This document shows, one piece after another, positions 1 through 64,000 of a stretch of 64,000 nucleotides of DNA. The notes below the pieces were generated by a model. It was not told the DNA's origin and made no database searches. It saw nothing but the letters and a program-made list of their open reading frames with translations. Each line of letters begins with the position of its first letter. Positions within the stretch are counted from its first letter, which is position 1. Source of the stretch: Paenimyroides ummariense (GTDB lineage Bacteria; Bacteroidota; Bacteroidia; Flavobacteriales; Flavobacteriaceae); the NCBI RefSeq assembly GCF_900115115.1, contig NZ_FOVI01000003.1, positions 62,001 through 126,000 on the forward strand. The letters are read 5' to 3'. The position numbers and the translations under genes are program-made.

Positions 1-145
1 TACTTTTTAAATTTCCTTTCTCAACCGATTTTTTTTCTTTTTGATTAGAAGATTTTTCCATTGAAGGAGTGTTAACATATCCGCTACCGAAACATTTTTT
101 GCAGTTAGAATTTAAACCTTGACAAGAACAAATTTGAATTGACAT
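1..145 (-). CDS. Partial small protein with CxxCxGxG zinc-finger-like motif (3' end beyond window)
   Basis: An ATG on the minus strand at 145-143 opens a frame that runs without a stop to the window edge (48 codons visible). The N-terminus has two cysteines (C6, C8) and then C15-x2-C18-x-G20-x-G22, the CxxCxGxG arrangement known from DnaJ-type zinc fingers; the rest is lysine/serine-rich. It lies 17 bp downstream of the dapD stop codon on the same strand, so it is probably co-transcribed with dapD. I do not recognise the family, and the C-terminal part is missing. Zinc binding is inferred from the cysteine pattern only. Confidence 0.6.
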   Translation of the reverse strand, partial: MSIQICSCQGLNSNCKKCFGSGYVNTPSMEKSSNQKEKKSVEKGNLKS

Positions 146-162
146 ATTTTTAGTTTTTCAAA

Positions 163-978
163 TTAAACTGCTACATTATGCTCACGCAATGCATCGTTCA
201 AAGATGTTTTTTTATCGGTACTTTCTTTACGTTTGCCAATGATTAAAGCACAAGGAACTTGATATTCTCCTGCAGGGAATTTTTTAGTGTATGATCCAGG
301 AATTACAACAGAACGCTCTGGTACATATCCCTTAATTTCTACCGGCTTTTCTCCTGTAACATCGATAATTTTTGTTGATGCAGTTAAGCATACGTTTGCA
401 CCTAAAACAGCTTCTTTACCTACACGAACACCTTCTACAACAATACAACGAGATCCGATAAAAACATTGTCTTCAATAATAACCGGAGCTGCCTGTAAAG
501 GTTCTAAAACGCCGCCAATACCAACACCACCAGATAAATGTACGTTTTTACCTATTTGTGCACAAGATCCAACTGTAGCCCAAGTATCAACCATAGTTCC
601 TTCGTCAACATAAGCACCAATATTTACGTACGACGGCATTAAGATAACACCTGCAGAAATATACGCACCATGACGCGCAACGGCGTTAGGAACTACGCGA
701 ATACCTTTTTCAGCATAATTGCGTTTTAAAGGCATTTTATCGTGGTATTCAAAAATTCCTGCTTCTAATGTTTCCATTTTTTGAATAGGGAAGTACATTA
801 CTACTGCTTTTTTAACCCATTCGTTAATTTGCCAACCTCCATCAATAGGTTCTGCAGTTCGTAATTCACCGTTATCTATTAAGTCGATAACTTTTCTAAT
901 AGTATTTTGTGTAGCTTCTTGTTGTAACAACTCTCTGTTTTCCCAAGCTTGCTCTATAATGTTTTTTAATTCTTGCAT
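163..978 (-). CDS. dapD: 2,3,4,5-tetrahydropyridine-2,6-dicarboxylate N-succinyltransferase
   Basis: DapD transfers succinyl from succinyl-CoA to tetrahydrodipicolinate in the succinylase branch of lysine/meso-diaminopimelate synthesis in the cytoplasm. The 271-residue product has an N-terminal helical part and then the left-handed beta-helix made of hexapeptide repeats (for example GAYISAGVILMPSYVNIGAY and the GGVGIGGVLEPL stretch), as in the family. The frame is open 18 codons further upstream to 1032. I chose the internal ATG at 978 because the protein then begins with MQELKN as usual for DapD, and a TATATTTG -7 element sits at 1003-996, which would place the transcript start after the longer start codon. 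Confidence 0.95.
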   Translation of the reverse strand: MQELKNIIEQAWENRELLQQEATQNTIRKVIDLIDNGELRTAEPIDGGWQINEWVKKAVVMYFPIQKMETLEAGIFEYHDKMPLKRNYAEKGIRVVPNAVARHGAYISAGVILMPSYVNIGAYVDEGTMVDTWATVGSCAQIGKNVHLSGGVGIGGVLEPLQAAPVIIEDNVFIGSRCIVVEGVRVGKEAVLGANVCLTASTKIIDVTGEKPVEIKGYVPERSVVIPGSYTKKFPAGEYQVPCALIIGKRKESTDKKTSLNDALREHNVAV

Positions 979-995
979 GCTGTTTTTTATTTTTA

Positions 996-1003
996 CAAAT
1001 ATA
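996..1003 (-). promoter_or_regulatory. Putative -7 element of the dapD promoter
   Basis: The minus strand reads TATATTTG, a match to the Bacteroidota -7 consensus TAnnTTTG, 18 bp upstream of the dapD ATG. No convincing TTG -33 box is visible, so this is a motif match only. Confidence 0.4.
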
Positions 1004-1048
1004 TCAAATCTTTCTGTTTGATATAAATTCATTACTGAGATATAAACA

Positions 1049-1077
1049 AAAAAACCTGCTAAAAAGCAGGTTTTTTA
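1049..1077 (-). terminator. Rho-independent terminator of the thrS-infC-rpmI-rplT operon
   Basis: The arms AACCTGCT (1053-1060) and AGCAGGTT (1065-1072) enclose an AAAA loop, with A/T runs on both sides that give a U-tract on the minus strand. It lies 36-64 bp after the rplT stop and before dapD, separating the two transcripts. Confidence 0.8.
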
Positions 1078-1112
1078 TATATGTAAGTAAGATAAACGGG
1101 TTTTACAAACGT

Positions 1113-1457
1113 TTATTTAATTTTATTAACGATAGCTGTGAAAGCTTCTGGGTGGTTCATTGCTAAATCTGCTAAAACCTTACGGTTTAATTCGATGTTG
1201 TTAGCTTTGATTTTTCCCATGAATTGAGAATAAGACATTCCGTGTAAACGTGCACCAGCGTTAATACGCATGATCCATAACGCACGGAAATTTCTTTTCT
1301 TTTGTTTTCTGTCGCGGTAAGCGTAAGACATTGCTTTTTCTACCGCGTTTTTAGCTACTGTCCAAACGTTTTTACGTCTTCCGAAGAAACCTTTGGCTTG
1401 CTTCAAAATTCTTTTTCTTCTTGCTCTTGATGCTACTGCATTATTTGCTTTTGGCAT
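1113..1457 (-). CDS. rplT: 50S ribosomal protein L20
   Basis: L20 binds 23S rRNA and is needed early in large-subunit assembly. The 114-residue basic protein has the family's long helical N-terminus ([19 protein letters not shown]) and full length. It is last in the infC-rpmI-rplT order that is conserved across bacteria. The 111-bp spacer upstream is unusually long for this operon and contains a possible RNA structure (see 1474-1534). In other bacteria L20 represses its own operon by binding mRNA, so a similar control here is plausible. Confidence 0.98.
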
Positions 1458-1473
1458 AATTCTTAAATTTTTT

Positions 1474-1534
1474 GTAGTAGGGCGGATGTTAGAACATCAC
1501 TTTTGATCGAAATTTTTAAAGATCAGCCCACTCC
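1474..1534 (-). promoter_or_regulatory. Candidate structured mRNA leader of rplT (three-way junction)
   Basis: On the minus-strand RNA an outer stem can form between AGUGGGC (1532-1526) and GCCC-U-ACU (1483-1476, one bulged U). It encloses two hairpins: UGAUC/GAUCA (1525-1521 with 1508-1504) and GAUG/CAUC (1498-1495 with 1488-1485). The structure ends 17 nt before the rplT ATG. L20 autoregulation through mRNA that mimics its 23S site is known in E. coli and B. subtilis; that this is such a site is inference from position and hand folding. Confidence 0.4.
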
Positions 1535-1568
1535 AGGGTTATTAAATTGTTTTTAACCGAAAGAACGA

Positions 1569-1766
1569 TTACATTATTCTTAATTGTTCTTTAATGCTTC
1601 TTTCGTCTGCTTTATGTACTAAACCAGAGTGAGTTAAAGCTAATTTACGCTTTTTAGACTTCTTTGTTAAGATGTGGCTTTTAAAAGCGTGTTTTCTTTT
1701 AATTTTTCCAGAACCAGTAACGGTAAAACGTTTCTTAGCGCTAGATTTAGTTTTCATTTTAGGCAT
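1569..1766 (-). CDS. rpmI: 50S ribosomal protein L35
   Basis: L35 is a small basic component of the large ribosomal subunit. The 65-residue product begins [14 protein letters not shown] and carries the [15 protein letters not shown] segment characteristic of the family, at the normal length. It follows infC by 50 bp and precedes rplT, the conserved gene order. Confidence 0.97.
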
Positions 1767-1816
1767 TTGTTCCTAGGTATTTATGTTATCTTACTTAACA
1801 ATATTTTGCAAAAATA

Positions 1817-2371
1817 CTAATTTTTCTTTTTAGGTGCAATATACATGGTCATTCTTTTACCTTCAAGAACCGGCATAGCTTCTACTTTACCAAATTCTTC
1901 AAGATCTTGTGCTAAACGCAATAATAAAATCTGACCTTGTTCTTTATAAATGATTGAACGGCCTTTAAAGAATACAAATGCTTTTAATTTTGAACCTTCT
2001 TTTAGAAACTTCATGGCATTTTTCTTTTTAAACTCGTAATCATGTTCGTCTGTCTGCGGACCAAAACGAATTTCCTTAACAGAAACTTGAGCAGTTTTTG
2101 CCTTCAGCATTTTGTCGCGTTTCTTTTGTTCATAAAGAAATTTCTTGTAATCGATAATTTTACAAACAGGTGGAGCTGCGTTTGGAGAAATTTCTACCAG
2201 ATCTAATCCTTGAGCATCGGCCATAGCCATTGCTTCAGAAGTTTTATAAACTCCAGGTTCAACATTATCGCCTACTAAACGAACTTCAGGCACACGAATT
2301 TTATCGTTTGTTCTGTGTGCATCTTCCTTTTTTTCCAGAGGTTTAAAACCTCTTCTGTTATTTACTGCTAT
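1817..2371 (-). CDS. infC: Translation initiation factor IF-3, probable AUA start codon
   Basis: IF-3 binds the 30S subunit, prevents early 50S joining and checks start codon-anticodon pairing. Typical segments are visible: [33 protein letters not shown], the linker, and a C-terminal domain ending in [11 protein letters not shown]. From a GTG at 2293 the protein would be 158 residues and lack the start of the N-terminal domain. The frame stays open upstream to a TAA at 2386-2384 and encodes [20 protein letters not shown], as flavobacterial IF-3 proteins do. That stretch contains no ATG, GTG or TTG. I therefore place the start at ATA 2371-2369 (followed by AVNNRRG); ATA at 2377 is an alternative. 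Non-AUG infC starts are known and serve autoregulation by IF-3. Confidence 0.93.
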
Positions 2372-2409
2372 GGGTATATAATTTTATGCTTGTTGCCAAG
2401 CGGTTACAC

Positions 2410-4350
2410 TTAAAATTGTTTTATTGTTTTACTAACTTCTTCTTCTATTAAAGATACAAATTCTTCAATTTTCATAGAAGTGTTCGATTTTCCTGATTCT
2501 CCTTGTTTACGTACAGAAACGGTTGCATTGTTTTCTTCATCCTCGCCAATAATCAGCATAAACGGATACTTTTGCAATTCTGCTTCACGAATTTTCTTAC
2601 CAATAGTTTCGTTTCGGTCATCAAGTTTGGCGCGAATTTCGTTATTTTCTAACAAAGTTAAAACTTTTTTAGCATAATTTTCGTATTTCTCGCTCAAAGA
2701 CAGGATAATAACTTGTTCAGGCATTAACCATAACGGGAAATGACCGCCTGTATGTTCTAACAAAATAGCTATGAAACGTTCCATAGAACCAAAAGGTGCA
2801 CGGTGAATCATTACAGGGCGATGCAATTTATCGTCAGATCCTTTATAAGTTAAATCAAAACGTTCCGGTAAATTGTAATCTACCTGGATGGTTCCTAACT
2901 GCCAGCTACGACCTAAAGCATCTTTCACCATGAAATCTAACTTAGGACCGTAAAAAGCCGCTTCGCCAGATTCAACTACATAATTCAAACCTTTATCTTT
3001 TGCTGCACTTATGATAGCATTTTCTGCTTTTTCCCAATTTTCAACATTTCCGATGTATTTATCAGGATTGTCTAAATCGCGTACAGAAACCTGTGCTGTA
3101 AAGTTTTCAAAACCTAATGATCCAAATACATAAAGTACTAAATCGATTACTTTTTTGAATTCTTCATCTAACTGATCCGGTGTACAGAAAATATGTGCAT
3201 CGTCTTGTGTAAATCCGCGAACACGAGTTAAACCATGTAATTCTCCCGATTGTTCGTAACGATAAACCGTTCCAAATTCTGCATAACGCTTTGGTAGATC
3301 TTTATAAGACCAAGGTTTTGCATTATAAATTTCGCAGTGGTGCGGACAGTTCATTGGTTTCAATAAAAACTCTTCGCCTTCTGCCGGTGTATGAATTGGC
3401 TGGAACGAATCTGCACCATATTTAGCATAGTGACCCGATGTTACATACAATTCTTTTTGACCAATGTGCGGAGTTACAACTTGCTCGTAACCTGCTTTCT
3501 TTTGTGCTTTTCGTAAAAATTGTTCTAAACGGTCGCGTAATGCAGCACCTTTTGGCAACCATAACGGTAAACCTTGACCCACACGTTGCGAGAAATGAAA
3601 CAATTCTAATTCTTTACCTAATTTACGGTGATCGCGGCGTTTAGCCTCTTCAATCATTTCTAAATATTCGGTAAGATCTTTTTGTTTAGGGAACGATATA
3701 CCGTAAACACGTGTTAACTGCTTGTTTTTTTCGTCTCCACGCCAGTAAGCACCCGCAACAGAAAGAATTTTTACAGCTTTTATAATTCCTGTATTTGGAA
3801 TGTGCCCACCACGACATAAATCTGTAAACGTAGCGTGGTCGCAGAAACTAATTGTTCCGTCTTCTAAATTCTGAATTAATTCGGTCTTGTACTCGTTATC
3901 CTTATATAATTCCAAAGCTTCTGCTTTTGTTGCAGATCGCATTTTAAATTCGTGCTTTTCTTTAGAAATTGCTAAAATTCTATCTTCAATTGCTTTGAAA
4001 TCGTTTTCAGATATTTTGTTCTCTCCGAAATCAACATCGTAATAAAAACCATTTTCAATCGCAGGTCCAATAGTTAATTTAATACCCGGATACATTTCTT
4101 GCAACGCCTGCGCCATAACGTGCGAAGTTGAGTGCCAGAAAGCTTTTTTACCATCGGCATCGTTCCAAGTGTATAACGTTAAACTACCATCGGTGGTTAA
4201 AGGCGTAACCGTTTCAACGGTTGTACCGTTAAAGTTTGCTGAAATTACGTTACGTGCTAAACCTTCGCTTATACTTAAAGCGACATCGTGCGGAGTTATT
4301 CCTGAAGCGTATTCGCGCACCGAACCATCTGGTAATGTTATTTTAATCAT
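2410..4350 (-). CDS. thrS: Threonyl-tRNA synthetase
   Basis: This enzyme charges tRNA-Thr in the cytoplasm. The 646-residue protein shows the class II ThrRS layout: an N-terminal TGS domain ([17 protein letters not shown]), the editing domain with [11 protein letters not shown] (HxxxH) and [10 protein letters not shown], the catalytic core with the zinc-ligand motif [10 protein letters not shown] and motif 3 ([11 protein letters not shown]), and the C-terminal anticodon-binding domain. I start at the ATG at 4350, not at the in-frame ATG at 4371, because a TTG-N22-TATATTTG promoter ends at 4373, so 4371 would lie upstream of the transcript start. thrS is the first gene of the thrS-infC-rpmI-rplT operon; infC begins 38 bp downstream. 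Confidence 0.97.
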
Positions 4351-4372
4351 CTTACTATTGAAATTTATCACG

Positions 4373-4405
4373 CAAATATACTAAAGAATTATTTTACGTT
4401 AACAA
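4373..4405 (-). promoter_or_regulatory. Putative thrS operon promoter (TTG-N22-TATATTTG)
   Basis: On the minus strand TTG (4405-4403) and TATATTTG (4380-4373) are separated by 22 bp, matching the flavobacterial TTG / TAnnTTTG arrangement. The ATG at 4350 is 22 bp downstream of the -7 element. Confidence 0.55.
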
Positions 4406-4462
4406 AAAATAGTACGCTTTCATTATGAAATGTTGTAGTTTTTGTTTTATTTCGTTGTTGTA

Positions 4463-5422
4463 ATGGTTAAGAAGCATTCTATTAAAGTTATCAGGTACAA
4501 AAATCAGTTTAAAAGCAACTGGGATGATTTTGTAAACGAAGCAAAAAACGGCACTTTTTTGTTTCAACGTAATTTTATGGAATATCACAGCGACCGGTTT
4601 GATGATTTTTCGTTGCTATTTTTTTCAGATGATGAATTGGTTGCTTTGTTGCCAGCTTGTAAGATTGATACGGTTTGTTACAGTCACAAAGGATTGACGT
4701 ATGGTTGTTTGATCGTAAAAAAAGAATGTAAGTTTCATTTATATAAAGAGATTTTTACGGTATTAATTGATTTTTTGAAAGATCAAAATTTTACGGAATT
4801 GATTATAAAAACGATACCATCTATTTACTGCGAAGCCGGGAATGACGAACTGCCGTTTTTGCATCAGTTTTACGAAGGTTCTGTAGAGATGAATATAGGA
4901 TCGGTTATTTACAGTAGAAAAGAAATTTCTTTTTCAAAATCAATTGTTCGAAATGCAAAAAATGCTCAGAAGAAGGGCATCGAAATAAGAAAATCGAACG
5001 ATTTTACAACCTTTTGGAATGATTTGTTAGTACCCAGATTAGAAGAACGTTTTAATAAAAAACCAATTCATTCGTTAGATGAAATAATTTATCTGAAGGA
5101 GCGTTTTCCTAATGATATAGAATTGTACGCAGCTTTTTTAAGCGAAGAAATGATTGCAGGAACTGTTTTATTCAATAATAAAAATTTTGTAAAATCGCAA
5201 TACATTGCAAGTAAATCAAGCTATAACAAATTGGGAGGTTTAGATTTGCTCCATTATGAAATCATAAAAAATTTAAAGACAGATTATTTCGATTTCGGAA
5301 CATCGTCTGAAGATTTATCAACTGCCGAAAATCCTAATCTGTTATCATGGAAAGAACAGTTTGGCGCACGAACCATCGTATTTCCAACTTATACCTTTAA
5401 AATTAATCAACCAAAAATATGA
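4463..5422 (+). CDS. FemAB/GNAT-like acyltransferase of the amino-sugar locus
   Basis: The 319-residue protein resembles GNAT-superfamily proteins of the FemAB type found in flavobacterial polysaccharide loci: an N-terminal half with [15 protein letters not shown] and [11 protein letters not shown], and a C-terminal GNAT-like half with [20 protein letters not shown] and [11 protein letters not shown]. It overlaps the downstream aminotransferase gene by 4 bp. Context suggests that it acylates the amino group made by that aminotransferase, but the donor and product cannot be read from sequence. The ATG at 4463 is preferred over the frame opening at 4442, whose first residues are hydrophobic noise. 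Confidence 0.75.
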
Positions 5423-6516
5423 TTCCGTATTTAAATTTAAAGAAATTGAATGAGCCTTATCAGGAAGCATTTCTTGAGAAAACGAAATTGTTTTTTAATA
5501 AAGGACATTATATTTTAGGTGACGAAGTGTTGAAATTTGAAGAAGAATTTGCCGACTACTGCAATGTTTCGCACTGTATTGGCGTTGGTAATGGCTTAGA
5601 TGCGCTGGTTTTAATTTTTAAGGCGTATTTGGAATTAGGTATTTTAAAGGAAGGTGACGAAGTTATTGTGCCTGCAAATACTTATATAGCAAGCATTTTG
5701 GCAATTATGAATGCAGGTTTAACTCCAAAATTGGTTGATACTAATTTACTGAACTATAATTTAACCTTAGATGTTTTGCAACAGCAAGTTACACAACATA
5801 CAAAAGCCGTTTTAATGGTGCATTTGTACGGACAAGTGAATGATGCTTTGAAAATTAAAACATTTTGTAAAGATTTTGGCTTGTTGCTGATTGAGGATGC
5901 TGCGCAGGCACACGGGGCAACGGCTGATAATATGAGAGCAGGAAGTATTGGTGATGCTGCTGGATTTAGTTTTTATCCCGGGAAAAATTTAGGATGTGTT
6001 GGTGATGGTGGTGCTGTTACAACCAATAACACCAAGCTGGCGAATTGTATTCGCAGTTTACGCAATTATGGTTCTGAATTAAAATACCATAACATTTACA
6101 AAGGAATTAATTCGAGATTAGATGAATTGCAGGCAGCATTTTTACGCTTGAAATTGCCTGATTTAGATTTTGATAATAAAACGCGACAAGGAATTGCAAA
6201 AAGATATCTTTCTGAAATTACAAATCCTTTAATTGCAATGCCTTTTGTGACGGATTTTAAAGCACATGTATTTCATATTTTTCCGGTACGAGTTGAAAAT
6301 AGGGCTGATTTTCAAAATTATTTGATGCAGCACGACATTCAAACGCTGATTCATTACCCAATTGCACCGCACAAACAAGAAGCTATGCAGGAATTTAATG
6401 GATTGAATTTTCCAATTTCAGAATTAATTCATCAGCAAATTGTAAGTATTCCGTTAAATCCGTCGTTAACTGTAGAAGAACAAGATTTCATTATTGAAAA
6501 AATAAATGGTTATTAA
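5419..6516 (+). CDS. fdtB: DegT/DnrJ/EryC1/StrS aminotransferase, FdtB/QdtB-like
   Basis: This PLP-dependent sugar aminotransferase probably converts dTDP-3-keto-6-deoxyhexose to the 3-amino sugar (Fuc3N or Qui3N). The family motifs are present: [17 protein letters not shown] near residue 60, EDAAQAHGA (PLP-binding Asp), and [17 protein letters not shown], whose Lys forms the internal aldimine. The length of 365 residues is normal. A gene for the matching 3,4-ketoisomerase (FdtA) lies at 8997, which supports the substrate assignment. It overlaps both neighbours (4 bp upstream, 1 bp downstream), so the block is translationally coupled. Fuc3N and Qui3N cannot be told apart here. Confidence 0.85.
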
Positions 6517-7508
6517 TGATGGATATTTACATAAAATCGTTTAATCGAGCTTATCTATTACACAGAACTATAGCCAGTATTTATCATTATTTAAATGGTT
6601 TTGATGGAAGAATTGTTGTTTTAGACGATGGGACTCCACAGAAATATTTGGATAAAATTGTTGAATTATTCCCCGATATTCAAATTGAAAAATCATCTTA
6701 TTACGAGCAAAAAAGTAAAGATATTTCTTTAAATAAAGTCCCTGAAAAAGTAATTCCTGCTAATTTTTGGCGCGATGAAGTTTTAAAAGGATCGGAATAT
6801 TTTATTCTTTTAGAAGACGATATGTGGTTTACCCAACCAATAAATTATAAAGACTTTACAAAAGAAGTTTATGATTTAAAGATGGATATGATTAAATTTT
6901 TATGGTTAAAAAATAACAAGTTGATTTCTGATAATATCATTCAAAAAACAGAATATTTCAATATAGTTCAGCCCAAAGTTCTAACTAGGAATCCGTTTTT
7001 ATTTGATGCCGTTTTTAGAACAAACAAATTCAAATTAGGTAGTTTGGTTACTAAATTGTTCAATCATAAATTAGAACTTTTAAAATATTACCATTTATAC
7101 ATGGTTGCAGGCGGCGTTTTTTCCAAAAGATATTATCAGGCTTGCTGGATATCTAAACAAAATAATGTTGATGAGTTAAAACAGATTAGTCAGTTACTAA
7201 AAAGTAAAATTGATAGTAATATTGGAAATTCTAATACAGAATTTTTAAAAACAACATTAAAGACTACTGCCACGTTGATATCAAAAGAAAAATTAGGAAC
7301 TATTGTGGATATCTTCAAAATTAATAGAATATTAAATGAAGAATGGTTAGTTGGGAATAGTTATAAAATTGATGATTTTAATTTAGATATTCCTATTGAG
7401 TGGATTAAAAATTGTATTTTAGAAAGCGATGTGAATTTATATTCCAATTGGGAAATTTGGCACGAAGCATTTAGTTTATCTTACAAAAAAATAGGCTCTG
7501 AAGTATAA
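6516..7508 (+). CDS. Putative glycosyltransferase (GT2-like, GT-A fold)
   Basis: The 330-residue protein begins with a GT-A-like segment (MDIYIKSFNRAYLLHRTIAS, then GRIVVLDDG) and has FILLEDDMWF near residue 95, the position and form of a metal-binding DxD motif. No transmembrane segment is evident. It lies in the fdtB-wzx block with 1-bp overlaps on both sides, so it probably adds a residue of the repeat unit. An alternative ATG is one codon downstream. Donor and acceptor are unknown, and the resemblance to GT2 is moderate. Confidence 0.65.
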   Translation: MMDIYIKSFNRAYLLHRTIASIYHYLNGFDGRIVVLDDGTPQKYLDKIVELFPDIQIEKSSYYEQKSKDISLNKVPEKVIPANFWRDEVLKGSEYFILLEDDMWFTQPINYKDFTKEVYDLKMDMIKFLWLKNNKLISDNIIQKTEYFNIVQPKVLTRNPFLFDAVFRTNKFKLGSLVTKLFNHKLELLKYYHLYMVAGGVFSKRYYQACWISKQNNVDELKQISQLLKSKIDSNIGNSNTEFLKTTLKTTATLISKEKLGTIVDIFKINRILNEEWLVGNSYKIDDFNLDIPIEWIKNCILESDVNLYSNWEIWHEAFSLSYKKIGSEV

Positions 7509-8986
7509 TGGCTAATTCAAATTATAAATCTTTATTTAAAGCAACGGGACTGTTTGGAATTGTAGAGTTCATTCGAATTCTACTTCGTATAATAGTAAAT
7601 ATGTTCGCAAGTAAATTTTTAGGTCCCGTAGGAGCAGGCTTAATTGGGCTTATTGAAAATACTACACAATTAATCATTTCTTTGACTAGTTTCGGTTTAA
7701 ATTTTACTGGAATTAGAGAAATCGCTTCTAATAAATTATCAAACGATTTGCAATCTTCTATCAAGTTTATAAATTTATTTTCACTTACTACAGGATTTTT
7801 AGCCGCAATTATTTCAATTTTATTTTCTACTTATCTAAGCAAATTAACTTTCGACACCGATAGATATTCAATTTGGTTTGTATGTTTGGCAATTTATTTT
7901 GTTTGTACAAGTTTTGTTCAAAGTAGGACTATTATTTTAGAAGGTCTGCAAGAAATTAAAAAGCTGCTTGCGTTGAATATTATTACCAATGTTATAAATG
8001 TTATTATTGTAATAGGCTGTTATTATTTGTATGAAATTCAGGGGGTTATTTTATCAATGATTTTAACTTCGGTGTTAAATTTGATATTATTTTGGAGAGG
8101 TACCCAGAAATACAATATAAATTCATTAAAAATTCCTAAAGAGGAATTAAAGAAAAACTTTAAACGTTTTACAAAATCAGGTGTATTATTAGCTATAAAT
8201 ACTTGCATTGGTTTGTTGGGCTATTTATTAATTCGTTATTATTTAAAACCTATTGATGATGGTGTAGTTTTGGGATATTATCATGTGGGAAATATTTTAA
8301 TGGTTTCGTACGTAGGGATATTATTTATTGGAATTAATAAATTTTATTTTCCAAAATTAGCTCATGCTTTAAAAAATGAAAGTAAATCTGAAACAAATAA
8401 ATTAGTAAATAATCAGCTTGAACTATGCTTGCTAATTTTAATCCCTGCGATATTTTTGTTATATTTTTTAGGAGATTTTTTTATTAAGATATTATTTTCA
8501 GTAAAATTTTTACCAGTCTACAATATTTTAATTTTTGGGCTTGTTTCTATAATTTTTAGAGGTTTTAATTATATTGTAGGATATATCATTTTATCATATA
8601 ATAATTTTAAGCAATACTTTTACATTAATGCACTTAGTGATATATTTAATATATTCTCTACTATCTTATTATATAAATACCTTGGATTATGTGGAATTGG
8701 GTTAGCCTTAACAATAAATTATATTTTGTCTGCTTTATATACTTACTATTTTGTGAAAATTAATTACAGTTTTGAATTATATAAACAATCAAAAAAACTT
8801 TTGTTTTCTGTTGTTACTATATGTTTCATAATTATTATAATTTATTTTTATTTTAATGAATTAACCTATCGTATATTTACTTTAGTTTTTTTTATATTAT
8901 CAATAATTTATAGTGCTTTTAAGTTAGATAAATATTTATTAGATGAATTGTTAGTAAGAAAATTAAAATCTATAATAACGAAGTAA
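7508..8986 (+). CDS. O-antigen/polysaccharide flippase, Wzx family (MOP superfamily)
   Basis: The 492-residue protein is almost entirely hydrophobic with about 12-14 predicted membrane spans. It begins with the typical polysaccharide-exporter segment (residues 9-45, ending MFASKFLGPVGAGLIGL). Wzx proteins flip undecaprenyl-linked repeat units across the inner membrane. It lies between a glycosyltransferase and fdtA in the plus-strand block. Its base composition is noticeably more AT-rich than the housekeeping genes around the island, as is common for wzx genes that spread by transfer. Confidence 0.88.
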   Translation: MANSNYKSLFKATGLFGIVEFIRILLRIIVNMFASKFLGPVGAGLIGLIENTTQLIISLTSFGLNFTGIREIASNKLSNDLQSSIKFINLFSLTTGFLAAIISILFSTYLSKLTFDTDRYSIWFVCLAIYFVCTSFVQSRTIILEGLQEIKKLLALNIITNVINVIIVIGCYYLYEIQGVILSMILTSVLNLILFWRGTQKYNINSLKIPKEELKKNFKRFTKSGVLLAINTCIGLLGYLLIRYYLKPIDDGVVLGYYHVGNILMVSYVGILFIGINKFYFPKLAHALKNESKSETNKLVNNQLELCLLILIPAIFLLYFLGDFFIKILFSVKFLPVYNILIFGLVSIIFRGFNYIVGYIILSYNNFKQYFYINALSDIFNIFSTILLYKYLGLCGIGLALTINYILSALYTYYFVKINYSFELYKQSKKLLFSVVTICFIIIIIYFYFNELTYRIFTLVFFILSIIYSAFKLDKYLLDELLVRKLKSIITK

Positions 8987-8996
8987 CCAAAATAAT

Positions 8997-9386
8997 ATGA
9001 GCAAAATAATTACATTACCAAAAATTGAAGATCCACGAGGGAATTTATCTGTTATTCAAGAAAATACTATTCCTTTTAAAATTAACCGCGTTTATTTTTT
9101 GTACGATGTACCGAGCGGAGCACAACGTGGCGGACATGCGCATAAAGATCAGCAGGAATTTATAATTGCAGTTTCGGGTAGTTTTGAAGTGGTTTTAAAT
9201 ACAGGAACAGAAGAAAAAGTATATCATTTGTTTAAACCCAATGAAGGTTTATATGTTCCTGTAAACACTTGGAGAGAGTTGCGAAATTTTTCATCAGGAT
9301 CGGTTTGTTTGGTTGTTTCTTCTGATGAGTTTGATGAAAGTGATTACATCCGCGATTTTAATGATTTTATCAGCTATTTAAAATAA
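8997..9386 (+). CDS. fdtA: dTDP-4-keto-6-deoxyglucose 3,4-ketoisomerase, FdtA/QdtA-like cupin
   Basis: This 129-residue sugar 3,4-ketoisomerase (WxcM-like cupin) produces dTDP-3-keto-6-deoxyhexose, the substrate of the FdtB/QdtB aminotransferase encoded at 5419. Family marks are DPRGNLSVIQ near the N-terminus, VYFLYDVPSGAQRGGHAHK with the conserved histidines, and SGSFEVVLNTG. FdtA makes the galacto and QdtA the gluco configuration; the sequence alone does not decide. The 3' end overlaps the convergent glycosyltransferase gene by 9 bp. Confidence 0.85.
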   Translation: MSKIITLPKIEDPRGNLSVIQENTIPFKINRVYFLYDVPSGAQRGGHAHKDQQEFIIAVSGSFEVVLNTGTEEKVYHLFKPNEGLYVPVNTWRELRNFSSGSVCLVVSSDEFDESDYIRDFNDFISYLK

Positions 9387-10262
9387 CTGAAATCTGCATT
9401 TTAATTCAATCACTGAAAGTTTTAAAAGGTCTAACCATTGCTTGTTTTTAAAAGATTGTTCCATGCTGTAATGAATTCTTTTTAGCAAAGTTTTGTTTTC
9501 TTTTTTAGATGTATTTCTTACAATTGATTCATTGTAAATCTGTCGAAGTGATTGATTTATCTTCTTGGAGAATTCATCGTTTTTATGAAATTGATTTCCC
9601 AAAGAGTTCTCTAAAAATCTTTTTTCAACCAAAAAATCGTCTAAAAATTTAATTTCATATAATCTCGAAAGTCGCAACCAATAATCTAAATCTTCAAAAA
9701 ACAATTCTTCATTGTATCCTTTCAGCAATTCAAAATGCTTTCGGGTAAGCATTGATGCAACCGAGCACATCACAATTCCTGTTGAAAGTAACCTTAGGTA
9801 ATTTGTTTCGTGTAACAATAAATCGATTGCTTTATTTTGTCCATCAACTTTAAAATAAGGTTTTGTACGGTTTCCATTCTCGTTGATATGGTGAGCATTT
9901 CCAAAGATTAATCCTACATTATCAGTCTGTTGTGCAAAGAAATTTACTTGTTTTTCAATACAATCGTCTAGCAAAACATCATCTGCAGAAAGATCAATTA
10001 AATAGGTTCCTTTAGATTGCTTATATCCATAATTAAAAGCTTTAGTGGAACTTATAGGTTCAGTAAATTGAATATATTTAATTGATGTATTTTTGCTTGT
10101 TATATCTGTAATAACTTGATGAGAATTGTCTGAACTTGCATTGTTAATAACAATTAATTCTATATTTTTATAGGATTGATTTAATACCGAATTTATAGCT
10201 TGTTGCACAAAAGCTTCGTGGTTAAAACAAATACAAATTACAGAAACAACAGGTAATGACAT
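9378..10262 (-). CDS. Glycosyltransferase family 2 protein
   Basis: The 294-residue protein has the GT2 start SVICICFNHEAFVQQAINSV, the nucleotide-binding INNASSDNS segment near residue 40 and LIDLSADDVL (DxD-like, SADD) near residue 90, followed by the LRLSRLYEIKF segment. It is a soluble or peripheral inner-membrane enzyme that probably adds a sugar to the repeat unit. It stands alone on the minus strand between two plus-strand genes: it overlaps fdtA at its 3' end and starts 23 bp from the divergent gene at 10286. Confidence 0.85.
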   Translation of the reverse strand: MSLPVVSVICICFNHEAFVQQAINSVLNQSYKNIELIVINNASSDNSHQVITDITSKNTSIKYIQFTEPISSTKAFNYGYKQSKGTYLIDLSADDVLLDDCIEKQVNFFAQQTDNVGLIFGNAHHINENGNRTKPYFKVDGQNKAIDLLLHETNYLRLLSTGIVMCSVASMLTRKHFELLKGYNEELFFEDLDYWLRLSRLYEIKFLDDFLVEKRFLENSLGNQFHKNDEFSKKINQSLRQIYNESIVRNTSKKENKTLLKRIHYSMEQSFKNKQWLDLLKLSVIELKCRFQLF

Positions 10263-10285
10263 TTTTTTAATTTACAACAAAGATA

Positions 10286-11359
10286 TTGGAAAAAAATAAA
10301 ATAGCATTGGTTACTTATTCTTTATCGTCTGGAGGTTTGGAGCGGGTAGTAGCAAACAGTACTTTTATGTTCAAAGAAATGGGCTACGATGTGCATTTGT
10401 ATGTTTTAGAATCAAAAGTTAATTATCCTTTTACAGGAAAACTGCATCAGTTCAATATTGATCAATTAGGATTTTTATCTAAAGTCAAAGCTTACTTAAG
10501 TATTAAAAAATCAATAAAAAAAAATAAGATTAATTTAATTTTAGACCACAGATATCGTTTAAATTGGATTACCGAAATTATGTGGCAAAAGCTTATTTAT
10601 CGCAAACAAAATGTTTTTAATCACATTCACAGTTCTCTTATTTACAGCTATTTGTTTAATTTTGATTTATTGAATCGATTTTTGTTTAAAAAGAGATTGT
10701 TTATTTGTGATTCATTAGGTATTGAACGAAAAGTAAACAGAGAATTTCCATTTTTAAAAACACAAACCATTTATAATTTTACAGATTTTAAAGCAATAGA
10801 ACAAAGTGGATTAAATCTTGGAAACTATATTTTAGCTATTGCGCGAATGGATCATGAAAATGTAAAACAGATTGATGTTTTACTAGAATGTTATGCGAAA
10901 AGTAGTCTGCCCGAAAAAAAAATACGTTTGATTATTTTAGGAGATGGCGTTCGATTAGAAGAAATGAAATCTTTTGCAAAGGAATTAAAAATATCAGAAT
11001 TGGTAGACTTCAAAGGTTTCATACCCAATCCTGAAAATTATCTAGAAAATGCCTTATTTACTGTTTTAACAAGTAAGTATGAAGGTTTCGGGATGGTTTT
11101 AATAGAATCTTTAATTATGCAAACTCCTGTAATTTCTTTTGATTGTGAAACCGGTCCCAACGAAATTATTATTAATCGATTTAATGGTTTATTGATCGAA
11201 AATCAAAATAAGGACAAAATGATTAAAGGTATGAATGAGTTAGTTTTTAATGAGGAATTATACAATTTTCTAAAGCAAAATTCCTTAACATCAGTCGATA
11301 AATTTCGAATGGATTCAATAAAAGAAAAATGGGAAAAAGTTATTAGTGATACACCGTAA
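10286..11359 (+). CDS. Glycosyltransferase family 4 protein (TTG start)
   Basis: The 357-residue protein is a GT-B fold GT4 enzyme: YSLSSGGLERVVANS near the N-terminus (glycine-rich acceptor loop), ILAIARMDHENVKQ at the start of the C-terminal domain, and SKYEGFGMVLIESL with the EGFGxxxxE motif that binds the nucleotide sugar. The start is probably TTG at 10286, since no ATG lies between the upstream stop (10268) and the conserved IALVTYS strand. It contains two A9 runs (near 10515 and 10914), possible slippage sites. The 3' end overlaps the convergent gene by 17 bp. Confidence 0.85.
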   Translation: MEKNKIALVTYSLSSGGLERVVANSTFMFKEMGYDVHLYVLESKVNYPFTGKLHQFNIDQLGFLSKVKAYLSIKKSIKKNKINLILDHRYRLNWITEIMWQKLIYRKQNVFNHIHSSLIYSYLFNFDLLNRFLFKKRLFICDSLGIERKVNREFPFLKTQTIYNFTDFKAIEQSGLNLGNYILAIARMDHENVKQIDVLLECYAKSSLPEKKIRLIILGDGVRLEEMKSFAKELKISELVDFKGFIPNPENYLENALFTVLTSKYEGFGMVLIESLIMQTPVISFDCETGPNEIIINRFNGLLIENQNKDKMIKGMNELVFNEELYNFLKQNSLTSVDKFRMDSIKEKWEKVISDTP

Positions 11360-12284
11360 AATCGATCCCGTAATTACGTAGATTCTGCTTTGTTCTAAGC
11401 ATTAATCTTAAAACAAAAGGAGGAAGTTTGAATAGTAATTTTGTTTTAAAATTGATGTTTTTTTGATCAACATACTTTAAATATTCTAATGATTGCTCTT
11501 TTAAACCCAAAATATGATAATTTAATCCATATTCAATTCTGTAAACATCAAGAAACAATTTTAAACTTTCATTACTTTTCTCAATTTCAAAATATTGGTT
11601 TAAATTAGTCAGTTTATTGAATTTAGATTGATCTTTAGACAAACTTTTATTGGTATTGATAAAATTGTAAACCATTGTATTTTCTGCAGTTATAACAATT
11701 TTATATTTCAACGCAATTTTAATCCAATAATCTAAATCTTGGTCGCTTTTTAGTGTAGGATCAAATCCGCCAATCTCATTAAAAATATCTTTATGTATAC
11801 AAACTGCCGATGTTAATGCAACTCTATTTATTAAACTACTTTTAAAAAAATCGGTTACATAACCTTCATAGTTTTCAGGAATATCGATGAATCTATTTTC
11901 AATAAATGTATTTTTTGAAATTTGAGTAACATATCTGCCACAATACATTTTTGGATCTGGAAATTTAGCAATGGTATCGTAAAAAGCCTTTAAATGATTT
12001 TCTTTCCAAGTATCATCGGCATCTAAAAAGCAAATATAATCTGCTTTGGCATTTTCCATTCCGGTATTTCGAGCGACAGAAACTCCTTGATTTTTTTGAT
12101 GGATAATTTTTAATCTGTGGTCAGAAAATTCCTCTAAAAGTTCTAAACTCCTGTCAGTTGATCCATCATTTACAACAATAACTTCAAAATTATCAAATGA
12201 TTGATTGAAGACACAATTCAATGTGTTTTGAATGTATTTTTCTTTGTTATAAAGCGGAATTATTACTGAAAAAAAAGGTGTCAT
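11343..12284 (-). CDS. Glycosyltransferase family 2 protein
   Basis: This is a 313-residue GT2 enzyme. It starts FFSVIIPLYNKEKYIQNTL, has VVNDGSTDRSLELLEEF (nucleotide binding) and YICFLDADDTWKENHL (DxD, LDADD) near residue 90. The C-terminal part has TSAVCIHKDIFNEIGGFDP and DQDLDYWIKIALKY, typical of the family. It directly follows the next upstream GT2 gene (adjacent bases 12284/12285) in the ftsE-methyltransferase-GT2-GT2 transcript. Acceptor and donor are unknown. Confidence 0.88.
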   Translation of the reverse strand: MTPFFSVIIPLYNKEKYIQNTLNCVFNQSFDNFEVIVVNDGSTDRSLELLEEFSDHRLKIIHQKNQGVSVARNTGMENAKADYICFLDADDTWKENHLKAFYDTIAKFPDPKMYCGRYVTQISKNTFIENRFIDIPENYEGYVTDFFKSSLINRVALTSAVCIHKDIFNEIGGFDPTLKSDQDLDYWIKIALKYKIVITAENTMVYNFINTNKSLSKDQSKFNKLTNLNQYFEIEKSNESLKLFLDVYRIEYGLNYHILGLKEQSLEYLKYVDQKNINFKTKLLFKLPPFVLRLMLRTKQNLRNYGIDFTVYH

Positions 12285-13169
12285 TTACAATTGGCTAAAA
12301 TATCCTAAACGGTAAATATCATAAATAAATAGGGAAGGTTTGCTGCCTAATAAGTTTTTTTTAAAACTATTTTTTCTCATTTTATAGATGAGATTAATTA
12401 AAAACAACAACTTTGTTTGTTTTAATAAATTATGAACAGCACTTATTTTTGCATAATCGGCTGGTAGATAGTTTTTTGATAAGAGAAATTTCAACCCTTT
12501 TAATGAATCATTTGTTTTGTGCATAAACACTTCGCTGGTTTCAATTCCATTATGAACTACTTGGTTATTGATGTGTTGTAAGGGAATTTTATTCTTCATT
12601 AAATCGAATGAAAACAATAAATCTTCGTAACGTAAATTAGGAATGTCTTCATTAAAACGAACGGTTTGAAAAACTTCTTTTTTAATTAAAAAATTAAGTG
12701 TTAAAAAGGAAACATATACATTTTCATTTCGTTTCTCGGCAGGTAATGCTTCACGTTTATTTCCGTAAATCCAACGCAATAATTGATTTTTTTCTGGGCG
12801 ATTTTCCTGATATACAATTCCACCGTAAACAACACCGTAATTAGAATTACCTTTAATAAAACCTAAATAGTTTTTTATAAACTGATTACTGATTATGCGA
12901 ACATCAGCATCTAAAAAAAGTAAATTATAAAACGATGCTTCTGTAGATAATAAATTTCTAATAGCGCTTCTTCCAATGTTTTGATTTAAAACAGAATAGC
13001 AGCAATTATCTAAACTATTAATTTTATTGTTTTCTACATGGAAATTTTGAGAAGCATCATCTAAAACAATTATTTCAAAGGTAATTTTTTCAATACAACA
13101 CTGTTCGCTGACTTCTTTAACCAATGGAAAAACATTGTAATTATATGTAGGAATTAATATAGAAAGCAT
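12285..13169 (-). CDS. Glycosyltransferase family 2 protein
   Basis: The 294-residue protein begins MLSILIPTYNYNVFPLVKEV, has IVLDDASQNF and NIGRSAIRNLL segments and LLFLDADVRI (LDAD) near residue 90, and NLRYEDLLFSFDLM in the C-terminal half, the layout of GT2 enzymes with a GT-A fold. It is separated from the upstream methyltransferase gene by one base, so the two are probably translationally coupled. Probably a capsule or O-antigen glycosyltransferase. Confidence 0.85.
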   Translation of the reverse strand: MLSILIPTYNYNVFPLVKEVSEQCCIEKITFEIIVLDDASQNFHVENNKINSLDNCCYSVLNQNIGRSAIRNLLSTEASFYNLLFLDADVRIISNQFIKNYLGFIKGNSNYGVVYGGIVYQENRPEKNQLLRWIYGNKREALPAEKRNENVYVSFLTLNFLIKKEVFQTVRFNEDIPNLRYEDLLFSFDLMKNKIPLQHINNQVVHNGIETSEVFMHKTNDSLKGLKFLLSKNYLPADYAKISAVHNLLKQTKLLFLINLIYKMRKNSFKKNLLGSKPSLFIYDIYRLGYFSQL

Positions 13170-13170
13170 T

Positions 13171-14148
13171 TTATTTTTTTTGATAAAATCCGACTAAAAA
13201 ATCAGGTTTGTTTTCTTTTAAATAATCATCTTCAATCATAAACAAATTATTTAAAACAGTCTGTTTTTCGGTATCCACATCAACAAAATGATACGCAATA
13301 TCTTTAAAAACACTCATTAAAATATTTCCACCGAACGATCTTTCTTCAACTATCTTAAAATACTTGTAAACAGTTTCTAAAATATTTGCTGATGAAACAC
13401 TTTCTGAAGGATCTGCCAAATAAACGCGAAATAAACCGTTGCCGTAAAATTTATTTTTTACCAAATTAGTAGCTCCTCTAACTTTATATTCTTTGGGAAT
13501 TATGTCTAAAGCACTATTAATCGTCTGAATTTGCTTTTTTGGGAACTGAAATCTGTTTGCACCAACATATTCATTAATAAACAAGCATCCGTTATCTTTT
13601 AAAGCTGGAATTATTTTGTTTTTAAACAATTCATCTAACTGCGAAAAATGATGAAGCGATGCGTGAAAAACAACCAAATCATAATAATTATCTTTAAAAG
13701 TGGTTTTGTAAATATCTTCGCATTTAAAATGAATATTGTTTAATTGCTTTTCTTGTGCGATTTTTTGAGCTTTTTCTATGTTGTTTAAACCCAGATCGAC
13801 ACATAAAATCTCACTGAAAACATTCGTGAAACCTGCATAATAAATTTCATGCTGACAAGTGCCTGAACCTAGCGAAAGAACTTTTAAATCTTGTTTATCT
13901 TTTAAATGATGGTTGATTAAATAATCTCTGAAATCGGTTTTTTCATCGCCCGAAATCATTTTGTTCCAACGTGTTTGTACAGCCGGTACATCCCACCAAT
14001 TGGTGTTTTCTAATCTGAAAGTATTGAAAGCACTGCTAATTCTCGACTCCTTTTTAAAAGAAAATTTTGATGCAATAAAACTCAAACCTCTTTGGTTAAG
14101 CTTGGTATAAACATCGATAAAATCTTCTTTTGTAAGTAATCGAATCAT
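13171..14148 (-). CDS. Class I SAM-dependent methyltransferase
   Basis: The 325-residue protein has a Rossmann-type SAM-binding site: LKVLSLGSGTCQHEIY (motif I), ILCVDLGLNNIEKAQKIA (acidic ribose-binding residue) and CEDIYKTTFKDNYYDLVVFH (motifs II/III, followed by ASLHHF). The N-terminal approximately 85 residues and the C-terminal 100 are outside the core. Its place between ftsE and two GT2 genes suggests methylation of a sugar or of a polysaccharide terminus, but this is context only. It abuts ftsE with a single base between stop and start. Confidence 0.8.
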   Translation of the reverse strand: MIRLLTKEDFIDVYTKLNQRGLSFIASKFSFKKESRISSAFNTFRLENTNWWDVPAVQTRWNKMISGDEKTDFRDYLINHHLKDKQDLKVLSLGSGTCQHEIYYAGFTNVFSEILCVDLGLNNIEKAQKIAQEKQLNNIHFKCEDIYKTTFKDNYYDLVVFHASLHHFSQLDELFKNKIIPALKDNGCLFINEYVGANRFQFPKKQIQTINSALDIIPKEYKVRGATNLVKNKFYGNGLFRVYLADPSESVSSANILETVYKYFKIVEERSFGGNILMSVFKDIAYHFVDVDTEKQTVLNNLFMIEDDYLKENKPDFLVGFYQKK

Positions 14149-14149
14149 T

Positions 14150-14833
14150 TTAAACCGTTTTCTGAACTACTTCAAAAACCTTCCCTTCATCGCATTTCAA
14201 CGTTTTGGCAGGATATTTCAACAACAAAGCATAATCGTGCGTTGCCATTAAAATTGTACGTCCGTTTTGGTTGATTTGCTGTAAAACCTCCATAACTTCT
14301 ACGCTTGTTTGCGGATCTAAGTTACCTGTTGGCTCATCGGCTAAAATTAATTCGGGATCGTTTAACAATGCGCGTGCAATTGCCACACGTTGTTGCTCGC
14401 CACCTGATATTTGATGCGGCATTTTGCGGATATGCTGCAACATACCAACACGATCTAAAACGTCTTCGATACGTGCATTCATATCCACTTCGTTTGTCCA
14501 GCCGGTTGCTTTTAAAACGAACAATAAATTTTCGAAAATATTTCTATCGGGAAGTAACTTAAAATCCTGAAAAACAATTCCTAATTTACGTCTTAAAAAA
14601 GGAATGTCGTTTTGTTTCAACGTACGTAAATCATAATCAACAATAACACCTTCACCATCTTTCAAGTCTAAATCTGCATAAAGCGTTTTCATTAAACTAC
14701 TTTTACCAGAACCGGTTTTACCAATTAAATAAATGAATTCACCTTTATGAATATCAATATTAACATCTGCTAAAATAGGTTCGGTATCTTGAAAAATGGT
14801 TGCGTTATGTAGTTTTAATATAGATGCTGACAT
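14150..14833 (-). CDS. ftsE: Cell division ABC transporter ATP-binding protein FtsE-like
   Basis: The 227-residue ABC ATPase has Walker [14 protein letters not shown]-loop [16 protein letters not shown], signature [11 protein letters not shown], Walker [13 protein letters not shown] and the H-loop MATHD. The [10 protein letters not shown] segment is characteristic of FtsE, which with FtsX recruits and activates peptidoglycan hydrolases at the septum. ftsX is not adjacent, which is usual in Bacteroidota. The frame opens at 14857, but [13 protein letters not shown] from ATG 14833 fits the family. The gene heads a run into a methyltransferase and two glycosyltransferase genes. Confidence 0.88.
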
Positions 14834-14897
14834 GGATTTTTTTTGTAAAAATATCAAAAGTTATGCGTTTATAAAAATTAATTCTATTTAATAAGAC

Positions 14898-15848
14898 TTA
14901 TTTAGTAATGTTAAGGTTTTTCATATCACCATTAGGTGTTATAATTATATATTCTTTGTCATTAGGAGAAATTTGCTTTTTCTCTCTGTTAATAACTAAC
15001 TTAACTTCATACATAACTTGAATTACAGGCTCTAAAATTGTTGAGTTTATAACAAAATCAAATTCTTTATTTATTATTGGTTGATAATATAAAGTTGGCG
15101 ATTTGTCTGCAATATTTATGTTAGCCGATTTTTTTAAATTTAATGAGGAACTATTAAATGACTCATAAGATTTGTACATTTCTGCTGGGAGCATTACTCT
15201 GAAACCGTCAGTAATTCTCTTCTCGGTGTTCGCAAATGATGTTCCTAAAATAGTTTCATAATTTTTGATTTTTTCTTGTAAAGTAACTCTTGACTTATCT
15301 ATCATTTCTTTTTTGATGTTATCAAGGGTAGATGAAAAATAATCTACCCTAACTAAATCATAAATTTCTTGATTAGAAAGAATTGTAATTAACTCATTAA
15401 GTTGATTTGCATCAGTATATTTAATGTGAATATTCTTTTTAAGTTCAAAACCTTTAGGAATTTCGTTGTAGCTTTTTTTACTGAAAGTTTTCTTTTCAAC
15501 TTCAAATTCATATACAGGAACAAACGAAATCATATCAACAAAGGTTTCTATTCCCTTCTTCAGTTTTAGTTCAGTAAGAGCTTGTGTAATTCTTTTTTCC
15601 ATTAAATCATTAACCTCTTCTGTAGATTTTCCAACTTGAGTTATACTAAAAATTGCTACAAAAGAATCTGCTTTAATATTTGCTAAACCTTTAGCACTAA
15701 CTACAATGTCTAGATTAGAAGGTGTGCCAACGTTTATATTATTTTCGGAAAAACTAATTTGATTTTGATAATTGATATTTCCAGAAGCCTGACCAAAACT
15801 AATTTGATTAAGTAATAATGTACATGTAAATAGTGCTATCTTTTTCAT
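14898..15848 (-). CDS. Periplasmic SIMPL-domain (DUF541) protein
   Basis: The 316-residue protein has a signal peptide (MKKIALFTCTLLLNQISFGQ) and then a SIMPL-like domain: IVVSAKGLANIKADSFVAIF followed by SITQVGKSTEEVNDLMEKRI, matching the family pattern of a beta strand with GxGxV and a conserved helix. The function of SIMPL proteins is poorly defined; members are exported or outer-membrane-associated. The gene lies 7 bp downstream of the thioesterase gene, in the minus-strand run with miaA. Family assignment is from pattern resemblance and is moderately sure. Confidence 0.65.
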   Translation of the reverse strand: MKKIALFTCTLLLNQISFGQASGNINYQNQISFSENNINVGTPSNLDIVVSAKGLANIKADSFVAIFSITQVGKSTEEVNDLMEKRITQALTELKLKKGIETFVDMISFVPVYEFEVEKKTFSKKSYNEIPKGFELKKNIHIKYTDANQLNELITILSNQEIYDLVRVDYFSSTLDNIKKEMIDKSRVTLQEKIKNYETILGTSFANTEKRITDGFRVMLPAEMYKSYESFNSSSLNLKKSANINIADKSPTLYYQPIINKEFDFVINSTILEPVIQVMYEVKLVINREKKQISPNDKEYIIITPNGDMKNLNITK

Positions 15849-15855
15849 TGTATTT

Positions 15856-16605
15856 CTATAAGTGGGTATTTAATTCAAGTTTCATTGCGAAACAAACAAT
15901 TCCGTCTAATTTAATATAAAAATAGATTTCTTTTTCATTAATTGAAGAATAAATTGCCGCAGTTTGGTTATAAGTTACTTCTTTTAAGTAATTAATATCT
16001 ATTGCTTTGATACAATTTTTCTCAAGAATATCAATAGGTAAACAATCTAAACACCATTCAATATACTTTACGTTATTTACATGGTTTAGTGCGTCTAAAT
16101 CGGAAAATGCGACTTTATGCTGATTCACTAATGCTGCGTTTTGCGATAGATCAATCTTAGAGAATTTTTTTAACGTAGCTTTCTTTTCGGGATATTTTTC
16201 TAAATGATCGTGCGAAATTGCAATAGTTTCGGGTCTGCGTTTTTCGGTATTTAAAACTACCCAAAGACTGTTTCCGCCAATTATTTTTTTATCATTAAGA
16301 AAAACATCAAAATCGCGAATGGTTTTTATGCCCGCAAGTGTTTCAATCCAAGTTTCAATTTCAATAGTTTCGTGCCATTGCGGTAAATTTTCAATCTCGA
16401 TACGCATGCTGCTTAACACCCAAGCCTGATTATTTTGCTGCATATCAAAATAACTCATTCCACCTAAATCTGAATGTTTTCCGGCAACTGCCTGTAATAA
16501 ATTCATTAGATCGGTAATGCGAATTTTAGAATTTACAGAGCATTTATCGATTGTTACTTGGCACGAACCTTTGTATTTTGATGAAAACTTATCGGGTAAA
16601 TTCAT
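15856..16605 (-). CDS. Acyl-ACP thioesterase (FatA/FatB-like, double hotdog)
   Basis: This 249-residue enzyme hydrolyses acyl-ACP to release fatty acids. Two hotdog halves are visible: residues 1-130 with LLQAVAGKHSDLGGMSYFDM and AWVLSSMRIEIENLPQWHET, and residues 140-249 with HKVAFSDLDALNHVNNVKYI, containing the Asn-x-His type catalytic region (LNHVNN) and EWCLDCLP. It overlaps the end of miaA by 17 bp, so translation is probably coupled. Confidence 0.88.
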   Translation of the reverse strand: MNLPDKFSSKYKGSCQVTIDKCSVNSKIRITDLMNLLQAVAGKHSDLGGMSYFDMQQNNQAWVLSSMRIEIENLPQWHETIEIETWIETLAGIKTIRDFDVFLNDKKIIGGNSLWVVLNTEKRRPETIAISHDHLEKYPEKKATLKKFSKIDLSQNAALVNQHKVAFSDLDALNHVNNVKYIEWCLDCLPIDILEKNCIKAIDINYLKEVTYNQTAAIYSSINEKEIYFYIKLDGIVCFAMKLELNTHL

Positions 16606-17530
16606 TTATATAGCTTAAAATATTTTTTATTGGGGTTTGATAAGAAAACCATTCGGTAGCTTCGTTGCGCTTAAACCAGGTAATTTGTCGTTTAGCGAAT
16701 CGGCGGGTGTTTTTCTTGATTTCTTCTACAGCTTCATCTAAAGAAATCTTTCCATCGATAAAATCGAACAATTCGCGGTAGCCAACAGTTTGCAAGGCAT
16801 TTAATTGTTGATTTTCCTTTAAATTGGCTACTTCAAGCAACAAACCATTGTTCATCATTATATCAACCCGTTTGTTAATTCGATCATACATAACATCGCG
16901 CGGAGCTTCTAAACCAATAATAATAGGAGTGAAGTTGCGTTTGTTTTTATCTTGATTTAAAAACGAAGAATAAGGTGCATTTGCCGCCATTGAAACCCCG
17001 ATAAAACGTTTCATTCGCTGTTGATTTACTAATGTTTGTGGATTGGTCGTTTTTAGAAAATCAAAATAAAAAGGATCTAATTGCTGTAGTTTTTCCTGAA
17101 GATATTCAAAACCTTTTTCTTCGTAATTTTGATCAATTTCTGATTTAATTTCAGTTGAAACTTCCGGAAAGTCATCAAATCCTTTTAAAATAGCATCAAC
17201 ATACAAGCCTGATCCGCCAACAACAATCTGAATATTATTTTTTAAAAATAATCTATCTAACAAAGGCAAAACTTCTTTTTCGTAATCGCCAACACTGTAA
17301 TTTTCGGAGATCGATTTATTCTGAATAAAATGATGCGTTGCTTGTTTTAATTCATCGGTTGATGGAACTGCGGTACCAATGGTCATTTCTTTGTAAAACT
17401 GTCGACTATCGCATGAAACGATATCACAATTAAAATGTTTTGCTAACTGAATTGATAATGCGGTTTTTCCAATAGCTGTTGGTCCTACAATTACAATTAG
17501 GTAATTATTCGTCGATTTTAACTTCTCCAT
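16589..17530 (-). CDS. miaA: tRNA dimethylallyltransferase
   Basis: MiaA transfers dimethylallyl from DMAPP to A37 of tRNAs that read UNN codons, the first step toward ms2i6A. The P-loop VGPTAIGKTALS, CDSRQFYKEMTIGTAVPS, VGGSGLYVDAIL and the C-terminal TVGYRELFDF and RRFAKRQITWFKR segments are all present. The frame opens at 17569; I start at ATG 17530 (MEKLKSTNNYL), giving 313 residues, the usual length. It overlaps the upstream channel gene by 26 bp and the downstream thioesterase gene by 17 bp. Confidence 0.95.
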   Translation of the reverse strand: MEKLKSTNNYLIVIVGPTAIGKTALSIQLAKHFNCDIVSCDSRQFYKEMTIGTAVPSTDELKQATHHFIQNKSISENYSVGDYEKEVLPLLDRLFLKNNIQIVVGGSGLYVDAILKGFDDFPEVSTEIKSEIDQNYEEKGFEYLQEKLQQLDPFYFDFLKTTNPQTLVNQQRMKRFIGVSMAANAPYSSFLNQDKNKRNFTPIIIGLEAPRDVMYDRINKRVDIMMNNGLLLEVANLKENQQLNALQTVGYRELFDFIDGKISLDEAVEEIKKNTRRFAKRQITWFKRNEATEWFSYQTPIKNILSYINEFTR

Positions 17531-18353
17531 CAATAAATTTTTCGCCACAATTGTAGCAATAATTAGCAAATTCGTTATAAATAAATGTTTTACAACGCGG
17601 ACAATTGTTTTTTACGTTTTTGCTTCTGCGGTTTTTAGCTAACTCGGCAGTAACAATTCCGGTTGGCACAGCGATAATTCCGTAACCCATAATCATAATG
17701 AACGATGCTATTGCTTTGCCAATTGGTGTAATTGGGGCAATATCGCCATAACCAACGGTTGTCATGGTTACAATGCACCAGTAAATGCTGTTTGGAATGT
17801 TGGTAAACCCGTTGTGACGACCTTCTATTACAAACATAATGGTACCTAAAATCACCGACATTACCAAGATAAAATAGACAAAAACCACAATTTTGTTTGC
17901 ACTTGCCCGTAACGATTCTTTTATGTGCGATGATTGATTTAATACCGGAATTAAGTCTAAAATAGCGAATAATCGTAGCAATCGTAATGATCTTATTACG
18001 CCCAAAGCTTCTGATCCCGGAAAGAAAAAACTTAAATACATGGGTAAAAGCGACAATAAATCTACAAAACCATAAAAACTGAAAATATAATTCAGCGGTT
18101 TTTTGTTACTTATAATTCGCAAAATGTATTCCAGCGTAAAAAATATGGTAATGATCCATTCGCTGATGATGAAAAAATCGTGATGCAGTTTGTCGTACCG
18201 AACCACACTTTGCATCATAATTAGAACAACGCTCAATAAAATTACGGCAAGCAATAGCAAATCGAACGTTTTTCCTGCAATGGTGCCCGATCCGTAAATT
18301 ACAATGTAAATTTTCTGACGAAGTATTTCGTATTTCGATTTTATATGTTTCAT
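17505..18353 (-). CDS. Voltage-gated K+ channel-like ion transporter with C-terminal zinc ribbon
   Basis: The 282-residue inner-membrane protein has the six-segment layout of a Kv-type channel: an S1-S4 region with a basic S4 (VIRSLRLLRLFAILDL, near residue 140), a pore loop with the selectivity filter MTTVGYGDIAP, and S6. After the last helix it ends in a C4 zinc-ribbon-like tail with C251, C254, C266 and C269 (CPRCKTF and CYNCGEKF). Most bacterial Kv homologues I know end with a coiled coil or an RCK domain. It overlaps miaA by 26 bp and follows the nuclease gene by 2 bp. Confidence 0.85.
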   Translation of the reverse strand: MKHIKSKYEILRQKIYIVIYGSGTIAGKTFDLLLLAVILLSVVLIMMQSVVRYDKLHHDFFIISEWIITIFFTLEYILRIISNKKPLNYIFSFYGFVDLLSLLPMYLSFFFPGSEALGVIRSLRLLRLFAILDLIPVLNQSSHIKESLRASANKIVVFVYFILVMSVILGTIMFVIEGRHNGFTNIPNSIYWCIVTMTTVGYGDIAPITPIGKAIASFIMIMGYGIIAVPTGIVTAELAKNRRSKNVKNNCPRCKTFIYNEFANYCYNCGEKFIDGEVKIDE

Positions 18354-18355
18354 TC

Positions 18356-19675
18356 CTAAAACGATATAATTTTATAATCTTTTTTTGTGTAAAGATAATG
18401 CTTAACCGTATTCAGCACATCTTTTGTGTAAATAAGCGGAATTAAGATTTTACTTAAAACCTGTGCGTTTAAAATTTGATAATTTAGATCGAAAAAGCAA
18501 AAGCCTTTAAAAATGCCGTTTTCAATAACAACCGCACTTTTTTCGTTTAAATTTCTTCCTTTTAAAATAATGATTATATTCTTGTATTTTAGTTGATTAG
18601 ATGCAATTAATGAACCAAAAAGTTCATTGTGCAAAACGGTTGGATAATTGATGTTTTTTGCAGATGAAAGTGCGTTTTGAACTTCTTCTACAATTTCGTT
18701 TTCTTTATACAGATCATTGATAAACTGCAACGCACTTTTTTGATTTTTAAAAGATTGAACCGCGTTTTTACGACCATCGCTTTTATGAATTTTTAATGTT
18801 TCGTAGCCGTTTTCTAACTTTTCTTGATAAACCGACCATAAAAAAAGCGACTTGCGTTGTGTTGGATTTAAAACCGGTTTGTTGTGCAACAATTCTTCGC
18901 GTTCTTTTAACAATGCGATTAATTCGTTACCGGTTTCTTCAAAAGTCACAGTGTAAACTTCTTTTTGAATGCGTTTAGCAATTTTGGTATCGGCAGTAAA
19001 AATCTGATTTAACTTTTTACGGATATTATTGCTTTTTCCTATAAAAATGATGTTTCCTTTATCGTTATGAATGTAGAAAATTCCAATTGTTGTTGGAATA
19101 TTCTCTAAAATATCGAACAGTTTAGGAGAAATTCCTTGATGAACTTCGTTTTTAATTTGCTGTTTAACAATTTGTTTGTCGATATCTTTATCTAACAACA
19201 ACTTAAATAATTTAAGTGTAGCCATGGCGTCGCCGCTTGCTCTGTGTCTGTCAGCTATCGGAATTCCCAACGATCGAACCAATTTACCCAAGCTATACGC
19301 TTGCGCATCGGGTAACAAAACTTTAGACATTTCAACAGTACACAAAGTTGGCTTTTGAAATTTGTAACCTAAACGGTCAAATTCCAACTTTAAAATACGG
19401 TAATCAAACGGAGCGTTGTGGGCAACAATAATGCAACCTTCGGTAATTTCAATGATGCGCTTGGCAACCTCAAAAAACTTTGGAGCTTGGCGCAACATGG
19501 CATTATTTATACCGGTAAGTTTAACAACAAACGGCTGAATGGGAATTTCGGGGTTAACCAGACTTATAAACTGATCTACAATTTCAACACCGTCGAACTT
19601 ATAAATAGCAATTTCGGTAATTCCTTCTTTATTAAATTGCCCGCCGGTGGTTTCTATATCTATTACTGCGTACAC
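18356..19675 (-). CDS. DnaQ-like 3'-5' exonuclease fused to a GIY-YIG domain (GTG start)
   Basis: The 439-residue protein has an N-terminal DEDDh exonuclease: VIDIETTG (Asp and Glu), VAHNAPFDYRIL, and HRASGDAMATLKL (His and Asp). From about residue 195 a GIY-YIG-like domain follows (GIFYIHNDKGNIIFIGKSNN), as in the N-terminal nuclease of UvrC. The C-terminal part is unassigned. This fusion is found in Bacteroidota, often annotated as DNA polymerase III epsilon-like; it is not the replicative proofreading subunit by architecture. A GTG at 19675 is forced as start because a stop lies five codons upstream and no ATG precedes the first beta strand. Confidence 0.82.
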   Translation of the reverse strand: MYAVIDIETTGGQFNKEGITEIAIYKFDGVEIVDQFISLVNPEIPIQPFVVKLTGINNAMLRQAPKFFEVAKRIIEITEGCIIVAHNAPFDYRILKLEFDRLGYKFQKPTLCTVEMSKVLLPDAQAYSLGKLVRSLGIPIADRHRASGDAMATLKLFKLLLDKDIDKQIVKQQIKNEVHQGISPKLFDILENIPTTIGIFYIHNDKGNIIFIGKSNNIRKKLNQIFTADTKIAKRIQKEVYTVTFEETGNELIALLKEREELLHNKPVLNPTQRKSLFLWSVYQEKLENGYETLKIHKSDGRKNAVQSFKNQKSALQFINDLYKENEIVEEVQNALSSAKNINYPTVLHNELFGSLIASNQLKYKNIIIILKGRNLNEKSAVVIENGIFKGFCFFDLNYQILNAQVLSKILIPLIYTKDVLNTVKHYLYTKKDYKIISF

Positions 19676-19762
19676 TCTGTTGGTTTGTCAGCCCAAAATA
19701 AGGCTGGTTTCTTAAAGGCTAAAATACAAAAAATGTTAATGGTATTTAGATGTGTTTATTTC

Positions 19763-21178
19763 TTATTTGTTCATTAAAGTGTTCCAGTCAAATTCATCTC
19801 TTGACTTAGTATTTTTAGTTGATAAATCTAAAAGCATTTTATCTAAACTGTTTTTATCGAACCATGCACCATTTATAATAATACCATTAATTTTTCTGGT
19901 GTTTTCGATTTTTACCATTGGATTTTCATCTAATAACACAAAATCAGCAAGTTTGTTTTCTTCAATCGTTCCAATTTTATTATCCATACCTAACCATATT
20001 GCATTTAGTCGAGTAGCAGATGATAAGGCTTCTTCTGGAGATAAACCAGCGTGTACTAAAAGTTCTAATTCATCGTGTAAAGAAAATCCAGATACAACTC
20101 CCGACACACCGGCATCTGTTCCTGCTAATATAGGTACATTCAATTCTTTAAACGCCTTAACTAATAGTATTTGAAATGCAGCTAATTGATTAAAATATGC
20201 AATTCTTTCTGGAGATGATTTCTTATTGTAACTATTGGCGTTTAACCATTTGCTTTGTAATAGAGGATGTGTGAATTGAATAGTTTTCGATGCTTTTAAT
20301 CTTGTAAGTGAGCTTGTTTGGTTTGCAATCCAATCCATTGCAGTTAGTGTTGGTGAAACCCATGTATTATTTTCTTTTGCGATTTTTGCAAAATTTAATG
20401 CTTCTTGATAATCAAATTTTTTTGCGCTTTTAGAAAATTCTTCGGCATGCGCAACTAAATTAAAATGTGGAATAAATGCTTTTTCTATTTCATTTTGAAA
20501 AACATTTGGGATATGACCAACTGTTTTCATTCCCTGTTTATTAGCTTCATCAATAATGGCTTTGTAAGTTTCAATATTTAACCCCGAATAGAGTTTTATG
20601 AATTCATAACCATCATCTTTAGCTATACGTACAGTTTGTTTACCTTCTTCAGGAGTATTAGCTTTTTTTCCACTTCCATTACCGCCATCAATAAGTGCAG
20701 CAAGAGCCATTCGTGGACCGGTTATTTTTCCATTTTCAATTTGTTTTCTTTGGTAAAATGATTGAATATTCGCATTAAGATTTAGAATAGTAGTAACTCC
20801 ATTTGCAATAAAAGGTGTCATTAAATCTTGAACATCAAATATAATATCTGGTTTTTGTGTAGTTATTTTAGGATTTAAGCTAAAATCGGTTGGTAAATGA
20901 ACGTGTATATCAATAAGTCCAGGAATTAACCATTTTTTTTTCCCATTAATTATTTTAGCTTTTTTAGGAAGATCCCCGTTTATTGATTTTATTCTTCCAT
21001 TCTCTACTACCAAATTTGCATTTTCGATAATTTTATTGGGCGATGTCATTGTAATGATATTTACATTTTTAATGACAATAGGAAGTGATTGCTGATTGGA
21101 TTTTTGAGAATAACAATTTAAACCAATTATTAATATATAAACAAAAACAAGATGTTTTCCTAAAAAATAATTTTTCAT
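19763..21178 (-). CDS. Exported metal-dependent amidohydrolase
   Basis: The 471-residue protein has a signal peptide (MKNYFLGKHLVFVYILIIGL) and an amidohydrolase TIM barrel with HxH in GLIDIHVHLPTDF, later ligands in VGHIPN and LVAHAEEF, and the catalytic Asp in ILAGTDAGVSG. The C-terminal beta-sandwich closes with LADFVLLDENPM. Such enzymes (imidazolonepropionase-like, prolidase-like) hydrolyse amides or cyclic amides in the periplasm; the substrate is not determinable. It follows the YggS gene by 23 bp on the same strand. Confidence 0.85.
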   Translation of the reverse strand: MKNYFLGKHLVFVYILIIGLNCYSQKSNQQSLPIVIKNVNIITMTSPNKIIENANLVVENGRIKSINGDLPKKAKIINGKKKWLIPGLIDIHVHLPTDFSLNPKITTQKPDIIFDVQDLMTPFIANGVTTILNLNANIQSFYQRKQIENGKITGPRMALAALIDGGNGSGKKANTPEEGKQTVRIAKDDGYEFIKLYSGLNIETYKAIIDEANKQGMKTVGHIPNVFQNEIEKAFIPHFNLVAHAEEFSKSAKKFDYQEALNFAKIAKENNTWVSPTLTAMDWIANQTSSLTRLKASKTIQFTHPLLQSKWLNANSYNKKSSPERIAYFNQLAAFQILLVKAFKELNVPILAGTDAGVSGVVSGFSLHDELELLVHAGLSPEEALSSATRLNAIWLGMDNKIGTIEENKLADFVLLDENPMVKIENTRKINGIIINGAWFDKNSLDKMLLDLSTKNTKSRDEFDWNTLMNK

Positions 21179-21201
21179 TTTTTATCCTTTTTAAATCCAA
21201 A

Positions 21202-21861
21202 TTACCTCCCTCCAAAAATACTGCTACCAATACGTACAATAGTACTTCCGCATTCAATGGCAATTTTATAATCGCCACTCATTCCCATAGAAAGTTGCTG
21301 AAAATGACAGTTTGGTAACTGGTAAGGTTGTAAATAATCGAAAATATCTTTTAATGATTGAAATTCTTTACGAATTAGGTCTGCATCTTCTGTGAAAGAA
21401 GCCATTCCCATTAATCCGATTATTTTTATGTTCTCTAAAGCTTTAAATTCTTCTGAATGAATCAATTGTAACAATTCATCGTGTGCCAAACCAAATTTCG
21501 ATTCTTCGGTTGCGATGTAAACCTGTAATAAACAAGGAATTACACGTCGCCATTTTTTTGCCTGTCGATTGATTTCAACCAATAATTTTAAACTGTCAAC
21601 ACCGTGAATTAAACTTACATAAGGCGCCATGTATTTTACCTTGTTGGTTTGTACGTGACCAATCATGTGCCATTGAATATCTTTTGGCATTTGTTCCCAT
21701 TTTTCGGTCATTTCCTGAATTTTGTTTTCGCCAAAAATTCGTTGTCCGGCATTATAGGCTTCCAACAAATCGGCAATAGGTTTTGTTTTAGAAACCGCAA
21801 CCAAATGAACATGTTCAGGTAAAGTATTTTTAATATTTTGTAAGTTTTCAGCTATATTCAT
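21202..21861 (-). CDS. YggS-family pyridoxal phosphate homeostasis protein
   Basis: The 219-residue protein belongs to the PLPBP/YggS family, which binds PLP without known catalysis and affects vitamin B6 and amino-acid balance. It has LVAVSKTKP (PLP-binding Lys), FGENKIQEM, HMIGHVQTNK, and SMGMSGDYKIAIECGSTIVR at the C-terminus, where the phosphate is held. Its length is normal. It lies just after the repeat-bounded GxxExxY gene, whose left repeat begins 6 bp upstream of this start codon. Confidence 0.93.
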   Translation of the reverse strand: MNIAENLQNIKNTLPEHVHLVAVSKTKPIADLLEAYNAGQRIFGENKIQEMTEKWEQMPKDIQWHMIGHVQTNKVKYMAPYVSLIHGVDSLKLLVEINRQAKKWRRVIPCLLQVYIATEESKFGLAHDELLQLIHSEEFKALENIKIIGLMGMASFTEDADLIRKEFQSLKDIFDYLQPYQLPNCHFQQLSMGMSGDYKIAIECGSTIVRIGSSIFGGR

Positions 21862-21866
21862 TTCTT

Positions 21867-22324
21867 AACCACAAAGTTTTTAAGTTTTTACACAAAGTTT
21901 ACAAAGAACCATTTATGACTCTTTTTAAACCGTGTTTTAATAATACAACATTAAAGTTTATTAATAATCCAAGTTTGAAATTTCCTAATTTCATATAGGT
22001 TAGTGTTTGTGCTAAATGTACATCGTTTAGCGCATCAACACTTTTTATCTCGATAACTAATTTATTGTCAACAAGTAAATCCATTCTGTAACCACATTCA
22101 AGACGCACATCTTCAAAAACCAAAGGCATTGCTTTTTCTTTCTCAACAATTAACCCTTCTTTTTGAATTTTATAGAATAAGCATTCTTTATAGGCGCTTT
22201 CCAACAGTCCCGGTCCTAAAGCTTTATGAACTTCAATAGCTAAACCAATTACTTTATTAGACAATTCATTTTCAATCATACTTTTTGTTTCCTTTGTGTG
22301 AAATCTTTGTGCCTTTTGTGGTTC
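21867..22324. repeat. Inverted-repeat-bounded segment carrying the GxxExxY gene
   Basis: The GxxExxY gene is framed by imperfect inverted repeats. The left one (21867-21897) begins AACCACAAAG and has ACACAAAG 23 bp further in. The right one (22324-22293, read on the minus strand) begins AACCACAAAA and has ACACAAAG 24 bp further in. The order and spacing of the sub-motifs are the same in both. The left repeat runs up to the stop codon and the right one ends about 14 bp before the start codon. No transposase is present and no target-site duplication is obvious. Confidence 0.5.
21899..22279 (-). CDS. GxxExxY family protein (PD-(D/E)xK-like)
   Basis: The 126-residue protein contains the family signature GPGLLESAYKECL (G-x-x-E-x-x-Y) near residue 22 and a downstream nuclease-like core RMDLLVDNKLVIEIKSVDAL (D-x(n)-ExK). 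It then ends with AQTLTYMKLGNFKLGLLINF and a short basic tail. The family is widespread in Bacteroidota and other bacteria, and its function is unknown; a nuclease activity is suggested only by the ExK pattern. It interrupts the run between yggS and the DUF1015 gene and is bounded by inverted repeats, which suggests that it arrived as a unit. Confidence 0.85.
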   Translation of the reverse strand: MIENELSNKVIGLAIEVHKALGPGLLESAYKECLFYKIQKEGLIVEKEKAMPLVFEDVRLECGYRMDLLVDNKLVIEIKSVDALNDVHLAQTLTYMKLGNFKLGLLINFNVVLLKHGLKRVINGSL

Positions 22325-22327
22325 GAC

Positions 22328-23542
22328 TTAAAATTCGTAAATAATTAAACCGTTGCGCAGTTTTGGTTCTATGTATGTACTTTTTGGCGGCATGGTTAAA
22401 TCGTTATCGGCAAGAGTTTTAATTTCGTTTACCGATGAAGGATACAATATAAATCCGATTTTAAATTCGCCATTGTCAACTTTATTAACCAGTTCCATTA
22501 TGTTTTTATTTCCTGGAATGTAAGTAATTCTGTTGTCAGTTCTTAAGTCTTTTATATTCAATAAAGGATTTAATATTAAATCGTAAAGAATCTGCGCATC
22601 TAAATTGTCTATTATCTGATCTTTGTTCGGAATATTCTTTAACGTCAACGAATAAAACGATCCTTCTAAATACATACCGAATGTATATTTTTTTGTCGGT
22701 TTCCAATATTCATGAACTTTTTCCACCGAGAATTTTTTATTTAATATGTTCAAAAATTCATCAGTTTCCATACCGTTTAAATCATGAACTAATCGGTTGT
22801 ATTCGTTAATCTGTATCAACTTTTCACAAATTAGATAGCTCATAAAATAATTCATATTATCGCTGGCGCGTTCACCGTTTTCATTCAGCAATAAATTTGA
22901 TGTTGCCGAACGATGATGTCCGTCGGCAATATATAAATTAGGAATTTCCTTAAAAGTCTGCTGAATAAAACTCAATTCTTCATCAGTATCAATTTTCCAA
23001 AGTACGTGTCTTTCGCGATTGGTTGTAGAAAAATCATACAAAGGAGTTTGACTCATTTTTTGTTCGATCCAAAGTTCCAATTCCTCACAATTCGGATACA
23101 TCATTAAAACTGGTTCGGTATTAAACCGGGTTTCGTTAAAATAATCCTTTAAATTTTCAACGCGGTATTGCAACGTATTTTCGTGCTTTTTAATCACATT
23201 GGTTTCGTAATCTTTCAACGAAGTTCCTGCTAAAATTCCAACGAAATTATTTTTTTTCGATTTGATCTGATATAGATACATTGCCGGATTTTCTTCCTTA
23301 ATCAAAATTCCGTCACGTTTAAAATCCTGATATTTAGTTGCTACCATTTTGTAACGGCGTAACGGATCGATCTTTTCCTGATTGATAAACGCTAAATTAA
23401 CAATATGAAGAAACGAAAACGGATTGAAATCAAGCCATGAAGCCAATTCGGCTGCCGAATAATCATCGTACGGACGCGTAGTTACCAACGAAACTTTATC
23501 AGCCGCCGGGCGAACTGCTTTAAAAGGAATTATATCTGCCAT
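22328..23542 (-). CDS. DUF1015 family protein
   Basis: This 404-residue conserved cytoplasmic protein of unknown function begins MADIIPFKAVRPAADKV and contains the most conserved family segment, NLYIADGHHRSATSNLLL, near residue 200. In other Bacteroidota it often neighbours serA/serC; here serC is about 30 kb away, so context gives no clue. The 3' end is 4 bp from the right inverted repeat of the GxxExxY segment. Confidence 0.85.
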   Translation of the reverse strand: MADIIPFKAVRPAADKVSLVTTRPYDDYSAAELASWLDFNPFSFLHIVNLAFINQEKIDPLRRYKMVATKYQDFKRDGILIKEENPAMYLYQIKSKKNNFVGILAGTSLKDYETNVIKKHENTLQYRVENLKDYFNETRFNTEPVLMMYPNCEELELWIEQKMSQTPLYDFSTTNRERHVLWKIDTDEELSFIQQTFKEIPNLYIADGHHRSATSNLLLNENGERASDNMNYFMSYLICEKLIQINEYNRLVHDLNGMETDEFLNILNKKFSVEKVHEYWKPTKKYTFGMYLEGSFYSLTLKNIPNKDQIIDNLDAQILYDLILNPLLNIKDLRTDNRITYIPGNKNIMELVNKVDNGEFKIGFILYPSSVNEIKTLADNDLTMPPKSTYIEPKLRNGLIIYEF

Positions 23543-23593
23543 TTATTTAAAATCAAATTAATAAATAGTATCTGTTATTGTACAGTAACTGTC

Positions 23594-23660
23594 AAGCTGA
23601 ACCAAGTTCAGCTTCTCATCATATAAATTTCAAGATGTGATTCCGAAACAAGTTCGGAAT
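23594..23660. repeat. Pair of REP-like palindromes
   Basis: Two short palindromes lie 25 bp apart in the 230-bp gap between the DUF1015 and hbd genes. The first is AAGCTGAAC-CAA-GTTCAGCTT (23594-23614, perfect 9-bp arms). The second is ATTCCGAA-ACAAG-TTCGGAAT (23640-23660, 8-bp arms). Both share an AAC(A)AAGTTC core. Repeats of this form (CATTCCGAACTTGTTTCGGAAT) are, as I recall, common between genes in flavobacterial genomes. Nothing else is seen in the gap except the terminator at 23721. Confidence 0.7.
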
Positions 23661-23714
23661 GACAAAACATTTGAAATTAGTATTTATAAAGGTACTAAAT
23701 GTATCTATTAAAAA

Positions 23715-23751
23715 AACAGAAAAGACAATTGAACAGCGTTCAATCGTCTTT
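23715..23751 (-). terminator. Terminator of the hbd gene
   Basis: The arms AAAGACAATTGAAC (23721-23734) and GTTCAATCGTCTTT (23738-23751) pair with one mismatch around an AGC loop. On the minus strand the hairpin is followed by a T-rich run (complement of 23709-23716). Confidence 0.7.
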
Positions 23752-23772
23752 AAAACTTTATTTTCTATCTAT

Positions 23773-24660
23773 TTACGAAAACATTTTTGCAACTTTCTCT
23801 GCTTTTTTGCTTTCAGAATAATCGTAAAAACCTTCGCCAGATTTTACTCCTAATTTTCCAGCCATAACCATGTTTACCAATAACGGACACGGAGCGTATT
23901 TAGGATTTTTAAATCCATCGTACATTACGTTTAAGATCGATAGGCAAACATCTAAACCAATAAAATCCGCTAACTGTAATGGTCCCATTGGATGTGCCAT
24001 TCCTAATTTCATAACCGTATCAATTTCGCTAACACCCGCAACACCGTTGTACAATGTTTCGATTGATTCATTAATCATTGGCATTAAAATACGGTTTGCA
24101 ACGAAACCTGGATAATCGTTTACTTCGGTTGGGGTTTTTCCTAAAGCTACAGATAAATCCATGATTTTTTTGGTAACTTCATCGGTAGTGTTGTAACCAC
24201 GGATAATTTCTACTAATTTCATAATAGGCACAGGGTTCATAAAGTGCATACCAATTACGCGTTCAGGGTTTTTAACAACCGCAGCAATCTGCGTGATAGA
24301 AATTGAAGAGGTGTTCGATGCCAAAATAACATCTTCACGGCAAACTTCGCTTAATTCTTTAAAGATGTTCAGTTTTAGGTTGATGTTTTCTGTAGCAGCT
24401 TCAACAACTAAATCTACATTTACAACGCCGTCTTTAACATCGGTATAAGTAATAATATTTTCAATAGTAGCTTTTTTGTCTGCTTCGGTAATTGATCCTT
24501 TCGCAATCATACGGTCTAAGTTAGACACAATGGTGTTCATTCCGCGCTCAATCGCTTTGTCTGAAATATCAATTAAACAAACTTTAAATCCTTTTTGTGC
24601 AAATGTGTGGGCAATTCCGTTACCCATTGTTCCTGCACCAATTACAGCTATATTTTTCAT
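23773..24660 (-). CDS. hbd: 3-hydroxybutyryl/3-hydroxyacyl-CoA dehydrogenase
   Basis: The 295-residue NAD(P)-dependent dehydrogenase interconverts 3-hydroxyacyl-CoA and 3-ketoacyl-CoA. The Rossmann motif is IAVIGAGTMGNGIAHTFAQK and the active-site region is VIGMHFMNPVPIMKLVEII (catalytic His). The C-terminal dimerisation domain has VNDYPGFVANRILMPMINES and LGMAHPMGPLQLADFIGLDV. It is the short monofunctional form, without an enoyl-CoA hydratase domain. It seems to be a single-gene unit with its own terminator; the Gfo/Idh gene lies 44 bp upstream. Confidence 0.92.
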   Translation of the reverse strand: MKNIAVIGAGTMGNGIAHTFAQKGFKVCLIDISDKAIERGMNTIVSNLDRMIAKGSITEADKKATIENIITYTDVKDGVVNVDLVVEAATENINLKLNIFKELSEVCREDVILASNTSSISITQIAAVVKNPERVIGMHFMNPVPIMKLVEIIRGYNTTDEVTKKIMDLSVALGKTPTEVNDYPGFVANRILMPMINESIETLYNGVAGVSEIDTVMKLGMAHPMGPLQLADFIGLDVCLSILNVMYDGFKNPKYAPCPLLVNMVMAGKLGVKSGEGFYDYSESKKAEKVAKMFS

Positions 24661-24704
24661 TTTTATGTTTTAATACGAATTTATGCGAATATACTTTTTT
24701 TAAT

Positions 24705-25670
24705 TTATTTACCGAAACAATTAATGATTCTGTGAGCAATTCTTAACGCTTCTGTTCCGTCTTCCAAGGTTACAATTGGCGTTGTATTGTTGTTGATGGC
24801 ATCGGCAAAAGTTTCCAATTCATCTAAAATGGCATTGTTGGTTTCTACCGAAGGATTATCGAAATAAATCTGCTTTTTAACTCCTTCTGCATTTTGAAGA
24901 ATCAAATCGAAATCGCCCGGAACTTCAGGAGCATCTTTCATTTTTACCACTTCACAAATTTTATCTAAATAATCGACAGAAATATAGGCATCTTTTTGAA
25001 AAAATCGAGCTTTACGCATGTTTTTCATTGAAATTCGGCTCGATGTTACATTGGCAACACAACCATTTTCAAACTCAATACGTGCATTGGCAATATCGGG
25101 CGAATCGCTAATTACGGCAGTTCCCGTTGCATGAATGTTTTTAACCGGAGATTTTACAACGCTTAAAATAGCGTCGATATCGTGAATCATTAAATCTAAA
25201 ACCACAGGAACGTCGGTACCACGCGGATTAAATTCTGCCAAACGGTGCGTTTCTATAAACATTGGGTTGTGAATTTTATCTTTCACCGCTTTAAATGCCG
25301 GATTAAATCGTTCCACATGACCAACCTGTCCTTTTACATTGTATTCTTTAGCAAGAGCGATAATATGTTCGGCTTCTTCAACAGTGTTCGAAATTGGTTT
25401 TTCCAGAAAGATATGTTTGCCCGCTTTAATGGCATCAACCGCACAATGGTAATGCGAAAGGGTAGGCGTTACTATATCAACCACATCAACTGCTGCAATT
25501 AAATCGCTAATGGTTTCGAATGATTTATAACCGAATTCTGCAGAAACTTTTTCCGCATTTTCTTTAGATGGATCGTAAAAACCGACCAATTCGTATTTAG
25601 ATGATTGATTTAACAATCGCAAATGGATTTTTCCTAAATGACCTGCGCCTAATACGCCAACTTTTAACAT
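24705..25670 (-). CDS. Gfo/Idh/MocA family oxidoreductase
   Basis: The 321-residue NAD(P)-dependent oxidoreductase has the N-terminal Rossmann fold LKVGVLGAGHLGKIHLRLL, VDVVDIVTPTLSHY and the family's GKHIFLEKPIS (catalytic Lys in EKP). The C-terminal substrate domain contains VLDLMIHDIDAIL. Substrates in the family range from sugars to sugar nucleotides; none is indicated here. I start at ATG 25670 because a TAACTTTG -7 element lies at 25693-25686, so the in-frame start at 25688 would be upstream of the transcript start. Confidence 0.88.
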   Translation of the reverse strand: MLKVGVLGAGHLGKIHLRLLNQSSKYELVGFYDPSKENAEKVSAEFGYKSFETISDLIAAVDVVDIVTPTLSHYHCAVDAIKAGKHIFLEKPISNTVEEAEHIIALAKEYNVKGQVGHVERFNPAFKAVKDKIHNPMFIETHRLAEFNPRGTDVPVVLDLMIHDIDAILSVVKSPVKNIHATGTAVISDSPDIANARIEFENGCVANVTSSRISMKNMRKARFFQKDAYISVDYLDKICEVVKMKDAPEVPGDFDLILQNAEGVKKQIYFDNPSVETNNAILDELETFADAINNNTTPIVTLEDGTEALRIAHRIINCFGK

Positions 25671-25685
25671 AATGAATGTTTTTTG

Positions 25686-25693
25686 CAAAGTTA
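25686..25693 (-). promoter_or_regulatory. Putative -7 element upstream of the Gfo/Idh gene
   Basis: The minus strand reads TAACTTTG (consensus TAnnTTTG) 16 bp upstream of the chosen ATG. No clear -33 TTG is seen. Confidence 0.35.
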
Positions 25694-25765
25694 AAATATA
25701 TTTGAAAACCGAAGTGTTTTATTAGCTGAAAGTTAAGTCGATGTTAAAAATTTCTACCGAAAACC

Positions 25766-25797
25766 TTGTGTTAACTTTGAAAATATATGTAATTTTG
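25766..25797 (+). promoter_or_regulatory. Putative pcm promoter (TTG-N21-TAATTTTG)
   Basis: TTG (25766-25768) and TAATTTTG (25790-25797) are separated by 21 bp, a good match to the flavobacterial promoter, ending 25 bp before the pcm start. A second TAnnTTTG (TAACTTTG, 25772-25779) lies further upstream. Confidence 0.5.
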
Positions 25798-25822
25798 ATG
25801 CACTGAAAAACTTCTTTAAAAC

Positions 25823-26467
25823 GTGAAAGACACCGCAAAACATCAAGGTTTACGAAACCAGTTGGTTAAACTATTGGCAGAAAAAGGCATTTACGACACC
25901 AATGTTTTAAATGCTATGAATGCTGTGCCGCGCCATTTGTTTTTAGAATCGGGTTTTCAGGATTTTGCGTATCAAGACACTGCTTTCCCAATTGGTGCCG
26001 GACAAACAATTTCGCAACCTTATACGGTTGCATTTCAGTCGCAGTTGTTGCAGGTTAAAGCCGATGATAAAGTGTTGGAAATTGGCACAGGATCAGGTTA
26101 TCAAACAGCTGTTTTGTGTAAAATGGGTGCAAAGGTTTTTACTATTGAACGCCAAAATGAACTGTACAGAAAAACATCGGTTTTATTGCCAAAATTAGGT
26201 TACAGACCAAGAGTTGTTTCGTTTGGCGACGGATACAAAGGTTTACCTAACGATGCACCTTTTGATAGTATTATTGTTACAGCCGGAGCTCCGTTTGTTC
26301 CACAACCTTTATTGGCTCAGTTAAAAATAGGAGGAAGGTTGGTAATTCCCGTAGGTGATGAAAAGCAAGTAATGACGTTATTAATTAGAACATCGGAAAC
26401 GCATTTTGAACAACACGAATTTGGTGATTTTAAGTTTGTACCTATGTTAGAAGATAAGAATAGGTAG
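25823..26467 (+). CDS. pcm: Protein-L-isoaspartate O-methyltransferase
   Basis: Pcm methylates L-isoaspartyl residues and so repairs damaged proteins, using SAM. The 214-residue protein has VPRHLFLESGFQDFAYQDTA, the family motif PIGAGQTISQPYTVAFQSQL, and the SAM-binding loop KVLEIGTGSGYQTAVLCKMG. Its length is normal. The start is GTG at 25823 (KDTAKHQGLRNQLV follows). It is a single plus-strand gene between minus-strand units, with its own promoter-like motif. Confidence 0.94.
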   Translation: MKDTAKHQGLRNQLVKLLAEKGIYDTNVLNAMNAVPRHLFLESGFQDFAYQDTAFPIGAGQTISQPYTVAFQSQLLQVKADDKVLEIGTGSGYQTAVLCKMGAKVFTIERQNELYRKTSVLLPKLGYRPRVVSFGDGYKGLPNDAPFDSIIVTAGAPFVPQPLLAQLKIGGRLVIPVGDEKQVMTLLIRTSETHFEQHEFGDFKFVPMLEDKNR

Positions 26468-26538
26468 TGTTTACTCAAACCAACTGATTATTTCACCCAA
26501 GCCAAAAAAGAAGAACATTATAACTTAATAATAGATTT

Positions 26539-27246
26539 ATGAATCAAGAAGAAGATAATATTATTCCTATTAGAGATAATCAGGTTCATTTTTTATTTAA
26601 AAGAGGTAAGAAAGAGCACATTGAAGCTTTATTTGAAAAAGGGGAAGTCTATATAAACTCTATAGATTCTATTAGAACATGGGATGATAACAAAGAGCGT
26701 TCAGATGAAGATGATGGTATCAATTTTAGAAAATATATCGGAAACGCAAAAATAATCATGTGTGAAATTGGCAAAGATGCTGAGAATGAAAGTATTGAAT
26801 TAAATGCTATTAACACAACTATTAAGCAAGATAATATTACTAAAGGCAATATTTACTGTTTAACAGGTATTTATTCAGACGATTTACAAGGAGAAAGAAA
26901 TGAAATCAAATACGAAACTCAATCATTTGGAGAAACTATAATCCTAATTCGCAAACCTCAAATTTTCTTAAATAGAGTTTTTAGCGAATTAGAAAAATTA
27001 GGTTATAAAAATTATAAATCCGGTAGAGTTTCTTATTATAAGAATGATTATTCTGGAGAAATTAATTTTTTTAAAAAACACGAAAAGTTCAAGTCTCAAA
27101 ACGAATTCAGAATTTTTATATCAAATGATAAGAATATTCCTTTAAAGGTTACTATTGGAAGCTTAAAAGATATTGCTTGTTTAGTTAATGCAGCCGTAAT
27201 TAAGATAAAATATACAGATGAAAGAGAACAATTTATTTACTTATAA
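26539..27246 (+). CDS. Uncharacterised 235-residue protein
   Basis: I cannot assign this protein to a named family. It is charged (many Glu, Asp, Lys), has no signal peptide or membrane span, and starts with HFLFKRGKKEHIEALFEKGE and YINSIDSIRTWDD. It later has GNIYCLTGIYSDDLQ near residue 115 and FKSQNEFRIFISNDK near residue 190. The pattern 'short-range report of position, then NEFRI' resembles a diffuse group of hypothetical proteins that occur sporadically in bacteria. It sits alone, 72 bp after pcm and convergent with smpB, and looks like an accessory gene. Confidence 0.75.
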   Translation: MNQEEDNIIPIRDNQVHFLFKRGKKEHIEALFEKGEVYINSIDSIRTWDDNKERSDEDDGINFRKYIGNAKIIMCEIGKDAENESIELNAINTTIKQDNITKGNIYCLTGIYSDDLQGERNEIKYETQSFGETIILIRKPQIFLNRVFSELEKLGYKNYKSGRVSYYKNDYSGEINFFKKHEKFKSQNEFRIFISNDKNIPLKVTIGSLKDIACLVNAAVIKIKYTDEREQFIYL

Positions 27247-27256
27247 AATACGTTTT

Positions 27257-27709
27257 CTAATAAGCTTTCTTTAAACGGGCTAAATCAATTTTATTGTCGC
27301 GGTCTTTAATGGTTTCGCGTTTATCGTATAGTTTTTTACCTTTTGCCAAAGCAATTTCAACTTTTGCCAAGCCTTTTTCGTTGGTAAATAAGCGCAGTGG
27401 CACAATGGTTAAACCCTTATTCTGCACGCTTTTATTTAACGATTTTAATTCTTTTTTATTTAAAAGCAATTTGCGTTCGCTTTTTGCTTTGTGGTTGTAA
27501 TGCGTTCCAAACGAATATTCTTCAACATGCGAATTAATCATGAATAATTCGCCGTTTTGAAACTCGCAAAAACTGTCTGCAATAGATGCTTTCCCCAAAC
27601 GTATCGATTTTATTTCGGTTCCGGCCAAAACAATTCCTGCCGTATATTTTTCAATAAACTCAAATTCAAATTTAGCACGTTTGTTTAATATGTTTATACT
27701 TTTCTGCAT
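27257..27709 (-). CDS. smpB: SsrA-binding protein
   Basis: SmpB binds tmRNA and brings it to stalled ribosomes in trans-translation. The 150-residue product has the family segments [38 protein letters not shown] and the basic tail [18 protein letters not shown]. No ssrA gene is seen in the window. It follows the UbiB-like gene by 35 bp on the same strand and may have its own promoter. Confidence 0.96.
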
Positions 27710-27744
27710 GATGCAAATGTACTAAAAGTTGGTGTTTTGTAAAA

Positions 27745-29400
27745 CTATTTGTCTTTTTTCCAGATAGAATAAATAATAGCGATGCCTAAAATACCCGAAA
27801 TTAAAAATCCTAACAAACCTAAAAATGAGTTTCCGAAGAAAAGCGGCGGAATATGTGCCATCATTAAAATAGACGATCCTATGGATAAAGCCGCAATAAT
27901 TATAGCATACGTTAATCGGTTTGAAGCATTTTGAAGGGTTTTTCGCATATCTTCCAAACCTTCAACTTCAAAGTTTACTTTTAATTTATCGTCTTTTATT
28001 TTTTCTAATAAAACCGTTAAATCGTCGGGTAAATTTTGCAGGTTTGCCGCAAGTATCTTTAAATGTTTTAACGATTTTTGAGCGATTTGTTTTGGTCCGT
28101 ATTTCTTTAAAGCTAGTTCGTTTGCATACGGACGCATGCTTTCCATAACGTTTAATTCGGGATCTAACTGCTTGCCAATTCCTTCAATAATCGATATTCC
28201 GCGTAAAAGCAAATAAATAAATTCGGGCATCAACACATGATTTTTTGCCATGATCGATTTTACTTTTGCAACAATATCGTTCACGTTTATTTCGTTCAAA
28301 GCGGTATGTTCCAGCATGTGGAAAATATCGTAAATTTCCCGTTCCAACGTTTTTTCGTCTTCAATATGGTATTCAATTGCCAAACGTTTCATTAATCGAA
28401 TGATTTTCTTGGCATCCTGAATCAGAAAACTTTCAATAATTCCTTCCAACAATTCCATATCGCCTTTCATGATCTGACCCATAGATCCAAAATCGATAAA
28501 ACAAATTTTTTGATCGTTTAGTATAAAAACGTTGCCCGGATGCGGATCTGCATGAAAAAAACCGTCTTCCAACACCATTTTCATAAACAACACAATGCCG
28601 GTTTGCGCTACATCTTTAGGTAGCATGCCGTTTTCAATGATTTTTTCTTTGTTGTTTACCTTAAAACCATCGACAAATTCCATGGTTAAAATGTTGTTGT
28701 TCGATAGTTCTTTAAATGTTTTTGGAACGTAAACTTCAGAACGGTTTTCAAAGTTTTTACGGAACTTTTCTATGTTATGAAATTCGTTGGTAAGCGATAA
28801 TTCCCGATACATATTGTTTTCGAAGGAATTAATCAGCTGTGTTAAACTCATTTTTCGGGCAGCATCGTAATTTTTTTCAAGGATTTTAGCCAGATCTTTC
28901 ATAATCATGATATCGGATCTGATAATTTCTTCAATAGAAGATCTTTTAACTTTGATGACGACTTTTTTGCCATTAACCAATCGAGCTACATAAACCTGCG
29001 AGATAGAGGCCGAAGCAATAGGAGTGGGGTTGATGTATTCAAAATGTTCATCGGGATTTATCAGCAGTTCATCGGCTATTTTTTTGTAAATATCCAATTC
29101 TTCTGGTGGAACATTATCTTGAAGTTCGGCTAATTCGGCTATCATTTCGGCAGGCAGAATGTCTTCGCGATTGCTGAACATTTGTCCTAATTTAACGTAA
29201 GTAGGTCCTAATTCTTCCAACACCAAACGCACACGCTTGTAAACGCCGAGTTTAAAAATTTCTTCACCACGTTTCGATTTTAAAAAACCTTTTGGCAGAA
29301 ACTTTTCGGCACTTGTGCGTGCAATGATATCATCGAATCCGTATTTAGATAATATACTGATTACGTTGCCGATACGTTTAATTTTTCTGATCTGATTCAT
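27745..29400 (-). CDS. ABC1/AarF/UbiB family atypical kinase-like protein
   Basis: The 551-residue protein has the family features: KFLPKGFLKSK and LGPTYVKLGQMFSNR (the KxGQ motif), PIASASISQVYVARL (alanine-rich nucleotide loop), HADPHPGNVFILND (catalytic loop) and CFIDFGSMGQ (DFG). It ends with two transmembrane helices (residues about 495-545). UbiB-type proteins support quinone synthesis or membrane-lipid functions; in flavobacteria, which use menaquinone, the role is uncertain. It lies between smpB and clpC. Confidence 0.88.
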   Translation of the reverse strand: MNQIRKIKRIGNVISILSKYGFDDIIARTSAEKFLPKGFLKSKRGEEIFKLGVYKRVRLVLEELGPTYVKLGQMFSNREDILPAEMIAELAELQDNVPPEELDIYKKIADELLINPDEHFEYINPTPIASASISQVYVARLVNGKKVVIKVKRSSIEEIIRSDIMIMKDLAKILEKNYDAARKMSLTQLINSFENNMYRELSLTNEFHNIEKFRKNFENRSEVYVPKTFKELSNNNILTMEFVDGFKVNNKEKIIENGMLPKDVAQTGIVLFMKMVLEDGFFHADPHPGNVFILNDQKICFIDFGSMGQIMKGDMELLEGIIESFLIQDAKKIIRLMKRLAIEYHIEDEKTLEREIYDIFHMLEHTALNEINVNDIVAKVKSIMAKNHVLMPEFIYLLLRGISIIEGIGKQLDPELNVMESMRPYANELALKKYGPKQIAQKSLKHLKILAANLQNLPDDLTVLLEKIKDDKLKVNFEVEGLEDMRKTLQNASNRLTYAIIIAALSIGSSILMMAHIPPLFFGNSFLGLLGFLISGILGIAIIYSIWKKDK

Positions 29401-29424
29401 AGCCTTTTTTCCTAATTAAAAGGT

Positions 29425-29457
29425 ATAAAAAAAGTAGTAAGGTTTTCTTACTACTTT
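29425..29457 (-). terminator. Terminator of clpC
   Basis: The perfect 11-bp arms AAAGTAGTAAG (29431-29441) and CTTACTACTTT (29447-29457) enclose a GTTTT loop. On the minus strand the hairpin is followed by a run of U (complement of 29427-29433). Confidence 0.8.
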
Positions 29458-29474
29458 CTTAAAATTTTATTGAA

Positions 29475-32015
29475 TTATTTTTTTAAAGAAGAATTGGCGT
29501 TTTTAATAGTAACCTTTAAAGCTTCTTCGTCTTTAATTTTATCCATTAATAGCACATCATTTTCATGAATGTTTCCGTTGATAATTTCTTCTGCCAATAA
29601 ATCTTCCACATACTTTTGGATGGCACGTTTTAACGGACGCGCTCCATATTGCTTGTCAAAACCTTTATCTGCAATGAAATCTAATGCTTCCTGCGTTAAT
29701 TCTAACTGATAGCCTAATGCCATAACGCGCAGGTACAGTTTTTCAATTTCAATGTTGATGATTTTATGGATATGTTCTTTTTCTAAAGCGTTGAACACAA
29801 CCACATCATCGATTCTATTTAAGAACTCAGGTGCAAAAGCTTTTTTAAGCGCATTTTCGATAACCGATTTTGTTAAATCGTCTTGTTGGTCTTGTTTTGC
29901 TTTTGTTCCGAAACCAACACCTGTTCCAAAATCTTTTAACTGACGTGCACCAACATTCGATGTCATGATGATGATCGTATTTCTAAAATCGATCTTTCTA
30001 CCTAAACTATCGGTTAAATGTCCGTCATCTAATACTTGCAACAACATATTGAAAACATCCGGATGCGCTTTTTCAACCTCGTCTAACAAAATAACCGAAT
30101 ACGGTTTTCTACGCACTTTCTCTGTCAATTGACCGCCTTCTTCGTATCCAACGTATCCCGGAGGTGCACCAACTAAACGCGAAATCGCAAATTTTTCCAT
30201 GTATTCACTCATATCAATACGAATCAAAGCATCTTCAGAATCGAAAATTTCTTTTGCGATCACTTTAGCCAACTGCGTTTTACCAACACCTGTTTGACCC
30301 AAGAAAATAAACGAACCAATCGGTTTGTTAGGATCTTTTAAGCCTGCACGGTTTCTTTGGATCGATTTCGCAATTTTAGCCACCGCTTCATCCTGACCAA
30401 TAACTTTACCTTTAATTGCATCTGGTAACTTTGCCAGTTTTTTACTTTCGGCTTGAGCAATTTTATTTACCGGAATTCCTGTCATCATTGAAACGACATC
30501 GGCAACATGCTCTTCGGTAACGGTAATTTTGTTGTTTTTAGAATCTTCTTCCCAACGTTCTTGCGCAACGGCTAAATCTTTTTCAATGCGTTTTTCATCA
30601 TCACGTAAAGCCGCAGCTTCTTCGTACTTTTGACGTTTAACCGCATCTGATTTTTTATCGCGCACTTCTTCTAATTCTTTTTCAAGATTTAAAATATCGT
30701 CCGGAACTTCAATATTTGTAATATGTACACGAGATCCAGCTTCATCCAACGCGTCAATAGCCTTGTCTGGTAAGAAACGCTCGCTCATATATCTGCTTGT
30801 TAGTTTCACGCAGGCTTCAATAGCTTCGGGCGTATAAATTACATTGTGGTGATCTTCGTATTTAGGTTTAATGTTGTTCAAAATGGTAATTGTTTCCTCT
30901 TCTGTTGTAGGTTCTACAATTACTTTTTGAAAACGACGCTCTAATGCTCCGTCCTTCTCAATGTACTGACGGTATTCATCTAACGTTGTTGCACCAACAC
31001 ATTGAATTTCTCCACGAGCCAATGCTGGTTTAAACATATTCGAAGCATCTAACGAACCTGTTGCGCCACCAGCACCAACTATTGTATGAATTTCATCGAT
31101 AAAAAGAATGATATCGTCGTTCTTTTCCAATTCGTTCATTACGGCTTTCATACGCTCTTCAAACTGACCGCGGTATTTTGTACCTGCAACCAAGCTTGCC
31201 AAATCTAAAGTTACCACACGTTTGTTGAACAAAATGCGAGATACTTTCTTTTGAATGATGCGCAAAGCTAAACCTTCGGCAATAGCAGATTTACCAACAC
31301 CAGGCTCACCAATTAACAACGGATTGTTCTTTTTACGGCGTGATAAGATTTGCGAAACACGTTCGATTTCTTTTTCACGCCCCACAACAGGATCCAGTTT
31401 GCCTTGTTCTGCCAGTTCGGTTAAATCGCGACCAAAATTATCTAATACCGGAGTTTTAGATTTTTTGCCTGTTTTGTTTTGTGCTGACGGATTGTTGAAA
31501 TTATCTGACATACTGTCACCTCCTTCGTCATCAAACGCGCTATTGCGTTTCTGTTCGCTTAAAGATTCTGAACTAGACAATAAACTTACAAATTCTTCTT
31601 TTGCGTTATCATAGTCAACTTTACAACGATTCAACAAAATGGTTGTAGGATCTTCGGTATTTCTTAATATCGACATAAGAATATGACCTGTATTGATAAC
31701 ATCGGTTTTATAAAGTTTTTTCTCTAAAAATGCTCGTTTTAAAGCGTTTTCGGCTTGTTTTGTAAGATGAATGTTCTTCTTCTCTGTATTAATAATTTTA
31801 TTAGGGTTTTCTGGAATCAATGCTTCAAATCGATTCTTAAGAAATTCTAAATCAATTGATAAGTTTTGTAATATCGTGATTGCTTCGCCCTGGCTTTCGC
31901 GCAAAATACCAAGCATGATATGCTCTGTACCAATATAATCGTGCCCTAAACGTAAAGCTTCATCTCTACTAAAGGTAATTACTTCCTTTACTCTTGGTGA
32001 AAAATTGTCGTCCAT
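29475..32015 (-). CDS. clpC: ATP-dependent Clp protease ATP-binding subunit ClpC
   Basis: This 846-residue class I Clp ATPase unfolds substrates for ClpP and disaggregates proteins. Domains in order: two Clp_N repeats (residues 1-150), AAA-1 with Walker [14 protein letters not shown], a middle domain with a UVR motif ([20 protein letters not shown]), AAA-2 with [13 protein letters not shown], and a C-terminal small domain. The UVR motif and the short middle domain mark ClpC rather than ClpB. A glycine-serine linker region separates the Clp_N and AAA-1 parts. It is apparently monocistronic with its own terminator; no adapter gene (mcsA/mcsB) is nearby. Confidence 0.95.
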
Positions 32016-32136
32016 TTTATAATATTTAGGGTTTTTTATTTTAACATATCAAAATCTGTACCCTTTATTTCTGTGGCAGTGCTTTTTGATATTATCTAAT
32101 TTAACAAACTAATTTCTATTATCCTACTATGTTAAA

Positions 32137-32164
32137 AGAAAAAAGATAGCTTAATTGCTATCTT
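32137..32164 (-). terminator. Terminator overlapping the stop codon of the 32151 gene
   Basis: The perfect arms AAGATAGC (32143-32150) and GCTATCTT (32157-32164) enclose TTAATT, which includes the TAA stop codon of the upstream coding sequence. On the minus strand it is followed by a U-rich run. Confidence 0.7.
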
Positions 32165-32924
32165 GATTTATTGAGTTTATAATTGATGCTTCTTCAGGTG
32201 TATCATCTACAGGTTCAGCTTCATAGCCTTCATCATAATATTCTTCAGGTGAATTCATTGATTTAATTTCCTCATCGGTGTACTGATAATGCGAATTGAA
32301 TTTCTTTGTTTTTTTGTCGTAAACCAACGCTTCTTTTCTGTAATCAGTCTTAATCATTAAACCTCCACAAGTTGCCGGTGTTAGTTTTGCTTCGTTTTCG
32401 TAGATTTTTGCACCAACTTTAAAAGCATTTATTGTAGGCAATTCGTTTTCAAAATTTTTAATGTACAAACCTTCGCCTTTATGATTAAAGATTACCAGCA
32501 TACTGCTTGTATAATCGTTATTTTCAAACAAAACAGCTAAATCGTCTTCATCATTATCATCATCGGTAAAATCGCCAAATGCATAAACCGATTTTGCGCG
32601 ATCGGCAATTTTGGTTAAAAAGTACGTTCCATCTAAATAACTGTTATGTGCTAAGAAATCGTAAATATATTCACGGTAATTTTCGGGAATGTTATCGTAT
32701 TCTGCTACAGAGAAAATACTATTTATGGCATCTAAACGTTCTTGAGAATATTCTTTTTCATTTTCGATATTTGCCATTCTGTTTTTATAATCTAAATAGA
32801 AATATCCGCCAGCGCCAATTAATACAAAACCAAGTATTACAAGGAAAATGATCAAACCTGTTCTTGATTTCTTTGGTTTGATTTCTGTTTTACTTTCCTG
32901 AAAATTTTCATTATTTGTTTCCAT
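32151..32924 (-). CDS. Single-pass membrane protein of unknown function
   Basis: The 257-residue protein has an N-terminal acidic/basic segment (about 25 residues), one transmembrane helix (TGLIIFLVILGFVLIGAGGY) and a roughly 210-residue extracytoplasmic domain with the acidic stretch FGDFTDDDNDEDDLAVLF and an acidic C-terminal tail. I recognise no family. I start at ATG 32924 and not at the open frame's beginning (33044), because a TTG-N19-TACTTTTG promoter ends at 32945 and the upstream residues are basic noise. It stands alone between clpC and sucC. Confidence 0.8.
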   Translation of the reverse strand: METNNENFQESKTEIKPKKSRTGLIIFLVILGFVLIGAGGYFYLDYKNRMANIENEKEYSQERLDAINSIFSVAEYDNIPENYREYIYDFLAHNSYLDGTYFLTKIADRAKSVYAFGDFTDDDNDEDDLAVLFENNDYTSSMLVIFNHKGEGLYIKNFENELPTINAFKVGAKIYENEAKLTPATCGGLMIKTDYRKEALVYDKKTKKFNSHYQYTDEEIKSMNSPEEYYDEGYEAEPVDDTPEEASIINSINQDSN

Positions 32925-32944
32925 GTCTTTTTCTGAATTTTTAT

Positions 32945-32974
32945 CAAAAGTAAAAAAAACTTTTATTTTAACAA
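32945..32974 (-). promoter_or_regulatory. Putative promoter of the 32151 membrane protein gene (TTG-N19-TACTTTTG)
   Basis: On the minus strand TTG (32974-32972) is followed after 19 bp by TACTTTTG (32952-32945), close to the flavobacterial consensus. The ATG at 32924 is 20 bp downstream. Confidence 0.55.
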
Positions 32975-33036
32975 TTGTTTTATTGACTATCTGAAATTTT
33001 GTATTGAAATATATTTGATAACCTTTTATATGTAAT

Positions 33037-33067
33037 GACCTCACAGGTTTTTAAAACCTGTGAGGTC
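33037..33067. repeat. Perfect 15-bp-arm palindrome (REP-like)
   Basis: GACCTCACAGGTTTT (33037-33051) pairs perfectly with AAAACCTGTGAGGTC (33053-33067), leaving one unpaired T. It lies between the promoter of the membrane protein gene and the sucC terminator. It is longer and more regular than the terminators here and lacks a downstream U-run; it looks like an interspersed REP-type element. Confidence 0.7.
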
Positions 33068-33092
33068 TGGAATATCAATAATTAATATAGTC

Positions 33093-33126
33093 AAAAAAAT
33101 AAGTCCGATACAATTATCGGACTTAT
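33093..33126 (-). terminator. Terminator of sucC
   Basis: The perfect 12-bp arms ATAAGTCCGATA (33099-33110) and TATCGGACTTAT (33115-33126) enclose CAAT; a run of A at 33093-33098 gives a U-tract on the minus strand. Confidence 0.8.
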
Positions 33127-33153
33127 CTTTATATTTGGTTAGAATTATCTAAA

Positions 33154-34347
33154 TTATGATAATGCTTCTTTAACGCGATCTGATGCTTCTTGGAATTCGA
33201 TAGCCGATAAAATTGGCATACCAGATTCGTCGATAATTTGTTTAGCTAAATCTGCGTTTGTTCCTTGTAAACGTACAATAATTGGCACTTTAATATCGTC
33301 GCCCATGTTTTTGTAAGCATCAACAATACCTTGAGCTACACGGTCGCAACGAACAATTCCACCAAAAATATTGATTAAGATTGCTTTTACGTTTGGATCT
33401 TTTAAAATGATACGGAAAGCGATTTCAACACGTTTTGCATCTGCAGTACCACCAACGTCTAAGAAGTTAGCTGGTTCAAAACCTGCATACTTAATTAAAT
33501 CCATAGTAGCCATTGCCAAACCTGCACCGTTAACCATACAACCTACAGTTCCATCTAAATCAACATAGTTTAAACCAGCTGCTTTAGCTTCAACTTCGAT
33601 CGGACGCTCTTCTGTAACATCACGCATTTCAGCGTAATCTGCATGACGGTATAATGCGTTGTCGTCTAAAGTTACTTTAGCATCAACAGCAATAATTTTA
33701 TCGTCAGATGTTTTTAAAACCGGATTAATTTCGAACATTGAAGCATCGCAACCAACATAAGCGTTGTATAATGCATCAACAAACTTAACCATTTCTTTGA
33801 ATGCACCACCTGATAAACCTAAGTTGAAAGCAATTTTACGTGCTTGGAAACCTTGTAAACCAACAGATGGATCAATTTCTTCTGTAAAGATTAAGTGTGG
33901 TGTGTGTTCTGCAACTTCTTCGATATCCATTCCACCTTCGGTAGAGTACATGATCATGTTTCTTCCTGTTGCGCGGTTTAACAATACAGACATATAAAAT
34001 TCTGAAATTTCACTGTCTCCAGGATAGTAAACGTCTTCTGCAATTAATACTTTGTTTACTCTTTTACCTGTTGGTGGAGTTTGTGGAGTAATTAAATCCA
34101 TACCAATAATTTGACCAGCGATTTCTTTAACTTGGTCTAAATTTTTAGCTAATTTAACGCCACCGCCTTTACCACGACCACCAGCATGAATTTGAGCTTT
34201 AATTACATGCCAACCTGTACCTGTTTCTTCTGTTAATTGTTTTGCTACTGTTACTGCTTCTTCTGCTGTATTAGCTACATGACCGCGTTGCACACGTACA
34301 CCATAACTAGAAAGTATCTGTTTACCTTGAAATTCGTGTAAATTCAT
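33154..34347 (-). CDS. sucC: Succinyl-CoA synthetase (ADP-forming) beta subunit
   Basis: SucC is the ATP-grasp beta subunit that, with SucD, converts succinyl-CoA to succinate with substrate-level phosphorylation in the TCA cycle. The 397-residue protein has MNLHEFQGKQILSSYGV, KAQIHAGGRGKGGGVKLAKN (nucleotide binding) and the C-terminal IFGGIVRCDRVAQGI segment. sucD is not adjacent, as is common in Bacteroidota. A CAAAAATA (minus TATTTTTG) motif 25 bp upstream suggests its own promoter. Confidence 0.96.
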   Translation of the reverse strand: MNLHEFQGKQILSSYGVRVQRGHVANTAEEAVTVAKQLTEETGTGWHVIKAQIHAGGRGKGGGVKLAKNLDQVKEIAGQIIGMDLITPQTPPTGKRVNKVLIAEDVYYPGDSEISEFYMSVLLNRATGRNMIMYSTEGGMDIEEVAEHTPHLIFTEEIDPSVGLQGFQARKIAFNLGLSGGAFKEMVKFVDALYNAYVGCDASMFEINPVLKTSDDKIIAVDAKVTLDDNALYRHADYAEMRDVTEERPIEVEAKAAGLNYVDLDGTVGCMVNGAGLAMATMDLIKYAGFEPANFLDVGGTADAKRVEIAFRIILKDPNVKAILINIFGGIVRCDRVAQGIVDAYKNMGDDIKVPIIVRLQGTNADLAKQIIDESGMPILSAIEFQEASDRVKEALS

Positions 34348-34371
34348 TGAATTATATGTTTTTTAGATGTA

Positions 34372-34379
34372 CAAAAATA
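34372..34379 (-). promoter_or_regulatory. Putative -7 element of the sucC promoter
   Basis: The minus strand reads TATTTTTG (TAnnTTTG) 24 bp upstream of the sucC ATG. No convincing -33 box is seen. Confidence 0.4.
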
Positions 34380-34475
34380 TAAAACTTGTTTTACATTGCC
34401 TAAAAAAAATGAAATATTGTTGTTTTGGTAATTTTGGTGTTCTATATTTCTGTGATTAATTATTTTGTTTTTAGT

Positions 34476-35867
34476 TTATATTATTAAATCGGTTGGTGTA
34501 GAATCGTCGTTAATTTCAACAATAGCAGGGTTTTCTTCGTTAACCTGTTTAAAGCCGATTTTGTTGATCGGCGGTTTTTTGGCTTGATACGATTCTAAAT
34601 CTGCTTCTAATTCTAAAATTCTATGCGGGAAATCTTGTCCCACGTTTTGTTTTGCTTCAACCAAAAATACGGCGCAGCGTTTAATATAATCGGCATTTAG
34701 TTTTGCTTTTGCTTCGTTGAATGATGCTGTTAGAACTTTTTCGGTTAGTTCGATGTTCTTGCTTTCGTCTTTTCTGTAAAGTGCGTATAATCGTTTTTTT
34801 AATGATTGCGTAAAATCAATTACCATGGTGTTCGAAAATAATCTCATTTCATTTGCAATTGGTTCCCAAAACGATTTACACAAAGCGTTATGAGTTTTAA
34901 GAATCTTTAAAAGCGGAGAATCTTCTATTAAATTCTGCGTTAAATGATAAATAATCAATTGCGCACGCTCGTCTGAATTTGGCGGAAAAATTGGTATCTG
35001 CATATCAAATCTGCCCGGTGCCAAAACTTCGTCGTTAAACAAACTCAATATTTCAGCCGAACCAACCATTAACAATTCCTGATGAATATCTTTTTGTGTA
35101 TGACGTAAAATGGTGTTTATCAATTCAATATTTTCTGAAAAGAAATTCTGCTCGCCATTTTTACTCAACAATTCATCTAACGAATCAATAAACAACATGG
35201 TTTTAGGATGTTGCATTTTTGAATTCAAGAAATGCGTAAAAGAATTTTTGGTGGTTTTTAAATTTCCTGCCAAATAATCTTTATAAACGTGAACAAATTC
35301 ATAACCAATCATCTGTGCCATTTTACGTGCCCAGAAAATTTTTCCGCTTCCCGGCGGACCGTACAAAACAATTCCGGTTGGTTTAGAAATTCCCCAGGTT
35401 TTTGACTGGTCTTTGTTCATAAACGGATCCAACATATCGCTTAAATAGAAATACAAATCGGTGTAACCAACCAAACGTTTTGCGGCATAATCTTCTGTTT
35501 CAGGAAAAGCTTCGTCGATAAAAGGATATTCGCCGCCAATGTACAAATGTATCAGGTAGCTTGAAAGATTTGTTTTTATGTTTTTTGCAGCTTCTTCGGG
35601 AATTCCGTTTGATACAAAGAAATTTAAAACTTTTTCCTCGCTTTCATTGATCGCTTTGGCAATATCAGCCAAGGTTTTTTCTTTAGAATGATCTTCGGCA
35701 TATTTCTTTAAAAAATCGATATTTTTCAAAGTAAACTGCTTAAAATTTTCGGTTACGTTGAATTGTTCATCAATGCAGATGCTTAAATCTATATTAAAAT
35801 CGTATATGAAATTCTGTAAGCTTTCTAACGAAATTCCTAAATCATCGGATAAATCTTTTAATCTCAT
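34476..35867 (-). CDS. AAA-family ATPase-like protein with altered Walker A (GKI) and N-terminal helix-turn-helix-like region
   Basis: The 463-residue protein has an AAA domain (about residues 155-330): GIVLYGPPGSGKIFWARKMA, TMLFIDSLDELLSKN and the sensor-like LAPGRFDMQIPIFPP. In Walker A the conserved Ser/Thr after Lys is Ile, and Walker B reads IDSLDE with Ser where the catalytic Glu is expected. This suggests weak or no ATP hydrolysis. The N-terminus (MRLKDLSDDLGISLESLQNF) and a second segment (LADIAKAINESEEKVLNF) resemble small DNA/RNA-binding helical motifs, possibly of IF2_N type. Function unknown. It lies upstream of sucC and downstream of the GT9 gene. Confidence 0.78.
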   Translation of the reverse strand: MRLKDLSDDLGISLESLQNFIYDFNIDLSICIDEQFNVTENFKQFTLKNIDFLKKYAEDHSKEKTLADIAKAINESEEKVLNFFVSNGIPEEAAKNIKTNLSSYLIHLYIGGEYPFIDEAFPETEDYAAKRLVGYTDLYFYLSDMLDPFMNKDQSKTWGISKPTGIVLYGPPGSGKIFWARKMAQMIGYEFVHVYKDYLAGNLKTTKNSFTHFLNSKMQHPKTMLFIDSLDELLSKNGEQNFFSENIELINTILRHTQKDIHQELLMVGSAEILSLFNDEVLAPGRFDMQIPIFPPNSDERAQLIIYHLTQNLIEDSPLLKILKTHNALCKSFWEPIANEMRLFSNTMVIDFTQSLKKRLYALYRKDESKNIELTEKVLTASFNEAKAKLNADYIKRCAVFLVEAKQNVGQDFPHRILELEADLESYQAKKPPINKIGFKQVNEENPAIVEINDDSTPTDLII

Positions 35868-35923
35868 TTTTTATTTTTAAAGATACTAAATGCGTTAACT
35901 TAAATTACAAAGTTGTATTTGTT

Positions 35924-36988
35924 TTAACTTTTTTTGGTTGATAAAATCTGGTCTATTGCTTTGATAATATCGTTTTGCGACTGTTTTTCGGTATCTACAA
36001 ACGTACTGCCGTTGCCATAAGGTGCATAAACTTGGGTACGTGTAACAGAAAAAAGTCCGATTGTTGGCGTTAATGCCGCACTGCTTAAGTGCATCATTCC
36101 GGAATCTGCTGCAACAACCAGTTCGCAGTTTGCCATTAACGATGCTATTTCACGAACGTCTTTACTATAATAAGTTGGAAGTTTTCGTTCTAACTGCGAA
36201 ATATCTTCAACCGGTAAAATTTCAATCAAATTATATTCTTCGGCATATTTCGGGTAGAATTTTTCGTAAAAATCGTTCCACCATTCAACCGAATAACATT
36301 TTGCGCCTGTTGCAAACGTAAAAAATGCAATGGTTTTGCGGTTGTCGTTTTTGGTAACTTTTAATAAATCTTGTTTGCCTTGATTTAATTCTGTTGGTGA
36401 TAATTTTAAATCTAAAACAGGAACATCGCCACTCAATGGTTTTTGATTTAAAACTTCCAAAAACCGACGGAAATTATAAACCGGATATTTCGCAATATGT
36501 TCTATATCGCTGTATATATCTTTTAATTCTTCGAAATCATCTCCATAAAACTTAAAATCTGCCGACGGAATTATTGTTGATATTCTGCCCGATGAAGAGC
36601 CTTTTTCTACATTAATTACCAAATCGTATTTTGTACGCTTTAATGAAAACCATACTTTTAGGTATTCCGAAAAATCTTTCAATGGTTTTTTAGGAAGTTC
36701 GATGATGTTTTTAACCTGCGGATAATTCTGAAAAATGATCGGCGTTATTTTCCCTTTCACAAAAAGATCTATGGTACAGTTTGGAAACGTGTTGGCTATT
36801 TCCTGAACCAAAGGCGTAATTAACAACATATTCCCTAAACGATGGTTTGGACGGCTTATTAATACGCGGTTTACTTTAAAGTTATGTGCTTTTTTCTGCA
36901 TGTCGCCAACAGATTTTTTCCCAATGTTGTGGGTTAAAGAATGCATTAGCTTTCTGCGAACAATATTTGCTTTAGATTTTAAGCTCAT
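35924..36988 (-). CDS. Glycosyltransferase family 9 protein (heptosyltransferase-like)
   Basis: The 354-residue GT-B fold protein has the GT9 start VLISRPNHRLGNMLLITPLV (RxGNxLLxTP) and the donor-binding segment CELVVAADSGMMHLSSA with TIGLFSVTRTQVYAPYG. GT9 enzymes typically add heptose or other sugars to the LPS core at the inner membrane. The heptose-specific identity is not certain. It precedes the AAA gene on the same strand (56 bp apart) and follows a small membrane protein. Confidence 0.85.
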   Translation of the reverse strand: MSLKSKANIVRRKLMHSLTHNIGKKSVGDMQKKAHNFKVNRVLISRPNHRLGNMLLITPLVQEIANTFPNCTIDLFVKGKITPIIFQNYPQVKNIIELPKKPLKDFSEYLKVWFSLKRTKYDLVINVEKGSSSGRISTIIPSADFKFYGDDFEELKDIYSDIEHIAKYPVYNFRRFLEVLNQKPLSGDVPVLDLKLSPTELNQGKQDLLKVTKNDNRKTIAFFTFATGAKCYSVEWWNDFYEKFYPKYAEEYNLIEILPVEDISQLERKLPTYYSKDVREIASLMANCELVVAADSGMMHLSSAALTPTIGLFSVTRTQVYAPYGNGSTFVDTEKQSQNDIIKAIDQILSTKKS

Positions 36989-37007
36989 TATTACGTTACG
37001 GAAATTA

Positions 37008-37406
37008 TTATTGTTTGTTTTTAGAATTGAACTGGTTTTCGCGATGCGTGGTGTACAGATAAATATTGGTCATGAAAAAGAATATAAATCCGAATAAAAA
37101 CCAATGTAAAACATTTGCTGTGCGTACAATTGCCTTGTTATAATCTTGTAAAAGTCTTAAAATTTGACTTTCATTTCTTATATCGCTTACTGTTTCCGGA
37201 TATCCAAATGTTTCTAAAGCAGGGGTTGAAGGTAAACAAAGCCACAAAACCACAGCATAAATTCCGAAAAGAACAAGCGAGAGTTTCATTTTATCAAAAG
37301 CATCAACATTTTTGCTTCTAAACCTTACAAAATAGGCGATAAGGTACATTAAAAGTAGTGCCGCTACAACATATAATATGGGAATGTCTTTAAACATAAA
37401 CATCAT
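37008..37406 (-). CDS. Small membrane protein of unknown function
   Basis: The 132-residue protein has three transmembrane helices: IPILYVVAALLLMYLIAYFV, KMKLSLVLFGIYAVVLWLCL, and WFLFGFIFFFMTNIYLY, with an extracytoplasmic loop PSTPALETFGYPETVSDIR between the second and third. Its charged C-terminus is cytoplasmic or periplasmic, depending on topology. I recognise no family. It lies 19 bp upstream of the GT9 gene and may be in its operon. Start at the first ATG or three codons later. Confidence 0.7.
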   Translation of the reverse strand: MMFMFKDIPILYVVAALLLMYLIAYFVRFRSKNVDAFDKMKLSLVLFGIYAVVLWLCLPSTPALETFGYPETVSDIRNESQILRLLQDYNKAIVRTANVLHWFLFGFIFFFMTNIYLYTTHRENQFNSKNKQ

Positions 37407-37436
37407 TTTTAATAAAGATAGCTTTTACAAGGTTTG

Positions 37437-37862
37437 CTAACTTAATTTTGACTGCAATTTATTGAAAACTATTTGATCTACTGGCAATGTAAACGGATTA
37501 TTCGCTGTTAACGGAATCCAATTTACTTCCTGAATATTTTTATCAATGATTTCTAAATTGTGTAAATCTATAATTGTGACAAAAAAATACAGTGTTAAAA
37601 GCTGTTTGCCGTCTTTTGCCAGCGATGGTACAAAATCTTCCTGAATATAAAAAGCATCGCCAACCGTAAGTTCCAGATTCAGTTCTTCTTTAAATTCACG
37701 CTTTAAACAATCGGCAGTTCCTTCTCCAAATTCCAAACCGCCACCGGGCAGTTTCACAACCATATTTCCGGCAAAAGGTTCTTTTAAAGTTAAAAGTTCG
37801 TTGTTCACAATGCATAAAGCATACACCCGAATATTGAAACCTTTAAAGTTTTGTGTTTCCAT
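37437..37862 (-). CDS. NUDIX hydrolase
   Basis: The 141-residue protein has a canonical Nudix box: GGGLEFGEGTADCLKREFKE followed by EL (GX5EX7REUXEEXGU pattern, with Leu in place of the final Gly). NUDIX enzymes hydrolyse nucleoside diphosphates linked to other groups; substrate unknown. An ADP-ribose or dinucleotide role cannot be assigned. A TATTTTTG motif lies just upstream of the start (37874-37867). Confidence 0.85.
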   Translation of the reverse strand: METQNFKGFNIRVYALCIVNNELLTLKEPFAGNMVVKLPGGGLEFGEGTADCLKREFKEELNLELTVGDAFYIQEDFVPSLAKDGKQLLTLYFFVTIIDLHNLEIIDKNIQEVNWIPLTANNPFTLPVDQIVFNKLQSKLS

Positions 37863-37968
37863 TCTTCAAAAATATTCATATTTAACCAAATATTTTTAAG
37901 ATTTTACTTTTAATTTAGATAGATCGTACAATAAAAAACAATTTCAGTTCTAATCAGATTATTCTAAT

Positions 37969-38044
37969 TATCGGTTTTAAAGACGATATTCTAAATTATC
38001 GGTTAAATAGACGATATTTTAAACTATCGGTTAATTAAGCGATA
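37969..38044 (+). promoter_or_regulatory. Three identical-spacing operator-like dyads upstream of satD
   Basis: Three copies of TATCG-N10-CGATA lie at 37969-37988, 37997-38016 and 38025-38044, each starting exactly 28 bp after the last. The half-sites are identical in all copies and each left half is followed by GTT. The inner 10 bp vary and are AT-rich. The last dyad ends 34 bp before the satD ATG and overlaps the expected -33 region. The most direct reading is an operator array for the HTH-containing SatD-like protein. Confidence 0.65.
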
Positions 38045-38051
38045 TTTTTTA

Positions 38052-38059
38052 TATCTTTA
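38052..38059 (+). promoter_or_regulatory. Putative -7 element of satD
   Basis: TATCTTTA is close to TAnnTTTG (last base differs). It is 19 bp before the satD ATG and 7 bp after the third dyad, so a protein bound there would block promoter access. Confidence 0.35.
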
Positions 38060-38078
38060 GATATTCAATAACTATAAA

Positions 38079-38693
38079 ATGGTTGCAATTATAACAGGCG
38101 ATATTGTATCATCGCGCACTTTAAAACCTGCAGTTTGGTTAAAACATCTTAAAGAAGGTTTGGAAATGTTTGGGACTTCGCCCTTCAACTGGGAATTATA
38201 CCGAGGCGACAGTTTTCAATTTAAAACAACTGTAGAAGATGCTTTATTACACGCTGTTTTATTAAAAACATGGATAAAACTGTTGAAAGAAATCGATGTT
38301 CGTTTAAGCATTGGAATTGGCGAACAAACGTTTGAAGGAACGAAAATTACCGAAGGCAACGGCACTGCTTTTGAATTGTCTGGCGAAGGTTTTGATGCGT
38401 TGGAAAAAAAGAATTTAACAATAAATACCCAAGATAAATTGTTGAACGACACCTTTAGGGTAATGACTGATTTAGCTTTGTTGATTATGGATAAATGGAC
38501 AGATAAATCGGCTGAAATTATCTTTTTAAAGTTGAAAAATCCGGAATTAAATCAAACGCAGATTGCCGAAAAATTGAACAAAAAACAAAGTACCATTAGT
38601 GAAGCCTTAAAACGTGGCGGATTTGACGAGATTGATCAGTTTATAAATTATTACAACCAAACAATGAAACAGTATGTGGCTACTTCTTCTTAA
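38079..38693 (+). CDS. SatD family regulator with C-terminal helix-turn-helix
   Basis: The 204-residue protein resembles the SatD family. The N-terminal domain (residues 1-120) has MVAIITGDIVSSR (D8), ELYRGDSFQFK (D44), VRLSIGIGEQTF and NGTAFELSGEGFDAL. These are arranged like the conserved strands of class III nucleotidyl-cyclase-fold domains, which is my inference. The C-terminus has a clear HTH: LNQTQIAEKLNKKQSTISEAL (residues about 158-178). It is the first gene of a satD-DUF3307-yjbR operon (20-bp and 4-bp overlaps) and is preceded by three dyads, so autoregulation is likely. The ligand is unknown. Confidence 0.8.
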   Translation: MVAIITGDIVSSRTLKPAVWLKHLKEGLEMFGTSPFNWELYRGDSFQFKTTVEDALLHAVLLKTWIKLLKEIDVRLSIGIGEQTFEGTKITEGNGTAFELSGEGFDALEKKNLTINTQDKLLNDTFRVMTDLALLIMDKWTDKSAEIIFLKLKNPELNQTQIAEKLNKKQSTISEALKRGGFDEIDQFINYYNQTMKQYVATSS

Positions 38694-39402
38694 ATTTTTA
38701 GCGGCTCATTTTCTGGGCGATTTTGTTTTTCAGACCAAAAAAATGGTTCAGAACAAACACAAACCTGTTTATTTTGCAAGTCATATTGCCATTCATGCCG
38801 CTTTAATGTGTCTGTTTTTAGCGAACGATAATATGTGGTGGGCAATTATTCTGGTAACTGTTTTTCATGCTTTGTTCGATTGGATCAAACTGAAATTAGC
38901 ATCAAAAATTAAAGCTCCAATACTTTTTATTGCAGATCAAATGGTGCATCTTGCTACAATTATCGTGGTTTTAATGATTTTTTCGACATTAGAAATCTCT
39001 TTCGATTTTATAAACAAACCGCAAATCTGGTTGGTTTTGGTTGCAGTTATTTTAGTTACGCAGGTAACTGCCATTTTAATAAGAATTTTACTATCGCCTT
39101 ACCAGCAATATAAAAAGGTACAGGAACATTCGGTACAAATTACAGGCGAAAAAGTGCTGTTTAATGCCGGAAAATATATTGGTATTTTAGAACGATTGTT
39201 TATTTTTGGTTTTGTTGTCGCAAATTTTTGGGAAGGAATCGGTTTTTTATTGGCAGCGAAATCAATTTTTAGGTTTGGCGATTTAAACAATGCAAAAGAA
39301 CGCCATTTAACTGAATACGTTTTAATTGGAAGTTTTTTAAGTTTTGGATGCGCCATTGCAGTCGGTTTGATTTTTAATTACGTTTTACACCATTTAATAT
39401 GA
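38674..39402 (+). CDS. DUF3307 family integral membrane protein
   Basis: The 242-residue protein has about six hydrophobic segments and the family start LLLKFLAAHFLGDFVFQTKK, with HAALMCLFLA, VFHALFDWIKLKL and ADQMVHLATIIVVL. The conserved His/Asp pairs (HFLGD, HALFDW, DQMVH) lie within or near membranes and could form a metal or substrate site. Function unknown. Its start overlaps the satD gene by 20 bp. SatD-DUF3307 pairs are frequent in Bacteroidota, so the two probably act together. Confidence 0.85.
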   Translation: MWLLLLKFLAAHFLGDFVFQTKKMVQNKHKPVYFASHIAIHAALMCLFLANDNMWWAIILVTVFHALFDWIKLKLASKIKAPILFIADQMVHLATIIVVLMIFSTLEISFDFINKPQIWLVLVAVILVTQVTAILIRILLSPYQQYKKVQEHSVQITGEKVLFNAGKYIGILERLFIFGFVVANFWEGIGFLLAAKSIFRFGDLNNAKERHLTEYVLIGSFLSFGCAIAVGLIFNYVLHHLI

Positions 39403-39755
39403 ACAATATAGAAGATTTTCGCGATTATTGCTTATCGTTTAAAGGAGCTACAGAGAAGTTTCCGTTCGATAAAACAACACTGGTATTTTACGTAATGAAC
39501 AAAATGTTCTGTCTGGTTGATATTGAAGAGTTTGAGTATTGTAATTTAAAGTGCGACCCAGATGAAGCCGAAGAATTACGTGCCCAATACAACGGCGTAA
39601 AACCGGGTTACCACATGAGTAAAGTACATTGGAACAGCGTGTACTTTAACAGCGATGTTTCTACCAAACTACTAAAAGAATTAATTGTAAATTCTTACGA
39701 TTTAGTGGTTAAAGGGCTGACAAAGAAAGATCAGGCTGCTTTAAATGAGATGTAG
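39399..39755 (+). CDS. MmcQ/YjbR family protein
   Basis: The 118-residue protein has the YjbR fold marks: GATEKFPFDKTTLVFYVMNK, CNLKCDPDEAEELRAQY and PGYHMSKVHWNSVYFN. Members have a winged-helix-like fold resembling the CyaY/nucleic-acid binding group, but their function is unsettled. The start overlaps the DUF3307 gene by 4 bp (ATGA), so it belongs to the satD operon. A bidirectional terminator follows. Confidence 0.88.
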   Translation: MNNIEDFRDYCLSFKGATEKFPFDKTTLVFYVMNKMFCLVDIEEFEYCNLKCDPDEAEELRAQYNGVKPGYHMSKVHWNSVYFNSDVSTKLLKELIVNSYDLVVKGLTKKDQAALNEM

Positions 39756-39770
39756 TTTATTGTTAGAAAT

Positions 39771-39798
39771 AAAAAATCCCGCCAGTTGGTGGGATTTT
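39771..39798. terminator. Bidirectional terminator between yjbR and the 39805 gene
   Basis: The arms AAAATCCCGCC (39773-39783) and GGTGGGATTTT (39788-39798) with an AGTT loop and A/T ends serve both converging transcripts (one G-U pair). Confidence 0.8.
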
Positions 39799-39804
39799 AG
39801 ACTA

Positions 39805-40737
39805 TTAATTAAAATCTGATATTAAGCTCATTATTAAAAATCTTCCAGATGTAGTAAATGAAAAAGTCTTGCTTTGATCGGCTAATGTTATCATTTCGCC
39901 TAAATTATTTTTCTGAAATTTTTCAAATAATGCGTTCTCTATTGATTTAAGTGGTCTTTCATTGTTAAATAAAATTTGAAAATCGTTATTTTTAATTTCT
40001 TCCAATAATGTTAAAGGTTTTCTAAAACTACGAATTAAAAAATTTTGAATTTCTTTGTAGGTGTTAAAATCAATTATAATATTTTCTTCTGTATTAATAG
40101 ATTTGGTATTGTTTGTTTTCTTTGTCGTGCTAAATTTAGGGTTTGATGTTGAGAAACTTAGGATTTTTTTATCAAGTTCTTTTATCAGTTCAGTTTGAGA
40201 GGTATTTGTTTCCTTTAAGTTTTCTATTTCAATATTATGATTTGATGTAATAGATTCGATTCTTTGTTCGTAAGATTGTTTGAGGTCGTCTATAGTTTTA
40301 TTAAATTCTTCTTTCTCTTTTCTTCCTGATTTTATACTTTCTAGTTCTAGTTCGTGAAATATTTTCTCTCTTTCAAAAAGTTCTTTACTTCTTTTCGCTG
40401 CTTTTTCTGAGGTTTGATTAACCCTATTGATAAAAATAGTTAGATATGGAAATAAAATTGATGATATCACAGCAAATATTAAAGCGAATAGAAAGCAATT
40501 AAGATGATCATATATTGTAAAATTTTGAAACATACACCGAACGTAGGCTGTTCTGTCTTCGACCGGTTTTGATGAAAAGATTAAAATATATAAAGGTTCC
40601 CAATAGCTTAATACAAGTAAAGCTAAGTAATAAGGGATCATTGGCATTTTTAATCTGTCAACAGCAGCTTCTTTTGATTCGTGGTATAACATTAATGCTT
40701 TTATCCAAAAACTTTCGTTTTGTGTGTTTTCACTCAT
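39805..40737 (-). CDS. Membrane protein with long coiled coil, unknown function
   Basis: The 310-residue protein has two transmembrane helices (PMIPYYLALLVLSYWEPLYI and LFALIFAVISSILFPYLTIF), a long heptad-rich coiled coil (residues about 110-200), a low-complexity Thr/Asn/Lys segment and a C-terminal folded domain (about 220-310) with DFNTYKEIQNFLIRSFRKP. I recognise no family. It may be a membrane-anchored scaffold or, given the coiled coil plus a small terminal domain, an accessory or defence-type protein; neither is supported further. It stands alone. Confidence 0.7.
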   Translation of the reverse strand: MSENTQNESFWIKALMLYHESKEAAVDRLKMPMIPYYLALLVLSYWEPLYILIFSSKPVEDRTAYVRCMFQNFTIYDHLNCFLFALIFAVISSILFPYLTIFINRVNQTSEKAAKRSKELFEREKIFHELELESIKSGRKEKEEFNKTIDDLKQSYEQRIESITSNHNIEIENLKETNTSQTELIKELDKKILSFSTSNPKFSTTKKTNNTKSINTEENIIIDFNTYKEIQNFLIRSFRKPLTLLEEIKNNDFQILFNNERPLKSIENALFEKFQKNNLGEMITLADQSKTFSFTTSGRFLIMSLISDFN

Positions 40738-40787
40738 GTTTTATAAGGTTAGTGTTTATCTAGTTATAATCGGTGTAAGTTCTTCTT

Positions 40788-41462
40788 TTAGTGAAATTTA
40801 TAAGCCAAACCAATTTGAAATGCTTGGTTTTTCATTTCTGTTGTGGTAATAACTTCGGTAGATTTAAACTGCTTATCTTCGTTGAGCATATTGTTTAAAC
40901 CTAAGTAGTAACGGGCTTCAATACTTAAATTTCTTAAGAATGTATATGAAGCACCGAAAGTTATACCGTAGTTAAGTCTATAATAAAAGTCTGTTTCATC
41001 AATTTCTTTAACAAGAGTATTTTGATATTCCACAGGCACGTTTTGATAATCTCTTTCAAATTTTGCTTTAAGCAGATAATTAAACTGCGGACCTGCACCA
41101 ATCTTCAATTTGTCTACAATTTTGTATTCAATAAATATTGGTAACGTCAAGTAGTTGTGGCTGTATGATTCTTTTACATTATTATAATAACCGTCACCTG
41201 CTGCACCCATTTGACTGTAAATAATTTCAGGTGTAATACTTAAATTTTCCGTAAAGTTGAAAGAATAGCCTGCACCTAAATATAAACCAATTTTACTTTT
41301 GGTTCTATCTTCGTAATTAAATTGCTTTAAAAGGAATACTCTTGTTTCAGCTTTTATAAATCCACTGATCGATGAAATGTTTGTACCAGCTTTAAATTTT
41401 AATTGTGCATTGGTAGTATTTACGCCTAAAATAGCTGTAAGTAATAAGAGTGTTTTTTTCAT
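40788..41462 (-). CDS. Outer membrane beta-barrel protein (PorT/OMP_b-brl_2-like)
   Basis: The 224-residue protein has a signal peptide (MKKTLLLLTAILGVNTTNAQ) followed by alternating amphipathic strands (YLGAGYSFNFTENLSITPEI, PIFIEYKIVDKLKIGAGPQF, NYGITFGASYTFLRNLSIEA) and ends QIGLAYKFH, as expected for a small eight-strand barrel with a C-terminal aromatic strand. Function unknown. A TATATTTG motif at 41496-41489 suggests its own promoter. Confidence 0.85.
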   Translation of the reverse strand: MKKTLLLLTAILGVNTTNAQLKFKAGTNISSISGFIKAETRVFLLKQFNYEDRTKSKIGLYLGAGYSFNFTENLSITPEIIYSQMGAAGDGYYNNVKESYSHNYLTLPIFIEYKIVDKLKIGAGPQFNYLLKAKFERDYQNVPVEYQNTLVKEIDETDFYYRLNYGITFGASYTFLRNLSIEARYYLGLNNMLNEDKQFKSTEVITTTEMKNQAFQIGLAYKFH

Positions 41463-41488
41463 AAGGTTGATGTTTTATAAGAATTTTA

Positions 41489-41496
41489 CAAATATA
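41489..41496 (-). promoter_or_regulatory. Putative -7 element of the 40788 barrel gene
   Basis: The minus strand reads TATATTTG 27 bp upstream of the ATG. The nearest TTG (41524-41522) is 25 bp further, slightly longer than the usual spacing. Confidence 0.4.
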
Positions 41497-41522
41497 ATTC
41501 TTTTTACGCTGAAAATATTAAC

Positions 41523-41550
41523 AAAAAAACCACTCAAATTGAGTGGTTTT
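41523..41550 (-). terminator. Terminator of the 41569 gene
   Basis: The arms ACCACTC (41529-41535) and GAGTGGT (41541-41547), extended by A/T pairs, form a hairpin with a run of A at 41523-41529 (U-tract on the minus strand), 18 bp after the stop codon. Confidence 0.75.
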
Positions 41551-41568
41551 GTATCGTTTAAAAAGTTT

Positions 41569-42342
41569 TTATTGACCTGAAACTATATTGGTATATTCTG
41601 CAACTAAATAGCTTAAATGTTCCCACTTGATTGATTTGTAAGGGAAATTCTTCATAAATTCTTCGTTATCTCCAAAAAGAAAAGCGTAATGATCTTCAAA
41701 TTCTCCTTTTTTAAGCCATAAAACATCATCGCCTTTTTTTACGTAGTACGATTTTGTTACACCACCCCCAAAAGACGGACTTCCGCCCACACTGAAAGAA
41801 GATGTTTCAGATGCAATCGGATCTGCATAAACTTCAATTAAACTACTGAAATCTGGATTAATTAATTGCATTAAGAATTCTTTTTCTTCTTTTTTGTTTT
41901 TCAACGAAGCTTTTACGTTTTTCACATATACTTCATCAGGATTCGTAGTTTTATTTAAACTTTTACGTCCCCAGTTTTTAGAATTTCCAAAATAGCTGTT
42001 TACTTTAGAAGCCTTTGCCATACCTGAAATTGGCAAATACATTTCGGCGATTTCTTCTGCTTTGTATTCGGTTTTTTTGCCCGATGCGTCTTTAATATCA
42101 ATAGAATAAATTTGTCCTTTTTTTCTATTTATGTCAGTTGCCGATCCTTCAACTTTTCTACCATCCTTTAAAATAACAGTCGAGGTTTTCTTTGAAGAAA
42201 CACCGGTAAACATTTCAATAAACAAATCATCATCCATCATTTTAAGCTGCTCTTTTGTAAATTTTACTTTGTCTTGAGCATTTACTTGAATTGTTCCTAA
42301 TGTAGTTGCGGCAATTAAGCCAAAAAATAATATTTTTTTCAT
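41569..42342 (-). CDS. Exported protein of unknown function
   Basis: The 257-residue protein has a signal peptide (MKKILFFGLIAATTLGTIQVNAQ). The mature part begins DKVKFTKEQLKMMDDDLFIE and has a strand-rich segment STVILKDGRKVEGSATDINR followed by KKTEYKAEEIAEMYLPIS, similar to beta-sandwich repeats. A glycine/serine patch (SVGGSPSFGGGV) lies near residue 190. I recognise no family. It is monocistronic with its own terminator. Confidence 0.75.
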   Translation of the reverse strand: MKKILFFGLIAATTLGTIQVNAQDKVKFTKEQLKMMDDDLFIEMFTGVSSKKTSTVILKDGRKVEGSATDINRKKGQIYSIDIKDASGKKTEYKAEEIAEMYLPISGMAKASKVNSYFGNSKNWGRKSLNKTTNPDEVYVKNVKASLKNKKEEKEFLMQLINPDFSSLIEVYADPIASETSSFSVGGSPSFGGGVTKSYYVKKGDDVLWLKKGEFEDHYAFLFGDNEEFMKNFPYKSIKWEHLSYLVAEYTNIVSGQ

Positions 42343-42406
42343 AAGATTAAAAATTTTGGTTAAAATAGTAATAATTAATTAAATAGAAACTATATTTTTT
42401 TAATAA

Positions 42407-42494
42407 CCACAGATGCACAGATTTTTCTTATTGTTTATGAAAAGCAAATCATTATCTAAATGGGCATTTCAAGTATATATCTGTGAATCTGTGG
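42407..42494. repeat. Inverted-repeat element, possible relative of the GxxExxY-flanking repeats
   Basis: CCACAGATGCACAGAT (42407-42422) and ATCTGTGAATCTGTGG (42479-42494) are inverted copies with one mismatch, separated by 56 bp without an open frame. The outer bases read AACCACAGA, like the AACCACAAA ends at 21867 and 22324, and each arm has a second CACAGAT unit as those have CACAAAG. It fills most of the 180-bp gap between the 41569 and 42524 genes; the rest of the gap shows nothing. Confidence 0.6.
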
Positions 42495-42523
42495 AAAAAT
42501 ATCTGAATTTCATTCAAATGTAA

Positions 42524-43330
42524 TTAGTCCAATAGATATAAATAATCAATCCCATATTTCTTGGAAATTTTTTCACCACTAACTTTTCGCATATCCGCAT
42601 TGGGATTGTCTGTGAATTTTGGTAGGGGAGAAAGTCCTAATTTGTTTGCTTCCTGAGTATAAAAATCTCTTCGATTTAAATTAACAGGAGCTACAATATT
42701 AAAAACATCATTTGGAATTTCGTTTTCGATGATCTTTTCTACAAATCGAATAATATCAGTTCTATGAACCATATTAACCGGATTGTTCGCTTCTGTTACA
42801 ATATCTTTTCTTACGATAAAATGAACCGGGTGACGATCTTCACCGATTAATCCACCCAAACGAAGAATGGTAGCATTAAAATTTTGGTTGTTTAGAAGTA
42901 GGTTTTCAATTTCGAAAATTTGTTGATCCATTTCAGAAACAGGAACAATAGGTGTTTCTTCATTCACATTTCCTTCCAAAGAAAGATAAACCGTGGTAGA
43001 GCTTGTGTAAATAACATTTTTAACACCGTGTTTTTCTATAAACGGAACAACCGCTTTTATTTTATCAACATAGTTATCTTCAACCTTTTGTGTTCGTCCT
43101 GGCGGAATGGTAATAATAAGGATATCGGTATCTGTTAATAAGTTATCAAGATTGTCTGTTTCAGGATTTGATCCTACATTCACAATAAAACTCTCTATTC
43201 CATTTTCGTTAAAAAACGAAATTTTTTCAGGAGTTGTTGTCGAAACTTTTAATTGATGTCCGTTTGAATTTAATTGCAATGCCAATGGATTTCCCAACCA
43301 ACCTGCACCTAATATGCTGATGTTTTTCAT
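42524..43330 (-). CDS. NAD(P)-dependent SDR-family protein (YeeZ-like)
   Basis: The 268-residue protein has a Rossmann motif at its N-terminus (ISILGAGWLGNPLALQL, with GxGWLG), DILIITIPPGRTQ and VIYTSSTTVYLSLEGNVNEE (the Ser-Thr-x-Tyr position of extended SDRs; the Lys is not evident). It ends with MVHRTDIIRFVEKII and VFNIVAPV. Such proteins are annotated as nucleoside-diphosphate-sugar epimerases; substrate unknown. It lies 8 bp downstream of kdsA, so it may be part of the envelope-sugar operon. Confidence 0.8.
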   Translation of the reverse strand: MKNISILGAGWLGNPLALQLNSNGHQLKVSTTTPEKISFFNENGIESFIVNVGSNPETDNLDNLLTDTDILIITIPPGRTQKVEDNYVDKIKAVVPFIEKHGVKNVIYTSSTTVYLSLEGNVNEETPIVPVSEMDQQIFEIENLLLNNQNFNATILRLGGLIGEDRHPVHFIVRKDIVTEANNPVNMVHRTDIIRFVEKIIENEIPNDVFNIVAPVNLNRRDFYTQEANKLGLSPLPKFTDNPNADMRKVSGEKISKKYGIDYLYLLD

Positions 43331-43338
43331 AGATGATG

Positions 43339-44157
43339 TTAAAACTTATTAACCGTTTGGCGAATGGCAACCAGTTTTTCCATTAAAGGTTCAAAATGAT
43401 CTAAATGTAGCATGTTAGCACCATCGCTTTTTGCATTTGCCGGATCAAAATGAGTTTCAATAAAAATTCCATCTACACCAACAGCAATTCCTGCTTTAGC
43501 AACCGTTTCAATTAAATCGGGTCTTCCGCCGGTTACACCACTTGCCTGATTTGGTTGTTGAAGCGAATGCGTAATATCTAAAACCGTTGTGGCATAATTC
43601 TGCATGGTAGGAATTCCACGATAATCAACAATCATATCCTGATAACCAAACATAGTTCCGCGATCGGTAACCATTACGTTTTCATTTTCGCAATCCAACA
43701 CTTTTTGTACGGCGTGTTTCATACTTTCAGGACTCATAAATTGTCCTTTCTTTAAATTGACCGTTTTACCGGTTTTTGCAGCAGCCACAACCAAATCGGT
43801 CTGGCGTACCAAAAATGCAGGAATCTGTAAAACATCAACATAAGCCGCAGCCAAATCAGCATCAGAACTTTCGTGAATATCAGTAACCGTTGGTACATTA
43901 AATTCTTTAGAAACCTTTTGCAGAATTTTTAAAGCCTTTTCATCGCCAATTCCTGTAAAAGAATCAATTCTTGAACGGTTTGCTTTTTTAAAAGATCCTT
44001 TAAAAACCAATGGAATCTGCAAACGATCTGTAATAGTAACTAATCGTTCGGCAATTCTAAAAGCCATTTCTTCATTTTCAATAGCACATGGTCCGGCAAG
44101 TAGAAAGAAATTGTCGCTTTCTAAATGTTTAATATTTGGTATGTTCTGTAAATTCAT
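43339..44157 (-). CDS. kdsA: 3-deoxy-8-phosphooctulonate synthase (Kdo-8-P synthase)
   Basis: KdsA condenses PEP with D-arabinose 5-phosphate to Kdo-8-phosphate, the precursor of the LPS inner-core Kdo. The 272-residue TIM-barrel protein has FFLLAGPCAIENEEMAFRIA, LVFKGSFKKANRSRIDSFTG, VTDIHESSDADLAA, VMVTDRGTMFGYQDMIVDYR and DGIFIETHFDP. The start is ATG 44157 (MNLQNIPNIKH); the frame opening 13 codons upstream overlaps the DUF4199 gene. It is downstream of DUF4199 and upstream of the SDR gene. Confidence 0.96.
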   Translation of the reverse strand: MNLQNIPNIKHLESDNFFLLAGPCAIENEEMAFRIAERLVTITDRLQIPLVFKGSFKKANRSRIDSFTGIGDEKALKILQKVSKEFNVPTVTDIHESSDADLAAAYVDVLQIPAFLVRQTDLVVAAAKTGKTVNLKKGQFMSPESMKHAVQKVLDCENENVMVTDRGTMFGYQDMIVDYRGIPTMQNYATTVLDITHSLQQPNQASGVTGGRPDLIETVAKAGIAVGVDGIFIETHFDPANAKSDGANMLHLDHFEPLMEKLVAIRQTVNKF

Positions 44158-44158
44158 C

Positions 44159-44680
44159 TTATTTCTTCTTTTTTGAGTTAGTAACAGGCACAACAACCGT
44201 ATTTTTCTTGGTTTTAAAAACCCATGCGTACAGTGCAGAATAAATCACACCTAACGATAAAGCATTCATAACACCCTGGCGAATAGTAAAATTCATGTTG
44301 TGAATTAATTCTAAACTTTCGCGTGTTTGTCTGCCTTTCGATAATTGATATTCTATAATGTTGTTGAAATAATCAGGCGAAATAGTTTCGTAAATAATGT
44401 ATTGAGCAATTGGGCTTAAAAGGGTGGTTAAACCGGTTAAAAATAACCCAAACTTAAAGGCACTTTTAAATTCCCAAATAGCATTTTTTCCTAACGATTT
44501 TTTTTTATCGATAAATGCAATTGCCCACAAAAAGGTCAAAATAATATAGTACACAAAGGCAATTCCTATAATATTGCTAAAATCTTTATGATACCCCAAA
44601 GCATTTTCTAAAGCAGCCCACAAACAGGAAAAAGCAGTGATAATTGCAGCCCATTTTAGTTCGATACCTATTTTATTCAT
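44159..44680 (-). CDS. DUF4199 membrane protein
   Basis: The 173-residue protein has four hydrophobic segments (for example IELKWAAIITAFSCLWAALE, IGIAFVYYIILTFLWAIAFI, FKFGLFLTGLTTLLSPIAQY, ALSLGVIYSALYAWVF) and the DUF4199 layout, including DKKKSLGKNAIWEFKSAFKF. This small inner-membrane family is common in Bacteroidota and functionally unassigned. Its stop is followed after 1 bp by the kdsA start, so the pair is co-transcribed. Confidence 0.85.
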   Translation of the reverse strand: MNKIGIELKWAAIITAFSCLWAALENALGYHKDFSNIIGIAFVYYIILTFLWAIAFIDKKKSLGKNAIWEFKSAFKFGLFLTGLTTLLSPIAQYIIYETISPDYFNNIIEYQLSKGRQTRESLELIHNMNFTIRQGVMNALSLGVIYSALYAWVFKTKKNTVVVPVTNSKKKK

Positions 44681-44700
44681 TACTGTTAATTAAATTTTAA

Positions 44701-44708
44701 CAAAAATA
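44701..44708 (-). promoter_or_regulatory. Putative -7 element of the DUF4199-kdsA operon
   Basis: The minus strand reads TATTTTTG 21 bp upstream of the DUF4199 ATG; no well-placed -33 box is seen. Confidence 0.4.
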
Positions 44709-44809
44709 ATCAAACTTTTACCACAAAAAAAATGATTGATCTTAAATAATACTTAATGATTTTTTTTATATTTAGTAAAATAAATATCATTTGTAAAAAA
44801 TTGAATGTT

Positions 44810-45304
44810 ATGAAAAAGTTGATATTAATTCGGCATGGAAAATCGTCATGGGAAATGCCTTTAGAAGATCACGAAAGACCTTTAACAAACAAAGGCATTA
44901 AAAATTCAAATTTCATTTTTGAAAAAATAAAAAAAGATCTTCCCGAACGATTTTTAATTTGGTCAAGCACTGCAAAAAGGGCACACGATACCGCAAAAAT
45001 CTTTAACGAGGTTTTGAATATTCCGCAGGAACTAACCGTTTTAAAAAACGATTTATATACGTTTGATTCAGGCAGTTTAACCAAATCAATAAGAAATTGT
45101 AAAGATACCGTTCCAAGCCTAATTATTTTTGGTCACAACAATGCAATTACCGATTTTGTTAATACATTTGGCAACAAATACATTGAAAATGTTCCTACTT
45201 CTGGAGTTGTTATATTGGAATTCGAGGAAGAAAGTTGGGACATTATCAAAAACGGTAAAGTTATAGATACCCTGTTTCCAAAAGATTTAATAAATGCAAA
45301 TTAA
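44810..45304 (+). CDS. sixA: SixA-like phosphohistidine phosphatase
   Basis: The 164-residue histidine-phosphatase-superfamily protein starts MKKLILIRHGKSSWE (RHG with the nucleophilic His), has LIWSSTAKRAHDTAKIF and the second catalytic His in SLIIFGHNNAITDFVN. SixA enzymes dephosphorylate phosphohistidine on HPt or PTS proteins. It overlaps ppk1 by 11 bp, which places a phosphohistidine phosphatase with an enzyme that uses a phosphohistidine intermediate. ATG 44810 is preferred over 44756, whose first 18 residues are not conserved-looking. Confidence 0.88.
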   Translation: MKKLILIRHGKSSWEMPLEDHERPLTNKGIKNSNFIFEKIKKDLPERFLIWSSTAKRAHDTAKIFNEVLNIPQELTVLKNDLYTFDSGSLTKSIRNCKDTVPSLIIFGHNNAITDFVNTFGNKYIENVPTSGVVILEFEEESWDIIKNGKVIDTLFPKDLINAN

Positions 45305-47384
45305 CCAACCAAAATATATTGACAGAGAAAAAAGCTGGCTTGCTTTTAACGAACGTGTTTTACAAGAAGCTGCAGACCACACCGTTCCATTATTAGACCG
45401 ATTAAGGTTTTTAGGAATTTTCTCGAATAATTTAGATGAATTTTTTAGAGTGCGATATGCCACTGTTCGAAGAATTTCTATTTCAAAAGACAACAATAAG
45501 AAATTAATTAACGGCGTTCAGGCAAAAACCTTGTTGCAGGAAATTACCGAAATTGTAATTAAACAGCAGGCAAAAAGTTTGTCTATTTTGCAGGAAATTG
45601 AAACCGAATTAGAGAATGAAGGCATTTTTATTGTTGATGAAACTCAGGTTACTAAAGAGCAAATAGACTTTATTCACGAATTTTTTATACATAAGGTAAG
45701 TCCGGTTTTAGTGACGATCATCTTGAATGATTTAGCTGAATTTCCTTTGGTACGGGATTCTTACGGATATTTAGCCGTGAAAATGGTTAAAAAAACTGCA
45801 GAAGATTCTGTGAAATCTTTAAAAAAGCGTACCCGTTATGCGTTGATCGAAATTCCTGCACAAATCAATCGTTTTGTAGAATTACCTGCGATAGATGGAA
45901 AGCAGTACATTATCATGCTTGATGATGTAATCAGAATGAATTTAGACAATATCTTTTCTATTTTCGATTATGAAAATATTTCGGCGCACATGATAAAAAT
46001 CACTCGTGATGCTGAATTAGATTTTGATTCTGATTTACATAAATCGTTCCTTGAAAAAATATCGAATTCTGTTCGTGAACGTAGAGTGGGTGAGGTTGTA
46101 CGTTTTGTGTACGACAGCGAAATTGATAAAGATACCCTTGATTTTTTCCTTGATAAAATGGATATTGAGGCGGTTGACAGTATCATTCCAGGCGGGCGTT
46201 ACCACAACCGTCGTGATTATATGAATTTTCCTAATTTAGGCAGAAAAGATCTTACTATTGGTAAATTAAATCCGTTACCGGTTAGTGGTTTAAGTATCGA
46301 AGGAAGCATCATTCAACAAATAAAACATAAAGATTTTTTGGTACACACGCCATTTCAGTCGTTTAATTATGTAGTAAAATTCTTGCGTGAAGCGGCTTTA
46401 GATCCAAAAGTTACCAGCATAAAAATTACCTTGTATCGTTTGGCAAAAAATTCGCAAATTATATCGTCATTGATTAATGCAGCGAAAAACGGCAAACAGG
46501 TTACGGTGCAGATTGAATTACAAGCAAGGTTCGATGAAACCAGCAATATCAATTATGCCGAAATTATGCAGGCAGAAGGTATCAAGCTTATTTTTGGTGT
46601 AAAAGGATTAAAAGTTCACAGTAAAATTTGCGTCGTTGAACGTATCGAAGGCAAAAAAATTAAGCGTTACGGTTTTCTTTCAACAGGAAATTTCAACGAA
46701 AGTACGTCGAATATTTATACCGATGTAACCGTTTTAACATCAGACAGCCGAATTATGAAAGAAGTGAACAAGGTGTTTGAATTTTTCGAAGTGAACTATA
46801 AAATCTATCGTTATAAAGATTTAATTGTTTCACCACATTACACCCGATCAAAATTTACTAAATTAATTGATGAAGAGATTGAAAAAGCCTTGAACGATAA
46901 ACCTGCAATGATACGCTTGAAAATGAATAGTTTGTCCGATTATAAAATGATCGATAAATTGTACGATGCAAGTCGTGCCGGAGTAAAAGTTCAGTTAATC
47001 GTTCGCGGAATTTGCTGTTTAATTCCTGGCGTTCCCGGTTTAAGCGATAATATCGAAGCGGTAAGTATTGTTGATAATTTATTGGAACATTCACGAATTT
47101 ATATTTTCGGAACCGATGAAGAAGCAAAAGTTTATATTTCATCTGCCGATTTTATGACTCGAAATATCGATGAAAGGGTTGAAGTTACCTGTCCGATTTA
47201 CGACGATGCCATTAAAACCGAACTGATTGATACCTTTAAAATTTATTGGAAAGGAAACGTAAAAGTGCGTTTGCATTCTGAACGATTAGAAAATCGTTAC
47301 CGCCGCTTGGGCGAAGAGCGTTTTAAAGCACAAGAAGAGCTTTACAATTATTACAGAAATAAAATAGAAGTGGTTTTAGATTAA
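45294..47384 (+). CDS. ppk1: Polyphosphate kinase 1
   Basis: PPK1 reversibly makes polyphosphate from ATP through an autophosphorylated histidine. The 696-residue protein has the N domain (DREKSWLAFNERVLQEA), the head domain (NNLDEFFRVRYATVRR), and two catalytic C domains with the phospholipase-D-like HKD motifs: KGLKVHSKICVVER (the phosphorylated His) and EHSRIYIFG. Its length is normal. It overlaps sixA by 11 bp and ppx by 1 bp, forming a polyphosphate operon. Confidence 0.96.
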   Translation: MQINQPKYIDREKSWLAFNERVLQEAADHTVPLLDRLRFLGIFSNNLDEFFRVRYATVRRISISKDNNKKLINGVQAKTLLQEITEIVIKQQAKSLSILQEIETELENEGIFIVDETQVTKEQIDFIHEFFIHKVSPVLVTIILNDLAEFPLVRDSYGYLAVKMVKKTAEDSVKSLKKRTRYALIEIPAQINRFVELPAIDGKQYIIMLDDVIRMNLDNIFSIFDYENISAHMIKITRDAELDFDSDLHKSFLEKISNSVRERRVGEVVRFVYDSEIDKDTLDFFLDKMDIEAVDSIIPGGRYHNRRDYMNFPNLGRKDLTIGKLNPLPVSGLSIEGSIIQQIKHKDFLVHTPFQSFNYVVKFLREAALDPKVTSIKITLYRLAKNSQIISSLINAAKNGKQVTVQIELQARFDETSNINYAEIMQAEGIKLIFGVKGLKVHSKICVVERIEGKKIKRYGFLSTGNFNESTSNIYTDVTVLTSDSRIMKEVNKVFEFFEVNYKIYRYKDLIVSPHYTRSKFTKLIDEEIEKALNDKPAMIRLKMNSLSDYKMIDKLYDASRAGVKVQLIVRGICCLIPGVPGLSDNIEAVSIVDNLLEHSRIYIFGTDEEAKVYISSADFMTRNIDERVEVTCPIYDDAIKTELIDTFKIYWKGNVKVRLHSERLENRYRRLGEERFKAQEELYNYYRNKIEVVLD

Positions 47385-48298
47385 TGATAAAAATAAAAAA
47401 ATACGCCGCAATTGATATTGGTTCTAACGCCATGCGATTGCTTATAGCCAACGTTATCGAAGAAGAAAACAAGCCCACGCAGTTTAACAAAAGTCATTTA
47501 ATTCGCGTTCCTATTCGTTTGGGTCAGGATGCTTTTACGGTAGGCGAAATTTCCGAAGAAAGTGCAGAACGTATGGTAAAAGCCATGAAAGCGTTTAAAT
47601 TGTTAATGGATGTTTATAAGGTTGAACAATATGCAGCCTGTGCAACATCTGCAATGCGCGAAGCTTATAACGGTAAAGAGTTGGTAGATGAAATAGCAAA
47701 GAAAGCAAAAATAAATATTGATATTATTGAAGGAAAAACCGAAGCTGCCATTATTGCCAATTCCGATTTAGAATCATATATTAAAAACGACGGACATTAT
47801 TTATATGTTGATGTTGGTGGTGGAAGTACCGAGTTTACACTGTTTTCAAACGGAAAACAAATTGTTTCAAAATCCTTCAAAAACGGAACGGTTCGTTTGT
47901 TGAACAATATGGTAACCGAAAGTGTTTGGCAGGAAATTGAAAAATGGATTAAAACCCATACCGAAAACTTGTCAAATGTTGAAATAATAGGGTCGGGCGG
48001 AAACATCAACAAAATATTTAAAATGTCAGGTAAAACAAATGATAAACCATTAACGCAAAGTTATTTGGTTCAGCGTTTTAAATACTTAAATTCACTATCG
48101 TACGAAGAACGTATTTATACCTTAGGATTGAACACTGATCGCGCCGACGTGATTATTCCTGCCATTAAAATTTACGTTAATGCAATGAAATGGAGTAATG
48201 CCAAACACATCTATGTGCCAAAAATCGGACTTTCAGACGGAATTGTAAAGGCAATGTACAACCAAAATACAAAAATTACGATCAACGAAATCCTTTAA
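47384..48298 (+). CDS. ppx: Ppx/GppA family exopolyphosphatase, short form
   Basis: Ppx hydrolyses terminal phosphates from polyphosphate, and GppA-type proteins also act on pppGpp. The 304-residue protein has the ASKHA nucleotide-binding features: YAAIDIGSNAMRLLI, AACATSAMREAYNGK, YVDVGGGSTEFTLFS and IGSGGNINKIF. It lacks the C-terminal HD-type domain of the long E. coli Ppx. It starts at the ppk1 stop (TTAATG overlap). A terminator overlaps its stop codon. Confidence 0.92.
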   Translation: MIKIKKYAAIDIGSNAMRLLIANVIEEENKPTQFNKSHLIRVPIRLGQDAFTVGEISEESAERMVKAMKAFKLLMDVYKVEQYAACATSAMREAYNGKELVDEIAKKAKINIDIIEGKTEAAIIANSDLESYIKNDGHYLYVDVGGGSTEFTLFSNGKQIVSKSFKNGTVRLLNNMVTESVWQEIEKWIKTHTENLSNVEIIGSGGNINKIFKMSGKTNDKPLTQSYLVQRFKYLNSLSYEERIYTLGLNTDRADVIIPAIKIYVNAMKWSNAKHIYVPKIGLSDGIVKAMYNQNTKITINEIL

Positions 48299-48320
48299 GT
48301 TTTAAAGGATTTTATTTTTT
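48288..48320 (+). terminator. Terminator of sixA-ppk1-ppx, overlapping the ppx stop
   Basis: The arms AAATCCTTTAA (48288-48298) and TTAAAGGATTT (48302-48312) enclose GTT; the left arm includes the TAA stop of ppx, and T-rich sequence follows. Confidence 0.7.
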
Positions 48321-48351
48321 GGGCTTGAAAAATCTTTTTTAATTTTACAGA

Positions 48352-49116
48352 ATGAATTTCGAAGAACTAAAAGATTATCTTGATTTTAAAGCAGATCAGT
48401 ACAACAATCCCAATTTTATTGAAAGCGATCCCATCCAGATTCCACACCGATACAAAGTAAAAGAGGATATAGAAATCAGTGGTTTTTTGGCATCTACAAT
48501 TGCGTGGGGAAATCGTAAAATGATTATTAACAGCGCTACCAAAATGATGGATGCTATGGGAAATAATCCGTATGATTTTGTTATGAATGCCACAAATAAT
48601 CAGATTGATTCCATTGACAACATTGTTCACAGAACGTTTAACTCCGAAGATTTTCGTTATTTTATAAAATCACTTCGAAATATTTACGAAAATCATGGGG
48701 GATTAGAAAATGTGTTTGCTGCCAACAATTCTATCAATTTACAAAACAGAATTTCAGCATTTAAACAAATCTTTTTTGAAATAGATCATCCGCTGCGAAC
48801 TACCAAACACATTTCCGACCCTTTAAAAGGATCATCTTCGAAAAGGATAAATATGTTTCTGCGCTGGGTTTCAAGAAACGATGGAAAAGGAGTCGATTTT
48901 GGTATTTGGAAATCTGTTTCTCCATCAGAATTATCTTGTCCGTTGGACGTTCATTCCGGAAATGTTGCAAGAGCATTAGGTATTTTAAACCGAAAACAAA
49001 ACGATCAAAAAGCATTGATGGAATTAGATTTAGCTTTACGAAAATTCGATCCAACAGATCCTGTAAAATACGATTTTGCTTTATTTGGTTTAGGCGTTTT
49101 TGAAGGAATAAAATAA
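48352..49116 (+). CDS. TIGR02757 family protein (DUF2400)
   Basis: The 254-residue protein matches the family from memory: FEELKDYLDFKADQYNNPNF, YKVKEDIEISGFLASTIAWG, SSSKRINMFLRWVSRNDGKG and CPLDVHSGNVARALGILNRK. The segment RMNMFLRWM-D plus PLDxHxxxxxR is like the helix-hairpin-helix region of DNA glycosylases of the EndoIII type, so a DNA-repair-like fold is plausible, but the function is not established. It is 54 bp downstream of ppx with a terminator between, so it is likely a separate unit. Confidence 0.88.
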   Translation: MNFEELKDYLDFKADQYNNPNFIESDPIQIPHRYKVKEDIEISGFLASTIAWGNRKMIINSATKMMDAMGNNPYDFVMNATNNQIDSIDNIVHRTFNSEDFRYFIKSLRNIYENHGGLENVFAANNSINLQNRISAFKQIFFEIDHPLRTTKHISDPLKGSSSKRINMFLRWVSRNDGKGVDFGIWKSVSPSELSCPLDVHSGNVARALGILNRKQNDQKALMELDLALRKFDPTDPVKYDFALFGLGVFEGIK

Positions 49117-49117
49117 A

Positions 49118-50110
49118 CTATTTAAGTTGTTTAAACTTTTTATTTCCCTTTAAAAAGTAAACAAAAACAATATTATTGGTATAAAAATAATTCGATTTAG
49201 GATTTATTGCTTGCTTGTTTTTTAATTTTGAAAGATTGCCGTAATAAGCAAAATGTGCCTTAATAATTGCAAAAGTATGTAGTGGCTGTAAACTCAAAAA
49301 AAATTTTACTCCTGCTAAACCATCCAAACACAAACGTTTAAAAATGATACCAAAACGATTTTCTTTTGGTAGATTTTTATACAGCATAAACAACGAATTT
49401 CTAAAGTTTAGAAACGTTTTCTGCGGGTTAGATTTTTTTAAAGTAGCCCCGCCAATATGGTAAACCGTACTTTCGTTACAATAATACACTTTCACATTTT
49501 GGTTGAAAGCACGCCAACATAAATCAATCTCTTCCTGATGTGCAAAAAAGCTGTCATCGAAACCGTTTAACTGTTTAAAAACACTGTTTCGAATAAAAAA
49601 ACAAGCTCCCGATGCCCAAAAAATTTCTTGAGTCTGGTATTGATTTTCATCCTTTTCTAAAGTATCAAAAATTCTTCCTCTACAAAATGGAAATCCATAT
49701 TTGTCGATCAATCCGCCGGCTGCACCAGCGTATTCAAAATATTCTTTATTTTTAAAATCTAATATTTTTGGTTGAATAATTCCAATAGAATCATCTTTTT
49801 TAAACAAATCTAAAATGGGTTGTAACCAGTTTTCTGTAACCTCAATATCGGTATTCAGTAAACAAATATATTCTTCGTTTACCTGCTTTAACGCTTCATT
49901 GTAACCTTTTGCATAGCCGAAATTAGCAGCAAATTGTATCCATTTTACAGCCGGAAAATGATCGGCAACAAGCTGACTTGATTCATCTGTAGAATTATTG
50001 TCGGCAACGTAAATTACAGCTTCGGCAGAAAATTTTTCTACAACAGGTAAAAACTGTTTTAAAAGATCTAATCCGTTCCAATTTAATAAAACAACCGCAA
50101 TGTTTTTCAT
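49118..50110 (-). CDS. Glycosyltransferase family 2 protein
   Basis: The 330-residue protein is a GT2 enzyme of the rhamnosyl/cell-wall type: IAVVLLNWNGLDLLKQFLPV, YVADNNSTDESSQLVADHF, YICLLNTDIEVTENWLQPIL (NTD as the DxD equivalent) and FFAHQEEIDLCWRAFNQNVK near residue 200. The basic C-terminal part may contact the membrane. It is followed by TIGR02757 in convergent orientation, and its ATG overlaps the upstream lipoprotein gene stop, so they are translationally coupled. Confidence 0.9.
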   Translation of the reverse strand: MKNIAVVLLNWNGLDLLKQFLPVVEKFSAEAVIYVADNNSTDESSQLVADHFPAVKWIQFAANFGYAKGYNEALKQVNEEYICLLNTDIEVTENWLQPILDLFKKDDSIGIIQPKILDFKNKEYFEYAGAAGGLIDKYGFPFCRGRIFDTLEKDENQYQTQEIFWASGACFFIRNSVFKQLNGFDDSFFAHQEEIDLCWRAFNQNVKVYYCNESTVYHIGGATLKKSNPQKTFLNFRNSLFMLYKNLPKENRFGIIFKRLCLDGLAGVKFFLSLQPLHTFAIIKAHFAYYGNLSKLKNKQAINPKSNYFYTNNIVFVYFLKGNKKFKQLK

Positions 50111-51018
50111 TATTTTAAACGTTCAGAAATTTCTTTTTTAGTGAAATCTTTCAAATCCAAATAAAATACTTCGGCAGTAAAATTCTTATCATTTGCATAA
50201 AAATGTTTCAGAAACGATTTAGTAATTTCAGCAGAAATCAATTTAGGATTTTTCTTTACAAAAGTGATGTATTCCTGCTCGTTTTCAACATAAAGCTTTT
50301 TATTCGAAACCTCGAAAGCCGGTTTTGTTGAAGTTCCAAAAAGATACATCATAATAGCATCTGTATATGATTTTTTAGCGTAATCAATAAACTTGAAATC
50401 TTTATTTTTTACAATGAATTTTTCCCAACTAATAATTAAATTACGTTGCTGTTCTAACGTAATCTTTTCGTTATTGAATTGCGCATCATATAAAAGTTTA
50501 TGTTCTGCGTAACGCAATTTTAAATATTCTTCGTACTCTCGGGTGATTTTTTTATGGAATAAATTGTAGAAATAACCAGGTTTTATTTTAAAATCGTAAG
50601 TTGTAGAATCGATCTTTCTAAAATATAAACCAACTTTGTCGTACGTGTTTTCTTTACGCAAAATGGTATCGTGTTTTTCGTTTCCTAACTTATGATACGT
50701 CTTTAAAGTGTTGGTTTCAGCCATGTTTATAGAATCTACAATCACGGTTAAACGCTTGTAATAATCAATAAATAATGCTTCGGCTTCTTTTTTATTTGCC
50801 TTTTTTAATTTGCGTTTCAGATCCTTTTGCTCGCTTTCTAAATGCTCAACCAATTCTTGAGCATTTTTGTTCGATAAAACATAATCGGGATCGCTGGAAT
50901 AAAGAATTTCTGTAATAGTATCAAGGTTTGAATCGTTTGGTACCGATGTTTTTTCTTTATTGCAAGAAACAAAAACAGATGCAACCAACAATCCTATATA
51001 TATGAAATTTTTACTCAT
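50110..51018 (-). CDS. Lipoprotein of unknown function
   Basis: The 302-residue protein has a lipoprotein signal with lipobox VFVSCNKEK (Cys near residue 19) and a mature part rich in Lys/Glu helices: NKNAQELVEHLESEQKDLKR, LKKANKKEAEALFIDYYKRL. It is probably attached to the outer or inner membrane on the periplasmic side. No family recognised. It overlaps the GT2 gene by 1 bp. Confidence 0.78.
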   Translation of the reverse strand: MSKNFIYIGLLVASVFVSCNKEKTSVPNDSNLDTITEILYSSDPDYVLSNKNAQELVEHLESEQKDLKRKLKKANKKEAEALFIDYYKRLTVIVDSINMAETNTLKTYHKLGNEKHDTILRKENTYDKVGLYFRKIDSTTYDFKIKPGYFYNLFHKKITREYEEYLKLRYAEHKLLYDAQFNNEKITLEQQRNLIISWEKFIVKNKDFKFIDYAKKSYTDAIMMYLFGTSTKPAFEVSNKKLYVENEQEYITFVKKNPKLISAEITKSFLKHFYANDKNFTAEVFYLDLKDFTKKEISERLK

Positions 51019-51027
51019 ATTTAACTT

Positions 51028-51462
51028 TTAAGGTAAATCAGTTAAAAACTGATATTTTTTATTTACATAATCTAATTTACAATAATAATGATTTAAACCG
51101 TTGGTAACCATTAAAAACTGTGCATTTAAGCTCAAATTATAACGCGCAATTTGATCAAAAACCGATTGGGTTATCTTTACCGATGGTTCTTTACATTCAA
51201 CCAATAAAAAAATAGATCCTTTCGGCGTAAAAACAACCACATCGTAACGTTTGTTCATGTTGTTGATTTTAACTACTTTCTCAACGTTTATGTATGATTG
51301 TGGATACATTTTGACTTTTATCAAAAACTGAACCACATGCTGACGCACCCATTCTTCGGGCGTTAACAAAACGAATTTTTTCCTGATGTCATCGAAAATG
51401 AACCGTTTATTTTCATTATTTTTGAAACGAAATTGAAAATCGGGAAAATTTAAATCACGCAT
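51028..51462 (-). CDS. HsdR-N-like (PD-(D/E)xK) small protein
   Basis: The 144-residue protein resembles the N-terminal domain of type I restriction HsdR: FVLLTPEEWVRQHVVQFLI, MNKRYDVVVFTPKGSIFLLV and ECKEPSVKITQSVFDQIAR with the D...ExK arrangement. It has no helicase motor and no HsdM/HsdS neighbours, so it is not a restriction enzyme by itself. It is conserved beside holA in flavobacteria, as I recall, and may serve in DNA repair or RNA processing. It starts 53 bp from the divergent holA. Confidence 0.85.
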   Translation of the reverse strand: MRDLNFPDFQFRFKNNENKRFIFDDIRKKFVLLTPEEWVRQHVVQFLIKVKMYPQSYINVEKVVKINNMNKRYDVVVFTPKGSIFLLVECKEPSVKITQSVFDQIARYNLSLNAQFLMVTNGLNHYYCKLDYVNKKYQFLTDLP

Positions 51463-51515
51463 ATTGCAAATTTATTCATTCTCTTTAAAAAATCTTTATA
51501 AATCTGTGAAAGTTT

Positions 51516-52535
51516 ATGGTTGAACTAAAAAAAATGATTACTTCGTTTAAAAAAGACGGCTACAAACCGGTTTATTTTTTAATGGGCGAAGAACCTTATT
51601 TTATTGATTTTTTAAGTGATCATTTTATCAATAACGTTATTTCAGAAGAAGAAAAATCGTTCAATCAGGTTATTTTGTACGGAAAAGATGTTTCTGTGAA
51701 CGATATTATGTCGCAAGCACGACAATATCCTTTTATGGGCGATAAAATGCTGGTTGTTGTTAAAGAGGCGCAGGAATTGGTTAAAACTATAGATCAATTT
51801 GCAGCTTATTTTAAAAGTGTTCAGCCATCAACTATTTTGGTTTTTTGTTACAAATACAAAACCCTCGATAAACGTAAAGAACTTTATAAAACACTTTCAA
51901 AATCTGAATTTGCTGAAATTTTCGAAAGTAATAAATTAAAGGATTATCAGGTTGAAGGATGGATAAAAACCTTGATTAGCGATGAAAAATTAGAAATTGA
52001 ACCAAAAGCGGTGGCTATGTTGGTTGAATTTTTAGGAAACGATTTAAGTAAGATTTCTAACGAAATTGATAAGTTAAAGATCGTTTTAAAGAATGATAAA
52101 TTGATTACTGCCGATTTGGTTGAAGAAAACATCGGGATAAGTAAAGAATACAATAATTTTGAATTGATTAATGCTGTTGCCTATAAAAATGAAGCAAAAG
52201 CTTTTAGTATAGCCAAATATTTTGCGTTAAATACAAAAAGCAATCCGTTTGTTGTAACAACGTCTTTGCTTTATAATTTCTTTTCTAAACTGCTGCAATA
52301 TCACGGAATGATTTATAAAAATGCAGGTGCAAACCCGGCTGATATTGCCAAGCAATTGGGAATTAATCAATACGGATTGAAAGATTATCAGGCGGCAAGC
52401 AAGATTTATCCCATGAAAAAAGTAAGTCAGACAATCGCAGTAATCCGGGAAATCGACTTAAAAGGAAAAGGGGTAAACGGAAGCTTAACGCACGACGATT
52501 TATTGAAAGAACTTTTAATTAAAGTGCTTCGTTAA
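51516..52535 (+). CDS. holA: DNA polymerase III delta subunit
   Basis: HolA is the clamp-loader subunit that opens the beta sliding clamp. The 339-residue protein has YFLMGEEPYFIDFLSDHFI at the start (the family's PVYFLxGxxxxL region), an AAA+-like fold without Walker motifs, and the C-terminal collar helices (KELLIKVLR). It is plus-strand, divergent from the HsdR-N-like gene, and followed by a small membrane protein gene. Confidence 0.92.
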   Translation: MVELKKMITSFKKDGYKPVYFLMGEEPYFIDFLSDHFINNVISEEEKSFNQVILYGKDVSVNDIMSQARQYPFMGDKMLVVVKEAQELVKTIDQFAAYFKSVQPSTILVFCYKYKTLDKRKELYKTLSKSEFAEIFESNKLKDYQVEGWIKTLISDEKLEIEPKAVAMLVEFLGNDLSKISNEIDKLKIVLKNDKLITADLVEENIGISKEYNNFELINAVAYKNEAKAFSIAKYFALNTKSNPFVVTTSLLYNFFSKLLQYHGMIYKNAGANPADIAKQLGINQYGLKDYQAASKIYPMKKVSQTIAVIREIDLKGKGVNGSLTHDDLLKELLIKVLR

Positions 52536-52551
52536 TTTAAAATCTCAAATT

Positions 52552-52734
52552 ATGTCATTAAATAAAAACAAAATATTAGGCTGGGCAACATTAATCATGG
52601 TTCTTATGGGCTGTATTTTAGTTGGTTTGGCAATTTATCGCTATGCTGATGTTGCCGGCTGGGGCTTTGGTGCAGTTGGCGTGGGCTTTTTTGCAATTGC
52701 CTGGGTTTTTAATGCGTTGAAAGGTAGGGTGTAG
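52552..52734 (+). CDS. Small membrane protein (CAL67264-like)
   Basis: The 60-residue protein has a basic N-terminus and two transmembrane segments (ILGWATLIMVLMGCILVGLA and GFGAVGVGFFAIAWVFNALK). Its size and position match a small flavobacterial membrane-protein family that I recall as CAL67264; this is from memory. Function unknown. It starts 16 bp after holA. Confidence 0.75.
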   Translation: MSLNKNKILGWATLIMVLMGCILVGLAIYRYADVAGWGFGAVGVGFFAIAWVFNALKGRV

Positions 52735-52759
52735 GTTTCTTTAAAATTTAGAAATAATA

Positions 52760-53833
52760 ATGAAAATGCATAATTTTAGTTCCGGACCAAGTATTTTGCC
52801 ACCAGAAGTTTTACAAAAAGCTTCGGAAGCCGTATTGAATTTCAATAATTCGGGATTGTCTTTAATTGAAATTTCCCACAGAGATACTTCATTTGTTGAA
52901 ATTATGAATTCGGCTCGAAGTTTAGCTTTGGAATTATTGAATTTGCAAGGTAAAGGATATTCTGCTTTGCTTCTGCAAGGCGGAGCTAGTTTAGAATTTG
53001 TTCGAGTTGCCAATAATTTAATGAAAGTTGACGGTAAAGCAGGTTACCTTAATACAGGAAACTGGGCAAATAATGCAAAAAACGATGCTGCTTATTTTGG
53101 TGAAGTTATTGAAGTGGCATCATCAAAAGATAAAAATTACAGTTATATTCCCAAAAATATTCTAGTTCCTAATGATTTAGATTACTTACACATTACATCG
53201 AATAATACCATTTACGGTACGCAGTTTAAAGAATTTCCTGAGACTGATATTCCGTTGGTTTGCGATATGAGTTCGGATATTTTCTCTCGAAATTTAGATT
53301 TTTCAAAGTTCGATTTGATCTATGCTTGTGCCCAAAAAAATGCGGGAACATCTGGAGTAAATTTGATTGTTGTAAAAGATGAATTGCTGGATAAAACCAA
53401 CAGAAGTATTCCGAATATCATGAACTATAAAAAGCATATCGAAAGGGAAAGTATGTACAATACACCTTCGGTTTTTTCGGTTTATGTAAGTTACCTTACA
53501 ATGAAATGGCTGAAAGATTTAGGCGGAATTACTGCTGCAGAACGTAGAAATAATGCAAAAGCTAATTTAATGTATTCTGAAATTGATAGAAACAGTCTGT
53601 TTTATGGAACCGCAGCTATAGAAGATCGCTCTACAATGAATGCTACTTTTTTTCTGAAAGATGAAAATCAAACAAAAGCATTTGATGAATTATGTTCTAG
53701 CGAAGGAATTTATGGCGTAAAAGGTCACAGAGTTTTTGGTGGTTACCGCGCATCAATGTATAACGCCTTACCAATAACAAGTGTTCAAAAATTTGTTGAA
53801 GTAATGCAGTATTTTGAAACAAGATATATGTAA
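52760..53833 (+). CDS. serC: Phosphoserine aminotransferase
   Basis: SerC converts 3-phosphohydroxypyruvate and glutamate to phosphoserine in serine synthesis. The 357-residue PLP enzyme has HNFSSGPSILPPEVLQ, LLLQGGASLEFVRVANNLM, DMSSDIFSRNLDFSKFDLIY and the PLP-Lys segment YACAQKNAGTSGVNLIVVKD, with TPSVFSVYVSYLTMKWLK. Normal length. The first ATG is at 52760; a second (M3) is two codons downstream. It is followed by a terminator and the convergent TPR gene. Confidence 0.95.
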   Translation: MKMHNFSSGPSILPPEVLQKASEAVLNFNNSGLSLIEISHRDTSFVEIMNSARSLALELLNLQGKGYSALLLQGGASLEFVRVANNLMKVDGKAGYLNTGNWANNAKNDAAYFGEVIEVASSKDKNYSYIPKNILVPNDLDYLHITSNNTIYGTQFKEFPETDIPLVCDMSSDIFSRNLDFSKFDLIYACAQKNAGTSGVNLIVVKDELLDKTNRSIPNIMNYKKHIERESMYNTPSVFSVYVSYLTMKWLKDLGGITAAERRNNAKANLMYSEIDRNSLFYGTAAIEDRSTMNATFFLKDENQTKAFDELCSSEGIYGVKGHRVFGGYRASMYNALPITSVQKFVEVMQYFETRYM

Positions 53834-53863
53834 AAAATGGCTCCCACATTGGAAGCCATTTTT
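53833..53863. terminator. Bidirectional terminator between serC and the TPR gene
   Basis: AAAAATGGCT (53833-53842) and AGCCATTTTT (53854-53863) form a hairpin with a CCCACATTGGA loop; A and T runs on either side suit both converging transcripts. Confidence 0.75.
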
Positions 53864-53864
53864 A

Positions 53865-55106
53865 TTAATTATTCTTTAAAAAATCTTGAATTTGTGTAAT
53901 TAACTCATTTAAACTTTCGTCTTTAGGATTAATTGCTTGTGCTTTTTTGTAATAATCTAAAGTGGTAGTATAAACCAATCGTTTTTCTTGCATTAGATCG
54001 TTACGTTTTTTGTTTGATGTTGTTGTATTTGGCAACGCATTAATCTTGTTGGTTATATCGGCATCTTTCTGTAATTCAATATTACCCAAGGATTTTAAAG
54101 CGTCAAAATGATTTTTATTCAACAGCAAAATCTTGCTTAAATATTCTTTAGCCTGTTCATTCTGGTTGTTTTGCATATTAATAATCGCCAAATTGTAAAG
54201 TAATATTTCATTTTGCGGAAAACGTTCAATACCTTTTTTTGCATGTTCTTCAAACCTATCTAAACGGTTGGTGTTGTAGTATAAAAACAATACATTCAGC
54301 AGACTGTTTACATTGTCTTTATCTAAATTATAAGCCGTTAAAGCATAGTTCTCCGCTTCGGAATAGTTCTGCTTATTTAAAAGAATATGCGTTAAGTTAT
54401 TGTAAATATCTGGTTTAGCACTTTTACTAAATATGGTTTCAGCTTTTGTATGTGTACCACTTTTAACAGCCAAATCACGCGCTTTTCTATCAAAACCGAA
54501 AGATTCTACTTTACCCGTTGTTTGTGAAGTTGCAACATAAGTTTGCGATTCTCCGTTATATTTCAGCTTAATTAAATCTTTAAACTTACTTTCGGCATAA
54601 TCAAAATCCTTTGCATTTACAGCATCGCTTGCAGCATAATATAAGTAAACCGTATCGGTTGCATTTAAATTATAAGCTTGCTCAAACAAGCGACTCGATT
54701 TTTTATAATCTTTATTTCTGTTGCTGTCAATGGCTTCATCAACCAATTCTGCCAATAGCGTATTTTTTAAAGCAGTAACTTCGGTAGTATATTTTTTACT
54801 TTTGGTTTCGTTTTCAAACTTAATCAAGTGATTGATTGATTCGATAGCTTTTGATCGATTTTCATTAAAATCAACTCCGCTATTTGCAAGATTGATTAAA
54901 TTCTTTGTTTTAAAGAAATAATAAGCCGCTTTTTGATCGTCTGTTGCTTGTGGAAGCATTTTTTCCACGGTTGAAAGTAATGCTGCTGTTTCAGTTGTAT
55001 TGTTTCTTTTAACCAGTTTTTCCAATTCTTTTAACTCATTTTTTTGAGCAAAAGAAGAAGAGCATGTTATTAAAAACATGCTCATTATCATTAATTTATT
55101 CTTCAT
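53865..55106 (-). CDS. Exported TPR-repeat protein
   Basis: The 413-residue protein has a signal peptide ([21 protein letters not shown]) and at least five tetratricopeptide-like repeats, for example [40 protein letters not shown] and [23 protein letters not shown] domains mediate protein-protein contacts; in the periplasm this may be envelope or secretion related. Its start overlaps the 3' end of gyrA by 11 bp, an unexpected partnership. Confidence 0.85.
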
Positions 55107-57681
55107 TTGTATCTTCTTCGTCTTCTACAATATCATCATCATCCTCTTCGATATCATCAACAACATCTTCTAAAATGTCGTTTTCATCAACCGCTAAAAG
55201 ATCTTTTTTCAATTCGTCATCCATTTCATTTTCATCATCTTCATCACGCATAACCTTTGCAACTGCAGCAATAGAATCATTTCCTTTGATGTTGATTAAT
55301 CGAACACCTTGCGTATTACGACCCATTACACGAAGATCAGACACACGTAAACGAATAGTTAATCCTGATTTGTTAATGATCATTAAATCATCATTATCTG
55401 TAACCGAATTGATCGAGATTAACGCACCGGTTTTATCAGTAATGTTCATTGCCTTAACACCTTTACCACCACGGTTTGTTTCGCGGTAAGCATCTAAAGA
55501 CGAACGTTTTCCGTAACCGTTTTCTGAAACAACTAAAATTTCTGATTCTAAATCGGATACCGTTACCAAACCAATAACCTCATCTTTTTCATCAGCTAAC
55601 TTAATACCGCGAACTCCAGATGCCGTTCTTCCCATTGGGCGGGTTTTAGATTCATCGAATCGAACCATTTTACCGTTTTTAGCAGCAACCAATACTTTAG
55701 AATTTCCGTCGGTTAATTTTGCTTCTAACAATTCATCTCCGTCTTTAATCGTAATGGCATTGATACCATTCTGACGCGGACGAGAATACTGTTCTAACGA
55801 TGTTTTCTTAACCTGACCTTGTTTGGTACACATTACAATATAATGATTGCTTGTGTATTCTTCGTCACGTAAATCTTGCGTACAGATAAATGCTTTTACT
55901 TTATCGTCGTTTTCAATATTGATTAAGTTCTGAATTGCACGACCTTTTGCTTGTTTGCTTCCTTCTGGAATTTCGTAAACGCGCAACCAGAAACATTTTC
56001 CTTTTTGCGTTAAGAACAACATATATTGGTGGTTTGTTGCCACATACATGTGTTCTAAGAAATCTTGATCGCGTGTCCCTGCCGATTTTTGACCAACACC
56101 ACCGCGGTTTTGTGTTTTATATTCGCTTAACGGTGTACGTTTAATGTAACCCGCGTGCGAAATAGTGATAACAACCTGCTCATCGGCAATTAAATCTTCA
56201 ATATTCATTTCGCCACCTGCATATTCAATATGAGATCTGCGGTCATCACCGTATTTATCGCGAATTTCAGTTAATTCTTCTTTAATAAGATTCATTCGCA
56301 ATTCTTTGCTTGCCAATAATTCTTGTAAATGAGCAATTAACTTCATGATTTCATCAAACTCTGCACGTAATTTTTCTTGCTCTAGACCTGTTAACTGACG
56401 CAAACGCATTTCAACTATGGCACGAGCCTGAATTTCCGATAAAGAAAAACGTTCAATTAAACGTTCACGAGCTTCATCGGCATTTTTAGAACTACGGATG
56501 ATTTGAATTACTTCATCGATATTATCAGAAGCAATAATTAATCCTTCTAAAATATGTGCACGTTCTTGTGCTTTTCTTAATTCGTATTCTGCACGACGCG
56601 TAACTACTTCGTGACGGTGCTCTACGAAATAATGAATTAATTCTTTTAGATTTAATAACTGCGGACGACCGTTTACCAACGCAATATTGTTGATGCTGAA
56701 CGATGATTGCAACTGCGTAAACTTGTACAACATGTTTAGCACAATGTTTGGTACAGCTTCACGTTTTAATACATAAACGATACGCATACCTTTACGGTCT
56801 GATTCGTCACGTATTGTTGATATTCCTTCAATTTTTTTGTCGTTAACCAATTCAGCCGTTTTCTTGATCATTTCGGCTTTGTTTACCTGATAAGGAATTT
56901 CTGAAACAATGATACATTCTTTACCATCGATCTCTTCGAAATTCGCTTTTGCACGCATAACAACGCGACCGCGACCGGTTTTGTAAGCTTCTTTTACACC
57001 TTCGTAACCATAAATGATTCCTCCTGTTGGGAAATCAGGTGCTTTGATATGATGTAGTAATTCATCAATTTCAACATCGTTGTTGTCGATATAAGCCAAC
57101 GTACCGTTAATGACTTCTGTTAAGTTATGTGGTGCCATATTTGTTGCCATACCAACAGCAATTCCCGATGCTCCGTTTACCAATAAAGTAGGTATTTTGG
57201 TTGGCATTACTTTAGGTTCTTCTAAAGTATCATCGAAGTTTAACTGAAAATCAACCGTTTCTTTATCGATATCAGCCAAAATTTCTTCCGAAATCTTTTT
57301 CATTCTAGCCTCGGTATAACGCATAGCCGCAGGACTATCGCCATCTACCGAACCAAAGTTTCCTTGTCCGTCTACCAATAAATAACGTAAGCTCCATTCC
57401 TGTGCCATACGAACCATGGCATCGTAAACAGACGAATCGCCGTGAGGGTGGTATTTACCTAAAACTTCCCCAACAATACGGGCAGATTTTTTATGAGCTT
57501 TGCTTGCAGTAACACCTAATTCGTACATACCGAATAATACACGGCGGTGAACAGGTTTCAATCCATCTCGAACATCTGGTAATGCTCTGGAAACGATAAC
57601 GGACATTGAATAATCAATGTATGCCGATTTCATTTCTTCTTCGATGTTAATAGGAATTAACTTTTCTCCGTCAGAGATCAT
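55096..57681 (-). CDS. gyrA: DNA gyrase subunit A with long acidic tail
   Basis: GyrA breaks and rejoins DNA in the type II topoisomerase. The 861-residue protein has [20 protein letters not shown], the QRDR segment [20 protein letters not shown], and the catalytic-Tyr region [13 protein letters not shown]. The C-terminal beta-pinwheel carries the GyrA-box-like [12 protein letters not shown]. Ser at the E. coli S83 position and Asp at D87 are present, so the QRDR is the quinolone-susceptible type. The last 50 or so residues are nearly all Asp/Glu (e.g. [20 protein letters not shown]), longer than usual. The gene is minus-strand and separated from the divergent pyrC-like gene by a 242-bp region. 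Confidence 0.97.
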
Positions 57682-57883
57682 ATTTTATACTTTTATTATT
57701 TCGAATTTTAACGTGCTAATATACTATTTTTTTGTGGGATAATCTAATTCAAAAAGCTGAAATGGAGCAGGAGTTTTTTATCGATTGATAATTAATAGAT
57801 TATGAATTTTTAATGATTTTCATTTTCATAAAAATATTGATTAAAAATAGATTCAAATAATCGGTTTTAAATCATAATATCAT

Positions 57884-57891
57884 TAATTTTG
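57884..57891 (+). promoter_or_regulatory. Putative -7 element of the dihydroorotase-like gene
   Basis: TAATTTTG lies 33 bp before the ATG at 57924 in the 242-bp gyrA-pyrC intergenic region. No -33 box is well placed. On the gyrA side the region shows only weak matches (TAATATA near 57716); nothing else is seen in it. Confidence 0.35.
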
Positions 57892-57923
57892 TAAGATTTT
57901 TAAACAATACAACCATTCATACA

Positions 57924-59174
57924 ATGAATATCGTTATAAAAAATGCTACAATTGTAGATTCTTCAAGTGAATTCAATCAGAAAAAAGTCGATATAAAAAT
58001 CGAAAACGGTGTGATTGCTGAAATTGCATCAGAAATTAACTCCACAAATTTTGAAATTCTTTCTTTAGAAAACCTGCATGTTTCAAGCGGATGGATGGAT
58101 TCATCGGTTTCGTTTGGCGAACCAGGTTTTGAAGATCGCGAAACAATTGCAAACGGCTTAAATGTTGCAGCAAAAAGCGGATTTACACATATAGCTTATC
58201 AACCGAATACCTCGCCGGTTATAGACAATCAGTCAATTGTTAGTTTTGTCAAAACAAAAGCAGCAAATTTTGCGACAACTTTGCACCCAATTGGTGCTTT
58301 TACTAAAAACCAAGAAGGTGCCGATTTAGCCGAAATGTACGATATGCAGAATGCCGGAGCCATTGCTTTTGGCGATTATAAAAAGAGTACAGCAAATGCT
58401 AATTTGTTGAAAATTGGTTTGCAATACACCCAAGATTTTAACGCTACCGTTATCGCTTTTTGTAACGATTCTTTAATTAAAGGTAAAGGCGTTGTGCACG
58501 AAGGTATTAAATCTACACAATTAGGTTTAAAGGGAGTTCCGCCATTGGCAGAAGAAATTGTATTGGCTCGCAACCTATTTTTGTTAGAATATACAGGTGG
58601 AAAAATGCATGTACCAACAATTTCTACAGCAAAATCGGTAGAAATGATTAAAGAAGCAAAAGTAAAAGGTTTGAATGTAACTTGTAGCGTAGCAATACAT
58701 AATTTGGTTTTAACAGATGAAGTTTTAACTGATTTTGATACACGTTTTAAAGTAAATCCTCCAATTCGTGATAAAGCCCATCAGCAAGCTTTAATCAACG
58801 GAGTTTTAGATGGAACGATTGATGTGATTACAAGCGACCATTGTGCGATGGATATCGAACACAAAAAAATGGAATTTGATATGGCAAAAGACGGAACTAT
58901 TGGCTTAGAATCGGCTTTTGGAGTCTTGTTAGAAATTCTTCCTTTAGATGTTGTTGTTGAAAAACTTCAGGCAGCAAAATCAATTTTCTTGAATGATGAA
59001 AACGTAATTAAAGTTGGATCAAAAGCAGATTTAACGTTGTTCGATCCTTCAAAAGAATATACATTTAATAAAAATGATATCCTATCAAAATCTAAAAACT
59101 CAGCATTTTTAAATCATAAAATGAAAGGTTTTGTTTACGGAATTTACAATAACAACAAATTAGTTATTAAGTAA
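57924..59174 (+). CDS. Dihydroorotase-like protein lacking metal-binding histidines (probable pseudoenzyme)
   Basis: The 416-residue protein is a dihydroorotase homologue across its length (FKVNPPIRDKAHQQALINGV, VVHEGIKSTQLGLKGVPPLA). But the HxH-x-REPG metal/substrate motif reads GWMDSSVSFGEPG: both histidines are Ser (S61, S63) and the Arg is Gly. The later ligands are also changed: AHCED is AFCND (H to F), and the H in HxxHxST is T (HVPTISTAK). Only SDH near residue 308 keeps the Asp. It is therefore unlikely to catalyse the pyrC reaction and may be a structural partner, as the inactive DHO of some ATCase complexes. Many flavobacterial genomes have such a copy annotated as dihydroorotase. 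It heads a plus-strand run with the 59174 and 59518 genes. Confidence 0.85.
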   Translation: MNIVIKNATIVDSSSEFNQKKVDIKIENGVIAEIASEINSTNFEILSLENLHVSSGWMDSSVSFGEPGFEDRETIANGLNVAAKSGFTHIAYQPNTSPVIDNQSIVSFVKTKAANFATTLHPIGAFTKNQEGADLAEMYDMQNAGAIAFGDYKKSTANANLLKIGLQYTQDFNATVIAFCNDSLIKGKGVVHEGIKSTQLGLKGVPPLAEEIVLARNLFLLEYTGGKMHVPTISTAKSVEMIKEAKVKGLNVTCSVAIHNLVLTDEVLTDFDTRFKVNPPIRDKAHQQALINGVLDGTIDVITSDHCAMDIEHKKMEFDMAKDGTIGLESAFGVLLEILPLDVVVEKLQAAKSIFLNDENVIKVGSKADLTLFDPSKEYTFNKNDILSKSKNSAFLNHKMKGFVYGIYNNNKLVIK

Positions 59175-59515
59175 TGGAAGCAAACAACATTTCAAAAGAC
59201 GGTAAACTGGCTGCAATTATTGCTCATTTAACTTTTTTAGGACCTGTAATTGCATGGTTCATCAATCAAGAAGAAAAGGATAAATTTGGCAGTTTCTATA
59301 TAAAACAATCAGTTGGAATTTTTCTGCTGTTTTTACTAATCAGTGCTATTTTACCAATTGTACCAGAAGTTATGTTTATGCCTACTTTAATTGGTTTTTA
59401 CATTTTTATCTTTATTTTATGGATTTACAGTTTCTCGGGAGCTGTTTCTAACGAATATAAATTGATACCGGTAATTGGAGGTTTTATTCAAAAAATATTT
59501 TCATCTAAAAAATAA
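59174..59515 (+). CDS. DUF4870-like small membrane protein
   Basis: The 113-residue protein has an N-terminal segment NNISKDGKLAAIIAHLTFLG followed by PVIAWFINQEEKDKFGSFYI and two further hydrophobic helices (VGIFLLFLLISAILPIVPEV, TLIGFYIFIFILWIYSFSGA). The pattern of a short polar loop with KxxFxxxHxxQ-like residues (here FGSFYIKQSVGIF) is typical of the DUF4870/Tic20-like group. Function unknown. It overlaps the dihydroorotase-like stop (TAATGG), so it is coupled to it. Confidence 0.78.
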   Translation: MEANNISKDGKLAAIIAHLTFLGPVIAWFINQEEKDKFGSFYIKQSVGIFLLFLLISAILPIVPEVMFMPTLIGFYIFIFILWIYSFSGAVSNEYKLIPVIGGFIQKIFSSKK

Positions 59516-59517
59516 CT

Positions 59518-60165
59518 ATGCAAAAAGGAATATTAAATTATTTAATACAAGAACCAAAGGTTGTTAAAGAACAAAATCCACTGATTATTTTAATTCACGG
59601 TTATGGAAGCAACGAAGAAGATTTGTTTTCATTTGCGCCAGAATTACCAAATAATTATTACGTGGTTTCGGTTCAGGCACCTTATAAGGTTCCGCCTTAT
59701 GGTTTTGCTTGGTATGCTATTACTTTTGATGCCGATATGAATAAATTCAGCGATAACGATCAAGCAATGGAATCACGAGATTTTTTGGTAAAATTTATTG
59801 ATGAATTAGCAGCAAAATATCCTATTGATACAACAAATGTAAACTTGGTTGGCTTTAGTCAAGGTGCTATTTTAAGTTATGCCATTGCGGTTACGTATCC
59901 GGAAAAGATAAATAAAGTTGCTGCTTTAAGCGGTTATTTTAACCCTGAAATAATGACACCAAAAACCGATGTTTCTACTTATAATCACTTAAAGATTTTT
60001 GGATCGCACGGTACGGTAGATCAAGTAATTCCGGTTGAATGGGCAAGAAAATCAGCAGCATTTTTAGAGCCTTTACAAATTTCTTTTGAATATAAAGAAT
60101 ATCCGGTTGGTCATGGGGTAGCACCACAAAACTTTTATGATTTAAAAGCGTTTCTAGAAAAATAA
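59518..60165 (+). CDS. Alpha/beta-hydrolase of the phospholipase/carboxylesterase family
   Basis: The 215-residue protein has LIILIHGYGSNEEDLFSFAP (oxyanion region HGxGxxexD), the nucleophile elbow VNLVGFSQGAILSYAIAVTY (Ser), and late catalytic Asp and His in FGSHGTVDQVIPVEW and EYPVGHGVAPQ. It is the size of the YpfH/carboxylesterase family. Substrate unknown; it follows the DUF4870-like gene by 2 bp. Confidence 0.9.
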   Translation: MQKGILNYLIQEPKVVKEQNPLIILIHGYGSNEEDLFSFAPELPNNYYVVSVQAPYKVPPYGFAWYAITFDADMNKFSDNDQAMESRDFLVKFIDELAAKYPIDTTNVNLVGFSQGAILSYAIAVTYPEKINKVAALSGYFNPEIMTPKTDVSTYNHLKIFGSHGTVDQVIPVEWARKSAAFLEPLQISFEYKEYPVGHGVAPQNFYDLKAFLEK

Positions 60166-60190
60166 AAGTTTCCAAATTTGGAAACTTTTT
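60163..60190. terminator. Bidirectional terminator between the esterase and the 60190 lipoprotein gene
   Basis: AAAGTTTCCAAA (60166-60177) and TTTGGAAACTTT (60177-60188) form an almost perfect hairpin with A and T runs at both ends, between converging genes. Confidence 0.75.
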
Positions 60191-60636
60191 TAATATAATA
60201 CGGTATCTAATACAGTGAACTCAGTTGTTTTATCTGGACTATAATTGTACTTAATCATTAACTCGCCAACAACTCCTTCGCCATAAAAATCTATTATTAA
60301 CCACTTGTGATTTATAACCGACATTTTGTTTACTTTGGTAGGATTTCCTGTAGAATCAACTGGTAATAAAGGATTGCCGCCTTCCTGCTGATTCAATTCG
60401 CTAAAATCTTGAACTACTTTTGCCATAACGGTTTCTAATTCTTGTGGAGCGAACTGTTTCTGGGCATTTTCGTTTTTATCAATAGAAAAATAAGCAGCTT
60501 CATCGTATAATTTCTTATACATTTCCAAAGAATCTTTTACCATTACCGTATTAAGAGCATCGGTTGTATCTTTCTCTTTAGTACACGAAAAAGTAAGAAA
60601 TCCTACTACTAAAATACCTAATATGTTTCGTTTCAT
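60190..60636 (-). CDS. Lipoprotein of unknown function
   Basis: The 148-residue protein has a lipobox (VGFLTFSCTKEK; Cys near residue 18) and a mature domain with DSLEMYKKLYDEAAYFSID and HKWLIIDFYGEGVVGELMIK and a regular beta-strand ending (KTTEFTVLDTVLY). No family recognised. It lies 4 bp downstream of the small coiled-coil gene in the minus-strand run from the MBL-fold gene. Confidence 0.75.
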   Translation of the reverse strand: MKRNILGILVVGFLTFSCTKEKDTTDALNTVMVKDSLEMYKKLYDEAAYFSIDKNENAQKQFAPQELETVMAKVVQDFSELNQQEGGNPLLPVDSTGNPTKVNKMSVINHKWLIIDFYGEGVVGELMIKYNYSPDKTTEFTVLDTVLY

Positions 60637-60640
60637 ATTT

Positions 60641-60823
60641 TTAAGATTTATCGGTTACTATTCTTTTTTCTAATGCTTTTAATGAATCCTGCGAACGTTT
60701 CAGTCTTTTTTCCAAACTTTCAATATGTTGGTCTTTTGCCTTTAATATTCTTCCATCGTTTACAATTAAAAAGATATTAATTATAAGAGAAAATATAAAC
60801 AAATATAAATAAATACGTTTCAT
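60641..60823 (-). CDS. Small single-pass membrane protein with coiled coil
   Basis: The 60-residue protein has one transmembrane helix (IYLYLFIFSLIINIFLIVND) followed by a heptad-rich segment (HIESLEKRLKRSQDSLKALE). The arrangement is like FtsL/DivIC-type small division proteins, but the length is short and I do not claim that. The stop codon of the MBL gene overlaps its start region (60823). Confidence 0.65.
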   Translation of the reverse strand: MKRIYLYLFIFSLIINIFLIVNDGRILKAKDQHIESLEKRLKRSQDSLKALEKRIVTDKS

Positions 60824-61590
60824 TAAATATCTAAAATTAGTTGATCGTAAGCTAAAAAAACATTCTCAGGTAAAATAGTTTCTATTTCATCATGAAAACC
60901 CAGTTGAAAACCAATATGTGTTAAATAGGCTTTTTTAGGTTTTATTTTACTGATATGTTCTAAAGCTTCGGTTAAATTATTATGTGTGGGATGTTCTTGT
61001 ATGCGCAAGGCATTAATTACCAAAACATCTAAATTTTCTAACTGTTTGTAAGTGGCTTCATCAAGCGTTTTAACATCGGTTAGATAGGCAAAATTTTCAA
61101 ATCGATAGCCTAAAATAGGCAATGAACCATGATTAACCAGCAAAGGTTTTATAATTTTATTGTTGACAGAAAAATCTTTGTAAGCTTCAATTTCATGAAT
61201 TTCAATGGATGGTGCTCCCGGATATCTGTTGGTTGTTTCAAAAATATAATCAAACCTACGTTTTAAACTTTCAACAACTCTATTTTGAGCATAAACCGGC
61301 ATAGCTTTACTTTCCATAAAACAATAGGGGCGAATATCGTCTAAACCTGCCGTATGGTCTGCATGTTCGTGGGTAAATAAAATAGCATCTAAAGCATCGT
61401 TATCAATCCGTAACATTTGTTGTCTGAAATCGGGACCACAATCAATTAAAATTTTGGTGTTGTTCCAATCGATTAAAATCGACGATCGCAAACGTTTATC
61501 TTTTAGATTGGTACTTAAGCAAACAGGATGTTTAATTCCTATAACCGGAATGCCCTGCGATGTACCCGTACCTAAAAAATGTATTTTCAC
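60823..61590 (-). CDS. MBL-fold metallo-hydrolase (PhnP/RNase Z-like), GTG start
   Basis: The 255-residue protein has the metallo-beta-lactamase motif HxHxDH in FTHEHADHTAGLDDIR, with further ligands in CGPDFRQQML, LLVNHGSLPILGYRF and YLTHIGFQLGFHDE. Related proteins are PhnP (cyclic phosphodiesterase) and other phosphodiesterases; substrate unknown. The start is GTG at 61590 because the next in-frame codon upstream is a stop (61593-61591). A TATTTTTG -7 motif lies 16 bp upstream. Confidence 0.9.
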   Translation of the reverse strand: MKIHFLGTGTSQGIPVIGIKHPVCLSTNLKDKRLRSSILIDWNNTKILIDCGPDFRQQMLRIDNDALDAILFTHEHADHTAGLDDIRPYCFMESKAMPVYAQNRVVESLKRRFDYIFETTNRYPGAPSIEIHEIEAYKDFSVNNKIIKPLLVNHGSLPILGYRFENFAYLTDVKTLDEATYKQLENLDVLVINALRIQEHPTHNNLTEALEHISKIKPKKAYLTHIGFQLGFHDEIETILPENVFLAYDQLILDI

Positions 61591-61606
61591 TTAAGATTCT
61601 TTTTTA

Positions 61607-61614
61607 CAAAAATA
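61607..61614 (-). promoter_or_regulatory. Putative -7 element of the MBL-fold gene
   Basis: The minus strand reads TATTTTTG 16 bp upstream of the GTG start; no well-placed -33 box. Confidence 0.4.
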
Positions 61615-61664
61615 GCACATTAAAAATGATTTTAGTAATTTTATAGTCAAACAATAATAGAAAT

Positions 61665-63122
61665 ATGAGCAATATTTTTGCAGACGATTTAGTATTACAA
61701 GGCGATCGTGTTACAGATCAAAAACAAGCCTTGTCAGACAAAACTTTAAAGATTAATTTAAACAAAAATATTTACGGATCTTTTTCTGAAATTGGTGCAG
61801 GACAAGAAACTGCTCGTCATTTTTTCAGAGCTGGTGCGGCTTCAAGAACCATTGCAAAAGCAATGTCGGCATACGACAAACAGTTTAGCGATGCCATTTA
61901 CACCACAGAGCCAGACGGACGCTATGTTACCGAAAACCGTTTGCACAAAATGTTAGATCATGAAGTGCAATTGTTGGAAGAACGTTTGGATCATACCGAA
62001 AACCCGAACAGAATTTACTTTAGTTATGCCAATACGGTTGCAACGATAGATTTTGCTAAGAAATTTAAAGGTCATGGTTGGGTAGGTATCCGTTTTCAGA
62101 ACGAACCTCAAGGGGAATTTAACGAGATTATTTTGCATATTCAGTTTAAAGAAAACGATGTTTTGCTGCAACAGCGTACCTTAGGAACTTTGGGTGTGAA
62201 TTTAATTTACGGTGCATTTTACCAATACCACGATCCTAAAAAACTGATTTACAATTTATACGATCATTTAGATAAAGACCAGTTAGAAATTGATACCATT
62301 AACTTTTCGGGTCCGGCGTTTAAAAATGTCGACAATCGTTTAATGAGTTTGTTTTTGGTGAAGAACGGAATGGCAGATGCGGTTATGTTTGGACCAAACG
62401 GACAAAATATTCTGCCTGCAAATACGTTGTTCAGAAAAAACGTGTTGTTGTTACGCGGCAGTTTTCGTCCGGTAACTATTGTAAACATTAATATGTATCA
62501 AAAATCGCTGAATCAATTTTTAAGTAAAAATCAGTTATCGATTGATAAAACGGCGGTTATTTTTGAAATTACATTGAACAACCTTTTAGCTTTGGGCGAA
62601 GTTGATGAGCAGGATTTTCTTGATCGTGCAGAATTACTTTGTGCTTTAGGGCATACGGTAATGATATCGAACTTTAAAGAATATTTTAAGGCGGTTGATT
62701 ATATCTGGAATTATTCGCAGGAAAAAATTGCATTAACTATTGGAATTCCGAGTTTAATTGAAATTTTTGATGCAAAACACTACACCAATTTACCAGGTGG
62801 TTTGTTTGAAGGTTTGGGAAGATTGTTTAAACACGGATTGGAAATTTATGCGTATCCGTTTTTAAATGAAAAAGAAGAAGTTATTACTGCCGAAAATATA
62901 GAATTGCATGACAAAACGTTAAAACCGATCTATAATTATTTTAAAGAACAAGATCAGATTATTGATATTGAAAATTTTGAACTAAAAAATTTAAAAATAT
63001 TCTCGCACAAAGTACTTAAAAAAATACAGGAAAACGATGACAGTTGGGAAAGTGATGTTCCAGAAACGGTTGCAACGCTTCTTAAAGAAAATAAATTATT
63101 CAGAAAAAAAGAGAGTTTGTAA
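61665..63122 (+). CDS. Conserved protein of unknown function (sometimes annotated nicotinate-nucleotide adenylyltransferase)
   Basis: The 485-residue soluble protein has a distinctive conserved N-terminus: LKINLNKNIYGSFSEIGAGQ, TARHFFRAGAASRTIAKAMS, AYDKQFSDAIYTTEPDGRYV and TENRLHKMLDHEVQLLEERL. No HIGH or other adenylyltransferase motif is seen, so the product name given in some flavobacterial annotations is not supported by the sequence. It occurs in many bacteria as an uncharacterised family. It is single-gene, divergent from the MBL gene, and ends at a strong terminator. Confidence 0.8.
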   Translation: MSNIFADDLVLQGDRVTDQKQALSDKTLKINLNKNIYGSFSEIGAGQETARHFFRAGAASRTIAKAMSAYDKQFSDAIYTTEPDGRYVTENRLHKMLDHEVQLLEERLDHTENPNRIYFSYANTVATIDFAKKFKGHGWVGIRFQNEPQGEFNEIILHIQFKENDVLLQQRTLGTLGVNLIYGAFYQYHDPKKLIYNLYDHLDKDQLEIDTINFSGPAFKNVDNRLMSLFLVKNGMADAVMFGPNGQNILPANTLFRKNVLLLRGSFRPVTIVNINMYQKSLNQFLSKNQLSIDKTAVIFEITLNNLLALGEVDEQDFLDRAELLCALGHTVMISNFKEYFKAVDYIWNYSQEKIALTIGIPSLIEIFDAKHYTNLPGGLFEGLGRLFKHGLEIYAYPFLNEKEEVITAENIELHDKTLKPIYNYFKEQDQIIDIENFELKNLKIFSHKVLKKIQENDDSWESDVPETVATLLKENKLFRKKESL

Positions 63123-63138
63123 AAAACTCTCTTTTTAT
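63106..63138. terminator. Bidirectional terminator after the 61665 gene
   Basis: AAAGAGAGTTT (63108-63118) and AAACTCTCTTT (63124-63134) form a perfect hairpin around the stop codon region, with A and T runs on both sides, between converging genes. Confidence 0.75.
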
Positions 63139-64000
63139 TTATTAATCTCTATAAGCATTTGCTCTTCTTTAAAAGTCAATGGTACTACATTAAATTTTTC
63201 CCAATATTTTGTTTTGTAGTTTTTGCCTAATCGAGTTAGTTTGTTATCGGTATAAAAATTTTCGCTGTTTGGTTTTATCGGATTTTCATCAATTGAATCT
63301 ATCAAAAGCTCCATAACACCGCCTACTTTGGTAAGCTGGTTTGCAACTTGTGAAACACCAAAAATTCGGTACGACGTATATGCTAGAGTATAGTTATTGT
63401 TAAAAAGATTAAAAATAGTAGTTCGGTTATAAAAACTGCGTTTAAAACGGTGATTGTTTTGTTGTGTAAATTCGTTATTGTTTATAAATTTTTCAGATAA
63501 ATCTGCTTTAATTTCTCTAATCAAATAATCTTTTGCCCCATAAATCATTTTACCCGAAAGTGTTGCTTTTTTGGCATTATCAATCGGATTAAAATTTAAA
63601 ACATACAATTCTGTTCCATCTGCAGCGGTTTTAGCAGTAATGTATAAATCGTATTCTTTGTCTGTAATAATGTTTTTAATAAACTGAAAATTAAATTCAT
63701 AGGATACATTATCTTTAAAATCACCCCAGTAATATCTGATATTAGAAAGCGAATCAAATTTTTTAGCTTCTTCGTTAGAAAATTTTACGCTTCGGCTTTC
63801 TTTTACAATAACATCATTTTTTTTGATCGATTGCAAGTAATAATCAATTTCAGCATCTTCGTACTGATACATTGTTCCGTTTATGTAAAGCAACTCTCGG
63901 TAAAAAGTATTCAGTTTTAAATTTTTTGCGAATTTTTCCTGCGATGTTTTAATTGCTTTTTCAATTTCATCTTTTATTGATGTTTTTAAAATAACGATTT
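63135..64000 (-). CDS. C-terminal part of a carboxypeptidase-like regulatory-domain/DUF5686-type protein (5' end beyond window)
   Basis: The frame continues without a stop from 63135 to the window edge on the minus strand; the visible part is about 288 residues. It contains NLKLNTFYRELLYINGTMYQ and YEDAEIDYYLQSIKKNDV, which resemble the 'FYRE ... EAxIDIY' region that follows CarboxypepD_reg domains in Bacteroidota outer-membrane-associated proteins. Later segments are MIYGAKDYLIREIKADLSEK and KTKYWEKFNVVPLTFKEEQM. The N-terminal domains are outside the window. Function unknown, probably periplasmic or outer-membrane. Confidence 0.65.
   Translation of the reverse strand, partial: IVILKTSIKDEIEKAIKTSQEKFAKNLKLNTFYRELLYINGTMYQYEDAEIDYYLQSIKKNDVIVKESRSVKFSNEEAKKFDSLSNIRYYWGDFKDNVSYEFNFQFIKNIITDKEYDLYITAKTAADGTELYVLNFNPIDNAKKATLSGKMIYGAKDYLIREIKADLSEKFINNNEFTQQNNHRFKRSFYNRTTIFNLFNNNYTLAYTSYRIFGVSQVANQLTKVGGVMELLIDSIDENPIKPNSENFYTDNKLTRLGKNYKTKYWEKFNVVPLTFKEEQMLIEINK

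Follow-up and report, generated by a model that had tools for sequence, protein, structure and literature searches.

Why should the promoter region of a satD-like gene in Paenimyroides ummariense carry three copies of the same 20-bp dyad at a constant step, and which protein would read them? The features of the locus, numbered within the window (the whole stretch of 64,000 nt of DNA analysed here), are the following.

37437..37862, minus strand: divergent NUDIX gene, whose intergenic region is common with satD here
37969..37988, no strand: dyad 1, exact TATCG-N10-CGATA, with half-sites TATCGG and (reversed) TATCGT
37997..38016, no strand: dyad 2, exact TATCG-N10-CGATA
38025..38044, no strand: dyad 3, exact TATCG-N10-CGATA, 34 bp from its end to the satD ATG (38079)
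38052..38059, plus strand: candidate -7 promoter element TATCTTTA, TAnnTTTG-like with one mismatch to the consensus
38079..38693, plus strand: satD-like gene, 204 aa, with a predicted palm domain (1-120) and a C-terminal helix-turn-helix (HTH)
38580..38612, plus strand: putative SatD recognition helix KKQSTISEALK, codons 168-178, in which E175 (38601-38603) is the best tracker of the half-site letters
38674..39402, plus strand: DUF3307 membrane protein gene, obligate satD partner in the genomes examined
39399..39755, plus strand: yjbR-family gene, probably on the same transcript, a local addition

The three dyads have a pitch of 28 bp (starts 37969, 37997 and 38025), and all that the first-pass annotation had recorded of them, including their end 34 bp before the ATG, is exact in the sequence; the coordinates likewise agree with the gene overlaps given there, of 20 bp for satD/DUF3307 and 4 bp for DUF3307/yjbR. 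No zero-mismatch TATCG-N10-CGATA besides these three was found in the 64,000-nt window, and the 3.49-Mb genome has seven exact single dyads, three of which are the satD array, against 2.5 expected under a first-order Markov model of the window. Under the first-order Markov model, about 1e-12 exact three-dyad arrays at 28-bp spacing would be expected by chance. Written in 6-mers, the array runs TATCGn-N8-nCGATA-N8-TATCGn and continues in this way, and its unit is better read as one 6-bp half-site per 14 bp in alternating orientation (6-N8-6-N8). The dyads proposed earlier are thus real, but their interpretation as three independent units gives way to a 14-bp lattice of alternating half-sites, which fits better.

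Homologues of satD are present in 40 of 100 relatives and in 175 of 299 genomes of the family (own genome counted). We collected 149 satD loci (L012-L160), mostly from the same family, and the upstream analysis used 147 of them, L021 and L050 being left out for having less than 200 bp upstream. Across these 147 upstream regions, exact 6-mer repeats piled up at direct lags of 28 (1065 vs 10.2 in dinucleotide shuffles) and 56 (354 vs 8.6), and at inverted lags of 14 (285 vs 10.2) and 42 (166 vs 8.0). The lattice score exceeded the 99% point of a null made of 196 Markov-resampled regions in 136/147 cases and the null maximum in 130/147, so that the look at orthologous upstream regions proposed in the first-pass annotation returned the same lattice, spelled in other letters. 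Between neighbouring exact consensus 5-mers, the gap inside dyads is 10 in 213 of 275 cases and the gap between dyads is 8 in 126 of 238 (the remainder being mostly self-overlapping words), and the 14-bp pitch is equal within and between dyads. Eleven of the 147 regions fell below the threshold: by eye, some have no array, in L042-L044 a longer linker separates two TATAAG dyads, the arrays of L100 and L107 are partial, and the TATTAC array of L039 is displaced upstream. In the latter locus, a GTCCCGAAGTTTCGGGATCGGGAC-type repeat stands between the TATTAC array, which lies further upstream than elsewhere, and the satD ATG. At the other end of the range is the highest-scoring array seen, that of L257, in which at least 10 TATCGT half-sites stand upstream of satD in nearly perfect tandem.

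Among the satD loci with an array, the half-sites fall into the classes TATCGG/T, TATTAC, TATTAG/TATAAG, TATTCC, TATCTG, TATATG, TATCAC/T and ATTGGC, and in the loci compared the lattice holds its pitch as these letters shift together with the predicted recognition helix of SatD. For counts of helix against letters, and for the sister-pair test below, 134 of the 136 array loci were used (L062 and L134, with a shifted frame, being out), with half-sites of L056 and L156 assigned by eye. Helices of the form Q-A-A-x-S-R go with TAC in 16/16 loci, Q-S-T-x-S-E with CGG/CGT in 7/7 and Q-N-T-x-S-E with CGT in 4/4; Q-S-N-x-S-E is accompanied by CTG in 10 of 12 loci and Q-D-A-x-S-K by TCC in six of seven, while Q-S-A-x-S-Q is found with TAG (16/26) or AAG (9/26), and Q-G-N-x-S-Q with TAG in 13/23. 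At half-site positions 4, 5 and 6 alike, the column with the highest mutual information is residue 175, a glutamate in the window's SatD. To limit the effect of shared ancestry, 66 disjoint sister pairs were matched on the N-terminal domain; the half-site differs in 14 of these, with residue 175 changed in 12, and is the same in 52, with residue 175 kept in 48. This residue ranks first of 180 columns on the 66 pairs (p = 2.9e-8), followed by K169 (1.2e-4), and was the top column in 12/12 settings, eight of them distinct.

Could another regulator bind the array, with the SatD helix co-varying through shared ancestry only? Related species do have letters and protein sequence in common, and several columns outside the helix also show raised mutual information. 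However, residue 175 stays far ahead of the next column on disjoint sister pairs, as just given, and the same letters and residues come together in separate clades (QSTISE and QNTVSE with CG, QSAVSQ and QGNISQ with TAG). The TATTAC array, moreover, occurs together with the matching SatD class: among 34 genomes of the window's genus group, selected from 60 same-genus genomes, the TATTAC three-half-site pattern with at most one mismatch was found in 17/17 genomes having a TATTAC-class SatD and in 0/17 others, 14 of which have no satD match and three another SatD class. All multi-copy TATTAC places in the 34 genomes are at satD, and lone one-mismatch places off satD number two (G032 and G008), with one match for the control (G052). 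We consider it very unlikely that the array belongs to another regulator. Because the lattice is conserved, its letters track the helix, and the TATTAC array goes with the matching SatD, SatD very probably binds its own promoter; the proposal of the first-pass annotation that it binds the array and controls its own operon came well through these comparative tests (arrays in 136/147 regions, covariation of helix and letters).

The lattice was also looked for at 39 further loci, comprising 16 of 80 chosen by organism name and 23 of 29 (L267, of the same genus, included); 38 of the 39 are outside the family by name or kinship, and several are close relatives. L167, labelled Chlorobiota, was left out, its coordinates coinciding with those of G330, a genome of the same family. 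An array over the same threshold was found in 33/39, and half-site positions 4-5 were predicted correctly from residues 172 and 175 in 18/25, a score weakened in that CG makes up 13 of the 25 cores observed and in that several of the 39 loci are closely related. Among the seven failures are two in which TE went along with CT where CG was expected. Outside Bacteroidota the results are mixed: when 12 loci on plasmids and viral contigs were searched by script for dyads repeating at 24-32 bp, six had them. Dyads stand 28 bp apart in two Pseudoalteromonas loci (GTAAC), in Vibrio lentus (TTAGC) and in Segatella, and 29 bp apart in Enterobacter (TCAAC) and in one viral contig (TGGCC). The same search found no such dyads in the Klebsiella, Escherichia coli, Pseudomonas fragi and Sphingomonas loci or in two viral contigs; by eye, the Klebsiella and E. 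coli plasmids have a pair of imperfect AACC/GGTT dyads at a distance of about 28.5 bp.

What binding would do depends on where the lattice stands in the promoter. The Bacteroidota -7 box has the consensus TAnnTTTG, and we take TATCTTTA, with one mismatch, as a candidate for such an element; read as a -7 box, it would place the -33 region inside the third dyad, which is the overlap that had been proposed for this dyad from the expected -33 position. Of the 136 array loci, 79 have TAnnTTTG within their last 90 bp, where mononucleotide shuffles would give 14.5; its offset from the array end, taken in the 77 loci with the motif in reach, is -2 in 18, +25/+26 in 20 and -30 to -32 in 11. Such clustering suggests that the motif tends to stand in register with the 28-bp lattice, matches at offset -2 being favoured because the half-site's own TA belongs to the motif. 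The array reaches or overlaps TAnnTTTG in 38/77 loci and ends upstream of it in 39/77.

We propose that SatD is a local transcriptional autoregulator acting through the lattice of 14-bp half-sites, most likely as a repressor of satD-DUF3307, a reading to which, on comparative grounds, we would give a probability of about 0.8. The 6-bp half-sites that alternate in orientation along the satD promoter, one per 14 bp, would be recognised by the C-terminal HTH of SatD. That the step is the same within a dyad and from one dyad to the next suggests that SatD may fill the promoter cooperatively, as a chain, and since 14 bp is about 1.33 turns, every third half-site would be back on the same DNA face. 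As the lattice overlaps or abuts the -33/-7 region, SatD bound there would most likely repress satD-DUF3307, and the position of the array makes repression by occlusion the simplest common reading, and the most likely one. SatD might instead be an auto-activator, a lattice on or upstream of -33 recruiting RNA polymerase in a positive loop on satD-DUF3307. Activation is possible for the 39/77 loci with the array ending upstream of TAnnTTTG, in which the motif lies 6-49 bp downstream (20 of these at +25/+26), but in the 38/77 loci where the array reaches or overlaps the motif, a protein bound over the -7 box would normally block polymerase, and we find a general auto-activator rather improbable. 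The repeats could also be RNA hairpins of an attenuator or riboregulator and no DNA operator, a short stem being possible for each dyad. Yet in 39/77 loci the -7 motif lies beyond the downstream end of the array, and in a further 18 its offset is -2, which would leave most of the array outside a transcript started from that motif. The pitch of 14 bp is the same within dyads as between them, and the letters follow a DNA-binding helix; promoter position and letter covariation led us to reject the hairpins, which we regard as highly implausible.

For other targets of SatD in the same genome, the single-dyad scan was dropped as a regulon search because the four dyads outside satD are near the 2.5 expected, and a three-half-site scan, in which only zero-mismatch places counted, was used in its place. 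The first-pass annotation had also suggested searching the genome for more TATCG-N10-CGATA sites, and the array proved not to be scattered, with the seven exact single dyads given above and one further array. This second zero-mismatch three-half-site match, at C41:3594 (L005:3594-3641, G000:C41), is one for which about 0.004 would be expected by chance, and a weaker fourth half-site, AGTATA, follows in step after the third. It lies 30 bp upstream of an orphan 130-aa ORF (L005:3672-4064), which has no Pfam match and no homologues in the other 99 genomes searched. The C41 array is probably a second SatD target and perhaps a copied operator. Matches with at most three mismatches in this genome number 63+57, against 28+24 for the reversed-pattern control, which we counted against the main reading.

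The putative operator would serve a well-defined pair of genes. DUF3307 lies directly downstream of satD in 148/149 and 108/109 loci; it is present in 40 of 60 family genomes, with SatD directly adjoining in 40/40 by the listed coordinates, and the one extra SatD match in these 60 genomes (G101) is weak and covers the HTH region only. Judged from this gene order, SatD and the membrane protein DUF3307 are an obligate two-gene module in the genomes examined, and the overlap of the two genes suggests that they are co-transcribed. The satD-DUF3307-yjbR operon described earlier stands in its first two genes, a conserved pair, but not in its third: yjbR is beside satD in 3/149 loci, as is the NUDIX gene, and on this comparison yjbR is a local passenger outside the conserved unit.

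The pair is annotated on plasmids of Segatella, Enterobacter, Klebsiella, E. coli, Pseudomonas fragi, Vibrio lentus and Sphingomonas. It makes up two of the five annotated genes both on a Klebsiella plasmid of 4,424 bp and on the E. coli plasmid pEC34A of 3,770 bp (the L314/L316 set), and five more Klebsiella plasmids of 3,770 bp carry satD. Among the matches listed for the Klebsiella plasmid against E. coli records, at most 16% of its length was covered, outside the satD part, and the Enterobacter satD-DUF3307 pair had no match in E. coli genomes. Searches of phage records with SatD or the enteric DUF3307 gave no match. On three viral contigs (L320-L322), a gene for a SatD relative precedes DUF3307. 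Directly next to satD-DUF3307 on a plasmid of Sphingomonas insulae (L319:3860-8311) are genes whose annotations read Pycsar effector and adenylate/guanylate cyclase, and a TIR-domain gene is close by.

As to the proteins, that of the window had no match to the SatD profile of Pfam (PF16264) at E <= 1, nor had any protein of its own genome; it is called SatD-like because its aligned relatives match the profile, 53 of 65 doing so at E <= 0.1 (best 2.9e-13), and a match over the curated cut-off is found in 14/60 family genomes. Its structure model (mean pLDDT 96.2) ends in C-terminal helices that form an HTH, and the N-terminal half is, as modelled, a palm of nucleotide-cyclase/GGDEF type: residues 1-120 match the DosC GGDEF domain with Z 12.3 (rmsd 2.9, 113 residues), and the Rv1625c cyclase is matched with Z 11.6 (rmsd 3.3, 132 residues). 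All 65 sequences compared have D8 (in GDI) and D44 (in RGDSF), as would suit class III cyclases or GGDEF proteins, and by their motifs the two may correspond to catalytic metal-binding aspartates. A profile comparison with one cyclase found no similarity of sequence to SatD, and the Dpo4 polymerase palm scores like the cyclases (Z 11.6, rmsd 2.2, 99 residues). A Foldseek search with the model gave a best E of 1.8e-3, with no hit at 0.001. A ligand-sensing SatD, as the first-pass annotation had it, would have as its only basis the predicted cyclase-like fold and the two invariant aspartates. The DUF3307 model consists of helices only (mean pLDDT 90.0), with no PDB fold match at E <= 0.001, and the residues H12, D16, H37, H65, D69, D88 and H92 are invariant in 57 sequences.

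What the module does may be approached through its neighbours. In 20 sampled Flavobacteriaceae satD regions (L323-L342), recurrent neighbours were clustered, and a gene that we read from its sequence as mscL lies at most 0.8 kb from satD in 7/20 genomes. Like this one, the neighbours that recur are chromosomal genes, and neighbour clustering alone thus gives no sign of a defence island. None of the PADLOC models matched DUF3307, and SatD was matched only weakly, in the HTH region. These observations would suit a housekeeping or membrane-stress pair whose dose is merely held by the lattice, and so would the name: the SatD family is named after the sat operon of Streptococcus mutans, and satD for acid tolerance, according to PMC11323703. 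Against this stand the patchy presence (175/299 family genomes), the strict pairing of satD with DUF3307, the carriage on enteric plasmids of 3.8-4.4 kb and, once, the place beside genes annotated as Pycsar, and the reading is a plausible one at somewhat less than even odds.

A toxin-antitoxin-like or defence-like role, in which SatD would restrain its membrane partner and the lattice would set the dose of both, is a hypothesis that we hold to be only slightly less likely. In type II toxin-antitoxin operons, antitoxins autoregulate. The module resembles them in a putative DNA-binding first gene that overlaps the second, in a putative repeated promoter operator, and in being patchy and mobile; it differs in that SatD, as modelled, folds into two domains, one of them cyclase-like, and in that DUF3307 is a membrane protein of several helices whose invariant residues resemble those of an enzyme. 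A further likeness is that satD of Streptococcus pyogenes is accessory, present in 178/249 genomes, yet essential in tested strains, as reported in PMC11323703; this would make sense if a toxic partner were set free once SatD is lost, other reasons being possible. Another comparison is offered by Panoptes (mCpol/OptS and 2TMbeta/OptE), a two-gene operon that pairs a nucleotide enzyme of palm fold with a membrane protein, and in which a constitutive cyclic dinucleotide holds a toxic effector off (PMC12657230 and PMC12657218). satD-DUF3307 likewise consists of two genes, for a modelled palm domain and a membrane protein, and the Foldseek list of SatD includes Cas10 palm domains and cyclases, none at E 0.001; unlike Panoptes, SatD has an HTH and an operator lattice, and its partner matches DUF3307 with an all-helical model and not 2TMbeta (Cap15-like). 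More speculative, and in our view unlikely as a whole, is a guard or immune module in which the SatD palm would make or sense a nucleotide that holds DUF3307, as a membrane-embedded metal-dependent enzyme, in check, while SatD would also polymerise on the 14-bp promoter lattice and so couple nucleotide state, oligomerisation and module dose; the pitch would be set by SatD-SatD contacts and the letters would drift with a few helix residues, as a readable protein-DNA code extending from Bacteroidota into Pseudomonadota.

The first-pass annotation had held that no operator was described for this regulator, and the papers listed by literature searches, mostly outside subscription journals, indeed gave no description of a SatD operator or of a regulator role for SatD, nor any similar operators or cyclase-HTH regulators. 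Among these papers, DUF3307 and the 'SatD family' are each named in a single one (PMC8504454 and PMC10326533, respectively), and a paper on Pycsar came up that does not mention SatD. With the lattice, SatD, a family known only by name, gains a likely role, that of an autoregulator, and a DNA target, and is tied to the equally uncharacterised membrane family DUF3307. Because the operator combines a constant pitch with letters that vary along with a few helix residues, the satD loci may serve as a ready-made data set for protein-DNA recognition, and the lattice suits the question of whether SatD binds as a polymer. The purpose of this gene pair on very small plasmids, too, becomes directly testable.
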